Positions 1-64,000 of a DNA stretch of 64,000 nucleotides are shown here, piece after piece. The number at the start of each line of letters is the position of its first letter. The first letter of the stretch is position 1. The DNA is taken from the NCBI RefSeq assembly GCF_003182275.1, contig NZ_QGTR01000003.1:496001-560000 (forward strand), read 5' to 3'. The stretch is from Hoeflea marina (lineage in GTDB: Bacteria; Pseudomonadota; Alphaproteobacteria; Rhizobiales; Rhizobiaceae). The translations under genes and the position numbers were made by a program. Below the pieces are notes generated by a model. That model saw only the letters and a program-made list of their open reading frames with translations, made no database searches and was not told where the DNA came from.

Positions 1-719
1 GAGCGGCCAACTATGTCCGGATGGTTAGCGACGACCAGTTCTGGAACGGCCTCACCATCACCGCCGCTCTCTACTTCCTGTCACTGGTCATGCAGCTCAT
101 CTGCGGCACGGCGCTGGCGCTGCTGCTCTTCCGCGCCAAGAAGCTGCCCGGCATCGTCCGGTCGCTGTTCATTTCGCCCTTCATGATGCCGCCGGTGGTG
201 GCGGGAATGATGTGGCTGGTAATTCTCGATCCGTCGCTGGGGGCTGCCAACTACATCCTCACCTCCTTCGGCCTGCCGCCGTCGGAATGGCTGGCCTCCC
301 CCGGCTTCGTGGTGCCGACGCTGGCGCTGATCGACACCTGGCAGTGGACCCCCTATGTGGCGCTGATCGTGCTGGGCGGGCTGCAATCCCTGCCGCCCAG
401 CGTCTACGAGGCGGCCGAGATCGACGGCGCCTCGAAGTTCAAGACGCTCTACCGCATCACACTGCCGCTGCTGTTGCCGACGCTGGTCACCGCCGCCGTG
501 CTGCGCAGCGTCGATCTGCTCCGCTTCTTCGACCTGATCTACATCACCACCCAGGGCGGGCCGGCCAACGCGTCCTCGACGCTCAACATCTACGGCTTCC
601 GCACCGGTTTCGAATTCTTCCAGCTGGGCTACGCCAGCGCGCTGATGGTGACGCTGTCGGTCATCGTCTTTGGCGCAGTGCTGGTGCTCAACCGGCTCCG
701 CACCGCCGTGGCCTGGTAG
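1..719 (+). CDS. Sugar ABC transporter permease (MalF/UgpA type), 5' truncated
   Basis: Inner-membrane subunit of a carbohydrate (CUT1-type) ABC importer. The reading frame is open to the left edge of the window (codons before the first in-window ATG at 21 read AANYVR), so the true start lies outside. The visible part has several hydrophobic segments and the EAA loop that contacts the ATPase (EAAEIDGASKFKTLYRITLP, about residues 131-150 counting from the ATG at 21). It is followed 11 bases later by a second permease and further on by the matching ATPase. The binding protein is not in the window and presumably lies upstream. The neighbouring kinase and aldolase suggest the cargo is a sugar, possibly a sulfosugar (inference). 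Confidence 0.93.
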   Translation, partial: AANYVRMVSDDQFWNGLTITAALYFLSLVMQLICGTALALLLFRAKKLPGIVRSLFISPFMMPPVVAGMMWLVILDPSLGAANYILTSFGLPPSEWLASPGFVVPTLALIDTWQWTPYVALIVLGGLQSLPPSVYEAAEIDGASKFKTLYRITLPLLLPTLVTAAVLRSVDLLRFFDLIYITTQGGPANASSTLNIYGFRTGFEFFQLGYASALMVTLSVIVFGAVLVLNRLRTAVAW

Positions 720-730
720 GAGGGCGCCCC

Positions 731-1558
731 ATGACCGATCTCGCTTCAAACGACCGCTGGTTCAGCCGCCTCAACACGCTGCTGCTGATCCTCGCCGGAA
801 TCATCGTCATCACGCCCACAGCATGGATGGTGCTGTCGTCCTTCAAGCAGTCCTTCGAGGTCACGGCCTATCCGCCGACGCTGTTCTTCAGCCCGACGCT
901 CGACAATTACCGGTCGCTGTCGGACACCACGCCGTTTCCGCAATACGCGCTCAACAGCATGATCGTCACGGTCGGCTCGACGAGCCTCGGCCTGCTGCTG
1001 GGCGCGCCCGCCGCCTTCGTCGCCTCCTGGACCCGCATCACCTGGCCGGCGGTCGTCACGCTGGTTGCCCGGATGGCGCCCGGCACGCTGTTCCTGCTTC
1101 CCTGGTACCTGATGTTCCGCCAGTTCGACATGATCGGCAGCTACTGGGCGCTGATCCTGACCCATGCGGTCATCACCATGCCGATCGTCATCTGGGTACT
1201 GCTGCCGTTCTTCGACAACATTCCCCGCAGCGTCTACGAGGCAGCACAGGTCGACGGCTGCTCGCCGTTCAGGATCTTCTACCGCATCGCCCTGCCGCTG
1301 GTCAGTTCGGGCCTCGCCGTCTCGGCCATCCTCGCCTTCGTCTTCTCGTGGAACTACTTCCTGTTCTCGCTGGTGCTGTCGAACTCCGACACCAAGACGC
1401 TGATTGCCGCGTCCTTCAATTTCATCGGCGAAGGCTCGACCAACTGGGGCGGGCTGATGGCCGCCGCCACGCTGATCGCCCTCCCGCCGCTGATTCTTGC
1501 AACCATTGTCCAGCGCTGGCTGATTTCGGGCCTGACGCTCGGCGCCGTGAAAGGCTGA
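731..1558 (+). CDS. Sugar ABC transporter permease (MalG/UgpE type)
   Basis: Second inner-membrane subunit of the carbohydrate ABC importer, 275 residues. The start at 731 was chosen because it gives the usual short cytoplasmic N-terminus before the first membrane helix (LLLILAGIIVITPTAWMVL) and has a GGAGGG-like ribosome site just upstream. The EAA loop is clear (SVYEAAQVDGCSPFRIFYRI), and about six membrane segments are visible, as is usual for the family. It lies 11 bases after the first permease and 4 bases before the alcohol dehydrogenase, so all are one transcript. Confidence 0.93.
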   Translation: MTDLASNDRWFSRLNTLLLILAGIIVITPTAWMVLSSFKQSFEVTAYPPTLFFSPTLDNYRSLSDTTPFPQYALNSMIVTVGSTSLGLLLGAPAAFVASWTRITWPAVVTLVARMAPGTLFLLPWYLMFRQFDMIGSYWALILTHAVITMPIVIWVLLPFFDNIPRSVYEAAQVDGCSPFRIFYRIALPLVSSGLAVSAILAFVFSWNYFLFSLVLSNSDTKTLIAASFNFIGEGSTNWGGLMAAATLIALPPLILATIVQRWLISGLTLGAVKG

Positions 1559-1562
1559 TTGA

Positions 1563-2567
1563 ATGTCCAACCTGCACCCGAACATGCGCGCGGCCGATTT
1601 TCACGGCGACGACCGGATCACCATCGAAACAAGGCCCCGTCCCGAGGCGGGCGAAGGCGAGGCGCTGGTCCGCGTCCTGCGCACGGCCCTGTGCGGCTCG
1701 GACTTCAAGCTGTGGCACAAGGGATCGGAACACATTGCGGGCCACGAGATCTTCGGCCGTGTCGATCACCCCGGCCACGCGCTCGACGGTCGCCGCTGCG
1801 CCGTCTACATCCCGCTGCATTGCGGCCACTGCCAGCCCTGCCGCGACGGCAACACGCAGATGTGCATCACCGTGTCCTCGCTGATCGGGTGGAACCGCGA
1901 CGGCGGCTATTGCGAATACGTCGCCGTGCCCGACAACTGCCTGCTGCCGGTGCCCGACGACATCGAGGACAACCTGGCGCCGCTGCTGCTCGACACCATC
2001 GGCACGTCGGCGCATGCCGTGCGCGAGGCGAGCCGCTTCCTGCCCGCGGGCGCGGATCCCGAGGTGCTGGTCACCGGCGCGGGCCCCGTCGGCCTCGGCG
2101 TGGTGCTCGCCCTCAAGGCGCTCGGCTTCCATCGCGTCTTCGTCTCCGATCCCAATGCCGAGAGGCTGGCCATCGCCGTCGATTTCGGCGCCGCCGCCCA
2201 TCCGGTGGGCAGCCGCGACAGGCAGTTCCTGCTCATCGTCGAGTGCTCCGGCGCCCATCCCGCGCGCAATCTCGCCATCGAGCTGGTGCTGCCCAAGGGC
2301 GTCATCGTGCTGGTGGGCGAGAACGCCGCGCCATGGACCATCACCGAGGACAAGGTCTTCCGTCGCAAGGACTTCATCATGCTGCGCACCTTTTATTTCC
2401 CCAAGGGCGATCTCGACGCCAATGTCGAGCTGCTGCGCCGGAACCGGGACAGCTATGCCCGCCTGGTGGACGAGTCATTCGGGCTAGAGTCGCTGCCCGA
2501 GCGCTTCGCCAATTTCGCCGCAGGCCGGTCGATCAAGCCGGTTCTGAGCTTCGAGGAGACACGCTGA
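1563..2567 (+). CDS. Zinc-dependent medium-chain alcohol dehydrogenase
   Basis: Member of the medium-chain dehydrogenase/reductase family (sorbitol/threonine/idonate dehydrogenase group), 334 residues. The N-terminal GroES-like domain carries the catalytic zinc Cys-Gly-Ser-Asp (CGSDF) and a Gly-His-Glu (AGHEIFG). The structural-zinc lobe has four cysteines (CGHCQPCRDGNTQMC). A Rossmann NAD(P) loop follows (VTGAGPVGLGVVLALKALG). It sits between the transporter permeases and their ATPase and overlaps the ATPase gene by one base (TGATG), so it is cotranscribed. It probably oxidises or reduces a hydroxyl of the imported sugar or a derived polyol. The substrate cannot be read from the sequence. 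Such an enzyme is not part of the standard sulfo-EMP pathway, which makes its presence here notable. Confidence 0.9.
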   Translation: MSNLHPNMRAADFHGDDRITIETRPRPEAGEGEALVRVLRTALCGSDFKLWHKGSEHIAGHEIFGRVDHPGHALDGRRCAVYIPLHCGHCQPCRDGNTQMCITVSSLIGWNRDGGYCEYVAVPDNCLLPVPDDIEDNLAPLLLDTIGTSAHAVREASRFLPAGADPEVLVTGAGPVGLGVVLALKALGFHRVFVSDPNAERLAIAVDFGAAAHPVGSRDRQFLLIVECSGAHPARNLAIELVLPKGVIVLVGENAAPWTITEDKVFRRKDFIMLRTFYFPKGDLDANVELLRRNRDSYARLVDESFGLESLPERFANFAAGRSIKPVLSFEETR

Positions 2568-3646
2568 TGGCTTCGATTCGCATGCGCAACCTGGTCAAGC
2601 ACTATGGCAGCTTTCCTGTCATTCCCGGGCTGGACCTCGATATCGCCGACCACGAATTCGTCGTTCTGGTGGGCCCTTCCGGCTGCGGCAAGTCGACCCT
2701 GCTGCGGGTGCTGGCCGGGCTCGAAAGCATCAACAGCGGCGACCTGTTCATCGGCGATGTCCGGGTCAACGACGTGCAGGCCGCCAAGCGCGACATCGCC
2801 ATGGTCTTCCAGGACTACGCGCTCTACCCGCACATGACGGTCCGCCAGAACATGGCGTTCGCGCTGGAAATGCGCGGCATGAAGAAGCCCGAGATCGACG
2901 AGCGGGTCGCCAGTGCCGCGGCCATGCTCGACATCGAGAGCTTTCTCGACCGCAGGCCCAAGGCGCTGTCAGGGGGCCAGCGCCAGCGCGTCGCCATGGG
3001 CCGCGCCATCGTCCGCGACCCCAAGGTGTTCCTGTTCGACGAACCGCTGTCCAATCTCGACGCCAAGCTGCGCGCCCAGGTGCGCGCCGAGATCAAGGCG
3101 CTGTCGCAGAAGCTGCGCACCACCATGGTCTTCGTCACCCACGACCAGATCGAGGCCATGACCATGGCCGATCGCATCGTGGTGATGAAGGCCGGCGTGA
3201 TCCAGCAGGTCGGCACCCCGGAGGAAGTCTACGAGCGGCCCGAGAACATGTTCGTGGCCGGCTTCATCGGCTCTCCGGCCATGAACTTCCTGCCGGTGAC
3301 GATCGACGGCGAAACGCTGCGCCTCAAGGACGGCACCAGCTTTTCGGCAACCGGGCTTTTCGCCGCCGACGCGCTCGCCCGCGCCAGCAGGGGCGATGCC
3401 TGCCTCGGCGTCCGCCCGGAGCATCTCATGGTCTCGCCCGACAAGCCCTCGGCGCTCGACATTGAGGTCAGCCTCGTCGAGCCGCTGGGTTCGGACACGC
3501 TGGTCCATTTCCAGCTGGGCGGAGTGGCCTGCATCGGCCGTGTCTCGCCCGACCTGCGTCCCCGCCCCGGCGACCGTCTGCCGCTGCTGCCCGCTGCCGG
3601 CAAGGCTCACCTGTTCGACCAGACCACCGGCGAAGCATTCCGCTAG
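2567..3646 (+). CDS. Sugar ABC transporter ATP-binding protein (MalK/UgpC type)
   Basis: ATPase that powers the sugar importer, 359 residues, cytoplasmic and peripheral to the membrane. Walker A is GPSGCGKST (residues 36-44), the signature is LSGGQRQR, Walker B ends in LFDEPLSNLDA, and the switch His follows in VFVTHDQ. The C-terminal 120 residues are the TOBE/MalK-type regulatory domain. The start overlaps the stop of the alcohol dehydrogenase gene (TGATG), which indicates translational coupling. Confidence 0.95.
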   Translation: MASIRMRNLVKHYGSFPVIPGLDLDIADHEFVVLVGPSGCGKSTLLRVLAGLESINSGDLFIGDVRVNDVQAAKRDIAMVFQDYALYPHMTVRQNMAFALEMRGMKKPEIDERVASAAAMLDIESFLDRRPKALSGGQRQRVAMGRAIVRDPKVFLFDEPLSNLDAKLRAQVRAEIKALSQKLRTTMVFVTHDQIEAMTMADRIVVMKAGVIQQVGTPEEVYERPENMFVAGFIGSPAMNFLPVTIDGETLRLKDGTSFSATGLFAADALARASRGDACLGVRPEHLMVSPDKPSALDIEVSLVEPLGSDTLVHFQLGGVACIGRVSPDLRPRPGDRLPLLPAAGKAHLFDQTTGEAFR

Positions 3647-3664
3647 ACATTCAAGGACACCGCA

Positions 3665-5125
3665 ATGACCGATATCGGGCTCACCGACCCCAGCCTGCTC
3701 ACCCAGTCCTGCCTCGTGGACGGCAACTGGATTGCCGCCCGGCCGGGCGCGGGCATCGCCGTGCACAATCCCGCGACTGGCGCGCTGATCGCGGAAGTGC
3801 CGTCGCTGGACCTCGAACAGATCCGCACGGCCATCGACGCCGCGCACGGCGCACGCAAGGCCTGGGCCGGGCGGCCGGCCAAGGAGCGCGCCAATCTCAT
3901 CCGCCGCTGGTACGACCTGATCATCGCCAACGCCGACGACCTGGCGCGCATCCTCACCGCCGAGCAGGGCAAGCCGCTGGCAGAGGCCAGGGGCGAGATC
4001 GTCGCCAATGCCGCCTATCTCGAATGGTTCGCCGAAGAGGCCAAGCGCGTCTACGGCGACGTCATCCCGTCCCCAGCGGCCGACCGCCGCGTGATGGTGA
4101 TCAAGCAGCCGGTCGGGGTCTGCGTTGCCATCACACCGTGGAATTTCCCCAACGGCATGATCACCCGCAAGGCCGGGCCCGCTCTGGCAGCCGGTTGCCC
4201 GATCATCGTCAAGCCAGCCTCGCAGACGCCATTGTCGGCTCTGGCACTTGGCGTCCTCGCCGAGCGCGCGGGCATTCCCTCCGGCGTGTTTCAGGTGGTG
4301 ACCGGCAAGGCACGGGATCTCGGCGGCGAATTCTGCGCCAATCCGAAGGTCGCCAAGATCAGCTTCACCGGCTCGACCGAAGTCGGCCGTTGGCTGATCC
4401 GAGAGGGCGCCCACGACATCAAGCGGCTGTCGCTGGAGCTCGGCGGCAACGCCCCCTTCATCGTCTTCGAGGACGCCGACCTGGATGCTGCCGTCGATGG
4501 CGCGATGATCGCCAAATACCGCAATTCCGGCCAGACCTGTGTCTGCGCCAACCGCTTCTACGTCCACGAGAGCCTGATCGATGACTTTGCTGCAAGGTTG
4601 GCGAAGAAGGCGGCAGCGCTGAAAGTGGGGCATGGCAATGAGACCGGCGTCGAACAGGGGCCGCTGATCGACGAAGCCGCGGTTACCAAAATGGAGGTTC
4701 ACCTTGCCGACGCGCTTGCACACGGCGCGAAACTGGTAACCGGCGGCAAGCGCCATGCTCTCGGCGGCACCTTTTTCGAGCCGACAGTGATCAGCCATGC
4801 AGGACAACAGATGAAGCTAGCGCGCGAGGAGACCTTTGCGCCGCTGGCCGCGCTGATCCCGTTCTCAACCGAAGACGAGGTCATCGAGATGGCCAACGAC
4901 ACCGAGTTCGGTCTGGCCAGCTATTTCTACACCCGCGATCTCGCCCGCATGTTCCGGGTCTCCGAGGCGCTCGAAAGCGGCATTGTCGGCGTCAATTCCG
5001 GCCTGATCGCCAACGAGATGGCGCCCTTCGGCGGCTACAAGCAGTCAGGCATGGGCCGCGAGGGATCGAAATACGGCATCGAGGACTATCTCGAGATCAA
5101 ATATATCTGCGTCGCCGGCCTATGA
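3665..5125 (+). CDS. Aldehyde dehydrogenase, succinate-semialdehyde dehydrogenase-like; candidate sulfolactaldehyde dehydrogenase
   Basis: NAD(P)-dependent aldehyde dehydrogenase of the GabD group, 486 residues, the full family length. The catalytic Glu is E258 in LELGG and the nucleophilic Cys is C292 in NSGQTCVCANR. Asn160 of the PWNFP motif and the cofactor motif FTGSTEVG are present. GabD-like enzymes are known to oxidise sulfolactaldehyde to sulfolactate in some sulfoglycolytic bacteria. Next to a YihV-like kinase and a LacD/YihT-like aldolase, that role is a reasonable inference here. Alternatives are succinate semialdehyde or another C3-C5 aldehyde. The following kinase overlaps it by four bases (ATGA). 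Confidence 0.9.
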   Translation: MTDIGLTDPSLLTQSCLVDGNWIAARPGAGIAVHNPATGALIAEVPSLDLEQIRTAIDAAHGARKAWAGRPAKERANLIRRWYDLIIANADDLARILTAEQGKPLAEARGEIVANAAYLEWFAEEAKRVYGDVIPSPAADRRVMVIKQPVGVCVAITPWNFPNGMITRKAGPALAAGCPIIVKPASQTPLSALALGVLAERAGIPSGVFQVVTGKARDLGGEFCANPKVAKISFTGSTEVGRWLIREGAHDIKRLSLELGGNAPFIVFEDADLDAAVDGAMIAKYRNSGQTCVCANRFYVHESLIDDFAARLAKKAAALKVGHGNETGVEQGPLIDEAAVTKMEVHLADALAHGAKLVTGGKRHALGGTFFEPTVISHAGQQMKLAREETFAPLAALIPFSTEDEVIEMANDTEFGLASYFYTRDLARMFRVSEALESGIVGVNSGLIANEMAPFGGYKQSGMGREGSKYGIEDYLEIKYICVAGL

Positions 5126-6042
5126 GCGCGTTTCCTCCCCGCGACCCGAACGAGATGCCACATGTCGCCTGCATAGGGCTTTCGGCGCTGGACTATATCT
5201 GGACCGTGCCGCGGCTCGCGGACGAGGGCAAGATGCGCGCCGACAGCTTCGCCACCAAGGGCGGAGGCATGGCGGCGACGGCGGCGGTCGCGGTGGCACG
5301 GCTCGGCGGCCACGCCCGGTTCCTGGGCCGGGCCGGCGCCGATCCGGAGGGTCGCTTCATGCGCGACGCGCTGGAAGCCGAGCGGGTCGACGTCTCGGCG
5401 TTCCGGCTGTTCGAGGACGGCCGTTCGTCGATCTCCAGCGTCTGGGTCGACCGCACGGGTGAGCGCCGCATCGTCAATTTCCGCGGCTCCGGGCTGCCGT
5501 CCGATGCCGGCTGGCTGCCGCTGGCCGACATCGGCCGGTGCGGCGCAGTGCTGTCGGACCCGCGATGGCCGGAGGGCACCGAGGCGGCCTTCGCCGCGGC
5601 GCGCGCCGCAGGCATTCCCACCGTGCTCGATGCCGACATGGCCGATGCCGACATCTTCGAGCGGCTGCTGCCGCTGACCGACCACGCGATCTTTTCCGAG
5701 CCGGCGCTGCATGCCTTTGCTGGCCCAGAGGATCCGCTGGCCCGGGTGGCCGCCCATGGCTGCCGGGTGACGGCGGTGACGCGCGGCGGCCAGGGCGTCG
5801 ACTGGATCGAGGCCGGCGAACGCCACCACGCCGACGCCTTTCCGGTGGCCGCCATCGACACCACCGGCGCCGGCGACGTCTTCCACGGCGCCTATGCCTT
5901 TGCCATCGCCGCCCGGGCGGACAGCCGGGAGGCGATGTCCTTCGCGGCGGCGGCGGCCGCCCTCAAATGCACCCGGCCCGACGGCCGCAGCGGCATTCCC
6001 AACCTGCAAGACACGATTCAACTATGGAGAAGCAGACTATGA
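5122..6042 (+). CDS. PfkB-family sugar kinase, YihV-like (candidate 6-deoxy-6-sulfofructose kinase)
   Basis: Ribokinase/PfkB-family kinase, 306 residues, or 295 if the in-frame ATG at 5155 is used. The ATP-site motif DTTGAGDVFHG holds the catalytic Asp (D252), and GGGMAATAA is the N-terminal family motif. By eye it aligns along its whole length with E. coli YihV, the sulfofructose kinase, including DHAIFSEPAL and ALKCTRPDGRSGIP near the C-terminus. The three YihV residues that I recall as sulfonate-contacting (Lys27, Asn109, Arg138) line up with Lys37 (EGK), Asn119 (RIVN) and Arg148 (DPRW) here. This supports phosphorylation of sulfofructose, but the alignment was made without tools. The gene is coupled to its neighbours by ATGA overlaps on both sides. 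Confidence 0.88.
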   Translation: MSAFPPRDPNEMPHVACIGLSALDYIWTVPRLADEGKMRADSFATKGGGMAATAAVAVARLGGHARFLGRAGADPEGRFMRDALEAERVDVSAFRLFEDGRSSISSVWVDRTGERRIVNFRGSGLPSDAGWLPLADIGRCGAVLSDPRWPEGTEAAFAAARAAGIPTVLDADMADADIFERLLPLTDHAIFSEPALHAFAGPEDPLARVAAHGCRVTAVTRGGQGVDWIEAGERHHADAFPVAAIDTTGAGDVFHGAYAFAIAARADSREAMSFAAAAAALKCTRPDGRSGIPNLQDTIQLWRSRL

Positions 6043-7076
6043 GCACGATCGGCAAAATGCGCGCCCTCACGCGGATGGCGAACGCAGACGGGTATTTCAC
6101 CATGGTGGCGCTGGACCAGCGGCCGCCGATGATCGGCGCGATCTCCAAGGCCCGCGGCATCGCCCCCGAGGCCGTCAGCTTCGCCGACATGCTTTCGGCC
6201 AAGCGGATGATCGTCAAGGCGCTGGGCGATGCGGCAAGCTCGATGCTGTTTGATCCCAATTACGCCATTCCGGCGGCCATCGACATCCTGCCCTCCAAGA
6301 CCGGCCTGATCGTCACCCTGGAAGAGCACCGCTTCGAGGACACGCCGACGGGCCGCAAGGGCCGCGCCATCGACAACTGGAGCGTCGAGAAGATCCGCCG
6401 CATGGGCGGCAACGGCGTCAAGCTGCTGGTCTGGTACCGCCCCGACGCCAGCCGGGACGTGCTCGACCACCAGCAGGCCTTCGTCCGCGCCGTCGGAGCC
6501 GAATGCCGCCGCTACGACATTCCCTTCGTGCTCGAACTGCTGGTCTACCCCTTCCCCAGCAGCGCCAGCCACACCACCGACTATGTCGAATCCGCCGACA
6601 AGAAGGCCGAGATGGTCATCGAGAGCGTGCGCGAATTCGCCAAGCCCGAATACGGCGTCGATCTCTACAAGCTGGAGACGCCGCTGCCGGCCGCGTCGCT
6701 GCCTGAGATCGGCGACAGCGCGGCCTCGCGCACGGCGGCGGCCGAGTTTGAGACCATCGGCAGGATCTGCCGCGATGCCGGAATTCCCTGGGTGCTGCTG
6801 TCGGGCGGCGCGACCCAGGAACAGTTCGAGCGGGTGCTCGGCTACTCCTATGCCGCCGGCGCCCAGGGCTACCTCGCCGGACGCACGATCTGGCTCGATG
6901 CCATCGAGACCCACTTTCCCGACGAGGCGAAGGTCATGGCGGCCTTGAAGGCCGATGGACTCGAGCGGCTCCGGGCGCTCGAAGAACTGACCCGGGCCAA
7001 GGCCGAGCCGTGGACGGCCAGGTATGACATCGACGGCATCACCCGCGAAGGCGGCTTTGCCGCAGCCTATTGCTGA
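6039..7076 (+). CDS. Class I aldolase of the LacD/YihT family (candidate sulfofructose-1-phosphate aldolase)
   Basis: Predicted 345-residue TIM-barrel aldolase related to tagatose-1,6-bisphosphate aldolase LacD and to YihT, which cleaves 6-deoxy-6-sulfofructose 1-phosphate to DHAP and sulfolactaldehyde. The Schiff-base lysine is expected at K211 (DLYKLETP, matching DLYKVEMP in YihT). The phosphate-binding region PWVLLSGG and AGRTIW also matches. The start at 6039 is preferred over the in-frame ATG at 6024 because GGAG at 6026-6029 is well placed and the start overlaps the kinase stop (ATGA). It is the last gene of the operon and is followed by a strong inverted repeat at 7227-7264. Confidence 0.88.
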   Translation: MSTIGKMRALTRMANADGYFTMVALDQRPPMIGAISKARGIAPEAVSFADMLSAKRMIVKALGDAASSMLFDPNYAIPAAIDILPSKTGLIVTLEEHRFEDTPTGRKGRAIDNWSVEKIRRMGGNGVKLLVWYRPDASRDVLDHQQAFVRAVGAECRRYDIPFVLELLVYPFPSSASHTTDYVESADKKAEMVIESVREFAKPEYGVDLYKLETPLPAASLPEIGDSAASRTAAAEFETIGRICRDAGIPWVLLSGGATQEQFERVLGYSYAAGAQGYLAGRTIWLDAIETHFPDEAKVMAALKADGLERLRALEELTRAKAEPWTARYDIDGITREGGFAAAYC

Positions 7077-7226
7077 GGCGACCGAGTCGGCGCACCGCGC
7101 CGTCGGACGGGAACTGCATCGTCCCATGCCGTGATGAGATGACGACAGGCATGGGATGAGGCGGGCCCCGCCTGTCACGGCTGCTCCGCACACGCCTGGT
7201 GCGGCGCGGCCGGACCACCGGGCACT

Positions 7227-7264
7227 AAGCACATCGCGTGAATTCAGATTCACGCGACGTGCTT
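7227..7264. terminator. Long inverted repeat between convergent genes, probable bidirectional terminator or palindromic repeat element
   Basis: Arms 7227-7243 and 7248-7264 pair over 17 bases with one mismatch around the loop TCAG; the core reads TCGCGTGAAT...ATTCACGCGA. It lies between the aldolase gene (plus) and the NTF2-like gene (minus). There is no long T-tract, so it may instead be a small dispersed palindromic element of the kind scattered through rhizobial genomes. I see no second copy in this window. Confidence 0.5.
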
Positions 7265-7327
7265 TAGCGCTCTGTGCGTATGCATGCCGTGGTCCCGAGA
7301 CCGCTGCGCACTTTCGGGCGACATGCA

Positions 7328-7741
7328 TTAGGCCGCAGCCATCGCCATGGCCGAAAGGTGTTCGTGAACGGCCAGCCAGCGGCCGCCGGGCTCGCGGGCA
7401 AAGACGATCGTCTCGCGCTCGCTGCTGGTCGTGGTGCTTCCGGCAATCGACACATCGGTTTCCACGGCATGGGTGAAGATGGCCACGTCGCCGGCAAGCT
7501 GGACCTTGCGTTCGCTCGAACGGCATCCGAGCACCCGGAAGCCGTCACGGCTTTCCCACAGCGACCACACGGCTTCATATTCCGCACGGTTGGCGAGCGT
7601 CCGGTCGAGCGTGTGGAAGACGAAGGTTGCGGCCGGCGAGAATGCCTCGAAATAGGCCTTGCGGTCATGGGCGCCGAAGGCGCGCACAAGCGCGTCCGCG
7701 GCCGCCAGCACCGTGGTCGGGATATCGGTCGTGTCGGTCAT
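7328..7741 (-). CDS. NTF2/SnoaL-like (DUF4440-type) small protein
   Basis: A 137-residue protein of the cone-shaped NTF2-like fold, as judged from the pattern of an N-terminal helix (VLAAADALVRAFGAHDRKAYFEAFSP) followed by beta strands (TFVFHT, VAIFTHAVET, ETIVFAREPGGRWLAVHEHLS). This fold is used by small enzymes and by ligand-binding proteins, so no reaction can be assigned. ATG 7741 was chosen because GAAAGAAG lies ahead of it; an upstream TTG at 7768 is less likely. It lies just behind the TetR gene on the same strand and is probably cotranscribed with it. A link to the divergent transporter is likely but unproven. Confidence 0.75.
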   Translation of the reverse strand: MTDTTDIPTTVLAAADALVRAFGAHDRKAYFEAFSPAATFVFHTLDRTLANRAEYEAVWSLWESRDGFRVLGCRSSERKVQLAGDVAIFTHAVETDVSIAGSTTTSSERETIVFAREPGGRWLAVHEHLSAMAMAAA

Positions 7742-7764
7742 GGCTGGGCTTCTTTCAGGATGGG

Positions 7765-8391
7765 TCAAACGGCCTTGACGCTGCTGATCAGCGCGGCGAT
7801 GGGACGATGCTGCTCCGCGACGCGCAGCTTCAGCTCTTCCAGCGGCATCGAGTCCACCTTGCAGAACTCGATGAACATCATGTTGAGATTGTTGAAGATG
7901 ACTTCGCCGATGGCGCGGGAGTCGATGCCAACGATGATCACGCCGCGCTGCTGGAGCGTTTCAACGAGCTGAACCACCTGAGCGCACAATCGCTGATCGA
8001 GCTCGGTGTAGCGTTTCGAAAGCGGCGTTTCAGGCTGCTGGATCGAGGAGGCCATCGCCGTGCGCCACATCTCCTTGCTGAGATAGACGAGCGAGTGGTC
8101 GTAGTACTGGCCAATCAGGACGCGGAGCGCCTCGGCAACATTGAGCGGCGGGCTGGCGACAATCCTATCGCCGGCCTCCAGGACTTCTGTGACCTCCATG
8201 GAGACGGTGGCGACGAGGATGTCGCCCTTGTTCTCATAGTAGTTGTAGAGCGTGCCGACCGAGACCTCGGCCAGTTCGGCGATGTCCTCTATGCGGGCGC
8301 TGTCGTAGCCCTGAACGCGGAACAGCGTGGTGGCGGCCTCCAGGATGCGGCGATTCCGGTCGGCCTTCTGTCTGGCGCGCAGTCCTGTCAC
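7765..8391 (-). CDS. TetR/AcrR-family transcriptional regulator
   Basis: Predicted 208-residue one-domain repressor. The N-terminal helix-turn-helix is typical (ADRNRRILEAATTLFRVQGY, then IAELAEVSVGTLYNYYENKG). The remainder is a variable helical ligand-binding domain. The start at GTG 8391 is preferred because GGAGG sits five bases upstream. The longer in-frame form from ATG 8463 would add 24 residues and would run through the likely operator at 8453-8464. It is divergent from the transporter operon at 8551 and probably controls it. The ligand is unknown. Confidence 0.88.
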   Translation of the reverse strand: MTGLRARQKADRNRRILEAATTLFRVQGYDSARIEDIAELAEVSVGTLYNYYENKGDILVATVSMEVTEVLEAGDRIVASPPLNVAEALRVLIGQYYDHSLVYLSKEMWRTAMASSIQQPETPLSKRYTELDQRLCAQVVQLVETLQQRGVIIVGIDSRAIGEVIFNNLNMMFIEFCKVDSMPLEELKLRVAEQHRPIAALISSVKAV

Positions 8392-8441
8392 GGGACCCTC
8401 CACTGCAATCTCTTCAATATGAAATCTCCTCAAAAATGAAA

Positions 8442-8470
8442 TTGACTTAAAAAATGAATTCATTCAATCT
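8442..8470. promoter_or_regulatory. Divergent promoter/operator region of the TetR gene and the ABC operon
   Basis: An AT-rich island in GC-rich DNA. It contains TTGACT (8442-8447), and 17 bases further on there is a weak -10-like hexamer (CAATCT, 8465-8470). The perfect 12-base palindrome AATGAATTCATT (8453-8464) lies between them, which is where a TetR operator would block the plus-strand promoter. The promoter assignment is an inference; the palindrome is directly visible. Confidence 0.5.
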
Positions 8471-8550
8471 TTTTCTCAAGGTGCCAGGACGAGTGCCATC
8501 GGATCAACGCGAAGCCCAGGAGCGGGCCTTCGGATAAAGAGGGAAACGAC

Positions 8551-9621
8551 ATGAAAATGACCATCACGGCCGCTGCCGTACGCCGCCTGCTGCTGGCAAC
8601 CGCCGCCTGTGCCCTGTCCACTGCCGCCGTGGCGCAGGAGGAACTCAATGCGCTCGTCTGGTGCGATCACACCGATCCGGCATTGATCGAGCCCTTCGAA
8701 AAGGCCAATGACGTCAAGGTCAATCTGAAGGAGTACGAAGGCACGGGCGCCGGACTGTCGATCGTCGAACAGTCCCGCCCCGGCGATTGGGACGTCTTCG
8801 TCATCGACGGAGTCGATGTCCCGCGGGCGATCGACATGGACCTGCTGGCGGAAATCCCGGCAGGCAGGTTGCCCGCGGACGACATCTTCCCGGAGGTGCG
8901 CATGGAGGCCAACAACAGCAAGGACGGCAAGATCTATGCCGTGACCGAGAAATTCGGCTACAACACCATCTCCTACGACAAGACCAAGGTTGATCCCAAG
9001 GACATGGAGGATCTGTCGATCTTCTGGTCAGACAAGTACAAGGGCCGCATCGCCCTCTACGATTATTACCTGCCGATGATCGGGCTCACCGGACTCGCCA
9101 TCGGCAAGACCACCGCCGAGCTGACAATGGACGACCTGCCGGCGATCAAGGAAAAGCTGTTCGAGATGAAGAAGGTCGCCCGTCAGGTGAGCGACGTGGT
9201 CGCGTCGCAGACCGCCCTTGTCACCGGCGAGGTCGATATCATCCTCGGCGGCGGCGAGTGGGTGACGGCGGGCCTGATGGCGGAAAAGCCCAATCTCGAC
9301 TGGACAGTGCCGAAGCAGGGCGCGCTTCGCTGGGCGCAGTCGATCGGTGTGTTCAAGGATTCCGCCAAGCAGGACCTGGCGCTGAAATTCGTCGAGTATA
9401 TCCTTAGTCCGGAAGGCCAGGCGAAGCTCGCCACCTCGTCCTGCTACTGGGGCATGCCGGCCAATGCCAAGGCCGGCGAGCACCTGACCGACCAGCAGAA
9501 GACAGCGCTGCGCTGGGACCAGCAGCCCGAATACCTCCGCACGACGCAGCTCTACCCGGTTGTCGATGCGGAGCTGGACGCCGCCATGCAGGATGTCTGG
9601 ACGGAAATGCTGCAGCAGTAG
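8551..9621 (+). CDS. Polyamine-type ABC transporter substrate-binding protein (PotD-like, solute-binding family 1)
   Basis: Periplasmic binding protein, 356 residues. It begins with a Sec signal peptide (charged KMT...RR, hydrophobic LLLATAACAL, cleavage expected after AVA near residue 28). The mature part has the family pattern of PotD/PotF and related binding proteins (FVIDGVDVPRAID, YNTISYDKTKV, EYILSPEGQAKLA). The ligand is probably a small amine or amino-acid-like compound, but the family is broad. It is the first gene of the operon. A strong hairpin follows 16 bases after its stop, before the permease genes, and may raise its expression over theirs. Confidence 0.9.
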   Translation: MKMTITAAAVRRLLLATAACALSTAAVAQEELNALVWCDHTDPALIEPFEKANDVKVNLKEYEGTGAGLSIVEQSRPGDWDVFVIDGVDVPRAIDMDLLAEIPAGRLPADDIFPEVRMEANNSKDGKIYAVTEKFGYNTISYDKTKVDPKDMEDLSIFWSDKYKGRIALYDYYLPMIGLTGLAIGKTTAELTMDDLPAIKEKLFEMKKVARQVSDVVASQTALVTGEVDIILGGGEWVTAGLMAEKPNLDWTVPKQGALRWAQSIGVFKDSAKQDLALKFVEYILSPEGQAKLATSSCYWGMPANAKAGEHLTDQQKTALRWDQQPEYLRTTQLYPVVDAELDAAMQDVWTEMLQQ

Positions 9622-9636
9622 ACGGGACCATCGCAG

Positions 9637-9668
9637 CCTTCGGCGTGATTGTCCCATCACGCCGAAGG
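9637..9668 (+). other. Strong hairpin after the binding-protein gene (mRNA stabiliser or partial terminator)
   Basis: Perfect 12-base arms (9637-9648 CCTTCGGCGTGA and 9657-9668) with an 8-base loop, located 16 bases after the binding-protein stop and about 100 bases before the permease start. No T-run follows, so full termination is unlikely. Such hairpins commonly protect the upstream mRNA from 3' exonucleases. Equivalent hairpins occur after two other binding-protein genes in this window. Confidence 0.65.
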
Positions 9669-9770
9669 GTCGGCCATGGACGCCGCAATGGGACAGGCCG
9701 AGACAGCAGTCATTCTCTAGGATCTCCCCGCACGCGGCAGGAGAGGCAGCATGATCGGAGATCGCACGAC

Positions 9771-10634
9771 ATGACCGTCACGCCGCTCGAGCGCGCCGAA
9801 CAGCGCAAGGCCTGGGGATTTGCGCTGCCCGCACTGGTCTGGACCACCGCCTTTTTCCTGTTTCCGTTCGCCTATATGGCGGCCATCAGCCTCTGGACCC
9901 GCAGCGGCGGAAAGATCGTCGCCACCTGGACGCTCGACAACTACGCCGCCTTCTTCGGCAAGTCGCATCTGCTCAAGGCATTGTTGAACTCTCTGGAAGT
10001 GACGGCGATCGTGACCGTCATTTCGATCCTGCTTGCCTATCCGCTCGCCTGGATCATCGCCGAACGGGTGCCGAAGCGCTGGCAGCGCATGGCGCTGATC
10101 ATGGCGATCCTGCCGTTCTGGACGTCCTATGTGGTGCGATCCTATTCCTGGCTTCTGGTGCTCTCGAAGGGCGGCGTGGTCAACCAGACGCTCATCTGGG
10201 CGGGGCTGGTCGCCGAGCCGCTTCAATTGTCGGCCAGCCGCACGGGCACGGTCATCGGCTTCGTGCACTTCTTCGTCATGCTGCTGACACTGACCATCTA
10301 CGCCAACCTGGTGCAGCTCTCGCCGAACTACCGGCGCGCCGCCGCCGATCTGGGTGCCAGCGGCCTGCAGACCTTTCGCCACGTCATCCTGCCGCTGACC
10401 CTTCCCGGCATCATGGTCGGGGCCTTCCTCACCTTCGTGCTGTGCATCGGCGACTACATCACGCCGCAGATCCTCGGCGGCAACAACGAATTGCTGCTGC
10501 CGCAGGTGATCATGCTGCAACTGGGCCGGCGCGCAGACTTCCCGATGGCCGCGGCCCTGTCGCTGGTGCTGATGGCCGTCGTGACGCTCGCCTATCTCTT
10601 CTGCGCCCGCTGGCTGAAGATGGAAAGGACCTGA
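9771..10634 (+). CDS. ABC transporter permease (PotB-like)
   Basis: Inner-membrane subunit of the polyamine-type importer, 287 residues with about six membrane segments (first ALPALVWTTAFFLFPFAYMAAI). The permease coupling loop is seen as RAAADLGASGLQTFRHVILP. ATG 9771 is chosen because a GGAG lies ten bases upstream and the protein then begins with a short charged tail, as usual. The longer open frame from 9645 runs through the hairpin and is not credible. It is followed one base after its stop by the second permease. Confidence 0.92.
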   Translation: MTVTPLERAEQRKAWGFALPALVWTTAFFLFPFAYMAAISLWTRSGGKIVATWTLDNYAAFFGKSHLLKALLNSLEVTAIVTVISILLAYPLAWIIAERVPKRWQRMALIMAILPFWTSYVVRSYSWLLVLSKGGVVNQTLIWAGLVAEPLQLSASRTGTVIGFVHFFVMLLTLTIYANLVQLSPNYRRAAADLGASGLQTFRHVILPLTLPGIMVGAFLTFVLCIGDYITPQILGGNNELLLPQVIMLQLGRRADFPMAAALSLVLMAVVTLAYLFCARWLKMERT

Positions 10635-10635
10635 C

Positions 10636-11427
10636 ATGCCGCGCCAATTGCAGACGGCGTTCGCCATTCTCTATGCCGGCGTCCTCTATGGCTTCATCTT
10701 CCTTCCCGTCGTGGTGCTGGTGCTGTTCTCCTTCCAGGACGGAACGCTGCCGGTGCCGCCGCTGCACGGGCTGACGCTGCACTGGTACGGCGAGATCTTC
10801 GCCGACCGCAAGCTGATGGCGGCACTCGGCAATTCGCTGCTGGTGGCAGTCATCTCCTCGGCGGTTGCCTGCCTGCTCGGCTTTCTCGCGGCCTATGCCT
10901 TCGCCCGCTACCGGCTCCCGGCCTCCAACCTGCAGCGCGCCCTTATCGTCGCACCGATGACGGTGAGCACCCTGATTATCGCGCTGGGGCTTCTCTCCGT
11001 CTTCAGCCGCCTCGACATCCAGCTGTCGCTGTGGACCGTCGGCGCCGGCCATGTGGTCATCAACCTGCCGCTCTGCTTCGCCATCATCTATGCCTCGATG
11101 GGCGCGCACCAGATCAACATCGAACGCGCCGCGCGCGATCTCGGCGCCCGCGACTGGCAGGTGATGCTGCTCGTCACCGCGCCGATGCTGATGCCGTCGA
11201 TCCTCGCCGCCTTCTTCCTGTCCGTGACCTTCAGTTGGGACGAATTCATCATCGCATTCCTGCTGTCGCGCTTCGACGTCACGCTGCCGGTTGAGATCTG
11301 GAGCATGCTGCGCTCCGGTCTCGACCCCAAGACCAATGCCATCGGCAGCGTCGTCTTCCTGATGTCGGTCGTGCTGCTGTTCATGCTCGAACTCATCGTC
11401 CTCAGAAAATCCGGGAAGCCCTCATGA
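10636..11427 (+). CDS. ABC transporter permease (PotC-like)
   Basis: Second inner-membrane subunit, 263 residues with about six hydrophobic helices. The coupling loop reads ERAARDLGARDWQVMLLVTAPM. The last helix (VVFLMSVVLLFMLELIVL) ends in a short basic tail. Its stop overlaps the ATPase start by four bases (ATGA), so the transporter subunits are translationally coupled. Confidence 0.93.
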   Translation: MPRQLQTAFAILYAGVLYGFIFLPVVVLVLFSFQDGTLPVPPLHGLTLHWYGEIFADRKLMAALGNSLLVAVISSAVACLLGFLAAYAFARYRLPASNLQRALIVAPMTVSTLIIALGLLSVFSRLDIQLSLWTVGAGHVVINLPLCFAIIYASMGAHQINIERAARDLGARDWQVMLLVTAPMLMPSILAAFFLSVTFSWDEFIIAFLLSRFDVTLPVEIWSMLRSGLDPKTNAIGSVVFLMSVVLLFMLELIVLRKSGKPS

Positions 11428-12536
11428 CCGCCGATGTCTCGATCCGAAACGCCACGAAGGACTTCGGCTCCTTCCGGGCGTTGAACGATGTTTCGCTGGA
11501 AATCTCAGCGGGCGAGTTCATCGTGCTGCTCGGACCGTCCGGCTGCGGCAAGACCACCTTGCTGTCCATCCTCGGCGGCTTCCTCGAGCCGACCTCCGGG
11601 ACGGTCCTGATCGGCGGCCGCGACATGACCCATGTCGCCGCCGCCAGGCGTCCGACCACCACGATGTTCCAGGACTATGCGCTGTTTCCGCACATGTCGC
11701 TTCTGGACAATGTCGGCTTCGGCCTGCGCATGCGCGGCCTGGCCAGGTCGGAGCGGCATCGGAAGGCGCTGGCCCATCTCGACCTGGTCGGCCTGCGGAT
11801 GTCGGCATCGCGAAAGCCGCACGAGTTGTCCGGCGGCCAGCGCCAGCGCGTCGCGCTCGCCCGCGCCCTGGCGGTCGACCCGGATGTGCTGCTGCTCGAC
11901 GAACCCCTGGGTGCGCTGGACCTCAAGCTGCGCCGGCAGATGCAGGACGAACTGAAGGCGATCCAGCGGCGGGTCGGCACCACCTTCGTGCACGTCACCC
12001 ATGACCAGGAGGAGGCGATGGCCATCGCCGACCGCATCGTGGTGATGAACCAGGGGCGCATCGAGGACATCGGCCTGCCCACCGACATCTACATGCGGCC
12101 GCGCTCGCTGTTTTCCGCCGGCTTCATGGGCGAGGCGAACTTCCTGCCCGCCCGCATCATCGGCGCGGCGGATGGCGAGGTCCGGGTCGAGACCGCGCTC
12201 GGCGAGGTGCTGTTGCCTGCGGCAGCGTTTGCCGCAGCCGTCCCCCCGGCGGGCGGGCGGATCACGCTCTGCATCAGGCCGGAGCATTTCCGGCCCGCCG
12301 GCGGAGCGGAAGCCAGCGTGGCGCTCGGCCGCGCCTCGATCATCGACAGCGCCTTCTTCGGGGGCCACCACCGCTGCCATCTTCGGCCCGAGGCGGCGCC
12401 CGACATGATCCTCACCGCGCATCTGCCGCAGACGGCGCAACCGCGAACCGGCGACCTGATCGATCTCGCGGTCGCCGCCGCCAGCGTCGTCGCGCTTGCC
12501 GAAGCACCTGCCTCAACTCAGGGAGACCCGCAATGA
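11424..12536 (+). CDS. ABC transporter ATP-binding protein (PotA-like)
   Basis: ATPase of the polyamine-type importer, 370 residues. Walker A is GPSGCGKTT (residues 37-45), the signature is LSGGQRQR, Walker B ends in LLDEPLGALD, and the switch is HVTHDQEEA. A C-terminal TOBE domain follows (about residues 275-355). It overlaps the following metallo-hydrolase gene by four bases (ATGA), which ties that enzyme to the transported substrate. Confidence 0.94.
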   Translation: MTADVSIRNATKDFGSFRALNDVSLEISAGEFIVLLGPSGCGKTTLLSILGGFLEPTSGTVLIGGRDMTHVAAARRPTTTMFQDYALFPHMSLLDNVGFGLRMRGLARSERHRKALAHLDLVGLRMSASRKPHELSGGQRQRVALARALAVDPDVLLLDEPLGALDLKLRRQMQDELKAIQRRVGTTFVHVTHDQEEAMAIADRIVVMNQGRIEDIGLPTDIYMRPRSLFSAGFMGEANFLPARIIGAADGEVRVETALGEVLLPAAAFAAAVPPAGGRITLCIRPEHFRPAGGAEASVALGRASIIDSAFFGGHHRCHLRPEAAPDMILTAHLPQTAQPRTGDLIDLAVAAASVVALAEAPASTQGDPQ

Positions 12537-13270
12537 AGCCGCGCATCCGGCCGGACGACTGGTACCGCCAGCGCCGCCTCGACGATGATGTCACCGCCAT
12601 CAGCGAGCCCCATATCCAGGAGTTCTATCGCTGCAACATATGGCATGTGCGCGGTCGGGATCGCGACATGCTGGTCGACAGCGGCATGGGCGTGGTCTCG
12701 CTCCGCCAATGGGTTCCACTGGTCACCGAGCGACCGCTGACCGCCGTCGCCAGCCACACCCATTTCGACCACATCGGCTGCCATCACGAATTCGAGTGCC
12801 GGGCGGTGCATGCGGCGGAGGCCGGGCTTCTGGCCGATCCGACCCGGCAGAACACTCTCGCCGACCCCTATGTCACCGACGACATCTTCGATGCGCTGCC
12901 GCCCGAGCCGTATTGCTCGACATGCTATGCGGTCAAGCGGGCTCCGGCGACGCGGATCCTCGAGGACGGCGACATCATCGATCTCGGCGACCGCTCATTC
13001 GAGGTGATCCACACGCCCGGCCATTCCCCGGGCGGGATCGCGCTCTATGAAAAATCCACCGGAATCCTGTTTTCCGGCGACATTCTCTATGACGGCCCGC
13101 TGATCGAGGACACCTACCATTCCGACGCCGCTGACTACCTCGCCTCGATGGAGCGGCTGTTGAACCTGCCGGTCCGGCTCGTCCATGGTGGCCATTTTCC
13201 AAGCTTCAGCGGCGAACGCTATCGGCATCTGATCTCCGCATGGCTCACCGCCAAACAGAGGACCACGTGA
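12533..13270 (+). CDS. Metallo-beta-lactamase-fold hydrolase
   Basis: Predicted 245-residue MBL-fold enzyme with a two-metal site. The HxHxDH motif is HTHFDH (residues 75-80), further metal ligands are expected in HTPGHSPGG and FSGDILYDG, and a last His lies in VHGGHFPSF. The family hydrolyses esters, amides, lactones or thioesters and is not necessarily linked to antibiotics. Its start overlaps the ATPase stop (ATGA), so it belongs to the transporter operon and probably acts on the imported compound or a product of it. The substrate is unknown. Confidence 0.9.
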   Translation: MKPRIRPDDWYRQRRLDDDVTAISEPHIQEFYRCNIWHVRGRDRDMLVDSGMGVVSLRQWVPLVTERPLTAVASHTHFDHIGCHHEFECRAVHAAEAGLLADPTRQNTLADPYVTDDIFDALPPEPYCSTCYAVKRAPATRILEDGDIIDLGDRSFEVIHTPGHSPGGIALYEKSTGILFSGDILYDGPLIEDTYHSDAADYLASMERLLNLPVRLVHGGHFPSFSGERYRHLISAWLTAKQRTT

Positions 13271-13283
13271 TCGGGCCCGAGGT

Positions 13284-13303
13284 TATTTTGTGCAGCGCAG
13301 CAA
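13284..13303. promoter_or_regulatory. PhaR-like box upstream of the PHB-depolymerase-family gene
   Basis: The sequence TTTTGTGCAGCGCAGCAAC (from about 13286) contains TGC-N3-GCA in a T-rich lead. It resembles the TGCANTGCA-type operators bound by the PHB-responsive repressor PhaR in front of phasin genes in alphaproteobacteria, as I remember them. It lies about 75 bases before a PHB-depolymerase-family esterase gene, which makes the match more than casual. This is an inference from pattern only. Confidence 0.4.
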
Positions 13304-13373
13304 CTTCCTGCTTCATGCCGCGTTGAACCTTTGAACATCGCCAGGACCGGCCGATGCTGTCCGGAGCCACCCC

Positions 13374-14504
13374 ATGACCTTTTTTGCCAAAACTCTCGCC
13401 GGGCTTTCGACGCGCAAGCGGCCCGCCGCCGCGCGCCGGGCGACATCGGCGACCGATCTCGCCGAGCTGACCGGATTCGGATCCAATCCGGGCGCACTCT
13501 CCGCCAAGATCCATGTGCCCGCCTCGCTGCAGCAAAAGGCGGCACTCGTCGTCGTGCTGCATGGCTGCACCCAGACGGCCTCTGGCTATGACGCGGGATC
13601 GGGTTGGTCGCGGCTGGCCGACGAGCAGGGCTTCGCCGTGCTGTTTCCCGAACAGAACCGCGGCAACAACGCCAACCTGTGCTTCAACTGGTTCGAGACC
13701 CACGACATCGCCCGCGGCGGCGGCGAGGTGCTGTCGATCCGGCAGATGGTGGACGCGATGATCCGGCAGCACGGACTGGATGATCGCCGGGTCTTCGTCA
13801 CCGGGCTGTCCGCAGGCGGAGCCATGGCCGGTGCCATGCTGGCGGCCTATCCCGACGTGTTTGCCGGCGGCGCCATCATCGCCGGCCTGCCCTATGCAAC
13901 GGCGGGCTCGGTGCCGGAGGCGCTTGAGCGGATGCGCGGCGGAAACATGCCCGACACGGCCAGCTTGCAGGCGCGCCTGCGGGAGGCGGTCGATCATTCC
14001 GGGCCGTGGCCGACGATCTCCGTCTGGCACGGCACCGACGACAAGACCGTCGTTCCCGCCAATGCGCTGGCGATCATCGAGCAGTGGCGCGGCGTTCACG
14101 GCGTTGATGCCGATCCCTCGCACCAGGAGGCAATCGGACGCCACATCCGCCAGGTCTGGCCGGACGCGGACGGCAACGTGCTGATCGAATGCTACAGCAT
14201 TTCCGGCATGGGCCACGGAACCCCGATCGATCAGGCAAGCGGCTACGGCAAGCGCGCCCCCTTCATGATCGATATCGGCCTCTCCTCGACGGAACTGATT
14301 GCCCGGAGCTGGCAGCTCACTGCGTCTTTCGGGCTCGAGCGCCCCTCGCCCGCCGTCAAGACCGCGCCGCGGACGGAGCTTGCCGCAACGCGGGGCAGAA
14401 AGGGCGCCAAGCGCGCCAGTGGCGAAAGCCAGCAAGTGCCGCTCGTCGGCAATGTCCAGAAGATCATAGAGGACGCGTTGCGCTCGGCCGGACTGATGAA
14501 ATAG
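13374..14504 (+). CDS. PHB-depolymerase-family esterase (alpha/beta hydrolase)
   Basis: Predicted 376-residue alpha/beta hydrolase of the group annotated as PHB depolymerase family esterase. The oxyanion region is VVVLHGCTQTA, the nucleophile is Ser146 in GLSAGG, the acid is probably in WHGTDDKTV, and the His is in GMGHGTP. There is no signal peptide, so it would act inside the cell, unlike the secreted depolymerases. The last 60 residues are basic and low-complexity. Members hydrolyse polyhydroxyalkanoates, feruloyl or acetyl esters, and the specific substrate is open. GGAG lies seven bases before the ATG. A PhaR-like box at about 13291 supports a link to PHB. Confidence 0.87.
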   Translation: MTFFAKTLAGLSTRKRPAAARRATSATDLAELTGFGSNPGALSAKIHVPASLQQKAALVVVLHGCTQTASGYDAGSGWSRLADEQGFAVLFPEQNRGNNANLCFNWFETHDIARGGGEVLSIRQMVDAMIRQHGLDDRRVFVTGLSAGGAMAGAMLAAYPDVFAGGAIIAGLPYATAGSVPEALERMRGGNMPDTASLQARLREAVDHSGPWPTISVWHGTDDKTVVPANALAIIEQWRGVHGVDADPSHQEAIGRHIRQVWPDADGNVLIECYSISGMGHGTPIDQASGYGKRAPFMIDIGLSSTELIARSWQLTASFGLERPSPAVKTAPRTELAATRGRKGAKRASGESQQVPLVGNVQKIIEDALRSAGLMK

Positions 14505-14559
14505 GCCCTGCTGACCACAGCTGCCGGTCCCGCGGAATCCCGGGCATCGGCACGGCGTC

Positions 14560-14583
14560 CGCCTCCCCCAAAAGGTGGAGGCG
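14560..14583. terminator. Hairpin between the esterase and SDR genes, possible terminator
   Basis: Arms 14560-14569 and 14574-14583 (CGCCTCCCCC / GGTGGAGGCG) pair at nine of ten positions around an AAAA loop. It lies in the 124-base gap after the esterase. There is no T-run, so termination here is only a possibility. Confidence 0.35.
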
Positions 14584-14628
14584 CGCTTGGCCCGACCGCG
14601 GTTAAGCTTCCCCATCACGGGGGTGTTC

Positions 14629-15408
14629 ATGCGGTCATCGATCACAGGCAAGGTCGCCATCGTCACCGGCGGATCCAAGGGCATCGGCAAGGGCATCGCG
14701 CAGGTGCTCGCCGAGCACGGCGCGCGGCTGATGGTGGTGGCGCGCGGCCGCGAGGCAGCCGAGCAGGCGGTGGGAGAGATCCGCGACGCGGGCGGCGCGG
14801 CGGAGCTGTACCTCGGCGACATGGCGGACTGGGATGACGTCCGGGCCATGGTCGAGGCCACCGTGGCGGCCTACGGCGGCGTCGACATCCTGTGCGCCAA
14901 TGCCGGCGTCTTCCCGGCGAAGAAGATCATCGACATGGAGCCCGAGGACTGGGACGCGGTGATGGCGACCAATCTCAGAAGCGCCTTTCTCTGCGTCAAG
15001 GCCTGCATCCCCGCCTTCGAGACCGCAGGCCGGGGCCGCGTGGTGCTGACCTCGTCGATCACCGGGCCGGTCACCGGCTTTCCCGGCTGGTCGCATTACG
15101 GCGCTTCGAAGGCCGGCCAGCTGGGTTTCTTGCGCACCGCCGCCATGGAGCTCGCCCGCTACAACACCACCATCAACGCGGTGCTGCCGGGCAACATCGT
15201 GACCGAAGGCCTCGGGGATCTCGGCGCCGATTATCTCGCCACCATGGCGGCATCGATTCCGCTCGGGCGGCTGGGTAGCGTCAGCGACATCGGCCATGCG
15301 GCGGCGTTCTTCGCCTCCGACGAAGCGGGATATGTGACCGGGCAGACGCTGATTGTCGACGGCGGCCAGGTCCTGCCGGAATCGCTTGAGGCCATGGCCG
15401 GCATCTGA
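14629..15408 (+). CDS. Short-chain dehydrogenase/reductase (FabG-like)
   Basis: Classical SDR of 259 residues. The cofactor motif is TGGSKGIG (13-20), the structural motif is NAG at 91-93, the catalytic Ser is at about 142-143 (TSSITG), and the YxxxK pair is Y157/K161 (YGASK). The C-terminal block (SDEAGYVTGQTLIVDGGQVLPES) is typical of FabG-like enzymes. The ATG at 14629 is preceded by GGGGGTG. The substrate is unknown. It could act on 3-hydroxyacyl or polyol compounds, and its position behind the PHB-type esterase is suggestive only. Confidence 0.9.
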   Translation: MRSSITGKVAIVTGGSKGIGKGIAQVLAEHGARLMVVARGREAAEQAVGEIRDAGGAAELYLGDMADWDDVRAMVEATVAAYGGVDILCANAGVFPAKKIIDMEPEDWDAVMATNLRSAFLCVKACIPAFETAGRGRVVLTSSITGPVTGFPGWSHYGASKAGQLGFLRTAAMELARYNTTINAVLPGNIVTEGLGDLGADYLATMAASIPLGRLGSVSDIGHAAAFFASDEAGYVTGQTLIVDGGQVLPESLEAMAGI

Positions 15409-15459
15409 CCCTGGCTCGGACCTACCGGCCACGGCGAGGTGCGGCTGGCAGCCAGCAGG

Positions 15460-16272
15460 TCAGACCGCTTCAAGCCTCGACTTGCGCCAGGCCATCAGGC
15501 TGAAGGCGGCGTAGCCCAATGCCATGACGATCGCCGCCGCCGCCATGGTGAGCGTGCCGACCGCCGGCACCTGCGGCGTGTAGCCCGACTGGATCTTGGC
15601 GCTGATCCATTCCGGAATCGTCGAATCCGCTCCGGACGAGAACAGCGACAGCGGAAAATTTGCCCAGGACAGCAGGAAGGAGAAGGTGAAGCCCGAGAAG
15701 ATGCCCGGCGCCAGCAGCGGCAGCGTGACTTCCCTCATCACCTGCCAGCGCGTCGCGCCGAGATCGAAGGCCGCCTCCTCGACGGCCGGATCGAAGGCAT
15801 AGACCTGGATGGAGATGACCAATGTGGCAATCGGCGCGATCCAGACGAGATGGGCAAACACGGTCGCCTGCCAGGTCGGCGTGATCCCCAGCGCGGTGAA
15901 CCACAAGAGCAGCGCCAGACCCAGGACCGCCTGCGGAAACAGGATCGGCAGCAGGATCAGCTTCTGGTAGATGCGGCGGCCGGCCCAGTCATAGCGGGCA
16001 AAGGCGAGCGCCCCGAAGAAGGCTATGACGGTGGCGACGACGCCGACGGTGATGGCGACGACGAGCGAGGTCGAGAACAGCTCGCGGATCGAGAGCGACT
16101 CGTAGACCTTGGCGTACCACTCGGTCGACCAGTCCGGGATCGGGAACTTGAAGTAGCGCGACCGGGAGAACGAGGCCAGCGCCACCGTCAGCATCGGCAG
16201 ATACATGAATGCGATCAGCAGGCCGATTGCGCTCCCGTAGATCCATTTCGCCGTCCTGCTCACGTCATCCAT
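15460..16272 (-). CDS. ABC transporter permease (PotC-like), amine uptake operon
   Basis: Inner-membrane subunit of the second polyamine-type importer, 270 residues with about six membrane helices (first GSAIGLLIAFMYLPMLTVAL). The coupling loop reads EEAAFDLGATRWQVMREVTLP. It is the last gene of a minus-strand operon that begins with a copper amine oxidase gene, and it is convergent with the SDR gene 51 bases away. Confidence 0.92.
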   Translation of the reverse strand: MDDVSRTAKWIYGSAIGLLIAFMYLPMLTVALASFSRSRYFKFPIPDWSTEWYAKVYESLSIRELFSTSLVVAITVGVVATVIAFFGALAFARYDWAGRRIYQKLILLPILFPQAVLGLALLLWFTALGITPTWQATVFAHLVWIAPIATLVISIQVYAFDPAVEEAAFDLGATRWQVMREVTLPLLAPGIFSGFTFSFLLSWANFPLSLFSSGADSTIPEWISAKIQSGYTPQVPAVGTLTMAAAAIVMALGYAAFSLMAWRKSRLEAV

Positions 16273-16287
16273 GATCGTGCCCCCGCT

Positions 16288-17220
16288 TCATTTGCGCCCG
16301 AAGATGGTGTCGAGATCGACCCGCTTGAACAGCGCCCAGGACAGCGCTCCACCCATGGCGATCAGCAGCACCGACAGAGCCGAGCCCTTAGGCCAGTTCT
16401 GGGCGAAGGTGAATTCCTTCTGGATGTCCTGGGCGATCATCACCACTGCAGTTCCGCCCAGCACCTTCGCCTCGGTGATGGCGCCGGCCACCAGAATGAA
16501 GCAGATCAGCGCCCCGATGATGATGCCGGGCATGGCGAGAGGAATGTCGATCTCGCGCAGGACCTGCGCGTTGGTGGCGCCGAGGTCGAAGGCGGCCTCG
16601 CGAAGCTTCGGCGGCACCATGGAGACGCCGAGAACCATCGGAAACAGCATGAAGGGCAGATAGATGTAGACCAGCCCGAACAGCGTCGCCGAGAAGGTGT
16701 AGAGCATGGAATCCAGCTCGATGCCGAAATAGGTCTGCAAGGTGCCCGAGACCACGCCGCCCTTGACGAGAAACAGCATCCAGCCCATCAGCCGCAGATT
16801 GTCGGCCACGAACAGCGGCGCGGCCAGCACGATGGCAAGGATGCTGCCCTTGTTTCCGAAGATGCGCACCATCGCGACGGCCAGCGGATAGCAGACCACC
16901 AGCAGGATGACGACAGTGCAGGTGGCAAGCTCCAGCGACGATACGAATGAGAGATAGTAGGTGCCCGCGAAGATCGAGCGAAAGTTGTCGAGCGTCGGCA
17001 CCTGCAGGAGCGAGAAGGTTTCCGGCGGCATGAAGGCGAAGAGCACCACCACCGTCAGCGGCGCCAGGAAGCCCGCGATGAACAGCAGGCTGATGGGAAC
17101 CGCCGCGACGAAGCCGGGATTGCGGACCGCATCTCTGAGCCGGTCGAGACGCGACACCTTCCGCGGCTTTCGCGGTTCGGCCTGGTCGATCCAGTCGGCG
17201 CTCCTCGACAGCTTGTTCAT
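16288..17220 (-). CDS. ABC transporter permease (PotB-like), amine uptake operon
   Basis: Inner-membrane subunit of 310 residues with a long charged N-terminal tail (about 38 residues) before the first helix. The coupling loop is REAAFDLGATNAQVLREIDIP. Its start overlaps the stop of the ATPase gene by four bases (ATGA read on the minus strand). Together with the other permease it forms the membrane channel for the cargo of the binding protein at 18428-19606. Confidence 0.92.
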   Translation of the reverse strand: MNKLSRSADWIDQAEPRKPRKVSRLDRLRDAVRNPGFVAAVPISLLFIAGFLAPLTVVVLFAFMPPETFSLLQVPTLDNFRSIFAGTYYLSFVSSLELATCTVVILLVVCYPLAVAMVRIFGNKGSILAIVLAAPLFVADNLRLMGWMLFLVKGGVVSGTLQTYFGIELDSMLYTFSATLFGLVYIYLPFMLFPMVLGVSMVPPKLREAAFDLGATNAQVLREIDIPLAMPGIIIGALICFILVAGAITEAKVLGGTAVVMIAQDIQKEFTFAQNWPKGSALSVLLIAMGGALSWALFKRVDLDTIFGRK

Positions 17221-18356
17221 CTCGCCACCATCGACTGGGTGAAGCTCGGGGTCGCAAACAACATGGATTGCCGGGTGTCCCAGGCGATGGTGACCGTTGC
17301 GCCGCGCGCCACATCCAGCTGCTGCTCGCGCAGTTTCTCCACCAGGAAGATCTGGGAGCTGCCGACCCGGACCTGATACTGCACCCGCGAGCCGAGCAGG
17401 TAATCGTTGTAGATGGTGCCGGTCAGCTTGTTGTCCGCAGCATCATCTGGATGGTCGAGAAAGCGGATATCCTCTGGGCGGACAACCAGCGCGGCCTCCC
17501 GGAACTCGGAGTCCCCGGCGGGCGACTGGTAGGCCGCGCCGGTGAGCCTGTCGACGAGGCTGCCCGCGGCACCGCGCTCGACATCAACGACGTTGACCTC
17601 GCCCATGAACTCGGAGACGAAGCGGTTGACCGGGTTGGCGTAGATCTGGTTGGGCGTGCCGATCTGGACGAAGCGGCCCTTGTTCATCACTCCGATCCGG
17701 TCGGACATCACCATCGCCTCCTCCAGCGAATGGGTGATGTAGACAAAGGTCTTGCCGGTCTCGCGGTGGATGTCCTTCAACTCCTTCTCGAGCAGCTTGC
17801 GCAGCTTGTAATCGAGCGCAGAGAGCGGCTCGTCGAAGAACAGGATGTCGGGATCGAAGGCGAGCGCGCGGGCGAGCGCCACGCGCTGGCGCTCGCCGCC
17901 GGAGCACTGCAGAACGCCCTTGCCGTAATAACTGTCCGGCAGCCTGAGTTGCGCCATCAGCTCGAGCGCGCGCGCCTTGCGTTCTGCGGGCGCGACGCCG
18001 CGAATCTTGAGGGGAAACTCGATGTTCTGCCCGACCGTGCGGTGCGGAAACAGCGCCAGCGACTGGAACACCATGCAGGTGGGCCGGCGGTTGGCCGGTA
18101 CGTCGTTGATGCGCTCGCCCCGCAGCAGGATGTCGCCGTTGGTGGGCTTGTCCATGCCGACGAGCATGCGCACCATGGTGGTCTTGCCGCTGCCGGAGGG
18201 GCCGACGATCGTGAAGAACTCGCCCTCGTGGATGTCGAGACTGACGCGGTCGACGGCGGCGAAATCGCCGAAGAACTTGTCGACCGCCTTGAGCCTCAGG
18301 ATCGGATCTCCCGTCCTGGCTGCGGATTCGGTTGCGGCAGCGGTCTCGACGATCAT
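17217..18356 (-). CDS. ABC transporter ATP-binding protein (PotA-like), amine uptake operon
   Basis: ATPase of 379 residues. Walker A is GPSGSGKTT (52-60), the signature reads CSGGERQR, Walker B ends in FFDEPLSALD, and the switch is YITHSLEEA. A TOBE domain forms the C-terminal third. The start at 18356 was chosen because the open frame further upstream (to 18506) runs into the binding-protein gene and lacks family similarity. The signature has Cys in place of the usual Leu (CSGGERQR), a mild variation. Confidence 0.92.
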   Translation of the reverse strand: MIVETAAATESAARTGDPILRLKAVDKFFGDFAAVDRVSLDIHEGEFFTIVGPSGSGKTTMVRMLVGMDKPTNGDILLRGERINDVPANRRPTCMVFQSLALFPHRTVGQNIEFPLKIRGVAPAERKARALELMAQLRLPDSYYGKGVLQCSGGERQRVALARALAFDPDILFFDEPLSALDYKLRKLLEKELKDIHRETGKTFVYITHSLEEAMVMSDRIGVMNKGRFVQIGTPNQIYANPVNRFVSEFMGEVNVVDVERGAAGSLVDRLTGAAYQSPAGDSEFREAALVVRPEDIRFLDHPDDAADNKLTGTIYNDYLLGSRVQYQVRVGSSQIFLVEKLREQQLDVARGATVTIAWDTRQSMLFATPSFTQSMVAR

Positions 18357-18385
18357 GGCGACTTCCTGCTGGTCTGGGTTGGAGG

Positions 18386-18419
18386 TCGGGGCGGCAGGGT
18401 CCGTACACCCCCGCCCCGA
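18386..18419 (-). other. Strong hairpin after the binding-protein gene
   Basis: Arms 18386-18394 (TCGGGGCGG) and 18411-18419 pair perfectly. After a two-base bulge, four more pairs (GGGT/ACCC) enclose a six-base loop. It begins nine bases after the binding-protein stop on the minus strand and lies before the ATPase gene. The position is the same as in the other two ABC operons, which suggests a role in keeping the binding-protein message stable or abundant. Confidence 0.6.
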
Positions 18420-18427
18420 TCGAACGG

Positions 18428-19606
18428 TCAGGCCTTTTCGCGCACCGCCGCCGAGAAGATATCGTGCAGCCTGGTGTAGTCCGGGATGATGTCGAAGTCG
18501 GTGCACTTGTTCATGTCGGCTTCCAGCGTGTCGTACTGGAAGGCGTCGAGCTCCTCGGCGCTGAACAGCGCCATCACCCGCGGGTCACCCATCTGGCCGA
18601 CCGGGTTGTAGGTGCCCTCGGCAAACGAGACGTTCTTGCAGGTCTCCGGACGGTAGCAATATTGCAGGAAGTCCTCGCCGCGCGGCGACAACTGCGGATT
18701 GTTGACCAGCGAGGTCAGCTCCATCCAGCGCACGCCGGCCCTGCCGCCCAGTTCCTCCGGTCCCTTGTTGGGAACAACGCAACGCAGATTCGGATTGCCG
18801 TCGAGGCGGGCGGCGGAGACCGTGTAGACGCTGCCGGGGAACGAGCCGTCGATCGAGCCGTTGATCATGCCGAGCGCAATGGCGTTCATGTCGTCGGACA
18901 GGAAGGCGGCGTTGTTGATCAACTTGCGCATGAGCACTTCGTATTTCGCCAGTTCCTCGTCGGTCACCGCCCGGAACGGGCTGAAGCCGGCGGCGATCGC
19001 CACATGCATGACCACCCAGTCGTCATACATCAGCACGGCATACCTGCCCTTGAAGTCGTCGGCCAGAAACAGGTCGTAGCCCTCATCCTCCAGGGTGGCG
19101 GCGGAGACCTTGTCGGTGTTGACCAGCACGCCGGAGGGGCCGTAGCGCTGGATCATGCCGAGCAGGTTCTCGCCGTCGTCCGACATCGCCCATTTGTAGG
19201 GCCACTTGAATTCGGGGATCATCATGTCCCAGAGCGGCTCGAACTTGGCCTTGTCGAGCGGCTTGATCAGACCCTCGGGATAGAGCTGCTTGCGGCCCCA
19301 GGCATTGTTGAGATTGATGATGTCCCAGACCTTGGTGTCGCCGGCGCGCAACTGGTTGACCGCCTCCGGGTCGGAGATCAGGCCCTGCGCCTTGACCTCG
19401 CAATCGAACTCGCGGCGGAAGGGATCGAGCACCTTGTCGGAATTGTAGCCTTCCCAGCAATAGATGTTCATTTCCTTCTCGCGGGCGGCATAGGCTGCGG
19501 AGGACAACAGCCCGGAAGCGGCGACACCGGCCGACAGCATGGCCGTGGTCCTGAGGAATTCGCGGCGGGACTGGTTAAACGACTGCAAGAGGTTTTTGCG
19601 CTTCAT
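18428..19606 (-). CDS. ABC transporter substrate-binding protein, Tat-exported (PotD-like)
   Basis: Periplasmic binding protein of 392 residues. The N-terminus carries a twin-arginine signal (SRREFLRTTAML, then a hydrophobic stretch ending in AAYAA), so export is probably in folded form through Tat. The mature part matches the spermidine/putrescine-binding group (YCWEGYNSDKVLDPFRREF, WDIINLNNAW, RYGPSGVLVNTDKV). The cargo is probably an amine, given the copper amine oxidase gene upstream in the same operon. A GC-rich hairpin follows the stop at once. Confidence 0.9.
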   Translation of the reverse strand: MKRKNLLQSFNQSRREFLRTTAMLSAGVAASGLLSSAAYAAREKEMNIYCWEGYNSDKVLDPFRREFDCEVKAQGLISDPEAVNQLRAGDTKVWDIINLNNAWGRKQLYPEGLIKPLDKAKFEPLWDMMIPEFKWPYKWAMSDDGENLLGMIQRYGPSGVLVNTDKVSAATLEDEGYDLFLADDFKGRYAVLMYDDWVVMHVAIAAGFSPFRAVTDEELAKYEVLMRKLINNAAFLSDDMNAIALGMINGSIDGSFPGSVYTVSAARLDGNPNLRCVVPNKGPEELGGRAGVRWMELTSLVNNPQLSPRGEDFLQYCYRPETCKNVSFAEGTYNPVGQMGDPRVMALFSAEELDAFQYDTLEADMNKCTDFDIIPDYTRLHDIFSAAVREKA

Positions 19607-19679
19607 TGGAAACTCCCTTCCGATTGCGTCAACGGGTGGGCACCGGGTCCGGAGTCCGGCGCCGGCTGCCGGGTTCAGG

Positions 19680-21671
19680 TCAGTCGCCTGCGCAGCACGA
19701 GCCCGCGTCCTTGCCGTGCGACCTGCTTGCCATGTTTGTCTCGGGCGGCAGGTTGATCAGCGGATTGCCGTCGAAGAAGTTGAGCGGCATCAGCGTGAAG
19801 CCGCAGAACACGCAGGGCTGCACCGGGTGGTCCTCGACACGCGGGATGTGATGCAGGCCGAACGAGTGCCAGACGACAATGTCGGTGTTTTCAGTCGGCC
19901 GGTCCCGGGCCGTCCACTTCGGCAGACCGTCGCCGGGCGCCGAGTGGTTGACGAATTCGCCGGCCGGATAGCGCTCCTCGGGATCGTAGGGCGTGACCCA
20001 GATGTGGTTGTAGATGAAGCCGGACCGGGCCCCGGACGGGCCCTGTGGGTCGATATAGGGCTGGATTGCCGAGGGGGTGTCGATCTTGTAGCCGGTCGGC
20101 TTGCCGACCCAGTTCTTCCTGTCCGGATTGACGATCTTCCAATAGCGCGACTTCTCGAAATCGACCTTGCGCCGCGCCTTGAGTTCGCTGGAAAGCGGCG
20201 TCTGTTCGACATAGAAGGCGTTGCCCATCGGGTTGCCGGGTCCCATGGCCGGGGCGATGGTGTCGCATTCGATCACCGTGTTGTTGGGTCCGTCGATTTC
20301 CATGTCGAGGCGCATGCAGAAAACGTGCTGGTGGTTGTAGCCGACCACGCCGGGGGCCACCTCGGTGCCGTATTTCTGGTCGGATCCGGGAAAGCAGGCC
20401 ACCGTGTTGATGATGCCGGTGGCCTTCATCTCGAATTCGATGCGGCCGTCCTGGTAGAGGTACCAGTAGCAGCAGTATTCGTAATTGCCGACGGTGGTGA
20501 TCGATGAGACCACCAGCCGGCGGGTGCGACGGGTCTCGGTGCGCTCGGAGCGGAAGTCGAAATGCTTCCAGGCAAGGCCCGCGTCCTCCTCGTGGATGCA
20601 GATGCCGCTCGGGATGACGCGCGGATTGCCCATCATGTCCGGCAGGACGACATCCATGTACTGGATGTGGCCGAGACAGTCGCAGCCCAGCGCCAGCGAG
20701 TTGACCAGCTTGCCGAAGCCGTATTCGCCGGAGTCGAAGACGTTCTTGCGGTAGTGCACGCCCTCCGGCGTTCCATAGGGAACCACCATTTCCGACATCG
20801 ACAGCCGGTAGCCGACCGGGCGGCGGTCGCCGCCGACGGTGTAGCCCAGGCGGTAGAGCACGAGGCCTTCGCGGCCGTTGAAGCCGATGCGCAGATCCCA
20901 GTTGTCCCAAGTCAGCAGATTGCCGTCGAGCGTGAAGCTCGGTCCCTCGCGCTGGACCACGTCGAGCGGCTTGAGGGGCGCGCGGAAGTCGGTAAGGATG
21001 GAGGAATCGTAGTTGATCGGGGTCTGCGGGATGGGAACGTCGATCCCGCCCGCGGCCGAATGGTCGTCGACCCGAAGCACCTCCATGGTGTCGATGTCGA
21101 CGACGACGTTGAGGCCCTCGACCGGATGGGCGTAGTAATTGTCGAGCTTGAACATCCGCATCCACACGAAGGTGTGGGCCAGCCGCCTGTTTTCCTCGCC
21201 CTCGATGCCGAAGTTCCCCGCCGTCCACGGATCGACGCAGACGAGGCTCATGTCGGTGATGCCGCGACGCTCGATGGCGGCAATGAAGCGCGGATCCGCC
21301 TTGGCCGCGTCCTCGATCATAAAGAACTCTTCGGGCGATATCATCTGGCGGACATCGGCCAGGAAGTCGACCGTGGTGATGGCGCCTTCCGTGAGAGATA
21401 CCTTGCCGCGCCAGACGCCCGTGGCCCCGCGCCTGTAGGCGTTGAAACGGGCGGTCCGTTCGATCTGCATGCCGGCAACGAAGCCGCGAACGACGTCCTT
21501 GGCCGGCTCGCAGAGTTCGATGGTCTCGAACAGCAGCTCGGCCCCGAAATCGTAGGCGGCGCGGACAATGGAAGCGACCGCGACGATTTCCTCCGCCGAC
21601 AGCGGATCAAGCGGATGAGCGGCGCCGGCGGCGGCCATCGCGGCCTGGTTCTTCTCTACGGTCGTCAGCAT
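19680..21671 (-). CDS. Copper-containing primary-amine oxidase
   Basis: Topaquinone (TPQ) copper amine oxidase, 663 residues, converting a primary amine, oxygen and water to aldehyde, ammonia and hydrogen peroxide. The TPQ-forming tyrosine is Y397 in TxxNYEY, copper ligands are H447 and H449 (NHQH), the third copper His lies in GLHHIPRVED near residue 614, and the catalytic base is D313 (VFDSGEYGFG). There is no signal peptide, so it is probably cytoplasmic like the Arthrobacter phenylethylamine and histamine oxidases. The start at 21671 gives the usual N-terminus with a GGAGG ahead. It is followed by an amine-type ABC transporter, so uptake and oxidation are coupled. The aldehyde dehydrogenase needed next is not adjacent. 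Confidence 0.95.
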   Translation of the reverse strand: MLTTVEKNQAAMAAAGAAHPLDPLSAEEIVAVASIVRAAYDFGAELLFETIELCEPAKDVVRGFVAGMQIERTARFNAYRRGATGVWRGKVSLTEGAITTVDFLADVRQMISPEEFFMIEDAAKADPRFIAAIERRGITDMSLVCVDPWTAGNFGIEGEENRRLAHTFVWMRMFKLDNYYAHPVEGLNVVVDIDTMEVLRVDDHSAAGGIDVPIPQTPINYDSSILTDFRAPLKPLDVVQREGPSFTLDGNLLTWDNWDLRIGFNGREGLVLYRLGYTVGGDRRPVGYRLSMSEMVVPYGTPEGVHYRKNVFDSGEYGFGKLVNSLALGCDCLGHIQYMDVVLPDMMGNPRVIPSGICIHEEDAGLAWKHFDFRSERTETRRTRRLVVSSITTVGNYEYCCYWYLYQDGRIEFEMKATGIINTVACFPGSDQKYGTEVAPGVVGYNHQHVFCMRLDMEIDGPNNTVIECDTIAPAMGPGNPMGNAFYVEQTPLSSELKARRKVDFEKSRYWKIVNPDRKNWVGKPTGYKIDTPSAIQPYIDPQGPSGARSGFIYNHIWVTPYDPEERYPAGEFVNHSAPGDGLPKWTARDRPTENTDIVVWHSFGLHHIPRVEDHPVQPCVFCGFTLMPLNFFDGNPLINLPPETNMASRSHGKDAGSCCAGD

Positions 21672-21723
21672 GGAGCAGCTTCCTCCTCGGATCGGCGGTG
21701 CACGGGCATGTCTTTGCCCATAT

Positions 21724-21740
21724 TTCAAGCAGAACTTGAA
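21724..21740. promoter_or_regulatory. Dyad upstream of the amine oxidase gene, possible LuxR-type operator
   Basis: TTCAAG-N5-CTTGAA is a perfect dyad of six-base arms, 53 to 69 bases before the amine oxidase start. The next gene upstream encodes a LuxR-type regulator. It is the only clear dyad I see in the 241-base gap 21672-21912. The binding claim is an inference. Confidence 0.4.
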
Positions 21741-21912
21741 TTCGCCCAGTGTTTGACCAATTCGCACCCAAGTCCATCCACCGAATGGTTGATGCTGCAG
21801 TGCGGGAGGCGCCCGTTGGCGGGAAGGCCGGCAGGGTTTGGCCATCGGCGGGCAGAGCCTGCCCGACAAGGAATTGAGGCGGGATGCGGAGAATCGCGTC
21901 GACGCAGAGCAG

Positions 21913-22641
21913 TCAGCTCAGCTGCATCACCCGCGAGACGAAGCCGGAGCGGTTTTCGACGCCGGTCTTGTCGAAGATGTGGATGAGGTGTGTCTTCACC
22001 GTCGAAACGCCGATCTGCAGGAAATCGGCGATGTCGGCGTTGGTCCGGCCGCAGCAGAGCAGTTCCGCCACCTCGGCCTCGCGCGGAGTCAGGTGCAGCG
22101 TCGCCATGGCCGCGCGCCGGGCTTCGGGCTTGGATTCCCGGAACTGGCCGCGGAGATTGTAATCGATATAGCCGTGCAGCTTCTCGGCCAGGTCGAAGAC
22201 GTCGCTGGTCGGAGTGTCATCGTCGCGCGTCCACATCACGGAGATACCGGCATAGATGCGCTCGTCACGGCGAAACAGAAGATCGATGGTGTTGCGCACT
22301 TCGAAGGCGCCGAGGAAGTCACGGTAGATGCCGACGCTGCCGGGCGGCGCATAGCGATCGGCATAGTCCATCCGCACCACGGTGTCCGGCTTGTGCGCGG
22401 CATGGCGGACATGCAGCGGATCGAAGGCGTGCATTTCCCTTATATAGGCCTTGAGGAATTCCGACGGCATGCGCCGGCAGACGAAATTGTAGAGATTGTC
22501 GGATTCGTCGACGGAGTAGAATGCGAGACGGCTGGCGCCCAGTGTTCCTGCCAGAAGCTGAAAGGTCTGATCGACAAAACCGCGCTTGTTCACTTCCGCG
22601 AAAGGCATGGCCACGCTCCGATACTCGACCTCCCGCGACAA
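21913..22641 (-). CDS. LuxR-family transcriptional regulator
   Basis: Predicted 242-residue regulator. The C-terminal helix-turn-helix is typical of the FixJ/LuxR group (LTPREAEVAELLCCGRTNAD, then IGVSTVKTHLIHIFDKTGV). The first 165 residues (for example FYSVDESDNLYNF) are not a receiver domain, since no Asp pocket is visible, and do not show the full set of acyl-homoserine-lactone residues by eye. It therefore probably senses another signal. It lies directly upstream of the amine oxidase operon on the same strand and is the obvious candidate regulator. An alternative start is ATG 22608. Confidence 0.87.
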   Translation of the reverse strand: MSREVEYRSVAMPFAEVNKRGFVDQTFQLLAGTLGASRLAFYSVDESDNLYNFVCRRMPSEFLKAYIREMHAFDPLHVRHAAHKPDTVVRMDYADRYAPPGSVGIYRDFLGAFEVRNTIDLLFRRDERIYAGISVMWTRDDDTPTSDVFDLAEKLHGYIDYNLRGQFRESKPEARRAAMATLHLTPREAEVAELLCCGRTNADIADFLQIGVSTVKTHLIHIFDKTGVENRSGFVSRVMQLS

Positions 22642-22877
22642 TTAGTGCGCGATGCGGGGTGCGTGTCAAGCGGGAACGCATGAGCGGCACTATCGTGGCC
22701 GTGACCACCTTTCGGTGGATTTCCGGGCCGCGTCCGATCGCCTATCTGGCTTGCGTGGCGGGGGTGGCCTTCCCGGTGACGGCGAGCCCGGCGGCGCGAC
22801 CCGACCTTCATATGAGCCGGGGGCAAAGGAAGCGGCACCGGCGCCGCGATCTGCAGGCGAAAACGGGAGAACGGCGG

Positions 22878-23774
22878 ATGTGGCGTGAGATCGAAGCCGA
22901 CAGGAGTCATCGCGTCGATGTGAGCGGCGGCCAGGTCTCGGTCTATGACTTTGGCGACCCGGCGGCGACCGACACCCTCTTGTGTCTCAACGGCGGTCCC
23001 GGACTGCCCTGCGATTATCTGCGCGAGGCGCATTCCTGCTTCATCGACCAGGGCTATCGGGTGGTGGCGTTCGACCAGCTCGGGACGGGCGCGTCCGACC
23101 GCCCGGATGATCCGGCGTTATGGACGATCGCGCGCTATGTCGGGGAAACGGAAGCCGTGCGCCAGGCGCTCGGCCTCGGCCGCGTGCATCTGCTCGGCCA
23201 TTCCTGGGGCGGCTGGCTCGGGATCGAGTATGCGCTGACCCATCAGCAGGCATTGAAGAGCCTGGTCCTGGCCGACACCAACGCCGACATGCCGCATCTG
23301 GTCTGCGAGCTCCAGCGGCTGCGCGCGGCACTGGGCCCGGAAACCGTGGCGATGATGCTGCGCCACGAAGCCGAAGGGTCCTACGCCCATCCCGAATACG
23401 CCGCCGCCGTCAGCCTGCTCAACTACCGGCATGTCTGCCGGCTGTCCGAGTGGCCGGCGCCGGTCAACCGCTCGCTCGGCGACTGGAACATGGGTCCCTA
23501 CGGCACCATGCAGGGACCGAACGAGTTTCTCTACACCGGCAATCTGAAGGACTGGAACCGGGTGCCGGACCTGCACCTGATCAAGGCGCCGACACTCATC
23601 CTCTGCGGCCAGCACGACGAGATCACACCCGCCTGCGCGCTCAGAATGAAGCAGCACATGGCGCATGCCGAAATCAAGGTGTTCCCGAACTCCTCGCACA
23701 TGCCGTTCTACGAGGAGCCGGAGGCCTACCACGCGGTGTTGAGCGACTTTCTCGGTCGACAGCGATCGGCCTGA
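22878..23774 (+). CDS. Alpha/beta hydrolase of the proline iminopeptidase family
   Basis: Predicted 298-residue hydrolase. The family motif HGGPG appears as NGGPG (38-42), the nucleophile is Ser109 (GHSWGG), the acid is probably Asp in GQHDEITP, and the base is the His in NSSHMPFYE. Members remove N-terminal proline or other residues from small peptides or hydrolyse amides and epoxides. It is not clearly part of a neighbouring operon; it stands alone between divergent LuxR and convergent kinase genes. ATG 22878 has GGAGAACGGCGG ahead of it. The longer open frame to the left contains a signal-like stretch but no better start site. Confidence 0.85.
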   Translation: MWREIEADRSHRVDVSGGQVSVYDFGDPAATDTLLCLNGGPGLPCDYLREAHSCFIDQGYRVVAFDQLGTGASDRPDDPALWTIARYVGETEAVRQALGLGRVHLLGHSWGGWLGIEYALTHQQALKSLVLADTNADMPHLVCELQRLRAALGPETVAMMLRHEAEGSYAHPEYAAAVSLLNYRHVCRLSEWPAPVNRSLGDWNMGPYGTMQGPNEFLYTGNLKDWNRVPDLHLIKAPTLILCGQHDEITPACALRMKQHMAHAEIKVFPNSSHMPFYEEPEAYHAVLSDFLGRQRSA

Positions 23775-23780
23775 CCGGCG

Positions 23781-25064
23781 TCAGAGGGCCGCGAAGCGGT
23801 CAAAGAGATCGACGCCGCCCATCTGTCCGCCCTTGAGCATCAGTTCCATGCCGTCGAGGCGAGGGTCGGCATGGGTGCCGCTGCACAGGCTGACGCCGGG
23901 GTCGATGTCGGACCCGAAACCGATGCTGGAAAAGCCGAGGCGCTGGCAGATGGCGCTGGACGTGTCGCCGCCGGCGACGCCAAGCCTGGCGATGCCGACC
24001 TGCGCCGCCACCGACGCGACAAGGTCGACGAGTGCGGCGGTCAGCCCGGCAGCGTCGAGCCGGTACCGGGCGCCCGGCAGGGTATGGACCAGCACCGCCT
24101 GGCCCTGCCGGAGCCGCGTGCAGACATTTCCGACGAGCCGCGCCAGCGCTTCGGCGTCGTGCATGATCTCGGGCGGCAACGGCTCTCTGGCGAAAGACCT
24201 TGCGTTCGCCACCTGGGCTTCCGTCACCGAAGACTGGCTGCCGGCGACGACGAGGCAGGCGCCGGACGGCGCAGGCGATGCGGCCGGCGCGGTGGCACCC
24301 GGCGCCGGCGCGATGGCAGACAGCGCCTCGACCACGCCGCTGGCGCCGATGACGAGGATGGGACGGCTCGCCGCAAGCGCGCCGAGCGCGGCGCCGATGC
24401 AGGCGAGGTCGGCCGGCGTCGCCGCGTCGAGCAGGAACCGCCCCCCGGCGCCTTCGATGCCGGCCCGAAGCGGGGCGGCGAGCGCCTCCGGGCCGCGGGC
24501 CAGAAGCGTCATGTCCAGCTTGCGGATCCCATCGAGCCCCTGGGCACCGAGATGCAGCGACAGATCGGATTCGGCCATCGGCGTCACCGGATGGCGGCGC
24601 ATCACCGGGTGGCGATCGATGCGATGCACCTCGCCGTCGGCGGCGCGGGCGAACAGATGGCCGAACAGGCAGTAGCGCCCGAGCGACGGCTGGCCGCCGA
24701 CAACCAGGGTCAGGGCAGGATCGAACGCCGCCTCGAGCGCGCGCACCGCCGTGCCGATCGAGCCAGTGTCGGGGCTGCTGTCGAAGGTCGAGCAGACCTT
24801 GTAATGGACGAATGCGGGGTCGAGTCCCGAGAGGCTGGCCGCGATGTCCTCCATCTCCGCTCCGATGCGGCGAGCCGACAATCCGCGCAGGCCGGTGGCG
24901 ATGCCGACGATGTCGAGACCCGCGCCGGACCGGGCGGCTGCCGCCGGATCGAGAAACAGCCTGACTCGCGCCCCTGCCGTGGCCCAGGCGGCGAGCGTGT
25001 CGGAGGCGCCGGTGAAATCATCCCCGACGAAGACGCAGAAGGATCGCTTGCCGGCCGGGCGCAT
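23781..25064 (-). CDS. Four-carbon acid-sugar kinase family protein (OtnK/OiaK-like)
   Basis: Kinase of the former DUF1537 family, 427 residues. The N-terminal motif FVGDDFTGASD binds the sugar acid, and the C-terminal domain holds the ATP site (GVAGGDTSSAICQRLG). Family members phosphorylate acid sugars such as 3-oxo-tetronates, and one subgroup (OiaK) phosphorylates 3-oxo-isoapionate. It is the last gene of the TRAP/RuBisCO-like operon, and its ATG overlaps the stop of the RuBisCO-like gene by one base (TGATG). The product of this kinase is the likely substrate of that protein. The start at 25064 gives the standard N-terminus. Confidence 0.88.
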   Translation of the reverse strand: MRPAGKRSFCVFVGDDFTGASDTLAAWATAGARVRLFLDPAAAARSGAGLDIVGIATGLRGLSARRIGAEMEDIAASLSGLDPAFVHYKVCSTFDSSPDTGSIGTAVRALEAAFDPALTLVVGGQPSLGRYCLFGHLFARAADGEVHRIDRHPVMRRHPVTPMAESDLSLHLGAQGLDGIRKLDMTLLARGPEALAAPLRAGIEGAGGRFLLDAATPADLACIGAALGALAASRPILVIGASGVVEALSAIAPAPGATAPAASPAPSGACLVVAGSQSSVTEAQVANARSFAREPLPPEIMHDAEALARLVGNVCTRLRQGQAVLVHTLPGARYRLDAAGLTAALVDLVASVAAQVGIARLGVAGGDTSSAICQRLGFSSIGFGSDIDPGVSLCSGTHADPRLDGMELMLKGGQMGGVDLFDRFAAL

Positions 25065-26332
25065 CAGGCGCCGAAGAAATCGAGGGCGGCGTCCAGCTCG
25101 GGGGCATGGAAGTCGCGCAGTGAGATGCCGGAGGAGACCGCCTCCCAGGCCTGGCGCAGGCTGCGCACGCCGGCGCCGGGACCATCGGGATGGGCCAGAA
25201 TGCCGCCGCCGGCCATGAACAGGAAATCCGGACTGCCGACCGCCTCGAAGGTGCGCGGCAGGGTGCCGGCCCACTGCCCGGAGGAGAAGGCCGGCATCAC
25301 CCGGTCGTCGGCGCCGGTCGCATCGGCGGCAAGCGGCATGAGACAGCGGCGCGCCGCCGCCTCGACCTCGTCGGCGGCATCGACGAACTTGCCGCCGATG
25401 CCGTGGACATGCATGTGGTCGACGCCCGCAAGACGGTACATGGCCTGGTAGGCGTCAAAGGCGATGCCGAGCAGAGGATGGCGCGACATGGCGCCAAAGC
25501 CGTTGCGGTGTCCGTGCAGGGCGAGCCCGGTGTGGGCGCGCAGGCTCTCGATGCCGGAAAGGCCGCACCAGTTGAGGCTGGCCATGACACAGGAGCCGCC
25601 CTCGGCGGCAACCAGATCGGCATGGCGGCGCATGGCGTCGGTCTCGTCGGTGATGTTGAAGGCCATCATCACGTCACGGCCAGTGCGGTCGCGATAGGCG
25701 CGGATCCGCGCCATCACCGCCGGCACCCGCTCGGCGATCGGCGCATGATCCGGATTGGCGCAGACCTCGTCATCCTTGATGAAGTCGACGCCGGCCTCGC
25801 ACAGCGTCTCGACCAGATCGGCGATCTCGACGGCACGCATGCCGACATTGGGCTTGATGATGGTGCCGAACAGGGGACGGTTCTCGACCCCGAGACTGTC
25901 GCGCGTGCCGGAAACCCCGAGCGCCGGGGCCGCATAGCGGGCGCGATAGCTCTGCGGCATGGACAGCGACATGAGCTTGAGCCCGGTCACCTCGCCGATG
26001 TCATAGAGATTGCCGGACACCGTCGCAGCCAGGGTCGGCAGGTTGCGACCGATATTGGCAACGGGAAAGGCGATGCGGATCCGCGCCCGGCGGTAGGGGC
26101 CGAAGACCGCCTTGCGCTCGAGATAGGCGCTTTCCAGGCTCGGCTCGTCCACCGGCCCCAGTTCGGTCACCTCGAGCACCTCGGCTGCCGCGCGGGCGCG
26201 CAGCTCATCGGTTTCGCCGGCGACGCGGACGAAGGTGCCGCTCGATTGCTCGCCCGCCATCACCGCGGCGATGCGTGCCGGTTCCATCGGCGTTTCGAGC
26301 AGATAGGTGGCCTCGATGCGGTTCTCGCTCAT
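25064..26332 (-). CDS. RuBisCO-like protein (form IV-type; possible OiaX/OiaT-like decarboxylase or transcarboxylase)
   Basis: RuBisCO large-subunit homologue of 422 residues. The loop with the substrate Lys is present (GTIIKPNVG, K160), and so is the carbamylated-lysine metal site (DFIKDDE: K186, D188, E189). The second half retains HGHRNG (273-278), HMHVHGIGGKF (306-316) and the phosphate-binding GGG (375-377). Loop 6 is shortened or altered, so this is not a CO2-fixing enzyme. RuBisCO-like proteins next to a DUF1537-type kinase are known in D-apiose/apionate catabolism, where they decarboxylate or split 3-oxo-isoapionate 4-phosphate. That function, or a similar enolate reaction on another phosphorylated acid sugar, is the best inference. 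The start at 26332 follows the end of the VOC gene by seven bases. Confidence 0.92.
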   Translation of the reverse strand: MSENRIEATYLLETPMEPARIAAVMAGEQSSGTFVRVAGETDELRARAAAEVLEVTELGPVDEPSLESAYLERKAVFGPYRRARIRIAFPVANIGRNLPTLAATVSGNLYDIGEVTGLKLMSLSMPQSYRARYAAPALGVSGTRDSLGVENRPLFGTIIKPNVGMRAVEIADLVETLCEAGVDFIKDDEVCANPDHAPIAERVPAVMARIRAYRDRTGRDVMMAFNITDETDAMRRHADLVAAEGGSCVMASLNWCGLSGIESLRAHTGLALHGHRNGFGAMSRHPLLGIAFDAYQAMYRLAGVDHMHVHGIGGKFVDAADEVEAAARRCLMPLAADATGADDRVMPAFSSGQWAGTLPRTFEAVGSPDFLFMAGGGILAHPDGPGAGVRSLRQAWEAVSSGISLRDFHAPELDAALDFFGA

Positions 26333-26339
26333 GACGGAC

Positions 26340-26879
26340 TCAGATCTTCGACAGGTCGGGGAACGGGCGCAGCGGCTCGCTGCCGTCCCAGTTCTCGGAG
26401 GCCGAGCGGATGAGATCGAACATCCGCCCCTTCGGTCCCAGAACCTCGGAGAGCTCGATGACGGTGCCGGGATGGGCCTCCTGGGCAAAATAGGTGAACC
26501 GGCCGTTCCTGCCGACACAACCGCTCATCTTCTCGGTGAAGCCCTCGGCAAGCATGCGGGCCAGGTCGGCGTCGAAGCTCTCGGTCCAGTAGGCGACATG
26601 CTGCAGGCCGCGGTTGCCGGCGCGCATGAAGTCCCGGTACATCGACGGCGCGTCGTTGCGGGTCTGGATCAGCTCGACCTGGATGTAGCCGGAATTGGCC
26701 AGCGCCACGGAATTGTGCACCTCGTGGCTCTCGCCGTCGTAGCGGTAATCCTCGATTGGGACGCGCGGATTGTAGAACCAGGGACCGACGCCCATGACGC
26801 GGCCCCAGTGGTCCATGCCCGCTTCGATGTCGTCGACCACATAGCCCAATTGCCGGATCGGTCCGAGAAACCTGCTCAT
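26340..26879 (-). CDS. VOC-family protein (glyoxalase/dioxygenase/epimerase fold)
   Basis: A 179-residue protein with two beta-alpha-beta-beta-beta modules of the vicinal oxygen chelate fold (first RQLGYVVDDIEAGMDHWGRVMG, second LQHVAYWTESFDADLARMLAEGF). Likely metal ligands are His in LQHVAYW and Glu in GTVIELSE; others are less clear. VOC proteins act as isomerases, epimerases, lyases or dioxygenases. It lies between the TRAP transporter and the RuBisCO-like gene with gaps of seven bases on each side, so it belongs to the same pathway. An isomerisation or epimerisation before the kinase is an attractive but untested role. Confidence 0.88.
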   Translation of the reverse strand: MSRFLGPIRQLGYVVDDIEAGMDHWGRVMGVGPWFYNPRVPIEDYRYDGESHEVHNSVALANSGYIQVELIQTRNDAPSMYRDFMRAGNRGLQHVAYWTESFDADLARMLAEGFTEKMSGCVGRNGRFTYFAQEAHPGTVIELSEVLGPKGRMFDLIRSASENWDGSEPLRPFPDLSKI

Positions 26880-26886
26880 GTCTGCC

Positions 26887-28164
26887 TCACTTTACGAGAT
26901 AATTGGGAAGCCAGGTTGAAAGGGCCGGGACGGCCGAGACAACGATCAGCGCGAGAAGCAGCGGCGCCAGGAAGGGCAGCACGCCGCGGACCACCACCGG
27001 CACCGGGATCTTGGTGACGATGGAAACCATGAACAGGCTCATGCCGACCGGCGGGGTCAGAAGCCCGATCATCAGGTTGAGCACGAAGACGATGCCGAGC
27101 TGCAGCGGATCGACGCCGGCGAGCGCCAGAGCGGGGGCGATGATCGGCGCGATGATCAGGATGGCGGCGATGGATTCGAGCACCATGCCGACGATCAGCA
27201 GGAAGACATTGACCAGCAGCAGCAGCATGAACGGATTGTCGGTCAGCCCGAGCAGCAGTTCGCTGGCGATCAGCGGCACCCGGTCGAGCGTGAGCACCCA
27301 GGCAAACAGAGCCGCGGCCGAGACGATGAACAGGATGTTGGCGGTTGCCTCGACGGTCTCGCGCAGGCAGGCGACGGTCTTGGCCCAGGTCAGCGACCGA
27401 TAGACGAAAACCCCGATCAGGCAGGCATAGGCGACGGTGACGCCGGCCACTTCGGTGGGGCCGAAATAGCCGCTCATCAGGCCGCCGATGAGCAGCACCG
27501 GCGCCATCAGCGCCGGAAACGAGACGATGAACTTGGCGGTCACGGCCTTGACCGTGGGGCGCACCGTGTCGCGCGGCAGGCCCTTGATCCGAGCCATGAT
27601 CGCCACCTGGATCATCAGCAGCGCGGTCAGGAGCAGCGCCGGGATGATGCCGGCCACAAGCAGCTTGACGGCCGAGACATTGGCGACGCTGGCATAGATG
27701 ATGATCGGGATCGAGGGCGGGAAGATCGGGCCGATGGTGGCCGCCGCGATGGTGAGGCCGGCGGCGAAGTCCTCGCGATAGCCCTGCGCCTTCATCTGGT
27801 TGATCTGCACCGCGCCAAGCGCGCCGATGTCGGCGAGAGCCGCGCCGGAGATGCCCGAGAAGATCAGGCTGACCAGAACGCTCACCTGCGCCACGGCGCC
27901 CTGGACCCGGCCGAGCAGCAGCCGGACGAGATCGAAGAGATGGGTGGTCACACCCATGGCGTTGAGCAGGTTGGCGGCGAGGATGAACAGCGGCACGGCC
28001 AGCAGCGGCGAGGAATCGAGCGCGTTGAGCGCCCGCTGCGCCAGCACCGAGACCGGCAGGCCGTTGGCGACGATGACGATGGCAGAGGACAGGCCGAGAG
28101 ACACCGCCACCGGGGCGCCGATCATCAGCAGCGCCAGGAACAGGCCGAGAAGGATCAGGCTCAT
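26887..28164 (-). CDS. TRAP transporter large permease (DctM-like)
   Basis: Large membrane subunit of a tripartite ATP-independent periplasmic transporter, 425 residues with about twelve hydrophobic segments. The conserved TRAP patterns are seen: FVLNLMIGLLTPPVGMSLF and FSGISGAALADIGALG. It moves the ligand of the DctP protein into the cell using a sodium or proton gradient. Its start overlaps the stop of the small-permease gene by four bases (ATGA). Confidence 0.94.
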   Translation of the reverse strand: MSLILLGLFLALLMIGAPVAVSLGLSSAIVIVANGLPVSVLAQRALNALDSSPLLAVPLFILAANLLNAMGVTTHLFDLVRLLLGRVQGAVAQVSVLVSLIFSGISGAALADIGALGAVQINQMKAQGYREDFAAGLTIAAATIGPIFPPSIPIIIYASVANVSAVKLLVAGIIPALLLTALLMIQVAIMARIKGLPRDTVRPTVKAVTAKFIVSFPALMAPVLLIGGLMSGYFGPTEVAGVTVAYACLIGVFVYRSLTWAKTVACLRETVEATANILFIVSAAALFAWVLTLDRVPLIASELLLGLTDNPFMLLLLVNVFLLIVGMVLESIAAILIIAPIIAPALALAGVDPLQLGIVFVLNLMIGLLTPPVGMSLFMVSIVTKIPVPVVVRGVLPFLAPLLLALIVVSAVPALSTWLPNYLVK

Positions 28165-28682
28165 AGGATCATGCCCTTGTCGGCTTCATCGGGCGCATGG
28201 AGGATGTCCAGGATGCGGAAGACGGCCGCGAGCACGAGGAGGATCGTGCCGACGAGCGCCGGGGCGTAGTAGCCCCAGTTGGGCATGCCCATGGCGGGGG
28301 TGAGGAATTTGCCGGCCCGCGGCAGGAAGGCGGCGAAGCCCCACAGCGTCAGCCCGGCAAAGCCGATCGTCGAGAGTTCGGCCACCACATGGATCCCGCG
28401 GCGGGCGGGCGCGTTGAGCGAATCGGGCAGCAGCGTGACCGCCACCATCTGGTGGCGCAGCACCAGCGCCGGCACCGTCAGGAACACCAGGCCGATGCCG
28501 CAGAAGCGGGCGAGCTCATCGGCCCAGGGCAGGCCGAGATCGAAGATGTTGCGGGCGACGACCTGGAGCACGATCAGCACCGCCATCAGGGCCAGAAGCC
28601 CGATGCCGGCGGAAAGCCCCGCCTCCGCCAGCCGCGCCATCACGGCGCGGCCCCTGCTGTTCCACTGACGGGTCATCCCCAT
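28161..28682 (-). CDS. TRAP transporter small permease (DctQ-like)
   Basis: Small membrane subunit of 173 residues with four predicted helices (IGLLALMAVLIVLQVVARNIF, FCGIGLVFLTVPALVL, AELSTIGFAGLTLWGFAAF and ALVGTILLVLAAVFRIL). The WADELARFC signature of DctQ proteins is present. An internal start at 28640 (MARLAEAG) is possible. It lies 17 bases after the DctP gene. Confidence 0.92.
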   Translation of the reverse strand: MGMTRQWNSRGRAVMARLAEAGLSAGIGLLALMAVLIVLQVVARNIFDLGLPWADELARFCGIGLVFLTVPALVLRHQMVAVTLLPDSLNAPARRGIHVVAELSTIGFAGLTLWGFAAFLPRAGKFLTPAMGMPNWGYYAPALVGTILLVLAAVFRILDILHAPDEADKGMIL

Positions 28683-28699
28683 CCCTCCCGCTGTGCGTG

Positions 28700-29734
28700 T
28701 CAGACGACGGCGGCGATCTTGGCGTAGAGATCGCCGAACTTCTCGCCGAAGCGCTCGTCGACGACGGCCTTCACCGAACTGCGGAACTCCTCCAGCTTGA
28801 GACCTTCCGCCTCGCCGATGACCGTCATGCCGAGATCGCGGAGCGCCTGGGTTTCGGACTCCTCCTTGTCGAGAATGGCCTTGGTCGCCCTGGCGCGGGT
28901 TTCTTCCGCCGCCGTCGTGACGGCCTGCTTCTGCGCGTCCGAGAGCGCCTGCCAGGCATCCTCGTTCATGACCACCATTTCGGCATTGGACATGTGGCCG
29001 GTGAGCATCAGGTGCGACTGCACCTCGTAGAGCTTGACCGAGAGCACCACATTGACCGGGTTCTCCTGGCCGGCCACGACACCGGTGGCGAGGGCCGTCG
29101 GCACTTCCGACCAGTCGACCGGCACGGCAACCGCGCCCATGCCCTCGACGGCAGCGGTGTAGATCGGAAACGGCACGGCGCGGATCTTGACGCCGGAAAG
29201 GTCGGCCGGGGCGTAGACCGCCTTGTTGGCGGTCAGGTTGCGGCGGCCGAAATAGTGGGCGTAGATGACGCGCACATTGGCAGCCGCGATCAGGCCCGCA
29301 TTGAGCTCCTGCATCACCGGCGAGTTGACGTCGGTGACCTTCATCAGATGGTCGACGTCGCGGTAGAGATAGGGTGTGTCAAGCGCCGCGAAAGGCGCAT
29401 AGAGCGAGCCGATGCCGCCGGCGGTGTTGTGCGAGAAGGCGATCGAACCGAGCGAGACGGCCTCGGCCAGTTCCTGCAGCTTGCCCAGCTGCGAAGCCGG
29501 AAACACCTCGACGGCGATGTCGCCGCCCGATGCCTTGCCGAGCGCCTCGGCGAACCAGTCGGCCTGGGCTCCGGCCACCGAGGCCGGCTCGTTGTTGTGG
29601 CCGTAACGGAGCGTCAGCGATGCCGCCCGAGCCGAGCGCGGCAGAAATGCCAGCGCGCCGGCGCCCAGGCCCATCACGAGCGCCGAACGACGCGACATCG
29701 GTGTTGAATGGATTGACGATTTCGGGTTCTTCAT
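28700..29734 (-). CDS. TRAP transporter substrate-binding protein (DctP-like)
   Basis: Periplasmic binding protein of 344 residues. The N-terminus has MSRRSALVMGLGAGALAF, which looks like a twin-arginine signal, ending in ARA near residue 37. The mature part has the DctP motif KIRAVPFPIY, where the arginine normally grips the ligand carboxylate, so the ligand is probably an organic acid. Given the acid-sugar kinase and RuBisCO-like genes behind it, the ligand is likely a sugar acid. It is the first gene of the operon and is divergent from the LacI gene. Confidence 0.92.
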   Translation of the reverse strand: MKNPKSSIHSTPMSRRSALVMGLGAGALAFLPRSARAASLTLRYGHNNEPASVAGAQADWFAEALGKASGGDIAVEVFPASQLGKLQELAEAVSLGSIAFSHNTAGGIGSLYAPFAALDTPYLYRDVDHLMKVTDVNSPVMQELNAGLIAAANVRVIYAHYFGRRNLTANKAVYAPADLSGVKIRAVPFPIYTAAVEGMGAVAVPVDWSEVPTALATGVVAGQENPVNVVLSVKLYEVQSHLMLTGHMSNAEMVVMNEDAWQALSDAQKQAVTTAAEETRARATKAILDKEESETQALRDLGMTVIGEAEGLKLEEFRSSVKAVVDERFGEKFGDLYAKIAAVV

Positions 29735-29759
29735 GATGGCCTCCCATGATCTGTTTTGA

Positions 29760-29791
29760 GGTTCATTGAACCCCGAGAAACTTCGTTTCTC
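29760..29791. promoter_or_regulatory. Operator-like palindromes between the TRAP operon and the LacI gene
   Basis: Two adjacent dyads are seen: GGTTCA-T-TGAACC (29760-29772) and GAGAAAC-TTC-GTTTCTC (29775-29791). The second has the GAAAC...GTTTC core common to LacI-family operators. They lie in the only divergent gap (29735-29853) of the cluster, 25-60 bases upstream of the DctP start. Binding by the adjacent regulator is an inference. Confidence 0.5.
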
Positions 29792-29806
29792 CCACGAACA
29801 CGAAGC

Positions 29807-29834
29807 TTGACAGAAGGATAGAAACGGATATTCC
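29807..29834 (+). promoter_or_regulatory. Predicted promoter of the LacI-family regulator gene
   Basis: TTGACA (29807-29812), a 16-base spacer, then TATTCC (29829-29834), about 20 bases before the regulator ATG. The -35 is perfect and the -10 is weak. It lies next to the operator-like dyads, so autoregulation is plausible. Confidence 0.4.
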
Positions 29835-29853
29835 TCACGTCAAACGCGATTAA

Positions 29854-30951
29854 ATGATGGGTTCTGATGTGTCTGTCCCTCCGATTGCAGAGCAGCGCGC
29901 GCCGCAGATGACCGATGTCGCCGCACGGGCCAGGGTCTCGCTGGCGACCGTGGATCGGGTGATGCACCGCCGCAAGGGGGTCAAGGAGCGCACCACCGAA
30001 CGGGTGCTGAAGGCGGCGCTGGAGCTGGGATTTCTCAGCCCGGAGCAGTCGGCGCACATCGCCACGCCGCGACCGCCCAACATCGTCTTCCTGCTGCCGG
30101 CCGGGACCAATCCCTATCTGCGGCTCCTGGGGGACAAGCTTCGCGCGCGGGCGGCTCAGAACGGGCGCGATGCCGCCTCCATCCGCTGCATCTTCATCGA
30201 GAGTTTCAATGCCCGCGCCCTGGCGGCTGCCTTGCGTCACCACGCCGGCTGGGCCGACGGCATCGCCTTCATGGCCATCGACCATCCGGAGGTGCGGGAG
30301 GCGGTGGAGACGGTAACGGCCGCCGGCGTCAGCGTAGTCACCATCGTCTCGGACCTGCCGCATCCGGGTCGCGCCGGCTTCGTCGGGCTCGACAATCAGT
30401 CGGCCGGGCGGACGGCGGCGATGCTGCTGGCCCGCTTCAGCCGCAGGAGCAGCGGCAGCCTGGCTCTGGTGGCGGGATCGCGCAACTACCGCGCCCATTC
30501 CGAACGCGAGGCGGGCTTTCTCGCGCTTCTCGATGAGATGTATCCGGACCTGCACGTCGTCGGCGTGCGCGAAGGCCATGATGATGCCGGCGAGAACTAC
30601 CGTCACGCCATGTCCCTGCTCGAGCAGCATCCCGACCTGATCGGCATCTACAATGTCGGCGGCTCCTCCAACGGCATAGCCCGGGCGCTGGTCGAGCGCG
30701 GCCGGGCGGCGGACGTGCTGTTCATCGGCCACGGGCTCACCGCCGACACGCGCCGGCTGCTCATCGACGGCACCATGGATGCGGTCATCGACAGCGACCC
30801 CGACACCATCCTGTCCACGGCCGTCAGCGTGATCTGTGCTGCGCGGGGCCGGGGCCCGGCCTTACACGCCCAGCCGGCGGTCCGCATGGACATCTTCTTC
30901 CGCGAGAACCTGCCCTCGGGCTCGGGCATTGCCCCGCTTGCGGGGCTTTGA
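29854..30951 (+). CDS. LacI-family transcriptional regulator
   Basis: Predicted 365-residue regulator. The helix-turn-helix reads MTDVAARARVSLATVDRVMH, followed by the hinge helix (TERVLKAALELGF), then a periplasmic-binding-protein-like sugar domain (NIVFLLPAGTNPYLRLL, FVGLDNQSAGRTAAMLL). It probably represses the divergent TRAP/VOC/RuBisCO-like/kinase operon and is released by a sugar acid or an intermediate. There is no clear ribosome site before ATG 29854; the in-frame ATG at 29908 just before the helix-turn-helix is an alternative start. Confidence 0.9.
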   Translation: MMGSDVSVPPIAEQRAPQMTDVAARARVSLATVDRVMHRRKGVKERTTERVLKAALELGFLSPEQSAHIATPRPPNIVFLLPAGTNPYLRLLGDKLRARAAQNGRDAASIRCIFIESFNARALAAALRHHAGWADGIAFMAIDHPEVREAVETVTAAGVSVVTIVSDLPHPGRAGFVGLDNQSAGRTAAMLLARFSRRSSGSLALVAGSRNYRAHSEREAGFLALLDEMYPDLHVVGVREGHDDAGENYRHAMSLLEQHPDLIGIYNVGGSSNGIARALVERGRAADVLFIGHGLTADTRRLLIDGTMDAVIDSDPDTILSTAVSVICAARGRGPALHAQPAVRMDIFFRENLPSGSGIAPLAGL

Positions 30952-30996
30952 ACCATCCTTTTCTGCCGCGCGAAGCGCCCTCACCGAAGCGGCGCG

Positions 30997-32283
30997 CTAA
31001 CGGCCGAATCCTGCAGTGTCGGGTAGCCATGTCGCGAGTTGCGGCACCGCGATCAGAAGTCCCAGGCCGGCAATCAGCAACAGCACATAGGGACTGGCGC
31101 CGCGCACGACCTCGGAGAGCGGCGCATTGGAAATCCCTTTGATGACGAACAGGTTCATGCCCACCGGCGGGGTGATCATCGCCAGTTCCAGATTGATCAT
31201 CAGCAGCACGCCGTACCAGACCGGATTGATGCCGAGATGGAGCATGGTCGGTAGCAGGATCGGCGTGGTGATCAGGATGATCGCGATGGATTCGAGGAAC
31301 ATGCCAAGGATGAAGATCAACCCCATCACCACCAGGATGAAGCCGAGCGGGCCGAGCCCGTAGCTGGCAACCGCTTCCGTGACCCCAACCGGCAGCCGGA
31401 TGATGGTGATCGCGTGACCAAACATGGAAGCGCCGGCAATGATCATGAACACCATCAGCGAGGTGCGCATGGTGGCATAGGCGCAGTCGTAAAGATCGCG
31501 CAGTCCGAATTTGCGGTAGACGAACACCGCCACGAGGAGCGCATAGGCCGAGCCGGCGGCGGCGGCCTCGGAGGCGGTGAAGACGCCGAGATAGATGCCG
31601 CCCATCACCAGCGGCGGCGCCAGGAGCGCCCAGACGGAGCGGCGGGCAGCTGACACAGCCTTGTTCCAGCCGACCCATTCCGGCGACGCCACGTCGGCGC
31701 GAAAGCGGGCCTGAACGATGCAGAAGACGGAGAAGGCAACCGCCATGATCAGGCCCGGGATGATGCCGGCCAGGAACAGGGCGCCGATGGAGACCTCCGA
31801 GACGATAGCGTAGAGGATCATCGGCCCGGACGGCGGAATGAGAATACCGAGCGTCCCGCCGGCGGCAATGACGCCGAGCGCGTCACGCTCCCTGTAGCCG
31901 AAGCGCTTCATCTGCGGGATCGAACTGGAGCCGATGGAAAGCGCGGTCGCCACGGAGGAGCCGGAAATGGCGGCAAAGATGGTGCAGGAGAGCACGGTGG
32001 CGACGCCGAGCCCACCGCGCACATGGCCGACGATGGCGTTGGCGAAATCGTAGAGGTCGTCGATCACCTTGGCGCGGATCATCACCTGCGCCATGAACAC
32101 GAAGAGCGGTATCGCGGTCAGGATGGGCGTGTTGAGATGGGCGAATACCGTGTCGGCAATGATCGAGATGCTTCCCTGGGTGAGAAGTAGGATGCCGGTC
32201 GCCGTGAGACCGAGCGCCGCGAAGATCGGCATTCCGCTCAGCAGCATCAGGAGCAGGCCGGAAAAGACGAGAAGGATGGTCAT
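30997..32283 (-). CDS. TRAP transporter large permease (DctM-like), second system
   Basis: Large membrane subunit of 428 residues with about twelve hydrophobic segments. Typical motifs are ISGSSVATALSIGSSSIPQM and GGTLGILIPPSGPMILY. The start at 32283 overlaps the small-permease stop (ATGA); the longer open frame upstream reads through that gene in the wrong frame. It is the last gene of the minus-strand operon that begins with a CoA-transferase gene at 36005. Confidence 0.93.
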   Translation of the reverse strand: MTILLVFSGLLLMLLSGMPIFAALGLTATGILLLTQGSISIIADTVFAHLNTPILTAIPLFVFMAQVMIRAKVIDDLYDFANAIVGHVRGGLGVATVLSCTIFAAISGSSVATALSIGSSSIPQMKRFGYRERDALGVIAAGGTLGILIPPSGPMILYAIVSEVSIGALFLAGIIPGLIMAVAFSVFCIVQARFRADVASPEWVGWNKAVSAARRSVWALLAPPLVMGGIYLGVFTASEAAAAGSAYALLVAVFVYRKFGLRDLYDCAYATMRTSLMVFMIIAGASMFGHAITIIRLPVGVTEAVASYGLGPLGFILVVMGLIFILGMFLESIAIILITTPILLPTMLHLGINPVWYGVLLMINLELAMITPPVGMNLFVIKGISNAPLSEVVRGASPYVLLLIAGLGLLIAVPQLATWLPDTAGFGR

Positions 32284-32813
32284 GAGCGCTTGCCGCCTGT
32301 GATGCGATCGAGAAGCCGGGCGACTGCCGCGAGCCCGAGCAGCACCGAGCCGGCAAGCATGGGCAATTGCGGCACCCAGGTGGCAATCTCGATGTAACCG
32401 ATCGAATAGGAGCCAAAGTCGTAGGCGAAGCGGATAGAACCCCAGGTGCTCATGCCGAGCACAACGGCGAAAGCCAGCACGGCGAGGCTGGCGAAGATGT
32501 CGAGCCATCTCGCGGCGTGCGGGCCGAACCGGCTTGAGAGCAGGTCGATGGCGATATGGTCGCCCTTGCGGAAGGCTTCGGCCGCGCCCAGCATGACGAT
32601 GGCCACCAGCACATAGCCGACGAACTGGTCGCCCCACATCAGCGGCGCGTTGAAGAAATAGCGCCTGACAATGGCCACGGCGACAATGCAGAAGACGCCA
32701 AGGATCATCAGCGTCGCTAGCGCGCCGCCGAGCCGCACCAGCGCGTTGATGGAGCGAACGGCAAGGGAGGCGGCCTCGGCCGCCTCCGCAGCACGGGATT
32801 CATCCTGGCGCAT
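32280..32813 (-). CDS. TRAP transporter small permease (DctQ-like), second system
   Basis: Small membrane subunit of 177 residues with four predicted helices (for example LATLMILGVFCIVAVAIVRRYF) and the WGDQFVGYVL pattern of the family. It lies eight bases after the DctP gene and overlaps the large-permease gene by four bases. Confidence 0.92.
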   Translation of the reverse strand: MRQDESRAAEAAEAASLAVRSINALVRLGGALATLMILGVFCIVAVAIVRRYFFNAPLMWGDQFVGYVLVAIVMLGAAEAFRKGDHIAIDLLSSRFGPHAARWLDIFASLAVLAFAVVLGMSTWGSIRFAYDFGSYSIGYIEIATWVPQLPMLAGSVLLGLAAVARLLDRITGGKRS

Positions 32814-32821
32814 CGCCGGGC

Positions 32822-33808
32822 TCAGATCTTGCCGATCAGGTCGATCAGCTTCTGGCTGTCCGGATCGGCCTCACCGAAGGCCTTGTCAAAGGCGGGACGC
32901 ATGATGTCTGCGAGCGCCTTGTTTTCTTCCGGCGTGGCGACATGCACCTCGACGCCCTTCTCGCGCAGCTGCTCGGGGCCCGCCGCGCCGGCTTCCGCCG
33001 AGGCTTCCACCGCCCATTGCGCCGCCTTCTTGCCTGCGCCGTCCAGCGCCGCCTTCGCCTTGTCCGACAGTCCGTCATACCAAGACGGATTCACATAGCC
33101 GTGCAGATAGGCGCTGAGCACCGGAACGACGGTGAAGTGGTCCTGCACCTCGAAATATTTGCGCGACACGGCGGCCGCCACATCGGTGATGCCGGCATCG
33201 ATGACACCCGTTGCCAGCGCCTGGTAGACTTCAGAGCCGGGCAGTGACGAGGGGGTGACGCCGAGCGCTTCAAGGGCTGCGTCGAATGGCGGAGTCAGGC
33301 CGCGCATCTTGATGCCCTGGAAGTCCTCGGGCTTGATCAGCGCCTTGCCTTTCGAGGTGAAGACCGAGGTGTTGGTCTGGAACATCCAGACGACATTGCG
33401 GACGCCCTTTTCGAGCAGTTTCTCCGAGAGGAACGCCGCGGCCTCGGACTCGGGCCATTTGCGCCAGATCTCCAGGTCGCCGAACGCGAAGGGCGCCACG
33501 GTGACATTCATGATCGGCAGCGTCTTGCCCCACTGGAAATTCAGCGAGAAGGCGCATTCGATGTCGCCCTTGGCGACAGCGACGATGTTTTCCTTGGCAC
33601 CCACGAGGCTGTCGGCGCCGAAGACCTGCACATCGAGTTCGCCCTCCGACTCGGCCTCGACCTCCGCAGCCCAGCGATCGACGACCTTGGAAATGTGGTG
33701 ACCCGGCGGCAGCTGGTGGCTGCAGCGCATTGCTGTTGCCGCATGGGCAGCGGTGCTGGCCGCGAGGGCCAACGCCACGCCGGCGATGATGGATCCTAGT
33801 TTTTTCAC
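32822..33808 (-). CDS. TRAP transporter substrate-binding protein (DctP-like), second system
   Basis: Periplasmic binding protein of 328 residues with a clear Sec signal peptide (MKKLGSIIAGVALALAASTA, cleavage after AHA near residue 23). The DctP region GIKMRGLTPPFDAALEALG contains the arginine expected to bind a carboxylate. The ligand is probably the acid activated by the adjacent CoA-transferase. It lies 50 bases after the lyase gene in the same direction. Confidence 0.93.
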   Translation of the reverse strand: MKKLGSIIAGVALALAASTAAHAATAMRCSHQLPPGHHISKVVDRWAAEVEAESEGELDVQVFGADSLVGAKENIVAVAKGDIECAFSLNFQWGKTLPIMNVTVAPFAFGDLEIWRKWPESEAAAFLSEKLLEKGVRNVVWMFQTNTSVFTSKGKALIKPEDFQGIKMRGLTPPFDAALEALGVTPSSLPGSEVYQALATGVIDAGITDVAAAVSRKYFEVQDHFTVVPVLSAYLHGYVNPSWYDGLSDKAKAALDGAGKKAAQWAVEASAEAGAAGPEQLREKGVEVHVATPEENKALADIMRPAFDKAFGEADPDSQKLIDLIGKI

Positions 33809-33858
33809 GTCATTCCTCCCGTTGAAAAGTCATTGTCGTTCTTGCGCAGATCCGCTCC

Positions 33859-34809
33859 TCACAACCGGGCCTGCCAGGGCATGTTTCCCGGCGGTCCGGC
33901 GCGGGCCAGCGCGCCGTGGAAGGCCTCGCCCCGCATCGATGTCTCCGCGATCTCACGCGCCCGCCGAAGTCCGTCGAGATCGATGCCGGTGGGAAACCCC
34001 TTGGTCTCGCAGAGATAGACCAGATCCTCGAAGACGACGTTGCCGGTGGCGCCAGGCGCAAAGGGGCAGCCGCCGAGGCCGCCGAGCGAGGCGTCCAGCA
34101 CGCGGGCCCCGGAATCGAGCGCGGCGGCGGCGTTGGCGATGCCCATGCCGCGCGTGTCATGCAGGTGCACGATGAAAGGACGCTCACCGAACAGACGCTC
34201 CATCCCGGCCGCCAGATGCCCCACCTGTCTTGGACCCGCGCAGCCGATCGTATCGGCAATCCCGACAATGTCGGCGCCGGCCTCGAGACACTCACCAGCA
34301 AGACGGATGACGTCCTGCGGGTCGACCGCGCCCGAGATCGAGCAGCCGAGCGCCATGGCGAGTCCGACATTGATGATCTTGCCCGACCCGGCCGCATCGC
34401 GCATCTCGACGATGCGCCTGACCAGCGCGACGGCCTCGGCGCGGGAGCGGCGCATGTTGGCCTGGCTGTGCGCGTCGGTGGCGGAAACCACGCAGACGAT
34501 CTCGTTAACCTGGCTGGCGAAGGCTGCGGCGGCGCCGCGCTCGTTGAGCGCCAGCGCGGCGGAATGGCCGCCTTCGAGCCCTGCCAGAGCGGCGATCACC
34601 TCCTCGATGTCGCAAAACTGCGGGAATGTGGCTGCCGGCAGGAACGAGCCGACCTCGAAATGGCGAACGCCTGCTGCGTGTTCGCGCCTGAGCCATTCGG
34701 CCTTGTCGCCGGTGCCGGGCCAGGTCTTGACCAGTTGCAGTCCGTCGCGAAGTCCGACCTCGCGCAAGGTCACTCGATCGGCGGGATAGATGGGCGCGAT
34801 CCGGCTCAT
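33859..34809 (-). CDS. HMG-CoA lyase-like enzyme (hydroxymethylglutaryl-CoA or citramalyl-CoA lyase)
   Basis: TIM-barrel lyase of the HMGL/DRE-TIM family, 316 residues. The catalytic Arg-Asp pair is in LREVGLRDGLQ (R21, D22), the metal histidines are in VHLHDTRGMG, and the mobile-loop cysteine is in GGLGGCPFAPGATGN. These are the residues of true HMG-CoA lyase. It cleaves a 3-hydroxy-3-methyl acyl-CoA into two acyl products. With the CoA-transferase gene it overlaps (ATGA), it probably degrades 3-hydroxy-3-methylglutarate, citramalate or a close relative taken up by the TRAP system. Confidence 0.88.
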   Translation of the reverse strand: MSRIAPIYPADRVTLREVGLRDGLQLVKTWPGTGDKAEWLRREHAAGVRHFEVGSFLPAATFPQFCDIEEVIAALAGLEGGHSAALALNERGAAAAFASQVNEIVCVVSATDAHSQANMRRSRAEAVALVRRIVEMRDAAGSGKIINVGLAMALGCSISGAVDPQDVIRLAGECLEAGADIVGIADTIGCAGPRQVGHLAAGMERLFGERPFIVHLHDTRGMGIANAAAALDSGARVLDASLGGLGGCPFAPGATGNVVFEDLVYLCETKGFPTGIDLDGLRRAREIAETSMRGEAFHGALARAGPPGNMPWQARL

Positions 34810-36005
34810 GCGACCTTTTCCACCCCGCGACCGCTGGCCGACCGGATCTGATCGGCGCTCATCCCCAGGGCCTCCAGCACCGCGGCGGTATGAGCCCCGG
34901 TCGCCGCGATATCCATGTCGTCGGAGGCCATCGACCGATCGTCGATCTCAAATGGAAAGCCGGGGGCGCGGAAGGTCTGCCCGTCCGGCAGGCTGGAATT
35001 GAACAGGCCGCCGGGGCGATTGACATGCGGATCGTCATACATCTCGGCCGGCCGGGCTATGGGTGAGAACGGTATTCCCTTGGCCTCGCAGGCCTCGGCC
35101 AGGTTGGCATACCCGATCTTCCCGACCGCCTGGGCAACCAGAGGGATGGTCCAGTGACGGGAATTGATCTGATCCATGCGGGTCTGCAGGGCGGGATGCG
35201 CCAGCAGATCGCCGAGACCGAGAAGATTGCACAGCGTGATCCACTGGCCCTCGGTGACGGCCCCGAGAAAGATCTGCCGACCGTCGCGCGTCTCGAAAAT
35301 GTCGTAGATCGCCCAGGAGAATTCCCGCTCGGGCATCGGCGGGGCCTCGCGGCCCTCGATGTCGAACTGCACCATGTGCTGGGCCACCAGCAGCAGGCAG
35401 TTCTCGAACAGGCCGACGCGGACGACGTGGCCTTCGCCGTCCTTCTGGCGCTGCAGCAGCGCCGCGAGCACGCCGAATGCGCCGAACAGGCCTCCCATGA
35501 TGTCGTTGGCGGAGGAGCCGATGCGCAACGGCCGGCCGGTGGGCCCGGTCATGTAGGCCATGCCAGTCATCATCTGCACCACCTCGTCCATGGCCGTGCG
35601 GTTCTCGTAGGGACCATGCAGGAAGCCCTTGCAGGACGCGAGGATAAGGCTCGGATATTTCTGCCTGAGCACCTCGGGCGCAAAGCCCATGGCAGCAAGC
35701 GATTCGTCGCGGAAGTTCTCGACAAAGACGTCGGCGGTCGCCATCAGCCGGTCGAGCGCGGCGCGGCCGGACTCGGTCTTCAGATCGAGCGTGATCGATT
35801 TCTTGCCGCGGTTGAAGGTGGGATGGAAGCCCCGGCCCATGCCGGTCAGATGCCGTGTCTTGTCGCCTTCGGGCGGCTCGACCTTGATCACCTCGGCGCC
35901 GAGGAAGCCGAGAAACATGCCGCAGGAGGGCCCCATGATCATGTGGCTCATCTCGACAACCCGGAGACCGGCGAGGGGTTTTTCGGCTTGCATCATCTCA
36001 GGCAT
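34806..36005 (-). CDS. Class III CoA-transferase (CaiB/BaiF family)
   Basis: Predicted 399-residue CoA-transferase. The N-terminal motif GLRVVEMSHMIMGPSCGMFLGFLGA and GADVIKVE-type region (GAEVIKVEPPEGD) are typical, and the nucleophilic Asp is probably in SSANDIMGG. It would transfer CoA, for example from succinyl-CoA, to the dicarboxylic acid before cleavage by the lyase encoded next. In humans a member of this family activates glutarate and 3-hydroxy-3-methylglutarate, which fits the pairing here. It is the first gene of the operon and is divergent from a LysR gene. Confidence 0.9.
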   Translation of the reverse strand: MPEMMQAEKPLAGLRVVEMSHMIMGPSCGMFLGFLGAEVIKVEPPEGDKTRHLTGMGRGFHPTFNRGKKSITLDLKTESGRAALDRLMATADVFVENFRDESLAAMGFAPEVLRQKYPSLILASCKGFLHGPYENRTAMDEVVQMMTGMAYMTGPTGRPLRIGSSANDIMGGLFGAFGVLAALLQRQKDGEGHVVRVGLFENCLLLVAQHMVQFDIEGREAPPMPEREFSWAIYDIFETRDGRQIFLGAVTEGQWITLCNLLGLGDLLAHPALQTRMDQINSRHWTIPLVAQAVGKIGYANLAEACEAKGIPFSPIARPAEMYDDPHVNRPGGLFNSSLPDGQTFRAPGFPFEIDDRSMASDDMDIAATGAHTAAVLEALGMSADQIRSASGRGVEKVA

Positions 36006-36025
36006 TCCTCCGGAGAGAACACTAG

Positions 36026-36060
36026 CCAGAAATCTGGGATCTGGATATTACAATGTTTAT
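36026..36060. promoter_or_regulatory. Divergent regulatory region of the LysR gene and the CoA-transferase operon
   Basis: The 82-base gap 36006-36087 contains the small dyad CCAGA-AA-TCTGG (36026-36037) followed by an AT-rich stretch (ATATTACAATGTTTATAAGC) that is a likely promoter and LysR binding area. The gap is too short for anything else, so both directions must be controlled here. The exact operator is not defined. Confidence 0.4.
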
Positions 36061-36087
36061 AAGCAATCATTCTGGGAATCAGAAAGC

Positions 36088-37017
36088 ATGGACCTGAGGC
36101 AACTGCGCTATTTCGCGGCGATCTGCGAGCATGGATCGCTATCCCATGCAGCCGATCACATGCGGGTCGCCGTGTCGGCGCTGAGCCATCACCTGGCCAA
36201 CCTGGAAGCCGAACTTGGCACGCCGCTTTTCGTGCGCAAGCCGCGCGGCATGCAGCGCACGGCCGCGGGCGAGCGGCTGTATGGGCACGCCAAGATGATC
36301 CTGAAAGCCGTCAACACCGCCGAAGCCGATGTCCGCGGCGGCGGCGGCGAAATCTCCGGCCTGGTCTCGATCGGAATGGCCTATTCCGCGGTCAAGGCCA
36401 TCGGCGTCGAGCTGGCAACGCGGGTGCTCACGGACTATCCGCGGGTCCAGCTGGCGCTGGCCGAGAGTCTGTCCGGCTCGACGCTGGCCCATCTGATGGC
36501 CTCCGAGGTCGACCTGGCGCTGGTCTACAACCCGCCCAGTGACGCGGTCCTGCGCACGCGACCGGTGCTCGAGGAACAGATGGTTTGTGTCGGCAAGCCC
36601 GAGATCATCGGCCACAGCGACGATCCGATCACGGTCAATGAACTGCTCGAGCTGCCGATCATCCTATTGCGGCAGGGCATATCCGCGCGGGCCATCATCG
36701 AGGACGTCAACCTGCTCAAGAAGATCGAAGGCCGCGCCAAGCTGCAGTTGAACTCGGTGCAGGCGATCGCCGGCTCGATCGTGGCGGGTCTGGGCTGCGT
36801 CATCGGGACAAAGCTGTTCATGCAGGACCAGTTGGAGAGCGGCGCGGTGCACTACCGGCCGATCATCGAGCCGCAATTGTCTCGGACGCTCTATATTTGC
36901 GAGCTCGCGGACCGCCCCCCGACCTATGCGATCGAGACGATGCGCGATCTCATCCTTTCTCTGGTCTCGGCAGCGGTCCACGACGGTCGATGGGAGGCGC
37001 GGCTGATCGACGCCTAG
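36088..37017 (+). CDS. LysR-family transcriptional regulator (divergent from CoA-transferase/lyase/TRAP operon)
   Basis: Predicted 309-residue regulator. The winged helix is at the N-terminus (MDLRQLRYFAAICEHGSLSH... HHLANLEAELGTPLFVRKPR), followed by the two-lobed effector domain. ATG 36088 gives the standard start of the family. Its sequence resembles the Nac/CbbR-like group only in general features. It probably activates the divergent operon when the transported acid or its CoA ester is present. Confidence 0.92.
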   Translation: MDLRQLRYFAAICEHGSLSHAADHMRVAVSALSHHLANLEAELGTPLFVRKPRGMQRTAAGERLYGHAKMILKAVNTAEADVRGGGGEISGLVSIGMAYSAVKAIGVELATRVLTDYPRVQLALAESLSGSTLAHLMASEVDLALVYNPPSDAVLRTRPVLEEQMVCVGKPEIIGHSDDPITVNELLELPIILLRQGISARAIIEDVNLLKKIEGRAKLQLNSVQAIAGSIVAGLGCVIGTKLFMQDQLESGAVHYRPIIEPQLSRTLYICELADRPPTYAIETMRDLILSLVSAAVHDGRWEARLIDA

Positions 37018-37103
37018 GACGATCGCCGCCTGTTCGCGTTGCGTCGGCGCCGGCGTGACTTCGAATGCCAAGCCGGCTGGCGGCCGTTTGTTCAGCGCCT
37101 CCA

Positions 37104-37128
37104 GGAACCTACCCTTGATTGCAGCGTT
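37104..37128 (+). promoter_or_regulatory. EcfG-type (general stress response) promoter of katE
   Basis: GGAAC (37104-37108), exactly 16 bases, then CGTT (37125-37128). This is the full consensus of promoters used by the alphaproteobacterial general-stress sigma factor EcfG. It lies about 77 bases before the catalase start, in the 187-base gap after the LysR gene, so it is well placed. Catalases are classic members of this regulon. Confidence 0.7.
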
Positions 37129-37204
37129 CTGAATCCGGGACAACGGCCCTGCCATGCGATCGGATGGCGGCCCGTCCGGCAACTTACAGGACATGGAGAG
37201 CGTC

Positions 37205-39316
37205 ATGGCGAGCAGGAAAGACAACCGCCCGAAGTCAGTCACGCTGGGAGACCAGACCTTTCAGCGCGGCGCCGGAGGCGAAACGCACCAGACCGCATCC
37301 GGCGACATCGAGACACTGACCACCCAGGTGGGCACGCCGGTGGCCGACGACCAGAACTCGCTGCGCGGCGGCCAGCGGGGGCCGACGCTCGTCGAGGACC
37401 AGCATTTCCGCGAGAAGATCTTCCATTTCGACCATGAGCGCATCCCCGAGCGGGTCGTGCATGCCCGCGGCTTTGGCGCCCACGGCTATTTCGAGACCTA
37501 TGAGTCGCTCGCCGACATCACCCGCGCCGACATCTTCCAGCGACCGGACGAAAAGACGGAGCTTTTCGTGCGCTTCTCCACCGTTGCCGGCAACAAGGGC
37601 TCGGCCGATGTCGCCCGCGACGTGCGTGGCTTTGCCGTCAAGTTCTACACCCGGCAGGGCAACTGGGACCTGGTCGGCAACAACATTCCGGTCTTCTTCA
37701 TCCAGGACGCCATCAAGTTTCCCGACCTCATCCATGCCGCCAAGGCGGAACCGGACAGCGACTTCCCGCAGGCGCAGACCGCGCACGACAATTTCTGGGA
37801 CTTCATCTCGCTGACGCCGGAATCGATGAACATGGCGTTGTGGATCATGTCCGACCGCACCATTCCGCGCTCGTTCCGCTTCATGGAGGGCTTCGGCGTC
37901 CACACCTTCCGCATGATCAACGCCGAGGGGAAGTCGAGCTTCGTCAAGTTCCACTGGAAACCCAAGCAGGGACTGCAGTCGGTGGCCTGGAACGAGGCGG
38001 TCAAGCTCAACGGCGCCGATCCCGATTTTCACCGCCGCGATCTCTGGACCGCCATCAAGTCGGGCGATTTCCCGGAATGGGAGCTCGGCCTGCAGGTCTT
38101 CGACGAGAAATTCGCCGACGAGTTTGAGTTCGACGTGCTCGATCCGACCAAGATCATCCCCGAGGAACAGGTGCCGATCCGCATCGTCGGCCGCATGGTG
38201 CTCGACCGCTGCGTCGACAATTTCTTCGCCGAGACCGAACAGGTGGCGTTCCAGACCGGCAACATCGTGCCGGGCATCGATTTCACCAATGACCCGCTGC
38301 TGCAGGGCCGCAACTTCTCCTATCTCGACACCCAGTTGAGCCGTCTGGGATCGACCAACTTCAACCATCTGCCGGTCAACGCGCCGCGCTGCCCGTTCCA
38401 CCACTTCCAGCAGGACGGCCACATGGCCTTCCACAACCCCAAGGGACGCGCCAATTACGAACCCAATTCCTGGGGCGCCGAAGGCGGTCCGCGGGAAAAT
38501 CCGGAGACCGGCTTCGCGAGCCATCCGGAGGAGTTGGAAGGGCCCAAGGGCCGCTACCGCTCGGAGACCTTCGCGGACCACTACAGCCAGGCCCGGCAGT
38601 TCTACCTGTCGCAGACCGAGGTCGAGCAAGGCCATATCGGCGACGCCTTCATCTTCGAGCTCTCCAAGGTCGAGAAGCTGGCGATCCGCGAACGGATGGT
38701 GGCGCACCTGCTCAATGTCGACGCGGATCTGGCTGAAACCGTCGGCAAGGGACTGCGGCTGAAGACCATGCCCAAGGCAGCCGACGCGGCGCGGCCGACG
38801 GTCACCGGCCTCAAGCCCTCGCCGAAGCTGTCGATCATCGCCAACGGCCCGCAGAGCTTCAAGGGCCGCAAGCTAGGCGTGCTGCTCAGTGACGGCGTCG
38901 ATATCGGCCTCGTCACCGCGCTCAAGGCGGCGCTGGACAAGGAAGGCGCGCAGATCGAATTCATCGCGCCGCAGGTCGGCGGCGTCGAGGCCAGCGACGG
39001 CAGCTGGATCGAGGCGCAGCAGAAGATCGACGGAGGTCCCTCGGTGCTCTACGACGCGGTGGCGATCCTGGTCTCGGAGGCCGGCGCGGCTGAGCTCCGG
39101 AAGATGCCTGCGGCGCGCGACTACGTCGCCGACGCCTTCGCCCACTGCAAGTTCATCGCTTTTTCGGCCGCGGCGCAGCCTCTGATGGAAAAGGCCGGGA
39201 TAGGCGCAGATCTGGACGACGGCTGCGTGGCGCTCGCCAAGCCAGCAGACGCGAAACGCTTCATCGAGACGTGCCGCGACCTGCGCTTCTGGGAGCGGGA
39301 GAAGACCCTCAAATAG
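37205..39316 (+). CDS. katE: Large-subunit catalase HPII
   Basis: Monofunctional haem catalase with the extra C-terminal domain, 703 residues, near the 750 of E. coli HPII. It converts hydrogen peroxide to water and oxygen. The catalytic His is H86 (VVHARG), the distal Asn lies in [11 protein letters not shown], and the haem-ligand Tyr lies in [11 protein letters not shown]. The last 160 residues ([15 protein letters not shown] onward) form the DJ-1/type-1 glutamine-amidotransferase-like domain of the large-subunit clade. ATG 37205 has GGAG six bases ahead; in-frame ATGs at 37193 and 37154 are less well placed. An EcfG-type promoter lies upstream and a terminator hairpin follows. Confidence 0.96.
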
Positions 39317-39332
39317 GGCGGTCCGGCGCGAG

Positions 39333-39360
39333 CGGGCCCGCCTTCGAGCGGGCCCGGTTT
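39333..39360 (+). terminator. Terminator hairpin after katE
   Basis: Perfect nine-base arms CGGGCCCGC (39333-39341) and GCGGGCCCG (39348-39356) around a six-base loop, followed by GTTT, 17 bases after the katE stop. The T-run is short, so termination may be partial. Confidence 0.65.
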
Positions 39361-39387
39361 CCGCAGCATCCCGGCGGCGATGCGGAC

Positions 39388-39484
39388 GAAGAGAGGGCAT
39401 GACGAAAATGCCCCGCACGGTTGCCGCCAGCATCCCGCCCATCGCGCCGATGCCGATGGCGTTCTGGGCCGCCAATTTGGCCTG
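39388..39484 (-). pseudogene. Remnant of an RND efflux transporter C-terminus
   Basis: Read on the minus strand, this stretch gives QAKLAAQNAIGIGAMGG then MLAATVRGIFVMPSL, which strongly resembles the helix near the end of RND inner-membrane pumps (family pattern QNAIGIGVMGGMLAAT.. GIFFVPLFF). An Arg stands where a membrane residue is expected, and nothing else of the 1000-residue pump remains, so this is a decayed fragment. It lies directly beyond the stop of the LysR gene at 39491. The identification is by eye only. Confidence 0.5.
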
Positions 39485-39490
39485 ACCGGT

Positions 39491-40384
39491 TCAATCCCTG
39501 TGCAGGTCGGCCAGTTCCTCGAACACGGCGACCAATCCCTCGCATTCCGAACTCAGCTTCTCGCCCAGCGGCTTGATCACGGAGTAGTCGAAGCGCTCCT
39601 CGCCACGCCACGGCCGGGACACGCCGCCGAGCCGGACATGAACTTCGGCGGTGAACGGATCGACGATGCCGACGCCGAGGCCGCGGATGACGAGAGCGGA
39701 GATGACATTGGACAGATAGCTGCGCAGCCTGACCACCGGCGGCTTGCGCATCCGGGCGAAATGCAGGTCGAACAGGCGGCCGGTCATGGTCGAATCGACA
39801 AAGCCGACAAAATCGAGGCCGGCGAGATCCTCCGAACAGACCTCATCGAGGTCTCCCAGCGGATGACCCGCTTCGGCAATGAAGCGATAGGCAAGCGAGC
39901 CGGTCTTGACCACGTCGATCTCGAGCTTGTGCTGGGTGAGCACGCCGAAGCCGATCTGGCACTGCCTGAGGGCCACCTGGCGGACCACCGGCAATGTCGT
40001 CATCGACAGGAATTCGGCCCGGAACCCCGGTCGCCGCTGTTGCAGACGGGCAACCGCCTCGGGCAGCGCGGTGTAGGCAAGCGCCGGGGCTGCCGCAATG
40101 GTGATGGTCGCCCGCTGGCCGCTCCTGATCTGCTGGGCGGCGCGCTCGATGTGCCTGAGGCCGGTGAAGCTGCGCTCGACCTCGACCCAGAACTCATGCG
40201 CCTCGTGGGTCGCCGCCACACGGCCGCCGTGGCGGGTGAACAGGCGGAGCCCGGTTTTTTCCTCGAGCTCCCGGATCAGCCGGCTGGCGGCGGGCTGGGA
40301 GATGAGCAGCTCTTCCGCCGCCCCGGACACGGTGCCGGTGCGCATGACGGCGCGGAAAGCCTCGAGGGAACGCTGGCTGAGCAT
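39491..40384 (-). CDS. LysR-family transcriptional regulator (divergent from FAD oxidoreductases)
   Basis: Predicted 297-residue regulator with an N-terminal winged helix (SLEAFRAVMRTGTVSGAAEELLISQPAASRLIRELEEKTGLRLF) and the effector domain. The start at ATG 40384 gives the normal family N-terminus; the open frame to 40459 runs through the divergent promoter. It resembles the group that controls opine, octopine or amino-acid catabolism (OccR/NocR-like) in having SQPAASRLIRELE, a weak indication. It probably controls the oxidoreductase/peptide-transport genes on the other strand. Confidence 0.9.
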   Translation of the reverse strand: MLSQRSLEAFRAVMRTGTVSGAAEELLISQPAASRLIRELEEKTGLRLFTRHGGRVAATHEAHEFWVEVERSFTGLRHIERAAQQIRSGQRATITIAAAPALAYTALPEAVARLQQRRPGFRAEFLSMTTLPVVRQVALRQCQIGFGVLTQHKLEIDVVKTGSLAYRFIAEAGHPLGDLDEVCSEDLAGLDFVGFVDSTMTGRLFDLHFARMRKPPVVRLRSYLSNVISALVIRGLGVGIVDPFTAEVHVRLGGVSRPWRGEERFDYSVIKPLGEKLSSECEGLVAVFEELADLHRD

Positions 40385-40487
40385 GGTGTATAACTTTATC
40401 ACATAGTGACGGAAGGAAACCTTATTTGCCTTATAGCAGCCGTCGCCGTTGACTGGCAATCAGCACTCGATTGCCCAGGAGACTTGC
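40385..40487. promoter_or_regulatory. Divergent promoter region of the LysR gene and the FAD oxidoreductase operon
   Basis: This 103-base gap is locally AT-rich (TGTATAACTTTATCACATAG and CCTTATTTGCCTTATAGC), in contrast to its surroundings, and must hold both promoters and the LysR site. I cannot single out the exact operator. AGGAG before GTG 40488 is the ribosome site of the first oxidoreductase. Confidence 0.4.
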
Positions 40488-41783
40488 GTGGACGCCAAAA
40501 GCGCCGAACAGAGCTTTCCTTCCAGGACCGGCGTCGTCATCATCGGAGGCGGCATCGTCGGCGTGACGGCGGCGCTCTTCCTGGCCGAGCGCGGCGTTCC
40601 GGTCGTGCTGTGTGAAAAGGGCCGCATCGCCGGCGAGCAGTCGTCGCGCAACTGGGGCTGGATCCGCAAGGCCAACCGCGACGAGCGCGAACTGCCGCTG
40701 ATGATCGAAAGCGCACGGCTCTGGTCGCGGATCGTCTCCGATCTCGACAGCGACATCGGCTACGGCGTGCGCGGCACCACCTATCTTTCCGAAACCGACG
40801 CCGACATCGCCCGCCACCAGGACTGGCTCGACCGGACGAAGCATTTCCAGCTCGATTCCACCCTGCTGTCGGCGGCGGAGACCGATTCGCTCATCGGACA
40901 GAGCGGGCGCCGGTTCAAGGGCGCCCTGCACACACCCTCCGACGCCACCGCAGAGCCGGCACTGGCGGTGCCGGCGATGGCGCGGCGCGCGGCGGCGCTA
41001 GGCGCCACGATCCTCGACAATTGCGCCGTCCGACTCATCGAGCGCCAGGCAGGCAGGGTCAGCGCCGTCATCACCGAGCGCGGCGAGATCGCCTGCGACG
41101 CGGTCATCCTCGCCGGCGGCGTCTGGTCGCGCACGTTCCTCGAAAATCTCGATCTCGACCTGCCGCAGCTGGCGGTCAAATCCTCGGTCATGCGCACCAC
41201 GCCCGCGCCCGAATTCATTTCCGGCACGCTCGGCGCCGCGCGTGCCTCGCTGCGCCGGCGCCAGGACGGCGGCTACACCATCGCGCGCAGCGGCGCGGCG
41301 GAATTCCAGCTCATCCCCGCCGCCTTCCACCACTTCGCCGCCTTCCTGCCGATCATCAGGGACCGCTGGCGCATCATGAAGATCCGCGCCGGCTCGGAAT
41401 TCTTCGGACCGCTCGGCTCCTCGCGCTGGAAGGCGGACGAAACAAGCCCGTTCGAACGCGTCCGGGTCATGGACCCGGTCCCGGACCGCAAGCTGCTCGA
41501 CACGGTGCTCGGCGACGCCAAGGCGCTGCATCCGCAGCTCGCCGGCGTGAGCATCGCCCAGACCTGGGGCGGCCTGATCGACGTGATGCCCGACGAGCTT
41601 CCGGTGATCGACAGCCCGCCGGGCTGGGAGGGCCTGACCCTTGCCACCGGCCTGTCCGGCCACGGCTTCGGCATCGGCCCCGGCGTCGGCCTGATGGCGG
41701 CGCAGCGGGTGCTGGGCGAAAGACTGCTGGTGGACGCATCGAGTTTCGCCCTGTCGCGCTTCAGCCGGAAGGCAGCGGCATGA
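40488..41783 (+). CDS. FAD-dependent oxidoreductase (DAO/glycine oxidase family), first of a tandem pair
   Basis: Flavoenzyme of 431 residues. The FAD-binding dinucleotide motif is VVIIGGGIVGVTAALFLAERG (16-36) and the C-terminal substrate/FAD motif is LATGLSGHGFGIGPGVG. Members oxidise D-amino acids, sarcosine, glycine or opines. The start is GTG 40488 with AGGAG seven bases ahead; the in-frame TTG at 40449 has no ribosome site. It overlaps the next oxidoreductase gene by four bases (ATGA). A tandem pair of DAO proteins suggests a two-subunit enzyme, as in opine oxidases, but the expected small iron-sulfur subunit is not seen. Confidence 0.88.
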   Translation: MDAKSAEQSFPSRTGVVIIGGGIVGVTAALFLAERGVPVVLCEKGRIAGEQSSRNWGWIRKANRDERELPLMIESARLWSRIVSDLDSDIGYGVRGTTYLSETDADIARHQDWLDRTKHFQLDSTLLSAAETDSLIGQSGRRFKGALHTPSDATAEPALAVPAMARRAAALGATILDNCAVRLIERQAGRVSAVITERGEIACDAVILAGGVWSRTFLENLDLDLPQLAVKSSVMRTTPAPEFISGTLGAARASLRRRQDGGYTIARSGAAEFQLIPAAFHHFAAFLPIIRDRWRIMKIRAGSEFFGPLGSSRWKADETSPFERVRVMDPVPDRKLLDTVLGDAKALHPQLAGVSIAQTWGGLIDVMPDELPVIDSPPGWEGLTLATGLSGHGFGIGPGVGLMAAQRVLGERLLVDASSFALSRFSRKAAA

Positions 41784-42943
41784 GCGCGCCGGACGTCCTT
41801 GTCATCGGCGCGGGCATCACCGGCGTGGCCGCGGCGCTCGATCTGGTGCAGGCCGGCGCGCGGGTCGAGATCATCGACCGGTACGGGCCGGCCGCGATGG
41901 CATCAGGCTGGACGCTGGCCGGCGTGCGCCAGTCCGGCCGCCATCCGGCGGAACTGCCGCTGGCGCTGGCCGCGGTGGCGCAATGGCCCGAGCTGGCCGC
42001 GCGGCTCGGCGCCGAGACCGGCTACCGCCAGGACGGCAATCTCCGGCTCGCCCGCAATGACGCCGAGATTGAAATCCTGCGGGCGCTGGTGACAAACCAG
42101 CGCGCGGCGGGGCTGGACCTGACGCTGCTGACCGACCTCGACGACATTATCGACATCGCGCCGGGACTGTCGCCGCGCATCCGCGCCGCGTCGTGGTGCC
42201 CGACCGACGGTCATGCCGACCCGGTGGCGACGGTGACGGCCTATCTCGGCAAGGCTGTTGCGGGCGGCGCCCGGGTCTCGATGGGCGAGAGTGTCCTCGG
42301 ACTGACGGACCGGGGCGGGCGCATCACCGGCGTGCGCACCGACCAACGCATGATTTCGGCCGGCACCGTACTGGCGGCACCCGGGATTGACGTCAATTCC
42401 CTGCTCGAACCTCTTGGCCACGCGATTCCGCTGCGACGTCCGATCGTCACGGTACTGCGCAGCATGCCGCAGGCCCAGATGCTCAAGCCGGTGCTGGGCG
42501 TGGCGAACGCCAACATGGCCGCGCGCCAGGAGATCTCCGGCCGGCTCAGGGTGACCAGCGGGGCGCAGGACTGGAGCGGCGCGATGGACCTTGTCGACGG
42601 TCGGCCGACGGCGCGGCCGCGCATGCGTCTGGTGATGGAGACCATTGCCCGGATCAGCGAGGTGCTGCCGAACTTCGCCGAAATGGAGATCGAAGGATTC
42701 TGGGGCGGAATTCTGGACCTGACGCCCGACGCCCTGCCGGTGATCGACCATGTGCCGGGGATCGACAATCTGGTCGTCGCCGCCGGTTTCTCCGGCCATG
42801 GCTTCGGCATCGGCCCCGTGACGGGGCCGCTGGCGGCGGATCTGGCGCTCGGCCGCGCGCCGCGGCTGGCGCTCGACGCATTCCGGTTCGGACGGTTCGA
42901 CGGCATGGAGACCGCGGAGGCAGCATTGACCCTGCACGGATGA
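41780..42943 (+). CDS. FAD-dependent oxidoreductase (DAO family), second of a tandem pair
   Basis: Flavoenzyme of 387 residues. The FAD motif is VLVIGAGITGVAAALDLVQAG (7-27) and the C-terminal motif is VVAAGFSGHGFGIGPVTG. It is about as similar to the first oxidoreductase as expected for distant paralogues in the same family. The ATGA overlap with the upstream gene and the short gap to the SDR gene imply a single transcript. A role in oxidising an amino acid, opine or amine taken up by the downstream peptide-type transporter is plausible. Confidence 0.88.
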   Translation: MSAPDVLVIGAGITGVAAALDLVQAGARVEIIDRYGPAAMASGWTLAGVRQSGRHPAELPLALAAVAQWPELAARLGAETGYRQDGNLRLARNDAEIEILRALVTNQRAAGLDLTLLTDLDDIIDIAPGLSPRIRAASWCPTDGHADPVATVTAYLGKAVAGGARVSMGESVLGLTDRGGRITGVRTDQRMISAGTVLAAPGIDVNSLLEPLGHAIPLRRPIVTVLRSMPQAQMLKPVLGVANANMAARQEISGRLRVTSGAQDWSGAMDLVDGRPTARPRMRLVMETIARISEVLPNFAEMEIEGFWGGILDLTPDALPVIDHVPGIDNLVVAAGFSGHGFGIGPVTGPLAADLALGRAPRLALDAFRFGRFDGMETAEAALTLHG

Positions 42944-42981
42944 CCGGCAGGCAACAGGGGACAAGCAGATGAGGAAGAGCC

Positions 42982-43695
42982 GTGATTGATCCGAAGGGTC
43001 GTGTGGTGATGATTTCCGGGGCAAGCCGAGGCATCGGGCTGGCGATCGTCGAAACGCTCCACGCCAAGGGCTACACGATCAGCGCCGGGGCGCGCGACGT
43101 CGCCGCGCTGCGGGCGGCAACCTCGGCACTAGGCGGCGACCGGCTGATCTGCGCGCGCTATGACGCCGTCGACACAGCCAGTCATGCGGACTGGCTGGCC
43201 GCCACGGTCGAGCGTTACGGCCGGGTCGATGCGCTCATCAACAATGCCGGCACCTCAAACAGCTTTTCCATTGAATCAGGCGACGAGGCCGATCTCGACC
43301 TGCTCTGGGCCGTCAACGTCAAGGGACCGCTGTTTCTCACCCGGGCATGCCTGCCTCACCTCAGGGCGTCGGGTTCGGGCAGGATCGTCAACATCGCCTC
43401 CCTTTCGGGAAAGCGCGTGCGCAACGACAACATTGCCTATAGCATGACCAAGCACGCGCTCATGGCGCTCACCCACGGCACCCGCCGCATCGGCTGGGAC
43501 GATGGTGTCCGCGCCACCGCGCTGTGCCCAGGCTTCGTGGCCACCGATCTGACCGCCGACGTGACAAAGGTCCGGCGCGACGAGATGATCGCCCCGGAGG
43601 ATCTCGCAGAACTGGCGGCCACCGCCATCGCACTGCCCAACACCGCGGCAATGGCCGAAATGCTCGTCAATTGCCGTTTCGAAGACACTCTCTAG
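42982..43695 (+). CDS. Short-chain dehydrogenase/reductase
   Basis: Classical SDR of 237 residues. The cofactor motif is SGASRGIG (12-19), NNAG is at 87-90, the catalytic Ser is about 140, and YxxxK is Y153/K157 (YSMTK). The start is GTG 42982 with GAGGAAGAG ahead. It is the third gene of the oxidoreductase set, 38 bases after the second. The substrate is unknown; it may process the keto-acid or aldehyde released by the FAD enzymes. Confidence 0.88.
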   Translation: MIDPKGRVVMISGASRGIGLAIVETLHAKGYTISAGARDVAALRAATSALGGDRLICARYDAVDTASHADWLAATVERYGRVDALINNAGTSNSFSIESGDEADLDLLWAVNVKGPLFLTRACLPHLRASGSGRIVNIASLSGKRVRNDNIAYSMTKHALMALTHGTRRIGWDDGVRATALCPGFVATDLTADVTKVRRDEMIAPEDLAELAATAIALPNTAAMAEMLVNCRFEDTL

Positions 43696-43943
43696 CCAGT
43701 GGGACCACCGGCGCGAAGACGGAAGGATCGAACACACAGCCGGCCCAGGGCCCGCGGCACCGCAACGACGGCGCGCCCCGCCCGAGAGGCCCGATACTCT
43801 CCGCTTCCACCCGGGCCCTGACGACAGGGCCTCGGGCAGGGGCGGTACCGAGGGAAGGACTGGATGACCATCACGGTTGTTCCGTCGCCAAACCAGCTGG
43901 CCGCGACAGCGTCGCAACCGGTCAATAACAAGGGAGAACAGAC
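43696..43943. other. Leader region of the peptide-type ABC operon with a GC hairpin
   Basis: A 248-base gap without a gene. It holds a six-base hairpin (GGCCCT/AGGGCC, 43814-43831) in a GC-rich lead and ends in the ribosome site AAGGGAG before the binding-protein ATG. I see no convincing promoter hexamers or riboswitch. Confidence 0.3.
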
Positions 43944-45518
43944 ATGAAGCACAGAATGATGACAGCGGGCATCCTGCTCGCAGGCGGTCTGGCGGTGTTT
44001 GCCGGAACCACCGATCTGGCCCTCGCGGGCCCCGACACCAACATTCTCAATGTCGGCATCGCCGCCCCGGATGCCGGCCGCCTCGACCCGCATCTGTCGG
44101 CCACCACCATCGACAAGGCTGTGTTCGGCTGGATGTTCAACGGCCTGGTGCGACTGAAGCCCGGCACCGCATCCCCGGAGACCGTCGAGCCCGATCTGGC
44201 CGAAAGCTGGGAGACCAGCGCCGACGGCCTCGACTGGACCTTTCACCTGCGCCAGGGCGTGCAATGCCACCATGGCTATGGCGAGCTGACCTCCGCCGAC
44301 ATCGTCTATTCGCTCAACCGCGCCGCCGACCCGAACCGTTCGAGCTTCTCCGGCGACTTCTCCGTCTTCGACAAGGTCGAGGCTGTCGATCCCTACACGG
44401 TCAAGATCGTGCTCAAGAACCCGGTCCCGAGCCTGCTCGGCCTGGTCACCAACTACCATGGCGGCAACATCGTGTGCATGAAGGCCGCCGAGGAAATGGG
44501 CGAGGACTTCCAGAAGCGGCCGATCGGCACCGGTCCCTTCATGTACGGCGAATACAAGCCGCAGCAGAGCCTGATGCTGGTCGCCAATCCCGACTATTTC
44601 CGCGGCAAGCCTGAACTCGACGGCATCAACTACCAGTACGTGCCCTCGGATTCGGCCCGGGACCTGGCCTTCCAGTCCGGCGAACTCGACATGCTCTACG
44701 GCAAGCAGGACCAGACCTGGGTGGAGCGCACCAAGCAGGTCGAAGGCGCGGTGGTGCATGTGATGGAGCCGGCAGAAATGTCGGTGATGTCGCTCAACAT
44801 CACCTCCAAGCCGCTTGACGACATCCGGGTCCGGCAGGCAATCGCCATGGCGGTGGATCGCGACCAGTTCATGGAGTTCAAGGGCCGCGACGTCACCCGC
44901 GTCGCCAAGTCGGTGGTGCCGCAGGGCTATCTCGGCTACGCCGACATGAGCGAGTTGATGCCCAAACATGACGTGGCCGGCGCCAAGGCACTGCTTGCCG
45001 AAGCAGGCTTTCCCGATGGCGTCACGCTGAAGGTGATCCACACGGCGCTGCCGGGAATGCTCGGAACGATGGAAGTGTTCCAGGCGCAGCTGGCCGAAGC
45101 CGGCATCAAGCTCGACCTCGAAGTCGTCGAACATGCGACCTTCCATGCCCAGATCCGCAAGGACCTGAGCCAGATCGTGCATTATTCGGCCGCCCGCTTC
45201 CCGGTCGCCGACACCTACCTGACGCAGTTCTTCCATTCCGGAAGCATCGTCGGAACGCCGACCGGGATCACCAACTTCTCGCATTGCGCGGTGGCCGACA
45301 AGGAGATCGAGGCGGCGCGTGTGGAGCAGGATCCGGAGGCGCAGAAGCAGCTCTGGAAGACCGCCCAGGAAAAGATCATGGCGGAAGTCTGCGGCATTCC
45401 GATCTACGAAAACCTGCAGATCTGGGCAACGAAGACCAATCTGGATCTCGGTTACGAGCTCATCGGTTCGCTGAGCCTCGGACCGCCGGTCACCGAGAAG
45501 ACGCACTTCATCAAGTGA
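43944..45518 (+). CDS. ABC transporter substrate-binding protein, peptide/opine type (solute-binding family 5)
   Basis: Periplasmic binding protein of 524 residues with a Sec signal peptide (MKHRMMTAGILLAGGLAVFA, cleavage near ALA-GPD). The family-5 hallmark is seen in PDLAESWETSADGLDWTFHLRQGVQCHHG and later in RVRQAIAMAVDRDQF-like sequence (DIRVRQAIAMAVDRDQF). Family-5 proteins carry di- and oligopeptides, opines, nickel or sugars. The amino-acid-type oxidoreductases before and after it favour peptides, D-amino-acid compounds or opines. A perfect hairpin follows 12 bases after the stop. Confidence 0.92.
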   Translation: MKHRMMTAGILLAGGLAVFAGTTDLALAGPDTNILNVGIAAPDAGRLDPHLSATTIDKAVFGWMFNGLVRLKPGTASPETVEPDLAESWETSADGLDWTFHLRQGVQCHHGYGELTSADIVYSLNRAADPNRSSFSGDFSVFDKVEAVDPYTVKIVLKNPVPSLLGLVTNYHGGNIVCMKAAEEMGEDFQKRPIGTGPFMYGEYKPQQSLMLVANPDYFRGKPELDGINYQYVPSDSARDLAFQSGELDMLYGKQDQTWVERTKQVEGAVVHVMEPAEMSVMSLNITSKPLDDIRVRQAIAMAVDRDQFMEFKGRDVTRVAKSVVPQGYLGYADMSELMPKHDVAGAKALLAEAGFPDGVTLKVIHTALPGMLGTMEVFQAQLAEAGIKLDLEVVEHATFHAQIRKDLSQIVHYSAARFPVADTYLTQFFHSGSIVGTPTGITNFSHCAVADKEIEAARVEQDPEAQKQLWKTAQEKIMAEVCGIPIYENLQIWATKTNLDLGYELIGSLSLGPPVTEKTHFIK

Positions 45519-45529
45519 TGTCCTGAGCT

Positions 45530-45553
45530 CCGGGGCGGCGCTCGCCGCCCCGG
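45530..45553 (+). other. Strong hairpin after the binding-protein gene
   Basis: Perfect ten-base arms CCGGGGCGGC (45530-45539) and GCCGCCCCGG (45544-45553) around the loop GCTC, 12 bases after the stop of the binding-protein gene and 65 bases before the permease start. No clear T-run follows. It is the third case in this window of such a hairpin at this position. Confidence 0.65.
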
Positions 45554-45617
45554 TCGGCTCGTTGTGATGACCATTGCCCGGCCTGCCCGCGCGGGGCAGC
45601 CCTCAGGAGGTACCGCC

Positions 45618-46559
45618 ATGCTCCGTTTCGTCGTCCGCCGCCTGATCTTCGCCATCCCGACGCTGCTGGCGGTGATGACCATGGTCTTCGTGCTGGTGCG
45701 CATCGTGCCCGGAGATCCGGCGCAAACCATCCTGGGCGATCAGGCCAGCGCGGAGGCGCTGCAGACCATGCGCGAGCGGCTGGGCGTCGACCGTCCGATC
45801 CTTGAGCAATATGTCGAGTTCATGCGCGGGGCCCTGGTCGGCGACTGGGGCGAATCCATGGTGACCGGCAAGCCGGTGCTGACCGAAATCGCCCGCGTGC
45901 TGCCCTACACGATCGAGCTCACGGTGGTGTCGCTGATCATCGGCGCCGTGATCGGCATACCGCTCGGGGCCTGGTCGGCCCTGCACCGCAACGAGTGGAT
46001 CGACTACGCCACCAGGGTGGGCTCGCTGCTCGGCCTTTCCTTTCCCGCCTTCGTCTCGGCCATCCTGATGCTGATCGTGTTCTCCATCCAGCTTCGCTGG
46101 CTGCCGGTCATCAGCGGCGGCAACCGCGCCACCTTCGGCGAATGGGCGCGAAGCCTGGCGCTGCCGGCGCTCAATCTCGGCCTGATCATGGCCGCCTACA
46201 TCACACGGGTGACCCGCTCCTCCATGCTGGGGTCGCTGGGTGAAGACTACATCCGGACCGCGCGCGCCAAGGGCGTGCCGGAGCGGGTGGTGATCTGGCG
46301 GCACGGCATGCGCAATGCGCTCATCCCGGTGGTCACCGTCGTCGGGCTCTATCTCGGGATCCTGATCGGCAATTCGGTGCTGACGGAGATCGTCTTCAAC
46401 CGGCCCGGCCTCGGCAAGCTGATCGTCGGCGCCCTGGGCCAGCGTGACTACACGCTGCTGCAGGGGCTGATGATCATCTACACCTTCGTGATCGTCATCG
46501 TGAATCTGCTGACCGATCTGACCTACGGCCTCATTGACCCAAGGGTGAAATACCAATGA
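45618..46559 (+). CDS. Peptide-type ABC transporter permease (DppB-like)
   Basis: Inner-membrane subunit of 313 residues with about six helices. The first is LIFAIPTLLAVMTMVFVLVR, followed by the family motif GDPA (IVPGDPAQTILG). The coupling loop is EDYIRTARAKGVPERVVIWRHGMRNALIP. ATG 45618 is preceded by a consensus AGGAGG. Confidence 0.94.
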   Translation: MLRFVVRRLIFAIPTLLAVMTMVFVLVRIVPGDPAQTILGDQASAEALQTMRERLGVDRPILEQYVEFMRGALVGDWGESMVTGKPVLTEIARVLPYTIELTVVSLIIGAVIGIPLGAWSALHRNEWIDYATRVGSLLGLSFPAFVSAILMLIVFSIQLRWLPVISGGNRATFGEWARSLALPALNLGLIMAAYITRVTRSSMLGSLGEDYIRTARAKGVPERVVIWRHGMRNALIPVVTVVGLYLGILIGNSVLTEIVFNRPGLGKLIVGALGQRDYTLLQGLMIIYTFVIVIVNLLTDLTYGLIDPRVKYQ

Positions 46560-47439
46560 CCGATCATGTCGACGTGCTGCCGGAAGCCTCGCGCCATCCC
46601 TTCATCGACCAGTTGCAGAAGGCCTTCCGCAACAACAAGCTGACGGGGGTGGGCGCGGTGATCTTCGTGCTCATCATCCTCGTCGCCATCGCCGCGCCGC
46701 TGCTGGCGCCGCATGATCCGCTGCAACAGCACATCATTGCGCGGCTGAAGGGTCCGAGCGCCGAATACTGGTTCGGCACCGACGCCTATGGACGGGACAT
46801 TCTCTCCCGACTGCTCTACGGCGCCCGCGTGTCGCTGGTCATCAGCCTGACGGCCATCGGCCTGGCGATGGTCATCGGCTCCATCATCGGCATCATCGCC
46901 GGCTATTTCGGCGGCATGATCGACCTGGCCCTGATGCAGGTGATGGACGTGCTGCTGGCGTTCCCGGCGCTGATCCTCGGCCTCATCGTCGTCGCCATGC
47001 TCGGCCCCAGCATGGAGAACCTGATCATCGCCATCGCGCTGACCGCGATTCCACCCTTTGCCCGCACGGCGAGGGCGCCGACCATCGCGGTCAAGGAGCG
47101 GGACTACATCGAGGCCTGCCGGGCGCTGGGCTTCGGCCATCCGCGCATCATCGTCAGGCACATCTTTCCGAACGTGCTTTCCGAGGTGCTGGTGATGGGG
47201 TCGCTGTGGCTGGCGACGGCCATCCGCGTCGAGGCATCGCTGAGCTTCATCGGGCTTGGCGTCAAGCCGCCGACAGCCAGTTGGGGCGGCATGATCCGGG
47301 AAGGCTTCGAGAACATCCTCGACAATGTGTGGCTGTCGGTGTGCCCCAGCATGGCGATCCTGCTCGTGGTGTTCTCGCTCAACCTTCTGGGTGACGGCCT
47401 GCGCGACGCCATCGATCCGAAGACCAGGAGTGACAGCTG

Positions 47440-47440
<1 letters not shown>
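46556..47440 (+). CDS. Peptide-type ABC transporter permease (DppC-like)
   Basis: Second membrane subunit, 294 residues. The family N-terminus ([32 protein letters not shown]), [22 protein letters not shown] and the coupling loop [25 protein letters not shown] are all clear. It overlaps the first permease gene (ATGA) and abuts the ATPase gene (TGATG). Confidence 0.94.
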
Positions 47441-48466
<1,026 letters not shown>

Positions 48467-48474
<8 letters not shown>

Positions 48475-49483
48475 ACCGCTGCTCAGCGTCAAGAATCTCA
48501 AGAAGTTCTTCCAGGTCCGAAAAGGCTTCCCCAATCCGAAGACCGTCACCGTGCGGGCGCTCGACGGCATCTCGTTCGAGGTGCAGCGGGGCCAGGCCTT
48601 CGCGCTGGTGGGCGAATCCGGCTGCGGCAAGTCGACCGCCGGGCGCACCATCCTGCGGCTGCTGGAGCCGGACGAAGGCACGATCGAATTCGACGGCCAG
48701 GACATCGGCAAGGCCGACGCGAAGCAGATGCGGGCGCTCAGGAAGCGGGCGCAGATCATCTTCCAGGATCCGTTCTCCTCGCTCAACCCGCGCATGCGCG
48801 TCGGCACCGCCCTGGCCGAGCCGCTGCTGGTGCACGGACTGATGGGCAAGAAGGAAGCCGACGAACGGGTCAGGGACCTGCTCGAGGAAGTCGGCCTGCC
48901 GCGCGACGCCGGCGTGCGCTTTCCGCACGAGTTCTCCGGCGGCCAACGTCAGCGGCTGGGCATTGCCCGGGCGCTGACGCTCAATCCCGAGCTGATCATC
49001 GCCGACGAGCCGGTCTCGGCGCTGGATGTCTCGATCCAGTCCCAGATCCTCACCCTGCTCAGGGACCTGCAGCAGCGGCTCAATCTCAGCTTCATCTTCA
49101 TCTCGCACGATCTCGGCGTGGTGAGGTATTTCTGCCAGGTCATGGCGGTGATGTATCTCGGCAAGATCATCGAGAAGGGGCCGGTGCCGAAGATCTTCGA
49201 CGAGCCGCTGCATCCCTACACGGTTATGCTGCGCGACGCTTCGCCGGTCCCCGATCCGACGGCGCGCAAGGCCTTCGAGCGCATCGAGGGCGAGGTGCCG
49301 TCGGCGGTCAATCCGCCGAGCGGCTGCCATTTCCACCCGCGCTGCCCGCATGTGATGGATGTCTGCCGCAAGGTTTATCCGGATTTCATCGCGGTCGACG
49401 CGGAGCGCTCCGTGGCCTGCCACCTCTATGCCGACGGACGCGGCGGACTGCCCGTGGCTGAAACAGCCGCTGCAATCGGCTAG
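48467..49483 (+). CDS. Peptide-type ABC transporter ATP-binding protein (DppF-like)
   Basis: Second ATPase subunit, 338 residues. Walker A is GESGCGKST (49-57), the signature is FSGGQRQRLGIA, Walker B ends in IADEPVSALD, and the C-terminal cysteine motif is CHFHPRCPHVMDVC. ATG 48467 is preferred over ATG 48461 because of the AAGGAG spacing. Its stop codon overlaps that of the convergent DadA-like gene in the palindrome CTAG (49480-49483). Confidence 0.94.
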
Positions 49484-50739
49484 AAGCGGTCGACGGCGAA
49501 CGGCGCCAGCTGAATGCGGCTCTCGCGTCCCGCCACCAGGTCGGCGATCAATCGTCCGGTGATGGCGGACAGGCCGAGCCCCATATGGCCGTGACCAAAG
49601 GCATATAGCACATTGGCATGCACCGGAGAGCGGCCAATGACCGGCTTTGAATCGGGCGTCGAGGGCCGGTAGCCCATCCATTCCCGTGTGATCTCGCCCG
49701 ACAGGCCGGGCAGGCATTTCCGTGCAAGCGGCACCAGCGCCTTGATGCGGGTGAAGTCCGGCTCGGCGTCGAGTCCTGCGAGCTCCACCCCGGCGTTGAG
49801 CCTTATGCCGTCGGCCATCGGACTCAGCACGAATTGCGGTCCGCCGAAGACAGTGGGTCGGTTGAGCACCGGTCCGGCCTCGGTGCGGGCGAAGCTCAGA
49901 TGATAGCCGCGCTCGGTGTCGAGCGAGACGGTCGAGCCGAGCTGGCGCGCCAGTTCCTTCGACCAGGCCCCCGCAGCGATCACCAGGGTGTCGAGCGGAT
50001 GGATGGCGTGGGTGGTGACCACCGCGCTGGGCTGTCCGTCGTCGCCGAAATCGAAACGCCGCACGGCCTCCTGATGAAAGACACCGCCGCGTTCCGTGAA
50101 AGCCGAAAACAGCGCCTGCGAGAGCGCATAGGGCGTTGAGACGAAGGCCGCGTCCGGCTGGAACAGGCCGACGGTGAAGTCGCGCGAGATACCGGGTTCG
50201 AGCTGGTGCAGTTCGTCGGCCTCAAGATGCTGATAACTGACGCCCGCCAGATCCATCAGACCACGATCGTAGGCGGTGCCCGCATAGGCGTCCTCGTCGC
50301 GATAGACCTTGAGCCAGCCGACCGGTTTGAGGATATGCCGGGCGCCGGCGAGATCGGCGAGCCGGTGGTGCGCTTCAAGGCAGCCGGCCGTCAGCGTCGA
50401 GAGCTCGCGGCTGATCCGCAATGCGTTGTGCTCGCGACCGGAATCGAGAAAGCGGATGAGCCAGGGCGCGAGCCGCGGAAGATAGGACCAGCGGATCCTG
50501 AGCGGGCTCATCGGATCGAGAAGCATCGTCGGCACGCGCTTCCACAGGCCGGGCGTGGCCGTCGGCACCACGCCGCCGGAGACTATGGCGCCGGCATTGC
50601 CGAAGGAGGTGGCGCTGCCCGGCGGCCGCGGATCGATCAGCGTGACGTCATGGCCCTCCGACTGAAGGGTGAGGGCGGTGGCAAGGCCGACGATGCCTGC
50701 ACCGATGATGGTCACCTTGCGTGGGGCAGGAGCGAGCAT
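49480..50739 (-). CDS. FAD-dependent D-amino-acid dehydrogenase-like protein (DadA family)
   Basis: Flavoprotein of 419 residues. The FAD motif is VTIIGAGIVGLATALTLQSEG (9-29). The DadA-type features include PGSATSFGNAGAIVSGGVVPTATPG near the N-terminus, EWMGYRPSTPDSKPVIGRSP and FGHGHMGLGLSAITGRLIADLV near the end. It would oxidise D-amino acids or D-hydroxyproline to the keto or imino acid, feeding electrons to the respiratory chain. It is convergent with and overlaps the transporter operon by four bases, and is likely part of the same metabolic theme. Confidence 0.9.
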   Translation of the reverse strand: MLAPAPRKVTIIGAGIVGLATALTLQSEGHDVTLIDPRPPGSATSFGNAGAIVSGGVVPTATPGLWKRVPTMLLDPMSPLRIRWSYLPRLAPWLIRFLDSGREHNALRISRELSTLTAGCLEAHHRLADLAGARHILKPVGWLKVYRDEDAYAGTAYDRGLMDLAGVSYQHLEADELHQLEPGISRDFTVGLFQPDAAFVSTPYALSQALFSAFTERGGVFHQEAVRRFDFGDDGQPSAVVTTHAIHPLDTLVIAAGAWSKELARQLGSTVSLDTERGYHLSFARTEAGPVLNRPTVFGGPQFVLSPMADGIRLNAGVELAGLDAEPDFTRIKALVPLARKCLPGLSGEITREWMGYRPSTPDSKPVIGRSPVHANVLYAFGHGHMGLGLSAITGRLIADLVAGRESRIQLAPFAVDRF

Positions 50740-50970
50740 GCGGAAATCCCGGAAAACGATGCCGACGCGGCGGCTTCAAATGTAGGCAGATGAAGTCTTC
50801 CGCATCCCGGGGCGCATTGCAAGCCGCGTGGCGCGCCGTTCCGTCCGGCGGCGGTGACGGTCAACGACGCCCGGAGAATGTCCGGAGGACGTGAACTTCA
50901 CCTCGTCGTGGACAATGCGACAATCAAGACCTTGGAGCGCGTCTGGGATTCAGTGAAAATCGGAAGCGCG
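50740..50970. other. Intergenic stretch between the DadA-like gene and the helicase gene
   Basis: A 231-base gap that must hold the promoter of the DadA-like gene and the end of the helicase transcript. I see no terminator, gene or clear promoter motif in it. Confidence 0.3.
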
Positions 50971-53040
50971 CTATGTCCACATTGTGCGCATGCGGGCTGC
51001 GACATCGACGCGGATCTGGCGGGCACTGCGTTCGCCGGCCACAGCCGAGACCACCGGCCAGTTCGCCGCCTCGAAGAACTGCAGCAGCGTGGCCGGAATG
51101 AAGCGGCTGCGCGCGGCGTAGACATGGCGGTCACCCTGGGGATTCTGCCCGTGGGTGAAGAAGCGCTGCGGCGTGATCAGCGCCAGGCTGTCACGCGCCC
51201 GCGTCATGCCGACATAAAGCAGGCGGCGCTCCTCCTCGATCTCGGCGCTGCTGCCGGTGCCGAGATCCGACGGCATGCAGCCGTCGACGACATTGAGCAT
51301 GAACACCGCGCGCCACTCCTGCCCCTTGGCCGAGTGGATGGTGGAGAGGATCAGATAATCCTCGTCGAGCAGCGGCACGCCGGCCTGGTCGCTGGTCGCC
51401 TGCGGCGGGTCAAGCGTCAGTTCTGTGAGAAAACGCTCGCGCGAGGGATAGCCGGCGGCGATCTGTTCGAGCTGCAGCAGATCGGCCTTGCGGGTCTCGG
51501 CGTCCTCGTGGATGCGGTCGAGATGCGGCTCGTACCACAGCCGCGCCCGGGCGATTTCGGCCGGCCAGCCGTCGCCGCCAGTCCGCAGTCCCTCGAGCAC
51601 CGCGACGAAGCGCGGCCAGTCATCGCCCGATCGCGGCGGGGCGGGGATCTCGGCGAGGGCCGCCAGCGGTTCCGGATCGGCGGCGATGGCGTCCAGGATC
51701 CGCCCGGCGGTCTGCGGACCGATGCCAGGCAGCATCTGCATCAGCCGGAAGCCCGCCACCCGGTCGCGCGGATTCTGCGCGAAGCGCAGCACCGCCAGCA
51801 TGTCCTTGACATGGGCCGAGTCGAGGAACTTGAGGCCGCCGAACTTGACGAAGGGAATGTTGCGGCGCGTGAGCTCGACCTCCAGCGGGCCGCTGTGGCT
51901 CGAGGTGCGGAACAGCACCGCCTGCTGCTTGAGTGCGATGCCGACCTCGCGGTTGGCGAGCACCTGCTCGACGATGTATCCGGCCTGCCCGGCCTCGTCC
52001 CTGACGGTGACGAGCTTCGGCCGCTCGGCCGACTGCCGGTCGGTCCAGAGATTCTTGGTGTAGCGTTCGCGCGCCATGTCGATGACGCCGTTGGCGGCGG
52101 CGAGGATCGGCTGGGTCGAGCGATAGTTGCGGTCGAGCGTGATCACGTCGGCCACCGGGCTGAAGTGGGCGGGAAAATCGAGAATGTTGCGCACCGAGGC
52201 GGCTCGGAAGGAATAGATCGACTGGGCGTCGTCGCCGACCACGGTCAACCCGCGCCCTCCCGGCTTGAGCGCCATGAGGACCGAAGCCTGCAGCCGGTTG
52301 GTGTCCTGGTATTCGTCGACGAGCACATGGTCGAAACGGCCGCCGATGTCGTCGGCCAGGTCCGGGTCGGAGACCATCTGCGCCCAGTAGAGCAGCAGGT
52401 CGTCGTAATCGAGCACGTTCTGCGCCTGCTTGGCCTCGACATAGGCGGCAAACAGCCTCCGCAACTGCTCCTCCCAGCCGGCGACCCAGGGATAGTGGTT
52501 GCGCAGCACCTCGGAGAGCGGGGTCTCCGAATTCACCGCGCGCGAGTAGATCGACAGGCAGGTCGCCTTGGTGGGAAACCGGCTCTCGGTCTTCGACAGG
52601 CCGAGTTCGTGGCGCGCCAGGTTCATCAGGTCGGCGCTGTCCTCACGGTCGTGAATGGTGAAGTCGGCGGTGAGGCCGATCTGCTCGGAATAGATCCTGA
52701 GCAATCGCGCGCCGATGCCGTGAAAGGTTCCCGCCCAGGCCAGCGCATCGGTTAGCACCGCCGAATTGTCGCCGAGCACCCGCTTGCAGATGCGCTCGAC
52801 CCGGTTCGCCATCTCGGAGGCGGCGCGGCGGGAGAAGGTCATCAGCAGGATCCGGCGCGGATCGGCGCCGTTGACGATGAGATGGGCCACCCGGTGGGCC
52901 AGCGTGTTGGTCTTGCCGGATCCGGCTCCGGCGATGATCAGCAACGGACCGCATGCCGGGCCGGCCGCACCATCGGCGATGCCGAATTCGACGGCGCTGC
53001 GCTGCTGCTCGTTGAGTTTGTCCAGATAGGCTGCCGCCAT
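50971..53040 (-). CDS. UvrD/Rep-type ATP-dependent DNA helicase
   Basis: Superfamily 1A helicase of 689 residues, an alphaproteobacterial UvrD-like protein. Motif I (Walker A) is GAGSGKT (38-44), motif Ia LLMTFSRRAASEM, motif II VDEYQDTN, motif III GDDAQSIYSFR, motif IV region FRTSSHSGPLE, motif V STIHSAKGQEW and motif VI EERRLLYVGMTRA. It unwinds DNA 3' to 5' and probably works in repair or replication restart. A longer relative, the canonical UvrD, usually exists elsewhere in such genomes. The gene has its own promoter region to the right (53041-53465). Confidence 0.93.
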   Translation of the reverse strand: MAAAYLDKLNEQQRSAVEFGIADGAAGPACGPLLIIAGAGSGKTNTLAHRVAHLIVNGADPRRILLMTFSRRAASEMANRVERICKRVLGDNSAVLTDALAWAGTFHGIGARLLRIYSEQIGLTADFTIHDREDSADLMNLARHELGLSKTESRFPTKATCLSIYSRAVNSETPLSEVLRNHYPWVAGWEEQLRRLFAAYVEAKQAQNVLDYDDLLLYWAQMVSDPDLADDIGGRFDHVLVDEYQDTNRLQASVLMALKPGGRGLTVVGDDAQSIYSFRAASVRNILDFPAHFSPVADVITLDRNYRSTQPILAAANGVIDMARERYTKNLWTDRQSAERPKLVTVRDEAGQAGYIVEQVLANREVGIALKQQAVLFRTSSHSGPLEVELTRRNIPFVKFGGLKFLDSAHVKDMLAVLRFAQNPRDRVAGFRLMQMLPGIGPQTAGRILDAIAADPEPLAALAEIPAPPRSGDDWPRFVAVLEGLRTGGDGWPAEIARARLWYEPHLDRIHEDAETRKADLLQLEQIAAGYPSRERFLTELTLDPPQATSDQAGVPLLDEDYLILSTIHSAKGQEWRAVFMLNVVDGCMPSDLGTGSSAEIEEERRLLYVGMTRARDSLALITPQRFFTHGQNPQGDRHVYAARSRFIPATLLQFFEAANWPVVSAVAGERSARQIRVDVAARMRTMWT

Positions 53041-53465
53041 GCCATGGTCCCCGATGATGGCGCTTCCGCGCCGGAATCAGCGAGGACGGGATAGCACGTC
53101 CAGAACAAAGGCCGAACACCTATTTGCCGCCCGCGCCACATTCGTGCCGGAACGGCCAGGAATGTCCGCCACGAACGGACCGCGGCGGGCACTCGTCGCT
53201 TCTATCGGAATTCCAGATGGACACGGCACGAGGCCCGGCCTGCGTTCCGGAGGCGTGTCAATGCGGGTGGCAAGGGATTGTAACCAAACCGTAAACAGCA
53301 CGCTCTCACATTCACGCACCGTGCCGCTGTTGTAGCAGGCTCAGGTCGGCGCCTGCTTGATTCTATGGTTAACATTTTGGAAATAAAAAGTAATTTGAGC
53401 TGAATTGGAACAATGGGGCCGCCCGGCCATTGTGTTCATACAGATCCGCAACTATTGGCAGGTTC
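53041..53465. other. Divergent intergenic region (helicase and response regulator)
   Basis: A 425-base gap without a gene. Its right part is strongly AT-rich (for example GGTTAACATTTTGGAAATAA from about 53367). It contains the hairpin AGCAGGC/GCCTGCT (53334-53357) and the imperfect dyad CAATGGGG...CCATTG (53411-53432). GGAAC at 53407-53411 is followed after 16 bases by CATT, which is one base off the EcfG pattern. No gene or RNA is recognisable. Confidence 0.4.
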
Positions 53466-53912
53466 ATGATGACAAAGATTGTACAGCGCCCCTTTGATGG
53501 GCATGAAAAGACGGCATGCCGTGTGCTGATCGTCGAAGATCAGCTGCTCATCGCTCTCGACCTTGAATCGCTGGTTGACGGCAGCAGCGCCGGTGTTCGG
53601 GTCGTGGGCATGGCAAGCGATCTCGACTACGCCATGAGCTTCATGGGAAAGACCGACATTGCCTTCGTCGACATCAATCTTGCCGACGGACCCACCGGTC
53701 CGGAAATCGGCCGGCGGCTGGCCGACGCCGGCGTCACCGTCATCTTCATGACCGGCAACCCGGAACAGCTGGGCGACGGCGTTGCCGGAACGCTCGGCGT
53801 GCTGACCAAGCCGGTGTCGGCGGAGAGCGTGCAGCAGGCGCTGGATTTCGCGGTCGCCAAGCGCGAACGCCGACTTGCCGTCGTGCCGCGGCTGATGAGA
53901 AGCTTCGCCTGA
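53466..53912 (+). CDS. Single-domain response regulator (receiver only)
   Basis: Predicted 148-residue CheY-like receiver with no output domain. The acidic pocket is E24/D25 (VEDQ), the phosphorylation site is D69 (FVDINLADG), the switch Thr is T96 (MTGN), and the conserved Lys is K115 (TKPVS). It probably acts as a phosphate relay or by protein contact. No histidine kinase gene is adjacent. ATG 53466 and 53469 are both possible starts. The region upstream has an imperfect EcfG-like sequence. Confidence 0.9.
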   Translation: MMTKIVQRPFDGHEKTACRVLIVEDQLLIALDLESLVDGSSAGVRVVGMASDLDYAMSFMGKTDIAFVDINLADGPTGPEIGRRLADAGVTVIFMTGNPEQLGDGVAGTLGVLTKPVSAESVQQALDFAVAKRERRLAVVPRLMRSFA

Positions 53913-54014
53913 AGATCTGCCGGCGGCACGCGCCGCCGGAACTTTGTCGCCGCACGACGCGGCAGATAAACAGGGCCGGCGCCGAAGCTGCCGGACCGCG
54001 CAAGGCAGGCTCCG

Positions 54015-54827
54015 TCAGATCCGCCTGAGAAAGCCGTCGGGCGAGGCGGTGATGGTGATCTTGGCCTCGATCGTCCGGTCAATCTCGAACCGAAGCGGTT
54101 CGCCATCGACTGCCATCGCGCTCCCCTCCCCCAACGCCTCGAGATAGGCATGCACGGCGGTCTTCGGATTGTCTCCCTTGCCCCAGGGCCTGTCCGCGCA
54201 CATATCCGCCGGCAGGTCCTCCACCCCCGTATCCCAGACCACGCAGTAGCTGCCGGGCGAGACCAGCGGCGCATAGACCTCCAGTTCGGCCAGCACATGG
54301 GCATGGGTGTGGTTGGAATCGAGAAACACCATCACCCTCTCGTGGCCGGCTGCGATGTCGCGGATCTGGCCGACAATGGCCTCGTCGACGGACGAGCCTT
54401 CCAGCATGGTGATCTTGTGGCTCATCGGATGAGCAAGGATGCCGGCGCGGTTGTGGGCGCGGATGTCGATGTCGACGCCCACCACGCGGCGCCGGGATGC
54501 CTGCGGATCGAGAGCGGTTCCGGCTTGCACCGCATCGCAATAGTCGAGCATCGCCAGCATAGAGGCGCTCATCACCAGCGATCCGCCGTGGGCGATGCCT
54601 GTCTCGATCACCAGATCAGGCCGGCAGGACCAGATCAGCTCCTGGATGGCATAGATGTCCTGCGGCACCTGGATGATCGGCCTGCCCAGCCATGTGAAGT
54701 TCTGCGCGTAATTGTGGCGGATGCACTCCCGCACCCAGACCTGGGAGAGGCCGATGAAGCCGGGATCTGAGGCGGCGCTCTTGATGTTGGAGTGGACATA
54801 GGCTGCGAATTTCGCTTCGTCGGACAT
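54015..54827 (-). CDS. Cephalosporin hydroxylase (CmcI) family protein, probable methyltransferase
   Basis: Predicted 270-residue protein of the CmcI/rhamnosyl-O-methyltransferase family. The typical N-terminal pattern is WLGRPIIQVPQDIYAIQELI, followed by the SAM-binding loop (DLVIETGIAHGGSLVMSASML), the acidic GVDIDIR and the metal site region (MVFLDSNHTHAHVLAELEVY). Members O-methylate sugars of surface glycolipids and polysaccharides; the name is historical. It lies six bases after an FkbM-type methyltransferase gene in the same direction, so both may modify one glycan. Confidence 0.87.
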   Translation of the reverse strand: MSDEAKFAAYVHSNIKSAASDPGFIGLSQVWVRECIRHNYAQNFTWLGRPIIQVPQDIYAIQELIWSCRPDLVIETGIAHGGSLVMSASMLAMLDYCDAVQAGTALDPQASRRRVVGVDIDIRAHNRAGILAHPMSHKITMLEGSSVDEAIVGQIRDIAAGHERVMVFLDSNHTHAHVLAELEVYAPLVSPGSYCVVWDTGVEDLPADMCADRPWGKGDNPKTAVHAYLEALGEGSAMAVDGEPLRFEIDRTIEAKITITASPDGFLRRI

Positions 54828-54833
54828 GATCGA

Positions 54834-55589
54834 TCAGTTCCCGGGATTGGTTGAGGCGCGGAGCGGACGGCGGGTGGCGTGGATGTCGAACCAGCGGCTT
54901 CTGGGCGCAATGCGGTTGCCCGCCCTGTCCCTCACCACGGTGGTGTACAGCTGCAGCATCGCCTGCTGGTCCAGCCAGGGGCCGGCCACGTCCTCGCCGA
55001 AGGGACCCGAAGAGCCGGGCAGGAAGCGGTGACCGGTCTGGCCGTCGTCGAGTTCGGCCACCGTCGACTGGTCCTGCAGCTTGAAGCCGTCATAGCCGGC
55101 CGCGGCGAGCGCGCGCATGTAGTCGAAGCCGAAGCGGCAGTCCTCGACACTGACATAGAGCGGCAGGTCGCCGAGGCCGGCCAATTGGCCGAGCACGAGG
55201 TGATCGACGCCCTCGACATCGATCTTGAGATAGTGGGGCACGCCATGGGCGGCAAACAGCTCGGGGAGCGTGACGCAGGGAACGGTGATCTCGCGGCAGC
55301 GGCTGTCATCACGGCCGGCCCAGCCGAAGTCGATGCTGCTCCAGTGGTCATTGTCGAGATTGACAAAGAACGAGGTCTCGCCGGAGCTCTCCCAGATTGC
55401 CGCGTGGCGGATCACAACCCGGCCCTCCGCAATGTCGGCGGCAAAGCGAAGGGCGGCTTTCTCGCAGAGGACCGGGTTCGCCTCAAGGCCGAGCACGCGC
55501 AAGCCGCGCTTGAGGTAATAGTCGGTGTCGTCGCCGTTGTTCATGCCGAGATCGAAGACGAACGGCCGCTGCGCCAGGTCCGGGGTCAT
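54834..55589 (-). CDS. FkbM-family methyltransferase
   Basis: Predicted 251-residue SAM-dependent O-methyltransferase. The SAM loop is VFDLGMNNGDDTDYYLKRG, with acidic LGLEANP, and the family block LKIDVEGVDHLVLGQLAG is clear. It usually methylates hydroxyls of sugars in polysaccharides. The start at 55589 removes an N-terminal extension of the open frame that has no family similarity. It is the first gene of a two-gene minus-strand unit with the CmcI-family gene, opposite the glycosyltransferase genes. Confidence 0.87.
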   Translation of the reverse strand: MTPDLAQRPFVFDLGMNNGDDTDYYLKRGLRVLGLEANPVLCEKAALRFAADIAEGRVVIRHAAIWESSGETSFFVNLDNDHWSSIDFGWAGRDDSRCREITVPCVTLPELFAAHGVPHYLKIDVEGVDHLVLGQLAGLGDLPLYVSVEDCRFGFDYMRALAAAGYDGFKLQDQSTVAELDDGQTGHRFLPGSSGPFGEDVAGPWLDQQAMLQLYTTVVRDRAGNRIAPRSRWFDIHATRRPLRASTNPGN

Positions 55590-55837
55590 CGGCCGGCCCC
55601 GGCGGCGGCGGCGCGGTTGCCCATCCGGCAGTTCGCTGATGCGTGTGTCTCTGGCGTCTCGATCATGCCTCGGTCCATCATTCCGGTTCCAGAGCCGCGG
55701 CAGCCCGGCGATTCGGGCCTGGGCAGCAGCCTGCCCGGTTGCAGCATCTATCAGCAGCGAGCTTTCCCGGGGCTTGTCCCGGCCAGCGTGACGCAAGCTC
55801 AACCGCGATAATGGCGCCGTTCACGCGTGAAAGCGAC

Positions 55838-57046
55838 ATGCCACCGATGGTTTCTCTCTCAATCTGCATTCCGACCCGCAACCGACAGGGCTATTGCATC
55901 GAGACCATGCGGGCGATCGCGGGGTCGGGCGAACGGGATTTCGAGGTCATCGTCGCCGACAATTCGGATGATCCGGCACCGCTCCGGCAGGCCTTCGACA
56001 GTTTCTCCGATCACCGCTTCCGGCTCGTCGCGCCGCAGGGACGGGTCCTGTCCATGGTCGACAACTGGGAGCGGCTCATTCCCGAAACGGCCGGGCACTG
56101 GATCAGCGTCATCGGCGACGACGACTACATCGATCCCGCGGTGGGGGGCCTGATCCGCCGCTTCGAAGGCCTGCGGCCGGATGTCGAGGCCATCGGCTGG
56201 GGCCGGATGAACTTTCACTGGCCCGACAACCGGCCGGTGCCGACGCTGGCCAGCGTTCCGACGGGAGCCGGGTGCTGGGCGAGCGACCGCGTCGACCTAC
56301 AGGACCGGCTGTTCCGCTGGAGCGAAGGCAGGAGCCGCCCATCCTGCGGCTTCGGCATCTACCACGGCGCGGTGCGCCGCACGCTGATGGAGCGGATCCG
56401 GCAGACCTATGGCGGCCGCTATTTCGAGCATCCCGTCGTCGACTACGACAGCAACTGCAAGGTCGTGGCCGAGGCGAGGTCATTGCTCTACTGCGAACGC
56501 CCGTTCTCCGTGCTTGGTGAGTGCGCCGCCTCGAACTCGGCCAGCGCGCTGTCGCTCGAACGGCTCAAGGTCCTGGTCGAAACCTTCAAGACCGAATCCG
56601 CCAGCGACCTGATCCGCGCCAATCCGGATTTTCCCTTCACGCTGTTCGAAGCCGGAGCCTCGCTGTGCGTCAGCATCGCGGCGACCACGGTCTGGTTCTG
56701 CCGCAAATACGGCATCGACCTGACCGGCTTCGAAGCCAATTTCGCCAGAGCCGCGATGGACGAATGCCGCTATTCCCCGAGCCTGGAGGCCTACGAGGCC
56801 AAGGTGGCCAACATCCGCGCCGGCTTTGCCGCCTGGGACGGCGGCAGATGGGCGGACTTGTTCGAGCCCGCGCCCTTCAACGCGCCGAAGACGGTCAACG
56901 CGCTTTCAGGCGTCATGGAGGACATGATCCACCTTCGCGAGGACCGGTTGCGGGTGACGACGCCCGGTGAATTCTACCGCTACGCCGAGCACGCGATCAT
57001 GCCGGTCGGGCATGTCGTTGCCGGCACCCGGAGCTTTGTCACATGA
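55838..57046 (+). CDS. Family 2 glycosyltransferase, paralogue A
   Basis: GT-A-fold glycosyltransferase of 402 residues. The nucleotide-sugar half has SICIPTRNRQGYCIETM and VIVADNSDD, and the DxD-like metal motif is GDDDY (93-97). The C-terminal 250 residues are a conserved block shared with the genes at 57043 and 62799 but unlike standard GT2 domains. It contains PSCGFGIYHGAVRRTLMERI and CVSIAATTVWFCRKYGIDLTG. The sugar and acceptor are unknown. The start is uncertain: ATG 55811, 55838 or 55847 (the last matching paralogue A'). It overlaps the next gene by four bases (ATGA). Confidence 0.85.
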   Translation: MPPMVSLSICIPTRNRQGYCIETMRAIAGSGERDFEVIVADNSDDPAPLRQAFDSFSDHRFRLVAPQGRVLSMVDNWERLIPETAGHWISVIGDDDYIDPAVGGLIRRFEGLRPDVEAIGWGRMNFHWPDNRPVPTLASVPTGAGCWASDRVDLQDRLFRWSEGRSRPSCGFGIYHGAVRRTLMERIRQTYGGRYFEHPVVDYDSNCKVVAEARSLLYCERPFSVLGECAASNSASALSLERLKVLVETFKTESASDLIRANPDFPFTLFEAGASLCVSIAATTVWFCRKYGIDLTGFEANFARAAMDECRYSPSLEAYEAKVANIRAGFAAWDGGRWADLFEPAPFNAPKTVNALSGVMEDMIHLREDRLRVTTPGEFYRYAEHAIMPVGHVVAGTRSFVT

Positions 57047-58188
57047 CGCTGCTGTCGATCTGCATGCCGGTGCGCACGCGACCGGACGAGGCGCTCACCT
57101 GCCTGCGCGTCCTGATGCGCTCGCAAAGGCAGGATTTCGAGATCGTGATCGCCGGCGATTGCGATAATGCGGCCATGCTGGCCGGATTTGCGGATCAGCA
57201 TGGCGATCCGCGGCTCAGGCTGCTCGCGACCGGCGACCGCCCGCTGTCGCCTGTGGAGGCAGCCAACCGTCTGATCGAGGCGGCCCGCGGCGAGTGGCTC
57301 TGCCTCATCGGCGAATCCGATTATGTCGACCCGGAGCTTTGCGCGGTGATCGCCGCCACGATCAAGCGCGTGCCGCAGGCCGACGCCATCGGCTGGGGCA
57401 GCGCCGGTTTCACCTGGCCCGCGGACCGCGACGGCCAGGAGATCACCCATGTCCCGACACGCAGCGAATTGGGCATCCTTGATCAGAAACAGATGATGCG
57501 CCGGTTGTTTTTCTGGGAGGACGCCTCCAATCTGCCCGACTGTCCCTTTGGCGTCGTCCATGGCGCTGTGCGGCGCAGCCTGATGGAGCGCATCCGCGAC
57601 GGGTTTTCGGGCCAGTGGCTTGATCAGGACGATCTGCGCTGGGACCACGCCTGCAAGACCGTTCTGATGGCCGGCGCCATGGTCTACTGGGAACGGCCGA
57701 TGTCGGTGCGCGGCGCCGGCGGCGACCGATCGACGCGGTCATCCGTGACGGGCTCCGAACCGGCGGCTGATCCGGCCGGCCCTCATGCCGCGCCGTTTCC
57801 GTTTTCGCCCGGGCTCGGAGCCACAGCGCGGGCGGCGCTGGCCATCGAGGCCTTCAAGCGGCGCTGCGGCATCGAACTCGACGGCTGGGAAGCTGGCTTC
57901 GTCGCGGCCTGCGCGCGCGACTGCGAGACCGCATCGCGGCCGCAGCGGTTCAGGGCGCGCAAGGAGGCCTATGCGGCGGCCATCGCCGACTGGCGCGGCG
58001 CGCCGGCCCTGGCCGGCTTTCGGCCGGAATTCAAGTTTCGGACCGACACGCCCCGCTTCCAGGGTCATGTGGATGGCAGGCTCTATTTCGACATGGACAT
58101 GGGCGCACCCGCGAGCGCGGCGGACTTCTATGACGTCATCGACGCCATGCTGTTCCCGGTCGCCCTGCTCGACGCCAAGCTCGCCTGA
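57043..58188 (+). CDS. Family 2 glycosyltransferase-like protein, paralogue B (degenerate DxD)
   Basis: Predicted 381-residue protein built like paralogue A (SICMPVRTRPDEALTCLRVL, then the shared block with CPFGVVHGAVRRSLMERI). At the metal motif it reads LIGESDYVDP (88-97) where A has GDDDY, so two of three acids are changed. The protein may have lost sugar transfer, may use another metal pocket, or may be a partner subunit of A. It also lacks the VADNSDD pattern. It overlaps A by four bases and is certainly cotranscribed. Confidence 0.82.
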   Translation: MTLLSICMPVRTRPDEALTCLRVLMRSQRQDFEIVIAGDCDNAAMLAGFADQHGDPRLRLLATGDRPLSPVEAANRLIEAARGEWLCLIGESDYVDPELCAVIAATIKRVPQADAIGWGSAGFTWPADRDGQEITHVPTRSELGILDQKQMMRRLFFWEDASNLPDCPFGVVHGAVRRSLMERIRDGFSGQWLDQDDLRWDHACKTVLMAGAMVYWERPMSVRGAGGDRSTRSSVTGSEPAADPAGPHAAPFPFSPGLGATARAALAIEAFKRRCGIELDGWEAGFVAACARDCETASRPQRFRARKEAYAAAIADWRGAPALAGFRPEFKFRTDTPRFQGHVDGRLYFDMDMGAPASAADFYDVIDAMLFPVALLDAKLA

Positions 58189-58228
58189 GGCGCCTGGCGG
58201 CGTTCGCGGCAAGCAGCCCCGCGCCCGG

Positions 58229-59461
58229 TCAGCCAGGGACGCGTTCGTTCGGAATGGCATAGACCACGGCGCCGGTGCCACACCAGCTGTGCAGCCTGAA
58301 CAGGAAACGGTGGTCGGTCAGATTGGCCATCAGCCAGCCGGCGGTGGCATGAACTCCGTCCGCATCATGATAGACCGTGGCGGCGACGAGCGGCCGATGC
58401 GTGCGCAGCGTCTCGACACCGCCCCGGAGCGCGGCGAGTTCCCCGCCCTCGAGATGCAGCTTGACGAAACCCGGCGCCAGGCCGAGGCCGTCGATGGTCC
58501 CGGTGCGACGGGTGTCGCTTCCGCTCGCGGCGATCTGCGAGGCGTAGCCGAGGCCGGAATGAAACGGCTGCAGGCGCACGTCGCTGTCCAGCAGCGCATC
58601 GATGACACCGATCCGCGTGCGCACCGCCGCCGGCAACCGCGCCAGCGTGGTTTCCAGTTCAGCGCGGTTGCCCGCATCGGGTTCGATGGCGATGACCGAG
58701 CCGAACCCCTGCCGGGCCTCGGCCAGGAAACGCAGCGTGACGCTGCCATGATGGGCGCCGCCGTCGAGGAAGACTTCGTCCGGGCCGAGGCCTGCCAGCA
58801 CCTCGGGAATGAAGAAGCGGTCGTCGACCGTCACCGGCGCGCCATCGAAGTTCCATTCCTGCCGGAGTCGGCGCCAGGCCAGGAACTGCAGATGGTGAGC
58901 CCGGGAGACATCGTCGCTCCAGCCATCGAGCGCCGCCGCGATCCCCGCAAGATCGGCGCTGCCGAAGGGCTCGGCGAACCAGCCGTTCGACAGCGGATGG
59001 CCGGCGCGGAAATGCTCGGCCACATCGTAGAACGGCACCACGCAACCCCAGCCATCTGCATGCAGCTCCGCTTCCAGCGGCGCGTAGGCGCAGGTCACGA
59101 CCGACACCGCCAGCATGGCCCGCTGCTTGAAGCCGGCCTCGATCTCGTCGGGATGCAGCACCGGGATGCCGGCCCAGTCGGCCTGGTTGGCTACTCGGTC
59201 GGCATTGCGGTCGGCGACGACGACGATCTTCTCGCCGACCGCACGAAGGTGATCGCGGGCCAGGCGGCCGAGATTGCCGGCGCCATAGAGCGCCAGCGGC
59301 TGGACCGGCCTGACCGGCCCCGGCGCGGCAGGGATGGCGGCCATCTCGGCCAGCAGGCCGCGGGCGGTCGCCGGATCGCAGGCGGTTGCGACATGGCGTG
59401 TCTGCACCGACGGTCGCCGCGCGGCGGGTGCGAAGGATTTTCCCGTTGTGTCTTCAAACAT
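58229..59461 (-). CDS. FkbM-family methyltransferase with an N-terminal Rossmann-like domain
   Basis: Predicted 410-residue two-domain protein. Residues about 53-150 look like a nucleotide-binding fold (LALYGAGNLGRLARDHLRAVG, then VVVADRN), as in PglD-type or NAD-binding proteins. Residues about 210-405 are an FkbM methyltransferase (FLDGGAHHGSVTLRFLAEA, IAIEPDAGNRAELETTL, FVKLHLEGGELAALRGG). It is longer than the other FkbM protein in the cluster. It probably methylates a sugar of the same glycan; the N-terminal domain could act on the nucleotide-sugar. It is on the minus strand between plus-strand genes. Confidence 0.83.
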   Translation of the reverse strand: MFEDTTGKSFAPAARRPSVQTRHVATACDPATARGLLAEMAAIPAAPGPVRPVQPLALYGAGNLGRLARDHLRAVGEKIVVVADRNADRVANQADWAGIPVLHPDEIEAGFKQRAMLAVSVVTCAYAPLEAELHADGWGCVVPFYDVAEHFRAGHPLSNGWFAEPFGSADLAGIAAALDGWSDDVSRAHHLQFLAWRRLRQEWNFDGAPVTVDDRFFIPEVLAGLGPDEVFLDGGAHHGSVTLRFLAEARQGFGSVIAIEPDAGNRAELETTLARLPAAVRTRIGVIDALLDSDVRLQPFHSGLGYASQIAASGSDTRRTGTIDGLGLAPGFVKLHLEGGELAALRGGVETLRTHRPLVAATVYHDADGVHATAGWLMANLTDHRFLFRLHSWCGTGAVVYAIPNERVPG

Positions 59462-59577
59462 ATCGACCGCCGATCATCATGTTGCGATAAGCTGGCGCGC
59501 GATACGGATTCGAACGGGGTGCCAATGAACCGCTTCACACCGGAGACTAGCAGGAGCCGGCTTTCCCGGAGCTTGCC

Positions 59578-60465
59578 ATGAAACGCGTGGCGCTGACCGG
59601 CGCGACCGGCTTTGTCGGACGCTCGATCCACCGGGCGCTCGCGGCAGCCGGGCATGAGGTGGTGCCGGTGATCCGGACGGGCTCCGGGGACAGGCTCGCC
59701 GCGTCGGCGATGCCGGCCATTCTCACGGACGACCTTTTCGCCGGGGACAGCGGCTGGTGGATGGACCGGCTGGCGGGCATCGACGCGATCATTCATGCTG
59801 CCTGGTACGTCGAGCCGGGCAAGTATCTCGATTCGGACCGGAACCTCGACTGCGTGTCGGGCACGCTGGCGCTTGCCCGGGGCGCGCGCCGGGCCGGGGT
59901 CGGTCATTTCATCGGAATCGGCACCTGCATGGAGTACCGGCTGCCCTCGCCTGCGCTCGCCATTGATTCGCCGCTCGGCCCGTCCACCCTCTATGGCGCA
60001 AGCAAGCTCGCCCTCTTCGAGATGCTCGGGCGCTACTTCGGAGAGAGCGAAACCGTGTTTTCCTGGTGCCGGCTGTTCTATCTGCATGGCGAGGGCGAGC
60101 ATCCGGCGCGGCTGGTGCCCTATATCCGTCAACAGCTTGCCCGCGGAGAAACCGCCCGGCTCTCGGCGGGAACGCAGCTGCGCGATTTTCTCGACGTGGG
60201 CGCAGCCGGCGCCATGATCGCCCGGGTCATCGAGACAGGTCAGCCTGGCGCAATCAATGTCTGCTCTGGACAGGCTGTCACGATACGCCAGTTGGCAGAA
60301 CGGATCGCGGACGAATCCGGCAGGCGCGACCTGCTGGATTTCGGAACCGCCGCCATCCACCCCGCCGATCCGGCCTCTGTGGTTGGCATCTGCAATGCGA
60401 CAAGACCCAACGGAATGCCGGAGACGCACGATGAAAGCCCAGTTGAAGCCGCGGATCAATCTTGA
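59578..60465 (+). CDS. NAD-dependent epimerase/dehydratase (extended SDR)
   Basis: Extended SDR of 295 residues. The cofactor motif is GATGFVG (8-14), and the catalytic Tyr/Lys pair is Y139/K143 (YGASK) with Thr116 in GIGTCMEY. It probably changes the sugar of an NDP-sugar by epimerisation, dehydration or reduction. The target is unknown. Its 3' end overlaps the radical SAM gene by 35 bases, an unusually long overlap. Confidence 0.88.
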   Translation: MKRVALTGATGFVGRSIHRALAAAGHEVVPVIRTGSGDRLAASAMPAILTDDLFAGDSGWWMDRLAGIDAIIHAAWYVEPGKYLDSDRNLDCVSGTLALARGARRAGVGHFIGIGTCMEYRLPSPALAIDSPLGPSTLYGASKLALFEMLGRYFGESETVFSWCRLFYLHGEGEHPARLVPYIRQQLARGETARLSAGTQLRDFLDVGAAGAMIARVIETGQPGAINVCSGQAVTIRQLAERIADESGRRDLLDFGTAAIHPADPASVVGICNATRPNGMPETHDESPVEAADQS

Positions 60466-61510
60466 CGGCCGCACGGCACTCGAGACGGTCATCCCGCTCG
60501 AGACGCCATTCATCGTCTTCGTCGATCCCGCCAGTTCCTGCAATTTCAAGTGCACCTTCTGTCCGACCGGCCACCGCGGCCTGATCGCCGAGACCGGCCG
60601 CTATCAGGGCGCAATGAAGTACGACGTCTTCACCAAGACGATCGACGATCTCGCGGCCTTCGACAAGCCGATCAAGGTGCTCAGGCTCTACAAGGACGGC
60701 GAGCCGTTCCTCAACAAGCGGCTTGCCGACATGATCCGCTATGCCAAGCAGAGCGGCCATGTCGACTACATCGACACCACCACCAACGGCACCTTCCTGA
60801 CGCCCGAACGGCTGGCGCCGGTGCTGGAGGCAGGCCTCGACAAGATCAACATCTCCGTCGACGGCATGACCAACGCCACCTACCGCGAATTCACCGGCTT
60901 CGATTTCGACTTCGAGAAGTTCGTCGAGGGCGTGAAATGGCTCTATGCCAACAAGGGCAACTGCGAGATTTCGCTGAAGATCCCCGGCGAGCTGATCAGC
61001 GAGGCGCAGCGGCAGGAGTTCTTCGACACCTTCGGCGATCATTGCGACCGCATCTTCGTCGAGAACTTCGCCCCCTGCTGGCCGGAGTTCGATGTCGAGG
61101 AGCGATCCGGCATCAAGATCGGCGAGAAGGGCATCTACCAGCAGGCGCTCAAGCCCACCGATACCTGTCCCTATATCTTCTATGCGATGAGCGTGAACGC
61201 CGACGGCCTGGTCAGCTCCTGCTTCCTTGACTGGGGCCGCAAGCTGATCATCGGCGACGTGCGCAAGCAGCCGCTCAAGGAGATCTGGACCTCGGCGCCG
61301 ATGAACGCGCTCAGGCTGCAGCATCTGGAAGGCCGCCGCTGCGAGAACGGCACCTGCGGCTCCTGCGGCCAGCTCAGCCACTGCCTTCCCGACAACATCG
61401 ACGAGCACCGGCCGATGCTGCTCAAGCGCTTCCGCGAGCTCGCCACCATCGACCCGAAGGTGCCGGCCCCGGGCGGCAGGCGCATGCCGGCCCCCGTCGC
61501 CGCGGAATGA
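60431..61510 (+). CDS. Radical SAM protein with SPASM domain
   Basis: Predicted 359-residue radical SAM enzyme. The cluster-binding motif CxxxCxxC is CNFKCTFC (37-44), with the following GEPFLNKRLADMI and NISVDGMTNATYREFTGF barrel motifs. The C-terminal SPASM-type region has CPYIFYAMSVNADGLVSSCF and CENGTCGSCGQLSHC, giving cysteines for at least one auxiliary [4Fe-4S] cluster. Radical SAM/SPASM enzymes in glycan clusters can dehydrogenate, epimerise or deoxygenate sugars, or modify peptides. No precursor peptide is seen, so a sugar substrate is more likely. It overlaps the epimerase before it and the glycosyltransferase after it (ATGA). Confidence 0.92.
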   Translation: MKAQLKPRINLDGRTALETVIPLETPFIVFVDPASSCNFKCTFCPTGHRGLIAETGRYQGAMKYDVFTKTIDDLAAFDKPIKVLRLYKDGEPFLNKRLADMIRYAKQSGHVDYIDTTTNGTFLTPERLAPVLEAGLDKINISVDGMTNATYREFTGFDFDFEKFVEGVKWLYANKGNCEISLKIPGELISEAQRQEFFDTFGDHCDRIFVENFAPCWPEFDVEERSGIKIGEKGIYQQALKPTDTCPYIFYAMSVNADGLVSSCFLDWGRKLIIGDVRKQPLKEIWTSAPMNALRLQHLEGRRCENGTCGSCGQLSHCLPDNIDEHRPMLLKRFRELATIDPKVPAPGGRRMPAPVAAE

Positions 61511-62721
61511 AGCTGGTCCACATCACCCCCCATCTGGGCGGCGGTGTGGGCAAGGCGCATGCGGCCCTCTGCGCCGCCGATGACGAGGCGTGGAAACGCC
61601 GCTACGTGCTGCTCGAGGCCCCGCGCGACCCCCACTATGCGGATCTTGTCCGTGCGTCCGGCGCGACGATCACGGTGGCGCCCGACGCCGCTGCCCTCGA
61701 CGCGTTGATGCGCGCGGCAGACCTGGTCCAGTTCGAGTGGTGGAACCACCCGCTGCTGCTCAGGCTCATGGCCTGGACGGACCTGCCGCCGATGCGCAGC
61801 GTGGCCTGGTCGCATGTGTCCGGCCTGCACGCGCCGCTGATCCCGCCGGGCCTGATCGGCGCCGTGGACCGCTTCCTGTTCACCTCCGCCTGCTCGCTGC
61901 TCTCGGCGCCTCTGTCCGGCGTGCTGGCGGCCAATGCCGGACGTATCGGTGTCGTCAACAGCGGCTTCGGCTTCCCGCGGCCCGTTCCGGGTGACACCGG
62001 CACAGGTCGGGCCGGCCGGGTGAGCTATCTCGGCACGGTCGATTTTGCCAAGATGAGCCCGGCCATGTTCGAGGTGATCGACCGGCTCGAAGCCGACGTC
62101 GTGGTCGACCTCCATGGTGCGGCGGCGGACGACAGCCCGGTCCGCGCCGCCGTGGCGGCCATGCGCCATCCGGGCCGGGTGAGGCTCTGCGGCCACAGCC
62201 AGGATCCGGCCGCAGTCTTCGCGCAAAGCTCCATCCTTCTCTATCTCCTGCAGCCGAACCATTTCGGCACCGCTGAAAACGCGCTTGTCGAGGCGATGTC
62301 GCTCGGCTGCGCGCCGCTGGTGTTCGCCAATGCCTGCGAACTGGCCATCGTCCATGACGGCGAAACCGGCTTCGTCGTCCGCGACGTCGCCGAAGCTGCC
62401 GCGCGGCTCGACTGGATGCTGGCCCGTCCCGACGCCGTCGCGCACATCGGCCGCAGGGCGGCCCGGGATGTGGCGCGCAACCGCACGCCCGCGCTGTCGC
62501 TGGCCCAGCTGAGGACGACCTGGCTGGCAATGCTCGACCGTCCGAGGCGGCAGCCCTCGTTGTCCGCAGCCCTGGGATCCTCGCCCGCCGACTGGTACCG
62601 GCGCCTTCAGGGCCTCGAGGACGATGACTGCATCGATGCCGCAGGGGCCCCGGGCGCCGCCTCCAAGGGCAGCCTGGCCCATTTCCGCGCCCATTTCCCC
62701 GACCTCGAGGCCCGCAAGTAA
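61507..62721 (+). CDS. Glycosyltransferase, GT4-like
   Basis: Predicted 404-residue GT-B-fold glycosyltransferase. The N-terminal start HITPHLGGGVGKAHAAL is typical, and the C-terminal donor-binding block has the E-x7-E-like region NHFGTAENALVEAMSLGCAPLVF. The carrier nucleotide and sugar are unknown. It is translationally coupled to the radical SAM gene (ATGA). The last 60 residues are outside the family core. Confidence 0.85.
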   Translation: MKLVHITPHLGGGVGKAHAALCAADDEAWKRRYVLLEAPRDPHYADLVRASGATITVAPDAAALDALMRAADLVQFEWWNHPLLLRLMAWTDLPPMRSVAWSHVSGLHAPLIPPGLIGAVDRFLFTSACSLLSAPLSGVLAANAGRIGVVNSGFGFPRPVPGDTGTGRAGRVSYLGTVDFAKMSPAMFEVIDRLEADVVVDLHGAAADDSPVRAAVAAMRHPGRVRLCGHSQDPAAVFAQSSILLYLLQPNHFGTAENALVEAMSLGCAPLVFANACELAIVHDGETGFVVRDVAEAAARLDWMLARPDAVAHIGRRAARDVARNRTPALSLAQLRTTWLAMLDRPRRQPSLSAALGSSPADWYRRLQGLEDDDCIDAAGAPGAASKGSLAHFRAHFPDLEARK

Positions 62722-62725
62722 AACC

Positions 62726-62749
62726 GTCCGGACCAGCGTGACACAAGCT
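62726..62749 (+). repeat. Short sequence shared upstream of both GT2 paralogue A genes
   Basis: The 24 bases here match 55777-55800 at 21 positions (core CCAGCGTGAC.CAAGCT). Both copies lie 38-73 bases before the start of the paralogous glycosyltransferase genes. They are either the preserved edge of a duplication or a shared regulatory site. A second short element (GCTTTCCCGG.GCTTG) is common to 55761 and 59560, before the paralogue A gene and the epimerase gene. Confidence 0.45.
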
Positions 62750-62798
62750 TGTCTTGCGAGGCTTGCCGCAAATTCCGGCATCAAGCGGAGCACGTTGG

Positions 62799-63998
62799 AT
62801 GGTCTATCTCACAATCTGCATCCCGACGCGCAACCGGCAGCGCTATGCCATCGAGGCCATCAAGGCGGTATCCGCCTGCGATCAGGCCGACTTCGAGGTG
62901 ATCGTAGCCGACAATTCCGATGATCCGGCGCCGCTGCGGGATTTCTTCGCGGGCTTCGGCGATTCCCGCTTCCGCCTCATCGGGCCCGCGGACCGGGTTC
63001 TCTCCATGGTCGACAACTGGGAGCGGACGATGGCGGAGGTCGGCGGCCGATGGGTCAGCTTCATCGGCGACGATGACCACATCGACCCGCGCGTGGTGCG
63101 GCTGCTGCGCCGCTACGAGCGCGAATACAAGGACGTCGATGCCGTCGGCTGGTCGCGCATCCACTACAACTGGCCCGACAACCGTCTCCACGCCACGCTG
63201 GCGGTCGTCCCCTGCGAACACGACACCTATGTCGCCTCCAAGCCGAAGCTGCAGGACCGGCTGTTCACCTGGTCCGAGCGGCACAAGCGGCCGTCCTGCG
63301 GCTTCGGCATCTATCACGGCGCCGTGCGCCGGTCGCTGATGGAGAAGATCAAGCGCAAGTGCGGCGGCCGCTACTTCGAGCACCCCACGGTCGATTTCGA
63401 CAACAGCTGCAAGACCATTCACCTGGCCCGGCAGCTGATCTACTGCCAGCGGCCATTCTCTGTGCTCGGCGCGTGCGTGGCCTCCAACTCGGCCAGCACC
63501 CAGTCGCTGGAGGCCATGAAGAAGCTGGTGGTCGACTTCTACAGCGACCTGGGCTCCGGCATGCAGATCCAGGAGGACGACTTTCCGTTCTCGCCAAAGC
63601 TTCCGGGCCTTGCGGTGATCTCGGCGATCGCCGCGACCAGTTGGTGGTACTGCCGCACATACGGTGTGGACAACACGGGCTTTCAGGAGAATTTCGCCCA
63701 TGCCGCCGTGCACGAATGCCTGTCGTCGCGGACGCTGGAGGAGTACCAGATCAAGGTGGAGGGCCTGCGCAGCGGCTTTGCCGCCTGGCAGGGCGGCGCC
63801 TGGGCCAGGCATTTCAATCCGCCGCCGTTCACCCCGCCGCAGTCCTTCAACCAGCTCTGCGGCGTGCACAAGGATTCGATCTATATCCGCGAAAGCGGAC
63901 TCGAAGCCGCCACGCCGGGCGAGTTCTACGATTTCGCCGAGAGCTTCATCATGCCGGTCGAGCATGTGGTCTCGGCGAGACGGGCATTTGCCGCATGA
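62799..63998 (+). CDS. Family 2 glycosyltransferase, paralogue A'
   Basis: Predicted 399-residue protein closely related to the one at 55838 over its whole length. It has TICIPTRNRQRYAIEAIK, VIVADNSDDPAPLRD, the metal motif GDDDH (90-94), PSCGFGIYHGAVRRSLMEKI and a conserved end (IMPVEHVV). ATG 62799 has GGAG eight bases ahead. Its stop overlaps an ATG at 63995 (ATGA), the same arrangement as between paralogues A and B. Confidence 0.86.
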   Translation: MVYLTICIPTRNRQRYAIEAIKAVSACDQADFEVIVADNSDDPAPLRDFFAGFGDSRFRLIGPADRVLSMVDNWERTMAEVGGRWVSFIGDDDHIDPRVVRLLRRYEREYKDVDAVGWSRIHYNWPDNRLHATLAVVPCEHDTYVASKPKLQDRLFTWSERHKRPSCGFGIYHGAVRRSLMEKIKRKCGGRYFEHPTVDFDNSCKTIHLARQLIYCQRPFSVLGACVASNSASTQSLEAMKKLVVDFYSDLGSGMQIQEDDFPFSPKLPGLAVISAIAATSWWYCRTYGVDNTGFQENFAHAAVHECLSSRTLEEYQIKVEGLRSGFAAWQGGAWARHFNPPPFTPPQSFNQLCGVHKDSIYIRESGLEAATPGEFYDFAESFIMPVEHVVSARRAFAA

Positions 63999-64000
63999 CG
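63995..64000 (+). CDS. Start of the next gene, probably another paralogue B
   Basis: Only ATGACG lies inside the window. The four-base overlap with the preceding gene and the identical first two codons (Met-Thr) to paralogue B at 57043 suggest that the A-B gene pair is repeated. This is an inference from six bases plus context. Confidence 0.3.

Follow-up and report, generated by a model that had tools for sequence, protein, structure and literature searches.

A probable operon for a sulfonated hexose or hexitol in Hoeflea marina, with dehydrogenases proposed in place of an isomerase

Sulfosugars make up a large pool of organic sulfur. The routes by which they are broken down are often recognised by their sulfoquinovosidase genes. 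A locus in Hoeflea marina, in which a sugar ABC importer stands beside a PfkB kinase, an aldolase and an aldehyde dehydrogenase, raises the question of whether such a route can be present where no such gene is found, and for which substrate. The window analysed (the whole stretch of 64,000 nucleotides, contig NZ_QGTR01000003.1) had been described in a first-pass annotation as holding a candidate sulfoquinovose operon of non-standard make-up.

Organisation and distribution of the operon

The placing of transporter, kinase, aldolase and aldehyde dehydrogenase in one operon was confirmed; the operon is real and intact, and the window holds its right-hand part. Including the LacI gene, it starts 3.5 kb left of the window, and the gene order is LacI regulator, then binding protein, short-chain dehydrogenase (SDR), two permeases, medium-chain dehydrogenase (MDR), ATPase, GabD-like dehydrogenase, PfkB kinase and LacD-like aldolase. 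All genes of the operon that lie within the window are on the forward strand. Permease 1 of the ABC sugar importer (1..719; gene start 151 bases left of the window, G000:C3:495850) is conserved at 35 of the 36 related loci and is followed by permease 2 (731..1558), by the MDR, a zinc-dependent medium-chain alcohol/polyol dehydrogenase with Pfam domains ADH_N/ADH_zinc_N (1563..2567), and by an ATPase of the UgpC/MsmX type (2567..3646), whose orthologs are annotated ugpC/msmX. A candidate LacI operator, TGTAACCGGTTACA, is conserved upstream. The genes left of the window, recommended for inspection in the first-pass annotation, supplied the binding protein and the LacI regulator hoped for there; a sulfoquinovosidase and an isomerase were not among them, nor did these upstream genes point to an ordinary sugar, which the annotation would have counted against its proposal. 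The nearest solved relatives of the binding protein are binders of sugars or polyols.

The 36 loci of this operon type that were examined, partly close relatives of one another, come from Alpha- and Betaproteobacteria, among them Sinorhizobium and Variovorax associated with roots. A contig scan with a single kinase sequence as query gave no match, and from a second scan with an alignment as query the best 80 of 535 matches were kept. An enolase-family protein that scores with sugar-acid dehydratases lies near 22 of the 36 loci; it is not part of the operon in the window, its best homolog in the genome (49% identical) being on another contig.

Kinase, aldolase and aldehyde dehydrogenase

The kinase (5122..6042), a proposed sulfohexulose 1-kinase, has YihV as its closest solved relative and is YihV-like in fold; an alignment with E. 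coli YihV over its whole length had been noted on first reading. Its likeness does not extend to orthology, since in a FastTree phylogeny (midpoint root, 106 leaves, 17 near-duplicates removed beforehand) it forms a clade of its own (support 0.964) separate from that of YihV (0.981); deeper joins were poorly supported, for example 0.366 for YihV with the kinases of the type B clusters described below. IolC, tagatose kinase and fructokinase score far below YihV and were rejected as identities. The kinase does not fall among the tagatose kinases and fructokinases and retains its residue triad, contrary to the outcome that the annotation would have counted as refutation. The triad comprises Lys37 (codon 5230..5232), Asn119 (5476..5478) and Arg148 (5563..5565), in the columns of YihV Lys27, Asn109 and Arg138, which we take to be sulfonate contacts. 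Among the 44 kinases outside the window type, the yih clusters and the type B clade, Lys is present in 43 and Arg in 41; both are near universal in the subfamily and therefore uninformative. Asn is found in 37/37 window-type, 24/25 yih-cluster and 14/17 type B kinases vs 6/44 others, four of these six in sulfo contexts, and this enrichment in sulfo-linked kinases is mildly informative. As Asn also occurs in two kinases adjoining housekeeping genes (L060 and L065) and is missing from some kinases close to SuyAB (Roseomonas), the triad cannot serve as proof of a sulfosugar kinase. Of the argument originally built on it, the presence of the three residues and the mild support from Asn stand, whereas Lys and Arg say nothing.

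The class I aldolase (6039..7076) is 70% identical to PDB 8tnf, from Paracoccus strain Merri, and has the same fold. The title of that entry, which is our basis for its function, reads sulfohexulose-1-phosphate aldolase, and by homology and fold the aldolase can be placed with this type. Its Lys211 (6669..6671), invariant in 20 homologs, is presumably the Schiff-base lysine judging from the aligned position in LacD. It had been called LacD/YihT-like; the first half of this label holds and can be widened to LacD/8tnf-like, but identity to YihT is only 23% and the protein falls outside the YihT subfamily of class I SFP aldolases.

The aldehyde dehydrogenase (3665..5125), of the GabD/SSADH family (NCBIfam TIGR01780, above cut-off), is a proposed sulfolactaldehyde (SLA) dehydrogenase. 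Its best solved relative is 8c54 (E 5e-224), which we take to be RlGabD. The residue numbers of 8c54 agree with those given for RlGabD in PMC10599462, where two arginines are proposed to bind the sulfonate. Both arginines and the catalytic Cys are kept in the Hoeflea protein, although ordinary SSADHs have such arginines too. A close homolog lies within the operon in only 12 of the 36 loci, and 2 more have a less similar one nearby.

Isomerase genes, dehydrogenases and sulfolactate breakdown

That an isomerase is not visible, as originally remarked, was borne out. The operon has no aldose-ketose isomerase of the YihS or SqvD type among its genes, and searches of the genome (96.6% complete) with the type B isomerase and with PF07221 found no convincing sulfoquinovose-type isomerase: the type B isomerase is absent at E 1e-20, and the only PF07221 protein, near C3:564 kb, is an unconvincing candidate with a 768-aa frame and 36 bits to YihS. 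Sulfoquinovosidases were likewise absent, with 0 matches to PF01055 for GH31 and none for GH188 at E 1e-60. Because these genes and a sulfoquinovose-type isomerase were not found and the kinase clade is not that of YihV, sulfoquinovose is a doubtful substrate for this operon. The earlier reading as a sulfosugar operon is retained for ABC uptake, kinase, aldolase and, as a proposed step, SLA oxidation, on the strength of 8tnf, the SuyB association and the gene order in G002 (below), and loses its named substrate.

MDR and SDR are both present in 35 of the 36 loci, in none of which the sulfoquinovose-type isomerase occurs. The exception, L134, is without either and has a sulfoquinovose-type isomerase adjoining kinase and aldolase; replacement of an isomerase is suggested by this one locus, whose MDR and SDR could lie elsewhere in that genome. 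The MDR is 59–79% identical to 29 orthologs, and its solved relatives include threonine, xylitol, sorbitol, galactitol-1-P and L-idonate dehydrogenases (64–100 bits). The role of the SDR is uncertain, since a more distant locus (L123) has MDR, kinase, aldolase and operator with no SDR within 20 kb; L070, on a short contig, is likewise without it.

Genes for sulfolactate breakdown accompany this kinase type. Among 121 genomes of the family, SuyB was found in 6 of the 8 with the kinase (absent from 2) vs 19 of the 113 others (p 0.00095), in 5/7 vs 6/97 when genomes with the type B isomerase were left out (p 1e-4), and in 0/15 with related kinases of neither type. A class-wide test was uninformative, with one further aldolase match (50%) in 385 genomes, and a search of 24 named genomes found no SuyB in 13, among them all 9 from Bradyrhizobium and its family. 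Physical linkage was seen in G002, where the operon's binding protein and SDR genes are followed by a GntR gene and then by SuyA-SuyB-TctC-TctA-SlcC-ComC, and in G033, where SuyB lies 28 kb from the kinase. The genome of H. marina has adjacent homologs of SuyA-SuyB-SlcC-ComC at C5 (L142:4803-8379), on a different contig from the operon. No SuyAB model matched this SuyAB in an NCBIfam search; the SuyB is ~80% identical to Paracoccus proteins in UxaA pairs that adjoin TctCA, SlcC-type, ComC-type and sulfate exporter genes, and the best model for ComC is L-sulfolactate dehydrogenase (182 bits, below the cut-off of 500). A PF04295 gene near C3:230 kb was rejected as SuyB-like, as it scores with galactarate dehydratase (TIGR03248, 396 bits, cut-off 731). 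TSUP homologs occur in 13 of the 36 loci, with Pfam TauE for the L039 protein.

Proposed pathway and its alternatives

From gene content, homology, the conserved operon and operator, and co-occurrence, all observed, we infer the substrate, every reaction and the order of the dehydrogenase steps. The operon, under LacI control, is probably for a sulfonated C6 compound. The ABC importer would take up a 6-deoxy-6-sulfo-hexose or sulfo-hexitol, which the MDR, usually with the SDR, would convert to a 6-sulfo-ketohexose by oxidation or oxidoreduction, replacing the aldose-ketose isomerase of sulfo-EMP. The kinase would phosphorylate C1, the aldolase yield DHAP and sulfolactaldehyde, and the GabD-like enzyme oxidise the latter to sulfolactate. 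Pyruvate and sulfite could then be formed via SlcC/ComC and SuyAB, and relatives without SuyAB may export sulfolactate via the TauE-type (TSUP) transporter. In a more specific and tentative form, the operon would be the first route recognised for sulfohexitols (6-deoxy-6-sulfo sugar alcohols): the polyol-type binding protein would import a sulfo-alditol, the MDR form the sulfohexulose, and kinase and aldolase finish the route, with the SDR serving another epimer or reducing sulfo-aldoses. The first step of the pathway would then be an oxidation and not an isomerisation.

The closest comparison is cluster 2 of Paracoccus wurundjeri strain Merri, which has the same families with the same spacing (MDR, MDP0926266; one gene; kinase, MDP0926268; aldolase, MDP0926269), and no isomerase in the cluster; its genome also encodes SuyAB, SlcC and ComC. 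There, however, SuyAB lies within the cluster and a separate ED-type branch (SfcH, D, F, E) serves sulfofucose; levels of kinase and aldolase did not rise on that sugar, which counts against our preferred explanation. By strain, family and gene order, as distinct from sequence, 8tnf would be MDP0926269 and the MDRs would correspond. Sulfo-EMP (E. coli YihS, YihV, YihT, YihU; an Arthrobacter variant with SlaB) shares the YihV-like kinase subfamily, a DHAP-forming class I aldolase and, as proposed here, a sulfolactaldehyde step, but has its kinase in another clade, whereas the window's operon has a LacD/8tnf-like aldolase, ABC import and two near-constant dehydrogenases, and neither isomerase nor sulfoquinovosidase was found in it. 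The Rhizobiaceae type B clusters (L159-L164), with FucI-like isomerase, YihV-like kinase and SuyAB, have GH188 in 5/6 (in the sixth it lies beyond the locus end) and also share the tie to SuyAB and, in 5/6, a LacD-like aldolase; their MDR and SDR matches reach at most 110 bits vs 434–773 (MDR) and 279–516 (SDR) in 35 loci of the window's type. Sulfo-EMP2 and hybrid sulfo-EMP (SqvD, SqiK, SqiA) follow the same logic of intermediates and are set apart, as far as their description in PMC12890257 goes, by the class II aldolase SqiA and other enzyme families.

A plain sulfoquinovose sulfo-EMP operon, with isomerase and sulfoquinovosidase elsewhere in the genome and accessory dehydrogenases, is unlikely: the kinase is closest to YihV in fold and residues, and G033 has this kinase and aldolase adjoining a sulfoquinovose-type isomerase, but the genome searches above and the near-constancy of MDR and SDR speak against it. 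We consider it improbable that the substrate is a sugar acid, oxidised by MDR/SDR to a 5-keto-hexonate, phosphorylated at C6 and split to DHAP and a carboxylated aldehyde that the aldehyde dehydrogenase would take. Among generic models the SDR does score with glucose 1-dehydrogenase, KduD and gluconate 5-dehydrogenase and the MDR with L-idonate 5-dehydrogenase, all below cut-off; the enolase-family neighbours would fit, and a carboxylate might mimic sulfonate in such pockets. The 8tnf title, the SuyB association and linkage, and the TSUP neighbours argue otherwise.

An equally small chance attaches to MDR and SDR acting on C3 sulfonates, as HpsP and HpsO do on dihydroxypropanesulfonate, while an unrecognised enzyme makes the ketose. 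They share fold families with HpsO and HpsP (37% and 29% identity), but the genome has a separate, closer HpsN-HpsO-HpsP-like set at C3 (L141; the gene order and annotation of L167 being the basis for these names), and the Merri MDR, matched to ours as above, showed no oxidation of SLA (PMC12421959), consistent with an enzyme that acts on the C6 compound. Least probable is an ordinary tagatose or polyol operon with coincidental sulfo-links; the aldolase passes the cut-off of the generic tagatose-1,6-diphosphate aldolase subfamily model and the binding protein resembles sugar and polyol binders, against which stand the 8tnf title, the SuyB statistics and the linkage of suyAB in G002 and G033.

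Operons of the kind favoured here, for a sulfonated C6 compound, would be overlooked by sulfoquinovosidase-based searches because they are without these genes and known isomerases. The proposal offers a testable function for the 8tnf aldolase and the adjoining kinase and dehydrogenase of strain Merri, and points to the use of a sulfosugar or sulfopolyol by soil bacteria; if the sulfohexitol route were true, sulfo-sugar alcohols would be a real class of environmental substrate. Very probably, the operon serves the recycling of organic sulfur, bringing in a sugar or sugar alcohol that carries a sulfonate group and cleaving it to one intermediate of ordinary glycolysis and one small sulfonate.

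Gene content and conservation of the operon

The operon was complete once the 12 kb left of the window, which spans G000:C3:496001-560000, were added (locus L007, base 12001 of which is window base 1), with protein families assigned using Pfam and NCBIfam. A LacI regulator gene on the minus strand (L007 8457-9524) is divergent from the gene encoding a sugar-binding protein (L007 9727-11031), the first of the operon, which is followed by genes for a short-chain dehydrogenase (SDR; L007 11097-11834), two permeases, a zinc alcohol dehydrogenase (MDR), an ABC ATPase, a GabD-like aldehyde dehydrogenase (ALDH), a PfkB kinase and a LacD-like aldolase with its stop at window position 7076. The complete set confirmed the first-pass annotation of an ABC importer, kinase, aldolase and ALDH in one operon, and the genes left of position 1, flagged there for inspection, included the binding protein and regulator, plus the SDR. 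Directly left of the operon, L007:1-8204 (contig C3 of the window's genome, G000:C3:484001-492204) encodes an iron-type, maleylacetate-reductase-like alcohol dehydrogenase, an ABC importer of the branched-chain type, an FAD monooxygenase and a protein resembling intradiol dioxygenases, all named by eye; the set resembles a cluster for hydroxyquinol or resorcinol catabolism. Window positions 8551-13270 encode, also by eye, the binding protein, both permeases and the ATPase of a polyamine-type ABC importer and then a metallo-beta-lactamase-fold hydrolase.

Kinase homologs were gathered from family genomes, plasmids and named genomes (for the last, the best 80 of 535), and loci annotated by means of the proteins of this operon were designated type A where the kinase exceeded 260 bits and the aldolase 380 bits. 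The 36 type A loci among those collected, some of them mutually close relatives, came from Rhizobiaceae, Bradyrhizobium, Hyphomicrobium, Paracoccus, Variovorax, Pseudacidovorax and Candidimonas. The genes for LacI, the binding protein, the SDR, the two permeases, the MDR and the ATPase were each present in 35 of the 36; the operon is a conserved unit. Twelve loci had a close ALDH and 2 others a less similar one; an enolase-superfamily MR protein occurred in 22, TSUP homologs in 13 (L056 carries a further TauE-family gene) and one sulfatase type in 5. A palindrome, TGTAACCGGTTACA, lies between the LacI and binding-protein genes (L007 9646). In the 36 loci tested for this putative operator (35 type A and the more distant L123), the match was exact in 16 and had one mismatch in 9, two in 10 and three in 1, compared with 53 of 2000 random 600-base segments of the same loci at up to two mismatches, segments which may overlap real sites. 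Every one of the 24 exact or near-exact copies in the fetched loci was at a type A locus (L123 counted in), those of L012 and L134 being a single site in genome G033.

Relationships of the kinase, ALDH and aldolase

The kinase had been likened to YihV on the basis of its alignment and of Lys37, Asn119 and Arg148, in the columns of the YihV residues taken to contact the sulfonate (Lys27, Asn109, Arg138). The likeness and the residues stand, but not membership of the YihV clade: type A kinases formed their own clade (support 0.964), separate from YihV (0.981) and from kinases of clusters with a FucI-like isomerase (type B; 0.989). All three residues were present in 36 of 37 type A kinases, in 24 of the 25 encoded in yih clusters and in 14 of the 17 in the type B clade, versus 6 of 44 others. 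Of these 44, 43 have the Lys and 41 the Arg, so that only Asn is informative and the triad carries little weight as evidence for a sulfonate substrate. The six triad-complete others were from L123 (type A neighbours), L104 (near the sulfolactate sulfo-lyase SuyAB), L114 (with GH188 and isomerase), L044 (in the YihV clade), and L060 and L065, where no sulfonate genes were seen by eye in the neighbourhood. Asn was missing from L032 (type B) and from Roseomonas-type kinases near SuyB, the column being Ala in L068, L069 and L078. Another operon type, in L042 (Cereibacter) and L108 (Variovorax E3), combines a kinase with Leu in this column with an ABC importer, ALDH, a tartrate-dehydrogenase-like protein, a YihT-like aldolase and a dehydrogenase (zinc-type in L042, SDR in L108).

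ALDH arginines 171 and 289, for which a sulfonate-binding role was proposed in RlGabD (PMC10599462), are kept in the window's protein; they carry little weight, because SSADHs have such arginines too. Judged by sequence, the aldolase is a member of the group of 8tnf, a PDB entry titled sulfohexulose-1-phosphate aldolase. From the ketose onward, the proposed pathway would work like sulfo-EMP. The assignment to sulfoquinovose sulfo-EMP was not retained, because the operon departs from it in four defining features (isomerase, YihV clade, YihT subfamily and sulfoquinovosidase). No description of the operon pathway was found in the literature searched on sulfosugar terms, nor the term sulfohexulose in the full texts searched, most subscription-journal papers being outside the scope of both; among the sulfosugar papers examined, only PMC12421959 treats these genes.

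Entry step and candidate substrate

The window's genome (96.6% complete) contained no isomerase of the type B family at E 1e-20, in line with its noted absence from the operon, and the sulfoquinovosidase sought was not found either as GH31 or, at E 1e-60, as GH188. The isomerase was likewise absent from all 35 type A loci that carry both MDR and SDR; in L134 (G033), the sole type A locus without both, it adjoins the kinase and aldolase, and the operator is kept before the kinase. Given this distribution, and with no isomerase, GH31 or GH188 found in the window's genome, the sulfohexulose is probably formed by the MDR, mostly together with the SDR. L123, with MDR and without SDR, favours the MDR as the main entry step. 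The substrate may be a sulfo-alditol. The nearest solved relatives of the binding protein are 5iai (104 bits), a sorbitol binder, 4rya (87 bits), and a trehalose/maltose binder (83 bits), with SmoF, which binds sulfoquinovosyl-glycerol, scoring lower at 73 bits; this gives a weak hint in the same direction. In several relatives sulfatases adjoin the operon, at L038:16728-24882, L041:16744-24870, L137:16028-19306, L052:1994-3427 and L136:396-1874 and 11743-13191, accompanied in L038, L041 and L137 by a formylglycine-generating enzyme and followed in L038 and L041 by a sulfonate ABC importer. Given these neighbours, the substrate may derive from a sulfated conjugate.

Co-occurrence with sulfolactate sulfo-lyase

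Among the 121 genomes of the family sample, 8 contained a type A kinase (at least 59% identity; next match 47%) and 25 SuyB (at least 79%). SuyB was present in 6 of the 8 versus 19 of 113 others (one-sided Fisher p 0.00095, with groups drawn after seeing the lists and kinship ignored), in 14 of 17 genomes with the type B isomerase (at least 54% identity, three weaker matches excluded) and in 0 of 15 with related kinases of neither type; the background in the class sample was 34 of 385. Of the named genomes carrying these loci, 24 were searched for SuyB (those of L070 and L123 included), a set without matched control; it was present in 11 and absent from 13, with none found in the 9 of Bradyrhizobium and its family. 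Outside the family sample SuyB also occurs near kinases of other clades, YihV-like kinases lying ~4-6 kb from SuyAB homologs in L068, L069 and L078 (Roseomonas and relatives) and L104 (Desulfofustis). SuyAB, for which no SuyAB model of NCBIfam gave a hit, was identified by gene order and ~80% identity to Paracoccus proteins encoded in pairs next to TctCA and a gene for a sulfate exporter.

In each of five compact type B clusters (L159-L163), the YihV-like kinase and SuyAB are accompanied by a GH188 homolog and a FucI-like isomerase; SlcC is present in all five, a LacD-like aldolase in four and ComC, within the locus, in four. These clusters are predicted to convert sulfoquinovose to pyruvate and sulfite within one bacterium. 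In a sixth (L164, G021) GH188 is just outside the locus end. The GH188 identity is based on matches of L162 to 8qc2/8qc3 (E ~1e-107), SqgA entries according to PMC10755693. Members of the isomerase family are also encoded in yih clusters that have YihQ (L091, L102, L105), which supports a role for the family on sulfoquinovose. In G033, a region of ~50 kb (C1:4489500-4540000; L134, L157, L158) encodes type A kinase and aldolase, isomerase and SuyAB, as well as an IlvD-type dehydratase, an SMP-30 lactonase and a galactonate-dehydratase-like enzyme; part of it may serve ordinary sugar metabolism, because the IlvD protein exceeds the L-arabinonate dehydratase cut-off.

The kinase-to-SuyB distance is 28 kb in G033 and 10 kb in G002, where a second binding protein and SDR and a GntR gene precede SuyA, SuyB, TctC, TctA, SlcC and ComC; in the remaining four family genomes with both, including that of the window (C3 versus C5), they are on different contigs. 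The names Suy, Slc, Com and Hps are presumed assignments by gene order and family, in part after PMC12421959. The window's genome encodes SuyA-SuyB-SlcC-ComC at L142:4803-8379 (C5 near 152-155 kb) and an HpsN-HpsO-HpsP-like set, for dihydroxypropanesulfonate, at L141:1100-4722 (C3 near 223-227 kb). The bacterium is predicted to be a C3-sulfonate mineraliser.
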